Assembly (NCBI GenBank): GCA_016207765.1
Contig: JACQOY010000198.1
Span: 1-13,368, forward strand
Direction: 5' to 3'
DNA length: 13,368 bases
Source of the DNA: Deltaproteobacteria bacterium
GTDB taxonomy: Bacteria > UBA10199 > SBBF01
Shown here: positions 1 to 13,368 of the stretch, piece by piece
Numbering within the stretch: position 1 is the first letter of the stretch
How the letters are laid out: every line of letters starts with the position of its first letter
Notes under the pieces: model-generated
What the model was told of the DNA's origin: nothing
What the model saw: the letters and a program-made list of their open reading frames with translations, nothing else
Databases searched by the model: none
Made by a program: the position numbers and the translations under genes

Positions 1-1777
<1,777 letters not shown>

Positions 1778-1782
<5 letters not shown>

Positions 1783-1807
1783 GGGCGCACAGCCGTGCGC
1801 CCGTACA
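1778..1807. repeat. GTAGGGGC-type palindromic element between uvrB and uvrC
   Basis: A hairpin with 13-bp arms and one mismatch: TGTAGGGGCGCAC (1778-1790) and GTGCGCCCGTACA (1795-1807) around a 4-base loop AGCC. The uvrB stop codon (TAG, 1780-1782) is inside the left arm. The right arm ends five bases before the likely uvrC ATG and supplies an alternative GTG at 1795. The outer sequence GTAGGGGC matches the arms of the second palindrome at 3163-3190, while the inner bases differ. This suggests a family of dispersed short palindromes rather than a gene-specific terminator. There is no T-run after it, so an intrinsic terminator is unlikely. It may act as an RNA hairpin in the uvrB-uvrC message. 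Confidence 0.75.
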
Positions 1808-1812
1808 GAGCC

Positions 1813-3381
1813 ATGATCAATTTAAAAGAAAAAATCGCCGAATTCCCGACCTCGCCGGGCGTTTATCTGATGAAAGGGGAGACGGGGAAAATTATCTATG
1901 TGGGAAAGGCGGTCAATCTCCGCGCCCGCGTCCGAAACTATTTTGCGAAAGAGGCCGATAGCCGGTATCAGATTAAGTTTCTCATGAATCGGGTGAAGGA
2001 TATCGACACTCTCGTCACCGACAATGAAAAAGAGGCCCTCCTTTTGGAGAACAGCCTCATCAAAAAACACAAACCGCGCTACAATATCTTCCTCAAGGAC
2101 GACAAAACCTATGTCAGTCTCAAGTTGACTGCCAATCATCCTTTTCCAAGCCTCATTGTCACCCGCAAAATCAAAAAAGACGGAGCGCTCTATTTCGGCC
2201 CCTATTCGTCAGCTCAAGCCTGCCGCGAAACGGTCGATTTTATCTATCGCCATTTTCGTTTGCGCACCTGCTCGGACCACGAAATCAACAACCGGTCGCG
2301 TCCCTGTCTGGAGTATCAGATCCATCGATGCACGGCCCCCTGCGTTGGCTATGTCAGCCAAGAGGATTACGGCAGGCAGGTTGATCAGGTCCGCTTGTTT
2401 TTGGAAGGAAAGAGTGAAGCGCTCATCACACAGGCCGAAGAAAGCATGAAGCGGGCCTCCGACGAAGAACGTTTTGAGGAGGCGGCCCGGTTGCGCGATC
2501 TGTTGGCGAATATCAAGACCACGCTCGAAAAGCAGAAGGTAGTCAGGCATGGCGGTTTGCATCAGGATCTGGTTTCACTCTATCGGGAGGGAAACCGCGG
2601 TGTGATTGCGCTTTTTGTCATCCGCGATGGAACGTTGATCGATTCCCGCTACTATCCGGCTCTGTGTCTTGAGGAAGAGGCTCAGGTGATCGAGCATTTC
2701 TTGAATCAATATTACCTCGGTTCTGTTTTCATCCCGGATGAAATTCTTGTCTCGCATCTTCCGGAAGATTCGGCGCTCCTCGCCGGGCTTTTGACTTCGA
2801 TACAGGAAAAAAAGGTTGTCATTCGCGCGCCGCAAAAGGGGGAGAAGAAGGATTTGATCGAGTTGGCGGAGAAGAATGCCCGCTCGCAGTTTTCACGTCT
2901 GGTCAATAAGGAATATCAGACACAGGAGGCGCTCAAACTGCTTCAGGAGGCCTTGGGCCTTTCCAAATTTCCGCACCGGATGGAGTGTTACGATATCTCG
3001 AACATCTCCGGAAAGCAGGCAACCGGTTCCCGTGTCGTCTTTGTCGATGGCGAGCCGGACAAGAAGGAGTACCGTCATTACAAAATCAGGATGGACGGGG
3101 AACCAAACGATTATGCGATGATGAGGGAGGTGTTGGGGAGGAGGTTTGGTCATTTGACGGCTGTAGGGGCAATTCATGAATTGCCCCTACCCGACCTTCT
3201 CGTCATCGATGGTGGCAAGGGGCAACTTAACACGGCTTTGCGGGTCCTGGAAGAATCGGGTTTTGGCCAAATTGCCGCGATCGGTGTGGCCAAGGGAAAA
3301 GGGGCGGGGGCGCGGGCCAAGGGTTTGTGGAAAGGGAAAAAAGAGGGGAAATTTTTATCCCCCACCGCAAAAATCCGCTGA
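1813..3381 (+). CDS. uvrC: UvrABC system protein C (excision nuclease), prematurely terminated by an apparent frameshift
   Basis: UvrC makes both incisions in nucleotide excision repair: the N-terminal GIY-YIG domain cuts 3' of the lesion and the C-terminal RNase H-like domain cuts 5'. I chose the ATG at 1813 because homologues begin close to the [11 protein letters not shown] block. The GTG at 1795 lies in a palindrome and adds six unlikely residues. Visible parts are GIY-YIG ([25 protein letters not shown]), a cysteine-bearing segment ([16 protein letters not shown]), a UVR motif ([13 protein letters not shown]) and the endonuclease core. In that core the first catalytic Asp is codon 2992-2994 (MECYDISN) and the second is 3208-3210 ([11 protein letters not shown]). 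A palindrome encodes VGAIHELPL in frame just before the second Asp. The frame ends at TGA 3379-3381 after non-homologous residues. The conserved continuation is in another frame to 3488, so the annotated product (522 aa) lacks the third catalytic residue. Family assignment is certain; functionality is doubtful. Confidence 0.93.
3163..3190. repeat. Perfect 28-bp palindrome inserted in frame within uvrC
   Basis: GTAGGGGCAATTCA (3163-3176) is followed directly by its exact reverse complement (3177-3190). In the uvrC frame it encodes V-G-A-I-H-E-L-P-L without a stop or shift. It lies in the variable linker between RRFGHL and [13 protein letters not shown], where other UvrC proteins have a short, non-conserved loop. 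Its outer GTAGGGGC is shared with the palindrome at 1778-1807. I interpret this as a dispersed palindromic element tolerated inside a protein loop, comparable in principle to the in-frame palindromic elements of Rickettsia. I make no claim of homology to them. Confidence 0.85.
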
Positions 3382-3488
3382 TCCTCAAAAGAGGCTCCCC
3401 GGAGTTGATGCTTCTCCAACGTCTGCGGGACGAGGCCCACCGGTTTGCCATCAAGTATCACCGATTGTTGAGGGATCAAAAACTATAA
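3345..3488 (+). pseudogene. uvrC: Out-of-frame 3' remnant of uvrC (RNase H-like core end with the catalytic His; no helix-hairpin-helix domain)
   Basis: Reading from about 3345 in the -1 frame relative to the upstream uvrC frame gives [19 protein letters not shown], then [20 protein letters not shown], then LLRDQKL and TAA at 3486-3488. This is the conserved UvrC block that normally follows the second catalytic Asp. The His of RDEAHRF (codon 3438-3440) is the third member of the family's Asp-Asp-His metal site. Restoring the frame needs one extra base, most simply in the A6 run (3337-3342) or the G4 run (3345-3348). Even then the protein would end about 558 residues long, without the roughly 60-residue C-terminal (HhH)2 DNA-binding domain. 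The segment overlaps the 3' end of the convergent minus-strand gene by 13 bp. It could be a sequencing or assembly indel or a real mutation. Confidence 0.8.
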
Positions 3489-4036
3489 TAGACAATGATC
3501 TCCGGCGAAACACTCTGTTTTTTCGAGCTGACATTCTGAATCCACGCGCCGATGTTTAATGAATCGGAGGGGCCCATCAGGAACGGTTTGGGGAACCAGA
3601 CCTGTTCGTCGATTTTTCCCGCCTCATGACTGGTGGCAAAACTCACATGCATGAGCATCTCGTTTTCTCCTTTGGTCTGGTAAGCCGGTTTCTGGTTGAT
3701 GCCGGCGGCAAATTCAACCAAGCGCGTCGATTTCCAGCAGTCGATGCTCATCAAAATGCCGTGAATTTCCACGGGATCGGAAAAGGTCACCGAAAGTTCA
3801 TCGGGGCTCCGGCCGGAAGTTGAGCCCTTTTGGCTAAAATGCTTCTGAAAGATGCGGCCGTGCATCCGACCGTCGTCATCGGCCATTTTTCGCAGAATTT
3901 CCGTCTGGACATCAAATGTCTCCGGCATTGCAACCGTTTTGACGCGGCTGTTTTTAAGGCGGAGTTCCAGTTCAGCAAAATTGATGCTGATGAAAAACAG
4001 AACAGCCATTAGAAAGATTGTAAGCCATCGTGTCAT
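3476..4036 (-). CDS. Hypothetical membrane-anchored (or exported) protein, 186 aa
   Basis: I do not recognise a family. The protein begins [20 protein letters not shown], one hydrophobic segment at about residues 5-21 with an Arg before it. This predicts a signal anchor or uncleaved signal with the remaining 165 residues in the periplasm. No lipobox cysteine is present. The rest is polar, with alternating hydrophobic stretches such as [20 protein letters not shown] and the end [10 protein letters not shown], suggesting a beta-rich domain. The start codon overlaps the thioesterase stop as TAATG (4034-4038), so it is probably translated by coupling. It is the last gene of the mpl-tamB-bamA run, which makes an envelope role plausible but unproven. 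The 3' end overlaps the uvrC remnant tail by 13 bp on the opposite strand. Confidence 0.75.
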
Positions 4037-4440
4037 TAAGATGTCAGTTTTTTCCTGTATTCCTCCGGAATCGGCGCCGATTTTCCGGTTTTATAGTCGT
4101 ACCAGACGAGGGTCGAACTTCCTGTCGCCACTTGTTCACCGTTTTGCTTGTAGATCATGTCATATTCAACGATGAAGCTTGAATTTTTCACCTGCGTCAC
4201 GCGGGTCTCCACGATGAGCCGCTCATCCACATGAACCGGCTTGAGGAATTTACAGGAAATTTCAGCAATGATGAAGGGAAAATGAGAGGCCAGAACCGGT
4301 TTTCCCTCTTTAATTCCGAAAAATTCCCTGAACAGGGCCACGCGGGCCTGCTCGAAATAGGTGAAATAGACGGCATTGTTGGCGTGTCCCATCGGGTCGC
4401 AGTCGTTCCAGCGGACGATGATTTCGGTGGTCGTGTTCAT
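4036..4440 (-). CDS. Hotdog-fold acyl-CoA thioesterase (YbgC/FadM, 4HBT family)
   Basis: The 134-residue length and N-terminal block RWNDCDPMGHANNAVYFTYF are typical of single-domain 4HBT thioesterases, which hydrolyse acyl-CoA thioesters in the cytoplasm. Asp13 and Asp15 sit in the conserved D-x-D-P-x-GH-x-N region, where one Asp (likely Asp15) is the catalytic residue. The FEQAR segment starts the long central helix. The second half (ETRVTQVKNSSFIVEYDMIY, then GSSTLVWYDYKTGKSAPIPEEYR) forms the expected beta-sheet and the common C-terminal IPEEYR pattern. The ATG at 4438-4440 is preceded by a strong AAGGGGG ribosome-binding site four bases away. It lies 63 bp downstream of the Omp85 gene and is coupled to the next gene by TAATG. 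The substrate cannot be told from sequence. A YbgC-like role in phospholipid or envelope maintenance would fit the context, but this is inference. Confidence 0.88.
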   Translation of the reverse strand: MNTTTEIIVRWNDCDPMGHANNAVYFTYFEQARVALFREFFGIKEGKPVLASHFPFIIAEISCKFLKPVHVDERLIVETRVTQVKNSSFIVEYDMIYKQNGEQVATGSSTLVWYDYKTGKSAPIPEEYRKKLTS

Positions 4441-4503
4441 CTAGCCCCCTTCGGGGACAAGGGCCTGTAACGCTCTCCGCCTACGGCGGATCGCTAACAG
4501 GCT
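4441..4503 (-). promoter_or_regulatory. Intergenic hairpins between the Omp85 gene and the thioesterase gene; one contains the ribosome-binding site
   Basis: This is the only sizeable gap inside the minus-strand operon. Read on the minus strand it contains GCCTGT ... ACAGGC outer arms around a central TCCGCC-GTA-GGCGGA hairpin (plus-strand 4475-4489). A second small hairpin follows, CCCC-GAA-GGGG, whose 3' side is part of the AAGGGGG Shine-Dalgarno sequence of the thioesterase gene. The outer symmetry is imperfect inside the arms. The structure could be a dispersed REP-like repeat, an RNA-stabilising or processing hairpin, or an element that lowers thioesterase translation. There is no T-run, so a simple intrinsic terminator is unlikely. 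Confidence 0.5.
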
Positions 4504-7128
4504 CTAGAAAAAATATCCAAACGAAAAATGGAGTCGTTGCCCTCTCTCCCCGTCTTTTTTGTCCAAAACAAACCCGTAGTCAAGGCGAATTGGCCCTACG
4601 GGAGTAAAATAACGAAGGCCGAAACCGGCTGATTCGCGGATCGAATCGCGCGAGATCTCGGAAATGGTCTCGGTCAGGCTCCCGGCATCGAAAAATCCGG
4701 CCAGCTTGAAGTTATTGAAGAGAAGATAGTGCAGTTCCGCGTTGTAAATGAGCGAGGTGGTCCCGCCGCCGGAATCGACGGCATCCTCGTCAAAGCCCCG
4801 CACCGTGTCGTTTCCCCCCATAAAAAAGAGTTTTGTGACCGGAACCCGGGCCGACGGGTTGATGCGAAACAGTTTGCCGACCCGGAAACTGTTGACGAGG
4901 GTGAAACGGTCCAGAAAATTGAGATAATGCGCCAGGTTGACCTTGCTGATGTTAAAGACGTTGGAGGCGTCGGCAAAGTCGGTGTCGAATTCGGTGCCGA
5001 CGAGGGCGTAAATGCCCCGGCCGGGATCGGCGAAGTTGTCGCGGGTGTCGTAAGTCGCGGAGAAGATATTTTCCCAAAAGGTGCTGTCAAAAATGTTTTC
5101 CGCCAACTCATCGGTGTTGCTTTCCCCCTCAAAAATATTGAGACGGGTCGCCTGGGTCTTCATCAGCAGGGTCCAATCGGAGCCGAAATTTTTGAGGACG
5201 CCCACCGATCCGCCGAAAGAGGCGGCGTTGAATTGTTCGTCATCCTCGTACTGGGCGAAATACTGGTTGACCAGGTTCCAGCTGGCGCCGAAAACGCGCG
5301 GGGAATAGAACGTCGCCTCGCCGCGGTCAAATTCAAAACCCCCCACCGCGCGGAACTGAACCTGCTTGGCCAGGCCGAATATGTTCCGCTTGGTGACGAC
5401 AATCTGTCCCGAGGCGAGTTTGTCGCTGTCAAATCCCACATCGAGGTCGAAGGTCAGGCTCTTTCGCTCGGTTACCTGAACCAGGACGTCGACGACCGGT
5501 AACTTCTCTTCCACGCCGGGGGTCGATATCCTTACATGATCGAAAATGCCCAGCCGCTTCAGATTCAACTGGCCGTCGAGGATTTTCTTGTAGGTGTAAA
5601 GATCACCCGATGAGAATTTCAGGTTGTTGCGGATCACCTTTTCCCGGGTTGAGTACTCGCCGGCAATGACTATCGTTCCGATGAGCGCCTGAAGGCCCTC
5701 GTCGACTTTGATGAAAAGTTGAACCGTTTTGTCATCCGGATTCAATCGGGTGTCGGTTGAAACCTCCGCATAGGGGTAGCCGTTCTCATGATAGAAATCG
5801 ATGAGTCTCTCCCGCCCCCTGGCGATTTTTTCGGCGTCAAATTCTTTTCCCTCCTTGAAGCCCCCTTTTTTAAGGAGGGTGGAAGTTTCATGAATTTTAT
5901 TTCCCTCGAACCGGATCTCTTCCACAAGGTAAGGGCTTCCTTCTTCCAGGTCGATGGTCATGGTGATTTGATCGCGAAACCGGTTGGCCACCGCCTCCCA
6001 CCCGGTGACCTTGGCCTCAAAATAGCCGTGGTCGTGATACAATTTGGCGATCCGGTCCAAATCTTCCTCCACCACTTCTTCCTGGTAATATCCCTGCCGG
6101 GTAAGGGTATGCTCCCGGTTGGCCATCACCTTGGAGAGGGCCTTGCGGCCAAAGGATTCGGCACCGTCAAAAATGACCTTTTTCAGGCGCGCCCGTCTCC
6201 CCTCGTTGATGGTAAAGGTGACCAAAATCTCGTTGTTGGGGCCGTCGGAGGAGGCCGCGGAGACGGTGGCGTCAATGAACCCGTTTCTGCGGTAGAATTC
6301 CAGAAGAGTTTCCGTGCTTCGCTCGATTTCAAATCGGTCGTAGCCGCGGTCTTTGTAGAAGGTGACGTAATCGTCCAGACGCTGGGGTTTGAAGAGGTTG
6401 TTTCCCTCGAAAGCCAGTACAAGTCTCCGGCGTTCGATCACCTCGACGACGATGTTTACCTCCTTTTTTTCGCGGTCGACATCGACGGAAGACAACTTGA
6501 GGCGAGCCCGGACAAAACCTTTTTGAACGTACTTGTTCTGGATGTCTTTCAGTTTTTTCTTGATCCGCCTGAGTTTGAAGTGGCCGAAACCCGACAGCTT
6601 GTTCCTGAGCCGGGAATCGGCAAAAAAAGTATTCCCGACAAAGACGGTTTCCCCCAAGCGGTAGGTTTCCCCCTTGTGCACCCTGATTTTGACGTTGATA
6701 AAACCGGGTTTGGGGTCTCGGACGGCCTTGATCCCGACCTTCGTGCCGTAATATCCCTCCTTTTCAAAAAAATCCCCGATCCTTTTTTCGTTTTCCAAAA
6801 CGGCGTCCGGCTCGAACGGTTCCCCCGTCTGCAAAGAGCTCAAACGAAGGATCGTCTTTGAGAGGTAAGGATAGTTGCCGCTGACGGAGAGTTTTCGCAC
6901 CAGAGGGCCCCCCATCTCCGGCTGTGGCTGGGCCTTCACCTCGGCTTCCGGTTTGAGCGCCTGTTTTTTCTTGGCTGGAAGAGCGGTTTCATCCTCCGGT
7001 GGAGACTCTTCGGACTGAGCCGTCTCCACCTTTGAAGAAGGATCGCCCGTTTTCGATCCTGCATCGTCAACAGGGGTAAGGAGAAGGCAAAAACCGAACA
7101 GGGCTGGGAGAATAATTTTTCGGCGCAT
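4504..7128 (-). CDS. bamA: Outer-membrane assembly protein of the Omp85 superfamily (BamA/TamA-like) with about six POTRA domains
   Basis: Omp85 proteins insert beta-barrel proteins into the outer membrane. The 874-residue product starts with a signal peptide (MRRKIILPALFGFCLLL), followed by a Lys/Pro/Glu-rich low-complexity linker at about residues 25-70. From about 74 to 560 there are repeated POTRA units, each opening with a phrase such as VRKLSVSGN, LGETVFVGN, LVLAFEGNN, LKKVIFDGA, VEEIRFEGN or IGTIVIAGE. I count six, against five in E. coli BamA and three in TamA. The remaining roughly 310 residues are an amphipathic barrel with the VRGF motif (residues 776-779, GGNDTVRGFDED). It ends in a C-terminal beta-signal, HFSFGYFF, with a final Phe. 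It starts 8 bp after the tamB-like gene with no clear ribosome-binding site, so coupled translation is likely. Adjacency to tamB favours a TamA-like role; domain count is closer to BamA. The gene symbol is therefore provisional. Confidence 0.9.
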   Translation of the reverse strand: MRRKIILPALFGFCLLLTPVDDAGSKTGDPSSKVETAQSEESPPEDETALPAKKKQALKPEAEVKAQPQPEMGGPLVRKLSVSGNYPYLSKTILRLSSLQTGEPFEPDAVLENEKRIGDFFEKEGYYGTKVGIKAVRDPKPGFINVKIRVHKGETYRLGETVFVGNTFFADSRLRNKLSGFGHFKLRRIKKKLKDIQNKYVQKGFVRARLKLSSVDVDREKKEVNIVVEVIERRRLVLAFEGNNLFKPQRLDDYVTFYKDRGYDRFEIERSTETLLEFYRRNGFIDATVSAASSDGPNNEILVTFTINEGRRARLKKVIFDGAESFGRKALSKVMANREHTLTRQGYYQEEVVEEDLDRIAKLYHDHGYFEAKVTGWEAVANRFRDQITMTIDLEEGSPYLVEEIRFEGNKIHETSTLLKKGGFKEGKEFDAEKIARGRERLIDFYHENGYPYAEVSTDTRLNPDDKTVQLFIKVDEGLQALIGTIVIAGEYSTREKVIRNNLKFSSGDLYTYKKILDGQLNLKRLGIFDHVRISTPGVEEKLPVVDVLVQVTERKSLTFDLDVGFDSDKLASGQIVVTKRNIFGLAKQVQFRAVGGFEFDRGEATFYSPRVFGASWNLVNQYFAQYEDDEQFNAASFGGSVGVLKNFGSDWTLLMKTQATRLNIFEGESNTDELAENIFDSTFWENIFSATYDTRDNFADPGRGIYALVGTEFDTDFADASNVFNISKVNLAHYLNFLDRFTLVNSFRVGKLFRINPSARVPVTKLFFMGGNDTVRGFDEDAVDSGGGTTSLIYNAELHYLLFNNFKLAGFFDAGSLTETISEISRDSIRESAGFGLRYFTPVGPIRLDYGFVLDKKDGERGQRLHFSFGYFF
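5849..5879. repeat. Inverted repeat inside a POTRA-encoding segment
   Basis: CCCTCCTT (5849-5856) and its exact complement AAGGAGGG (5872-5879) flank 15 bases that include a C5T6 run. In the Omp85 protein it encodes the TLLKKGGFKEGKEF segment of a POTRA domain. Because KEGxxFD-type wording is normal at that place in POTRA domains, the repeat may be coincidental rather than an inserted element. Confidence 0.35.
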
Positions 7129-7136
7129 GGAACGGA

Positions 7137-10100
7137 TTAGTAGGCTTGCAGGCGCAATGTTAAATCAAAGCGGTAGCGAGAGCCAGTGTCTTTTACGCCC
7201 TTCAACAGAACGTTGTCGAAAATCTGATATTCCACCTGGACCCCTTTGAGCGCCTCGTCCAAGGTCAAATCACTCGTGAAGGCGATGGCGAAGCGGGGAG
7301 AAAGTTGTTTGCCGACCGAGACGCGCGACAGGACGGGATGCTCCTGTCCATATTGCGCCTCAAGGCGAACGATGTCGAGCCGGGTTGCCTTGGAAAGGGG
7401 ACGCTGAAGAAGCCCGACAATTTGTGAGGCGATAGCGGTTCTTGAGAAGAAACCCTGGTCCCCTTGGGAGAGCTGGTCGGGTGTTCTGCCGTAGGCGATG
7501 AGGGAGACGATGTCGTTTTGATTCAAGGTCGGGGTCGATTCGAGGGTCAAAGCCAGGTTATCGGAAGGGCCTTTTATCTTCACGCGGACTTCAAAGTCCT
7601 GGATGGCATGCGAGGCCGAAAACTCGAGATAGGGGGAGAGGCCCCGGTCGCGGATAAACGAGGCAAAGCCGGTGGCATCCTCAAAATCGATTCCAAAGGC
7701 GTGGATTTCCCCCTCGATGATGTCGATGTTTCCCACCGCCTGCGGTTGCAAGGGGGTGCCGAAGAGGGAAATATCGCTTTTCAGCGCGACCTCGGCGAGG
7801 TTGTTCTTGATTTCAAACTCACCGGCGCTTTTTACCTTGAGGCTGAGATTCACATTTTTGAATGCTTCGGGAACAAGGCTCTTTCCCTCGTCGTGTTTGA
7901 CCCCGACCGGCCTGAGGATGAATTCCGAGAGGCTGTAGTCGCGATAATAGAGCCCCTCAACGATGTTCAACTGGCCCGCAAGCGACAATCCCCCGCCGCT
8001 CCCCGTGAGGTGGACGTTGGCGTCGGTGAAGAGCCGCCAGGTGTCGGGTTTGGAGAGGGGAATTTCGGTTCCCCGTAAATCGAGGTCGGCGGCAAGAATT
8101 GCGGGGGAGGCCCATTCGAGCCACCCCTGAAGCGTAACCGGCGCCTCGTCGTAATTCATGTGGAAATTTTCAAAGGTGTAGCGGTTGCCGCTTATCTTTA
8201 AGGTTCCGTTCAACTCGGTCAGGTCGCGTTTTAAGTCCCTGAAAAAAAGCTCCGCATTCTTGAAGGTGATCCTCCCATCGTAAGACGGTGTTTTGACCGA
8301 TCCTTCCCACATGACGTCGAGATCGACCAGCCCGTTTCCTTCCACCAGCCACGAGAAAAGCCCGGTCAGTTGGTAAAGATCGAGCGAACCCTTGGCGCGA
8401 AGGGCCGATCCCCCTTCGATCCCCAGGGGGCCGTCGAGTGTGAGACGCCCTTTCCCCACGGTAAAGGGGCTTTGGTGAAAAGTGATTTTCCGGTTTTCAA
8501 AATCGACGCGGGTTTTTCCGATAAGGTGGATGTTCTTTTCCTCTCCGGTGAATTCAAAGGCGGTCAGATCGGCTGTTATGCCGGAGTCGATGGGGGAGGA
8601 AAGACGGTAGATGACGTCGAAATCACCGGTGGTTGAAAACTTTTCCATGGCCATGGGAACCAACGGGGCCAGAAAATCGAGCGGCGTTTTGGAGGCTCTC
8701 AATTTCATGAGAAGATTGTCGGGGTCGCTTGCAAGCCGCCGGCCTTCAACCGATACGGTCGGGAGCACATACCCTGAAAAGAGATACCCCTCCGGCGTAA
8801 AAGTGAAGACAAGCGGTTTTGACGGCGCGAGCGTCGGCTGTGAGGGGCCTGCTACGATTTTGATGCCCGATACCGTCAACACCTTGTCTTTTAAGCCCAG
8901 TTGGCCGGCCATCTTCTGAATTTTTATCTTGTGCCAGACCATGTCGGCCACATCGAGGCTTCCCTTGCCGTCGTAGTTCTGCTTTTCCTTGGTCATGTTG
9001 AAAAAGCCGCTTAAAGAGCCCCCGATCGTCTCCGACTTGAAGAGGGGGCCAAGGGGAAGGTTTTTGAAATCGGTTTTCAAAGAAACGGTTTGGCGCGAGG
9101 ACCTGAAGACCTCGACGATATCGAGATCGATCCGGCCGGTTCCGCTTCCGGCCAGGGTTGTTGTCCCGGTCAGCCTTAAGTTTTTGTCGCGGATGAGGAG
9201 CTTCCCGTTAAAGGAACCGAAGGTCAGATTTTCGTAACCTGCCTCCGGGGAGGCAAGGGTCAAATCAAACGTCGGATTGTTGAGTTTCCCCGTGATGCCG
9301 CCCGATAAATCGGCCAGTCCGGGGATGTCGATCGTCGAAAAAAAACGGACAACCGTTTGGGCGTCGAGATTTTTCCCGATGTAAGAGCTGGTGAGGGTCT
9401 TTTTTGCCAGGTCGATGGTCCCGCGCGCGGAGACCGTGCCGTCGGCCAGCGTTATTTTCAGGTCGTTGACCCCCAAGAGGCCGTCTTTGAAATCGGTGAC
9501 AGCGGTCAAAAAGAGATTTTCCTTGGCCGGGACGATCCGGTTTTTGTAAAGCCTGACGCTTAGTTTTCCTTTGACGTTTCCTTTGGATAAACTCCCCAGG
9601 TTTCCCGATCCCGAAAGCTCCACCCCCGCCTTTTCAAACGACTGCCGGAATTTGGCCTTGCCGAGTGGAAGAAGGGAGAGACGGAATGGGATGCGGTTTT
9701 CTATCTGGTAGGCGGCCTTGCCGCTTTTTTTGTCCCACTCAGCCTTGATTGACAGTTTTCCCCCAAAGGCCGTGAGCATGCCGTCATCCACCCGCATCAA
9801 GAAGGGGTCGAAGTGGAAGGGGAGATCAAGGTTGTCGAAAAAGATGAAGGCGCGGTTGTCGGGAATTTGATCTTCGTATTTTTGGGTCAAGAGCGGCTTA
9901 AGCGAGTCATCCCACGCCGGTGCGGGATTCCAGGGGGTCGGGGTTTTCGGCGCCGCCAGAAGAGAAGAATTCAGGCGGAGCCGGCCGTCGAGATACGGTT
10001 CGTTTTTTCGGGCAAAGGCATTGTATTTGGCCTTGAACGATCCCTCAGCGGTCAATTCATCGGCAAAAAAATCAAGCCGCGTCGACCGGTAGGCAATGTT

Positions 10101-10652
10101 TTTGACCGTAACGTTGATCCCGCGTGAATAAAAAAGAAGAGGGATGCGGCTTGAGACGGTTATCTCGTTGACCCTCAGTGTCTGAAGATCGGGAAAAGTG
10201 ACGGTTATGTTGTTGATGCGGGCGTTCTGAATCGTGAGATTGTTCAGGATGCCGGAAATATCGCGCTTCTCCCGTTTGGAGTCGTCTGCCGATATTTTTG
10301 ACAGGGCCTCCAGGTCGATCGAGACGGTTTCTGCCCGCAGATCGGTTAGCCGGACCTTTCCAAATATCAGAGATACGGGCGAAACAGCGATGCTGAATCC
10401 ACGAAGGGAAACCGACAGATGGGCCTTGGGGACCCTTATGTTCAACCGTTTGCCCGAAAAATGGCCGGTGGCGCCGTTGAAGTACAACCGGTCCGCCGAA
10501 ATGGCGATGCCGAAGAGCTGATTGGCTGAATCGATCAGCAGTTTTTGGGTCTGCTCCCGGTTGAGTACGAGGTGAAACGAAACGAGGAAAAAAACAAGAC
10601 CCGCAAGAAAAACAAGAACGACCGTGCGCCGCTTTTTCTTTTTCGAAGTCAT
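7137..10652 (-). CDS. tamB: TamB-like inner-membrane/periplasmic translocation-assembly or lipid-transport protein (DUF490)
   Basis: TamB-type proteins (AsmA-like superfamily) are anchored in the inner membrane and span the periplasm as a long beta-structured groove. They are linked to outer-membrane protein assembly and phospholipid transport. The 1171-residue product is near the usual length (E. coli TamB is 1259 aa). It begins with a basic stretch and a single membrane helix at about residues 9-30 (VVLVFLAGLVFFLVSFHLVL). Long runs of beta-strand repeats follow (LTDLRAETVSIDLEALSK, VKGKLSVRLYK, LSGGITGKLNNPTFDLTL). The C-terminal DUF490 part is recognisable in LAGQLNIVEGLYYRDYSLSE, in ALTLESTPTLNQNDIVSLIA-YGR, and in an end segment YQIFDNVLLKGVKDTGSRYR. 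An AGAGG ribosome-binding site overlaps the mpl stop codon, four bases before the ATG. Its Omp85 neighbour 8 bp downstream is the expected outer-membrane partner. Confidence 0.92.
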   Translation of the reverse strand: MTSKKKKRRTVVLVFLAGLVFFLVSFHLVLNREQTQKLLIDSANQLFGIAISADRLYFNGATGHFSGKRLNIRVPKAHLSVSLRGFSIAVSPVSLIFGKVRLTDLRAETVSIDLEALSKISADDSKREKRDISGILNNLTIQNARINNITVTFPDLQTLRVNEITVSSRIPLLFYSRGINVTVKNIAYRSTRLDFFADELTAEGSFKAKYNAFARKNEPYLDGRLRLNSSLLAAPKTPTPWNPAPAWDDSLKPLLTQKYEDQIPDNRAFIFFDNLDLPFHFDPFLMRVDDGMLTAFGGKLSIKAEWDKKSGKAAYQIENRIPFRLSLLPLGKAKFRQSFEKAGVELSGSGNLGSLSKGNVKGKLSVRLYKNRIVPAKENLFLTAVTDFKDGLLGVNDLKITLADGTVSARGTIDLAKKTLTSSYIGKNLDAQTVVRFFSTIDIPGLADLSGGITGKLNNPTFDLTLASPEAGYENLTFGSFNGKLLIRDKNLRLTGTTTLAGSGTGRIDLDIVEVFRSSRQTVSLKTDFKNLPLGPLFKSETIGGSLSGFFNMTKEKQNYDGKGSLDVADMVWHKIKIQKMAGQLGLKDKVLTVSGIKIVAGPSQPTLAPSKPLVFTFTPEGYLFSGYVLPTVSVEGRRLASDPDNLLMKLRASKTPLDFLAPLVPMAMEKFSTTGDFDVIYRLSSPIDSGITADLTAFEFTGEEKNIHLIGKTRVDFENRKITFHQSPFTVGKGRLTLDGPLGIEGGSALRAKGSLDLYQLTGLFSWLVEGNGLVDLDVMWEGSVKTPSYDGRITFKNAELFFRDLKRDLTELNGTLKISGNRYTFENFHMNYDEAPVTLQGWLEWASPAILAADLDLRGTEIPLSKPDTWRLFTDANVHLTGSGGGLSLAGQLNIVEGLYYRDYSLSEFILRPVGVKHDEGKSLVPEAFKNVNLSLKVKSAGEFEIKNNLAEVALKSDISLFGTPLQPQAVGNIDIIEGEIHAFGIDFEDATGFASFIRDRGLSPYLEFSASHAIQDFEVRVKIKGPSDNLALTLESTPTLNQNDIVSLIAYGRTPDQLSQGDQGFFSRTAIASQIVGLLQRPLSKATRLDIVRLEAQYGQEHPVLSRVSVGKQLSPRFAIAFTSDLTLDEALKGVQVEYQIFDNVLLKGVKDTGSRYRFDLTLRLQAY

Positions 10653-10659
10653 TTGGCCT

Positions 10660-12087
10660 CTAAGCCCCGACCTGTTTTTTCAGGGCTTCAAAAACTTTTT
10701 GATGGATCCCCCCGAATCCCCCGTTGCTCATGATGAGGATCACCGCCGGGGAAGGCGTATTTCTTGCGATGTGGGAGACAATGGAGGGGACGCCTGAAAT
10801 ATGCCGGGCCGGAGTGCCGTTGTCCGAGATGTCTTGCGCCAGACGCTCCACATCGAGGATTTTCCCGTCAGTCACCTTTTCCGGCATGAAGACATCGGCC
10901 AGAATCACTTGATCGGCCCCTGCAAACGCCGCGGCGTAATCTTTTTGAAAAACGGCTCGCTTGCTGGTGTTGGAGCGGGGTTCAAAGACGGCGATCAGTT
11001 TCTTGCCGGGATATTTCTTTTTGACGGCATCGATGGTTTCGGCCACCGCCGTGGGATGATGGGCGAAATCATCGATGACGGCAATGTCGCCCACAACCCC
11101 CAAAACCTCCTGCCTCCGCTTGATTCCCTTGAATGTCTTCAATGCCTCCTGAATCCGCTCCGCCTTAAAGCCCAGTTTTCGGAGACAGGCGAAAGCGGCA
11201 AGGACGTTTAAGATGTTGTGCCGGCCGGGAAGGGGCGATTCCATACGGATTTCCAGACGGTTATGATACAGGATATCGAAAATTGTTTTCCCTTCCTCGA
11301 AGGAAAATCGGCCGGCCTTCCATTGAGGATTGTTTTCGGTTCCGTAGGTTTCAACCGCCGCATAACTTTTTCCGATAATTTCCATCAGGCGGGGATAATG
11401 GGTGCAGGCCAAAACAAACCCCTTCGGGTCGCCAATTTCCAGAAGGCGGACAAAAGAACCGGTGAGATGATCGAGATCGCGGTAGATATCAGCATGGTCG
11501 AACTCCAGCGAGGTGACGAGGGTGTAATAAGGTTTATAGTGGAGAAATTTCGGCCCTTTGTCGAAAAAGGCGGTGTCGTATTCGTCCCCCTCGATGACAA
11601 AGTAGGGGCCGGAGCCTTGCCGGTAATTTTTTTGGTTCCCCTGAAGCACGCCGCCGACCAGATAGGAAGGGTCGCTATCCATCTCGAGCAAAAAATGTGA
11701 AATGATCGCCGTTGTGGTTGTTTTGCCATGGGTTCCCGCCACGACGATCGAGCGGTTGTTCCTCATGAAAAAATGGGAGAGGGCCTCGGGCATGGAACAG
11801 TAGGGGAGGTTTTGCCTCTGCATCTCCAGAACTTCCGGATTTGTTTTCGAAACGGCGTTTCCCACAATGACGAGGTCCGGTTTCTTTTTCAGATTGTCGG
11901 CGGAGTAACCGGACATGAGGAGAATGCCCAGCGCCTCCAATTCGGTGCTCATGGGGGGGTAGATATTCTGGTCCGAACCGGTAACGACAAACCCCTTTTC
12001 CATCAGCATTCCGGCCAACGATCCCATGCCTGTGCCGCCGACGGCAATCAGGTGAATGTGCTTGATGTTTGACGGGATTTTGGGCAT
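10660..12087 (-). CDS. mpl: UDP-N-acetylmuramate:L-alanyl-gamma-D-glutamyl-meso-diaminopimelate ligase (murein recycling)
   Basis: Mpl attaches the recycled tripeptide L-Ala-gamma-D-Glu-meso-DAP to UDP-MurNAc with ATP in the cytoplasm, bypassing MurC, MurD and MurE. The 475 residues have the Mur-ligase order. A Rossmann start HLIAVGGTGMGSLAG is at about 12-26, the ATP loop GTHGKTTTT at 118-126, and the Mg/substrate region EGDEYDTAFFDK follows. The C-terminal domain has IDDFAHHPTAV, AVFEPRSNTS and MSNGGFGGIHQK. EYDTAFFDK, EPRSNT and SNGGFGGIHQK separate Mpl from MurC. The ATG at 12087 is supported by the residue phrase up to the Rossmann loop, although no Shine-Dalgarno sequence precedes it. 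A predicted promoter would give a leader of only about six bases. It is the first gene of the minus-strand operon, 7 bp before tamB. Confidence 0.95.
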   Translation of the reverse strand: MPKIPSNIKHIHLIAVGGTGMGSLAGMLMEKGFVVTGSDQNIYPPMSTELEALGILLMSGYSADNLKKKPDLVIVGNAVSKTNPEVLEMQRQNLPYCSMPEALSHFFMRNNRSIVVAGTHGKTTTTAIISHFLLEMDSDPSYLVGGVLQGNQKNYRQGSGPYFVIEGDEYDTAFFDKGPKFLHYKPYYTLVTSLEFDHADIYRDLDHLTGSFVRLLEIGDPKGFVLACTHYPRLMEIIGKSYAAVETYGTENNPQWKAGRFSFEEGKTIFDILYHNRLEIRMESPLPGRHNILNVLAAFACLRKLGFKAERIQEALKTFKGIKRRQEVLGVVGDIAVIDDFAHHPTAVAETIDAVKKKYPGKKLIAVFEPRSNTSKRAVFQKDYAAAFAGADQVILADVFMPEKVTDGKILDVERLAQDISDNGTPARHISGVPSIVSHIARNTPSPAVILIMSNGGFGGIHQKVFEALKKQVGA

Positions 12088-12145
12088 CGGTTGATTAATG
12101 TTTTAACTGGACTCACCCGTTTAATCAATGGTTTAATCAAAGATT
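12088..12145. promoter_or_regulatory. Divergent promoter region with three copies of TTGATTAA/TTAATCAA
   Basis: The 58 bp separate mpl (minus) from the small plus-strand gene. TTGATTAA lies at 12091-12098 and its reverse complement TTAATCAA at 12121-12128 and 12133-12140, so three identical 8-mers occur in 50 bp. For mpl, TTGATT (12128 to 12123 on the minus strand) and TAAAAC (12105 to 12100), 17 bp apart, make a plausible -35/-10 pair. For the plus-strand gene, TGGACT (12108-12113) and TTTAAT (12132-12137), 18 bp apart, are a weaker candidate. Both predict very short leaders. The copies could be operator sites controlling both directions. Confidence 0.5.
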
Positions 12146-12508
12146 ATGGGACTAAAAGAGATACTCAAGGCGCGGTACGAAAAACTCACCCGCGACGAGA
12201 AGGAAATTATCGGAGTCGCTCTGGTGAAGGTGAATCTGGGGGTTGCCATGCCCGCCGATCACCGCGCCGTGGCTGGATTTGTGAAGGGGACCGGCTTGGT
12301 GGCGAAATCGGGCCGGTTGGACGAGATTATTGCGGCGATTCACCAGGACGAGGAGGAGAAAAAGCGGGCGGAAGCAAAAAAGATGAGAGGAACGGTGAGC
12401 CTTTCGCGCCGGGAGGCCAATCTCTCCGAATCGGTGGTAAAAAAGTTTGAAGTGTTTGATGAAGATTCCGAAGTTACCGTAAAGGAAAAGGGAGAAAAGG
12501 AGAAATAG
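12146..12508 (+). CDS. Small charged protein of unknown function, 120 aa
   Basis: I do not recognise this family. The first part (MGLKEILKARYEKLTRDEKE, IIGVALVKVNLGVAM, AGRLDEII-like helix at SGRLDEIIAAIHQ) reads as a small, mainly helical domain with a hydrophobic core. From about residue 68 it is highly charged: DEEEKKRAEAKK suggests a helix or short coiled coil, and the last 20 residues (EDSEVTVKEKGEKEK) are probably disordered. There is no signal peptide or membrane segment, so it should be cytoplasmic. The ATG at 12146 has no evident Shine-Dalgarno sequence. Codon use looks like that of its neighbours and no long antisense competitor has a plausible protein sequence. It is divergent from mpl and upstream of the phosphoribosyltransferase-like gene by 113 bp. 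Confidence 0.65.
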   Translation: MGLKEILKARYEKLTRDEKEIIGVALVKVNLGVAMPADHRAVAGFVKGTGLVAKSGRLDEIIAAIHQDEEEKKRAEAKKMRGTVSLSRREANLSESVVKKFEVFDEDSEVTVKEKGEKEK

Positions 12509-12621
12509 AAACTCCTCAGAGCGCGTCCTGTGAACGGGTTTAATTGGAATTAACGCCCTGATAATTAAATTTATTAGCGTAGTAATTAGCAACTTCTTCA
12601 AACTCATGCCGATAACGGGAC
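12509..12621. promoter_or_regulatory. AT-rich gap with small palindromes and ATTAGC direct repeats
   Basis: The gap between the two plus-strand genes turns AT-rich from about 12539. TTAATT-GG-AATTAA (12540-12553) is a perfect-armed inverted repeat, loosely flanked by GGG and CCC. ATTAGC occurs at 12573-12578 and 12585-12590, 12 bp apart, with ATTAACGC at 12549-12556. TTAACG (12550-12555) and TATTAG (12572-12577), 16 bp apart, are a weak promoter candidate. The region probably drives the downstream gene and may bind a regulator. I see no convincing terminator for the upstream gene. Confidence 0.35.
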
Positions 12622-13368
12622 ATGGCAAAAATCGATGCCAATCTGGCGCGCTTTGTGGCGGAGCGGGAGGGGTATCTCCCTCCACGGCCCGCTGTTATTG
12701 ATGCTCGTTTTGTCGATCATTCTTCTTCCAGTCCGGAAATCATACAATTGAAATTGGATTTGATGGACTCCTCCTTGCCCCGTTATCCAACACCCGAGCA
12801 GAGAGAGCGACGTCTGGATTCATTATATCGAATAGTGCCTGACTGGTACCATAACGCATGGAGAGAATTCCATGCCCTTGGTCACGCCCATGGGATGCGG
12901 ACAGTGATCACCATCCCGGAGAGAGAAGATTCCAGCGATGTCCATCGGATCCTTCACGAACTTCACGACAGCATGAGGGGCGCAGAGTATGTTGATAATT
13001 TTACAAGGGACCGGTCAAATAGAAACGCTTTCCATAACCCTTTTCAAGGCTTTCTGATTAATGACCTCTTTCTCCTCCCCCTTCTTGTTGCCGATTCCAA
13101 AGCGTTTGCTGAAAGTTTGGGATTTGACGGCACACACGTGCTTGTCCAACCCGCCCTGCAATTACAGGAATTGGCCAAACAATATGACACCGTCATCGCC
13201 ATTACGAAAGGGGGCCTCCCCGATGCCTACATGGCGCATCTTTTGGGTCTGGATCCCATGATTTGGGATTTGCATGCCCATGAACGCAAAAAACCCGTTT
13301 CCCGCTGGGTCACCCCCTTTGATCGGACAAGAATTGAAGGAAAAAGGGTCCTTCTTTTGGACAAAGAC
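12622..13368 (+). CDS. Phosphoribosyltransferase-like protein, 3'-truncated by the window edge
   Basis: The frame is open from ATG 12622 to the last base, giving 249 residues with no stop. Residues 188-209 (YDTVIAITKGGLPDAYMAHL) resemble the beta-strand and Gly-rich loop of type I phosphoribosyltransferases. Residues 240-249 (GKRVLLLDKD) look like the start of the hydrophobic-acidic PRPP-binding motif, usually four hydrophobic residues, two acidic residues and then a TG-containing loop, here with Lys between the Asps. Most of that loop lies beyond the window. The first 185 residues are not recognised. They include HALGHAHGMRTVITIPERED and a His-rich stretch VHRILHELHD, with no membrane segment. 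A weak GGGA precedes the ATG. The reaction and substrate cannot be assigned. Possibilities range from a nucleobase-salvage relative to PRTase-like proteins in specialised accessory clusters. Confidence 0.7.
   Translation, partial: MAKIDANLARFVAEREGYLPPRPAVIDARFVDHSSSSPEIIQLKLDLMDSSLPRYPTPEQRERRLDSLYRIVPDWYHNAWREFHALGHAHGMRTVITIPEREDSSDVHRILHELHDSMRGAEYVDNFTRDRSNRNAFHNPFQGFLINDLFLLPLLVADSKAFAESLGFDGTHVLVQPALQLQELAKQYDTVIAITKGGLPDAYMAHLLGLDPMIWDLHAHERKKPVSRWVTPFDRTRIEGKRVLLLDKD

Follow-up and report, generated by a model that had tools for sequence, protein, structure and literature searches.

Is a perfect palindrome inside the reading frame of a DNA repair gene an accident of local sequence, or is it a member of a dispersed family of DNA elements that enter genes and become protein? 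The question is raised by the uvrC gene of the window, by which we mean the whole 13,368-nucleotide stretch of DNA analyzed here. At positions 3163 to 3190, the 28-nt sequence GTAGGGGCAATTCATGAATTGCCCCTAC forms a perfect palindrome with two 14-nt arms and no loop (as a palindrome it is assigned to neither strand), and it supplies the codons for V457 to L465 and the first base of that for P466, that is, nine codons and one nucleotide, read as VGAIHELPL(P). The uvrC ORF reads open across it; sequence, symmetry, and frame are all as the initial annotation had described them. When up to three mismatches were allowed, GTAGGGGCAATTCATGAATTGCCCCTAC matched once in the window and never in 200 dinucleotide shuffles, and the predicted single-stranded fold of this copy had a z score of -7.3, which no shuffle matched. 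Our preferred reading, held at a probability of roughly 80%, is that the 28-mer is a nonautonomous double-foot GTAG-REP mobilized by a transposase (TnpA_REP, or RAYT) like those of subclass 2.4, and that it survives in tolerant protein loops. Such a very short element comprises a GTAG end, a complementary CTAC end, a self-complementary core, and a stem whose base is GGGC/GCCC, and as a single strand it is predicted to fold into one hairpin.

The position of the palindrome within UvrC is that of a loop. The AlphaFold model was weak (mean pLDDT, 67.6; pTM, 0.39) and served for loop position alone; in it, the element is a low-confidence stretch (residues 453 to 462) between a helix (439 to 451) and a strand (468 to 472). 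UvrC C-terminal structures recovered by a PDB search align across the element site, and the loop lies just before the Asp of LLVIDGG, which we take to be the second catalytic Asp. Geobacillus UvrC (3c65) has GLPLPDL at this spot and no element.

The surrounding locus holds a second copy. The family member GTAGGGGCGCACAGCCGTGCGCCCGTAC, at positions 1779 to 1806 (likewise without an assigned strand), lies between uvrB and uvrC with a single mismatch in the arms and one core pair that does not match, and it is the related upstream palindrome that had been noticed earlier; it is real. The uvrB gene (positions 1 to 1782, plus strand) has its 5′ end cut by the contig, and its stop codon lies inside this element: the TAG at 1780 to 1782 comes from the GTAG of the copy. 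Because the copy thus forms the uvrB stop codon, cotranscription of uvrB and uvrC would place a hairpin in the transcript. The uvrC ORF is listed from a GTG at 1795 (positions 1795 to 3381, plus strand; 528 amino acids), and as this GTG sits inside the 1779-1806 element, the ATG at 1813 is the likelier start. The ORF ends early through a frameshift 3′ of the palindrome (window positions 3340 to 3488), and comparison with locus L017 of a same-family genome, G001, places the conserved last ca. 46 residues of UvrC at 3348 to 3488 on the plus strand in a different frame; in G001 itself, the uvrC frame is unbroken. The frameshift could be genuine or could stem from an error of assembly, and on its account the window copy is no proof of a working UvrC. 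A second palindromic repeat, CTCTCCGCCTACGGCGGATCGC, unrelated to the first, lies between two genes at window positions 4473 to 4494; with up to three mismatches, it occurs at 9 places in the genome, the reversed control giving 0.

The source genome (G000; 1.89 Mb in 256 contigs, 84% complete) contains the exact arms GTAGGGGC and GCCCCTAC, 12 to 13 nt apart, in 34 copies on 32 contigs, the reversed control again giving 0. This is the search that the initial annotation had called for, and a lack of further copies, which it had named as fatal to its idea, is not what we found. Relaxing the search to at most three mismatches returned 88 places in G000 against 41 in the reversed control, so the weak tail of inexact copies is partly chance. 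The exact 28-mer of the window recurs on contig C43, and a 29-nt copy lies on contig C125 (L062). Of the 33 cores of 12 nt, 24 are perfectly palindromic and another 7 deviate at one of their six pairs; cores with at most one mismatch thus number 31 of 33, compared to a random expectation of 0.5%. The core types themselves vary (GTATTGCAATAC eight times, GTAATGCATTAC four times, AATTCATGAATT twice, and others), and as they differ while staying palindromic, it is the pairing that is kept while the letters change.

The family is also widespread. The 46 genomes of the phylum that we sampled (class and phylum sampling return the same 46) include 19 with the double-foot pattern, the control being 0 in all of them. 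At least 120 IMG/VR viral stretches carry the 28-nt double-foot pattern as well; 80 of these viral loci were counted, and among their 81 sites, 68 have a core with no more than one mismatch. The exact 28-mer of the window occurs in two of the 80 (L272 and L285) and in five further viral loci (within L352-L372). The element family is therefore wide and extends to contigs filed as viral.

These counts bear on two ways in which the palindrome could be something other than a mobile element. It could have grown in place, template switching having turned native LPLPDL codons (TTGCCCCTACCC) into a palindrome; the GLPLPDL of Geobacillus UvrC means that the right arm could be native, with a net gain of 4 residues. 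A purely local origin, however, does not account for the same arms recurring 34 times in one genome and appearing in 19 of 46 genomes, or for the exact 28-mer on contig C43 and on viral contigs, and we regard it as most improbable. Just as improbable, in our estimation, is an artifact of assembly or binning by which palindromes were misplaced: G000 is fragmented and incomplete (256 contigs, 84%), and the very gene in question is frameshifted, but separate genomes have elements at the same sites, and the frames stay open through 19 sites.

Those 19 sites emerged from 56 that were scored on the DNA flanking the exact copies and a portion of the inexact ones; where a long frame has an exact copy immediately 5′ of a likely start, as in four cases (L005, L006, L013, and L061), the copy was not counted as intragenic. 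At least 19 elements lie in frame inside 17 genes of G000, accounting for 14 of the 34 exact copies and at least five less exact ones. The exact copies are hosted by uvrC and by genes for a multihaem cytochrome, ctaA, an hpnA-like epimerase, purH, trmD, recG, truA (two copies), a TPP enzyme, pheS, a radical-SAM protein, a YacP-like NYN protein, and a KBL/BioF-like aminotransferase; the less exact copies are hosted by thiD, the TPP enzyme (again), and genes for a VWA protein, a cusB-like protein, and a carboxyltransferase. The KBL/BioF and cusB names rest partly on reading, the Pfam assignments being Aminotran_1_2 and HlyD_D23. For 16 of the 17 host genes, both sides of the element are covered by an aligned orthologue or by a family profile; for the multihaem cytochrome, the support consists of CxxCH motifs on either side. 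The earlier proposal that dispersed palindromic DNA enters genes in frame and becomes protein segments accordingly holds in G000, where its companion remark, that such insertions are rare, does not.

Two of the three frames are used. Read as GTA GGG GC, the element begins with VGA (13 elements); read as nGT AGG GGC, it gives RG (six elements); the third frame has a TAG stop. With their inserts, TrmD, PheS, RecG, and TruA score above NCBIfam cutoffs, while ThiD (173 of 205 bits), the HpnA-like epimerase (259 of 368), and CtaA fall below, as does PurH, whose contig ends inside the gene. Because uvrC itself is frameshifted, these four passing scores are the main evidence for tolerance, and both trmD and pheS are essential in model bacteria. 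Coding insertions would on this account survive, presumably as neutral changes, in tolerant loops and in one of the two open frames. With at least 14 of 34 exact copies intragenic, trmD and pheS among their hosts, small mobile DNA can feed protein loops on a countable scale.

Might the inserts instead be retained for what they do, either by altering UvrC and other repair proteins (a mutator idea raised in PMC3733652) or as hairpins in DNA or mRNA? The presence of repair genes (uvrC and recG) among the hosts would fit, as would the copy that doubles as the uvrB stop codon, with its potential hairpin in a uvrB-uvrC transcript. Against this, the hosts are mixed (trmD, pheS, purH, thiD, ctaA, the hpnA-like and cusB-like genes, the carboxyltransferase gene, and others), the peptide varies with the core, two frames are in use, and in 24 of 29 orthologue comparisons the site is free of GTAG elements and of other repeats. 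A selected function is unlikely in our view.

The orthologue comparisons also address what an insertion does to the length of its host. Eighteen stretches were joined as a query, searched in the same-family genomes G001 and G002, and then aligned, the local gaps being counted visually. Three elements, those at the cytochrome and TPP-enzyme sites, had no or weak matches and were dropped, which left 15 elements and 29 comparisons. In five of these, the relative likewise has a repeat at that position, and the other 24 are repeat free. Of the 24, 19 show G000 to be longer, by +2 to +6 codons net: trmD, +6/+6; the hpnA-like gene, +6/+6; the VWA gene, +6/+6 (two G001 paralogues); the radical-SAM gene, +6 (G002); thiD, +5/+3; purH, +3/+5; recG, +2/+3; ctaA, +3/+5; the carboxyltransferase gene, +4/+4; the cusB-like gene, +4 (G002 only); and the second truA site, +5 (G002). 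The other five differences were 27, 27, 51, -6, and -33 nt, from pheS at +9 (G002), the NYN gene at +9 (G002), the KBL gene at +17 (G002), the second truA site at -2 (G001), and pheS at -11 (G001, which has a long loop). The initial annotation had the uvrC element adding nine residues; nine codons are indeed encoded, but the net gain in these 19 comparisons is smaller than the nine codons that an element fills. This means that the elements mostly replace native loop residues or that the loops were trimmed later, and the former would be the usual outcome of an insertion under our reading.

Native-looking codons at the right end of several elements (LLEYPHYTRP, LLRTHTSP, LRPDxYV, and LPDLL) had suggested a fixed 24-nt insertion at a preexisting CTAC, which would always keep the frame. 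We rejected this idea, as a net difference of 24 nt was seen in 0 of 24 comparisons. The net differences were 6 to 18 nt in the 19 comparisons above, and 18 nt was seen seven times (trmD twice, the hpnA-like gene twice, the two VWA paralogues, and the radical-SAM gene versus G002). Such variable net lengths are unlike clean site-specific transposition.

G000, G001, and G002 belong to one family and represent three genera, and they provide orthologous addresses with different cores, so that replacement in place and reinsertion become testable against each other. At the UvrC loop, G001 has a 48-nt GTAG element whose junctions differ from those of G000, and G002 has the 28-mer GTAGGGGCACGGCATACCGTGCCCTTAC, whose right junction is the same as in G000 (TAC, then CYGA). 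G015, from another family, has a 68-nt GTAG element in this loop, and G005 (L019) has an unrelated palindromic repeat, AATCCCCC...GGGGGGATT, in frame. It had been anticipated that close relatives might simply lack the nine residues, or might encode the same residues by nonpalindromic DNA; what G001 and G002 carry in this loop is neither, but different GTAG elements. A survey of the UvrC linker covered 110 loci (30 from the 46 phylum genomes and 80 named), of which 98 were parsed, the 12 missed all being named ones. Linker length in the 98 parsed proteins ranges from 5 to 53 amino acids, and inverted repeats with arms of at least 8 were found in 5 of the 98, namely, in G000, G001, G002, G005, and G015, or 5 of 30 phylum loci versus 0 of 68 named loci.

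Different elements in the same uvrC loop suggest either that cores are exchanged in place or that one permissive loop is hit repeatedly; the loop would have held an element since the family ancestor in the former case. Repeated, independent insertion, by which the UvrC loop and a few others are hot or tolerant spots and the elements of relatives are unrelated events, has in our judgment a little under an even chance; as it concerns the history of the sites, it is compatible with the identity of the element as a double-foot GTAG-REP. The unrelated repeat of G005 and the 68-nt element of G015 point in this direction, as do the differing junctions of the G001 UvrC element and the inserts found in G001 at other G000 sites. 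One truA site has a longer GTAG element in G002 and another repeat in G001, and the KBL-like gene of G001 (L164) has, at the site of the G000 element, a different insert encoding the peptide ENGDPWIPAFAGMT, presumably a common dispersed repeat. A repeat similar to AATCCCCC... lies at a truA site of G001 (L156) where G000 has a GTAG element. Two shared junctions are harder to reconcile with unrelated events. The right junction in uvrC is exactly common to G000 and G002, although it is the weaker evidence, because Geobacillus UvrC has LPLPDL natively and the shared codons could therefore be native. In the YacP-like NYN gene, both junctions are common to the 28-nt element of G000 and the 40-nt element of G001, which differ in core. 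In the radical-SAM gene, the elements of G000 and G001 are offset by one base on the left and by about 14 on the right.

Exchange in place would leave the flanking codons and the GTAG/CTAC arms where they are and swap the core for types of the resident genome, whether through TnpA_REP cutting at the feet or through conversion between copies. The uvrC cores differ between the genera: the core of G002 resembles other G002 copies (the ACGGCATGCCGT type, which is absent from the 34 exact copies of G000), and the core of G000 recurs in G000. We consider such exchange a tentative and rather doubtful proposal. If it is true, loops such as the UvrC linker would be cassette sites at which several residues are rewritten without loss of frame. 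The literature that we covered, with few subscription papers and no supplementary tables, contained no report of a core change at a fixed intragenic address and none of a UvrC loop occupied by several families of elements.

What might mobilize the double-foot elements? The initial annotation had suggested looking for a REP-associated transposase, and one that is likely the mobilizer was found in relatives (12 of the 46 genomes), with none detected in G000 itself. In the 84% of G000 available, neither the Pfam model PF01797 (Y1_Tnp) nor the L081 protein, taken from G044, found a Y1 transposase. PF01797 has matches in 38 of the 46 genomes, and the L081 query recovers one RAYT subfamily in 12, including G001. 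L081 itself scores 29.4 bits with PF01797, and G038 has 0 Pfam matches and two L081 matches; the model scores this subfamily poorly because an insert splits the domain, and the L081 query is for that reason the better negative. From the 12 genomes, 16 distinct ORFs were read, the short fragments among the 25 matches being left out. In 14 of the 16, a GTAGGGGC...GCCCCTAC element of 28 to 137 nt lies in frame with both arms 3′ of the HuH motif; of the remaining two, L118 has one arm and L121 has none that is exact. The motif NH[IFV]H is present in 15 of 16 (L121 has NHLH), WQ is present in 16 of 16, and YIxNNP is exact in 7 of 16, with the looser Y[IV]xxNP in 16 of 16. By these features, the RAYT of the relatives appears to resemble subclass 2.4 in its double foot and internal in-frame REP and, in part, in its motifs. 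Thirteen of the internal elements exceed 28 nt, and the length of every one of them is 2 modulo 3 (L117, L119, L120, L122-L127, and L131-L133).

The self-tagged transposase genes of relatives suggest why these elements tolerate reading frames: if the transposase gene is where they reside, selection would act against variants that introduce a stop into its frame. In G044, the transposase-internal copy is also the commonest 28-mer of the genome, accounting (with itself included) for 11 of 21; another copy starts at the 3′ end of the transposase gene and is cut by the contig end. Across the sample, 28-mers occur in 9 of the 12 genomes with the RAYT subfamily versus 10 of the 34 without it (Fisher P = 0.015, uncorrected for kinship), and the link is a modest one; G021, listed as 100% complete, has 32 copies without the RAYT subfamily. 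Y1 transposases in general were rejected as drivers, with 28-mers in 14 of 38 PF01797 genomes versus 5 of 8 others (P = 0.25), and most of the Y1 places listed are of other types, with no tags inside the frame. In G028 (L107), a piece of a subfamily RAYT gene with its internal element adjoins uvrC, possibly by chance. Copying and insertion would most probably have been carried out by a subclass 2.4-like TnpA_REP, which G000 may have lost or whose gene may sit in the missing 16% of the genome.

How, then, does the element compare with systems already known? It is a double-foot GTAG-REP, a kind that has been described before, and in-frame uvr copies are already in print; what is unusual here is the heavy intragenic load. 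The parallel originally drawn was with the Rickettsia palindromic elements (RPEs), which, as cited in PMC3733652, likewise insert palindromic DNA in frame into many proteins. That paper gives a CGTC tag for the R. conorii RPEs, a greater length for RPE-1, and no transposase association for CGTC repeats, whereas the present elements end in GTAG and CTAC; judged by tag, they do not match the RPEs, and the double-foot GTAG-REPs of subclass 2.4 (PMC6006769) are closer. Palindromic amphipathic repeat coding elements (PARCELs; PMC2996958) are also palindromic DNA coding for protein segments, and the title and opening of that abstract discuss their repeat coding sequence together with intragenic tandem repeats.

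Nearer at hand are the GTAG-REPs of Di Nocera et al. (2013; PMC3733652), with which our elements share the GTAG tag, the hairpin, intragenic in-frame copies, and TAG stops. That report places in-frame GTAG-REPs in Uvr, Rec, and pseudouridine-synthase genes, records a GTAG-derived stop codon, and notes that in two Xanthomonas species the recB gene has a copy at roughly the same position. In the families of that report, GTAG stands unpaired at only one end and most copies are intergenic, whereas the present elements have a tag at either end and 14 of the 34 exact copies are intragenic. In the 28-mer, GTAG pairs with CTAC, and we therefore file it under the double-foot variant. The feet are unpaired in the 48-nt uvrC element of G001, which is predicted to form two back-to-back hairpins with free GTAG and CTAC; that element is like a REPIN, in which REP doublets form a hairpin (Bertels and Rainey, 2011; PMC3116915), in contrast to the single 28-nt hairpin of the window.

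The closest likeness is to subclass 2.4. According to Quentin et al. (2018; PMC6006769), double-foot REPs belong to this TnpA_REP subclass, whose genes contain in-frame elements; its REPs begin with 5′ GT[AG]G and end in a complementary C[TC]AC 3′, with three consecutive G-C pairs at the stem base (stated for the canonical long REPs), and its enzymes have the motifs NH[IFV]H, WQ, and YIxNNP, with elements between HuH and Y. The GTAG matters for recognition and cleavage by TnpA_REP, to a degree that differs by system (PMC8266576). GTAG...CTAC feet are present in the window copy, and the pattern used for the search ensures them in each of the 34 exact copies; the GGGC/GCCC arms fit three G-C pairs; and 34 copies on 32 contigs fit the dispersal of a double-foot REP. 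Our elements and those described in PMC6006769 thus have in common the feet, the GC-rich stem base, dispersal, a scattering over several phyla, and, in relatives, in-frame elements inside the transposase gene between HuH and Y. As no subclass 2.4 tnpA_REP was found in G000 (84% complete), we file the palindrome as a member of the element type and not as part of a resident REPtron. It differs from the described subclass, then, in lacking a detected transposase in its own genome, in having many copies inside core genes, and in that elements with differing cores occupy one and the same UvrC loop in several relatives.
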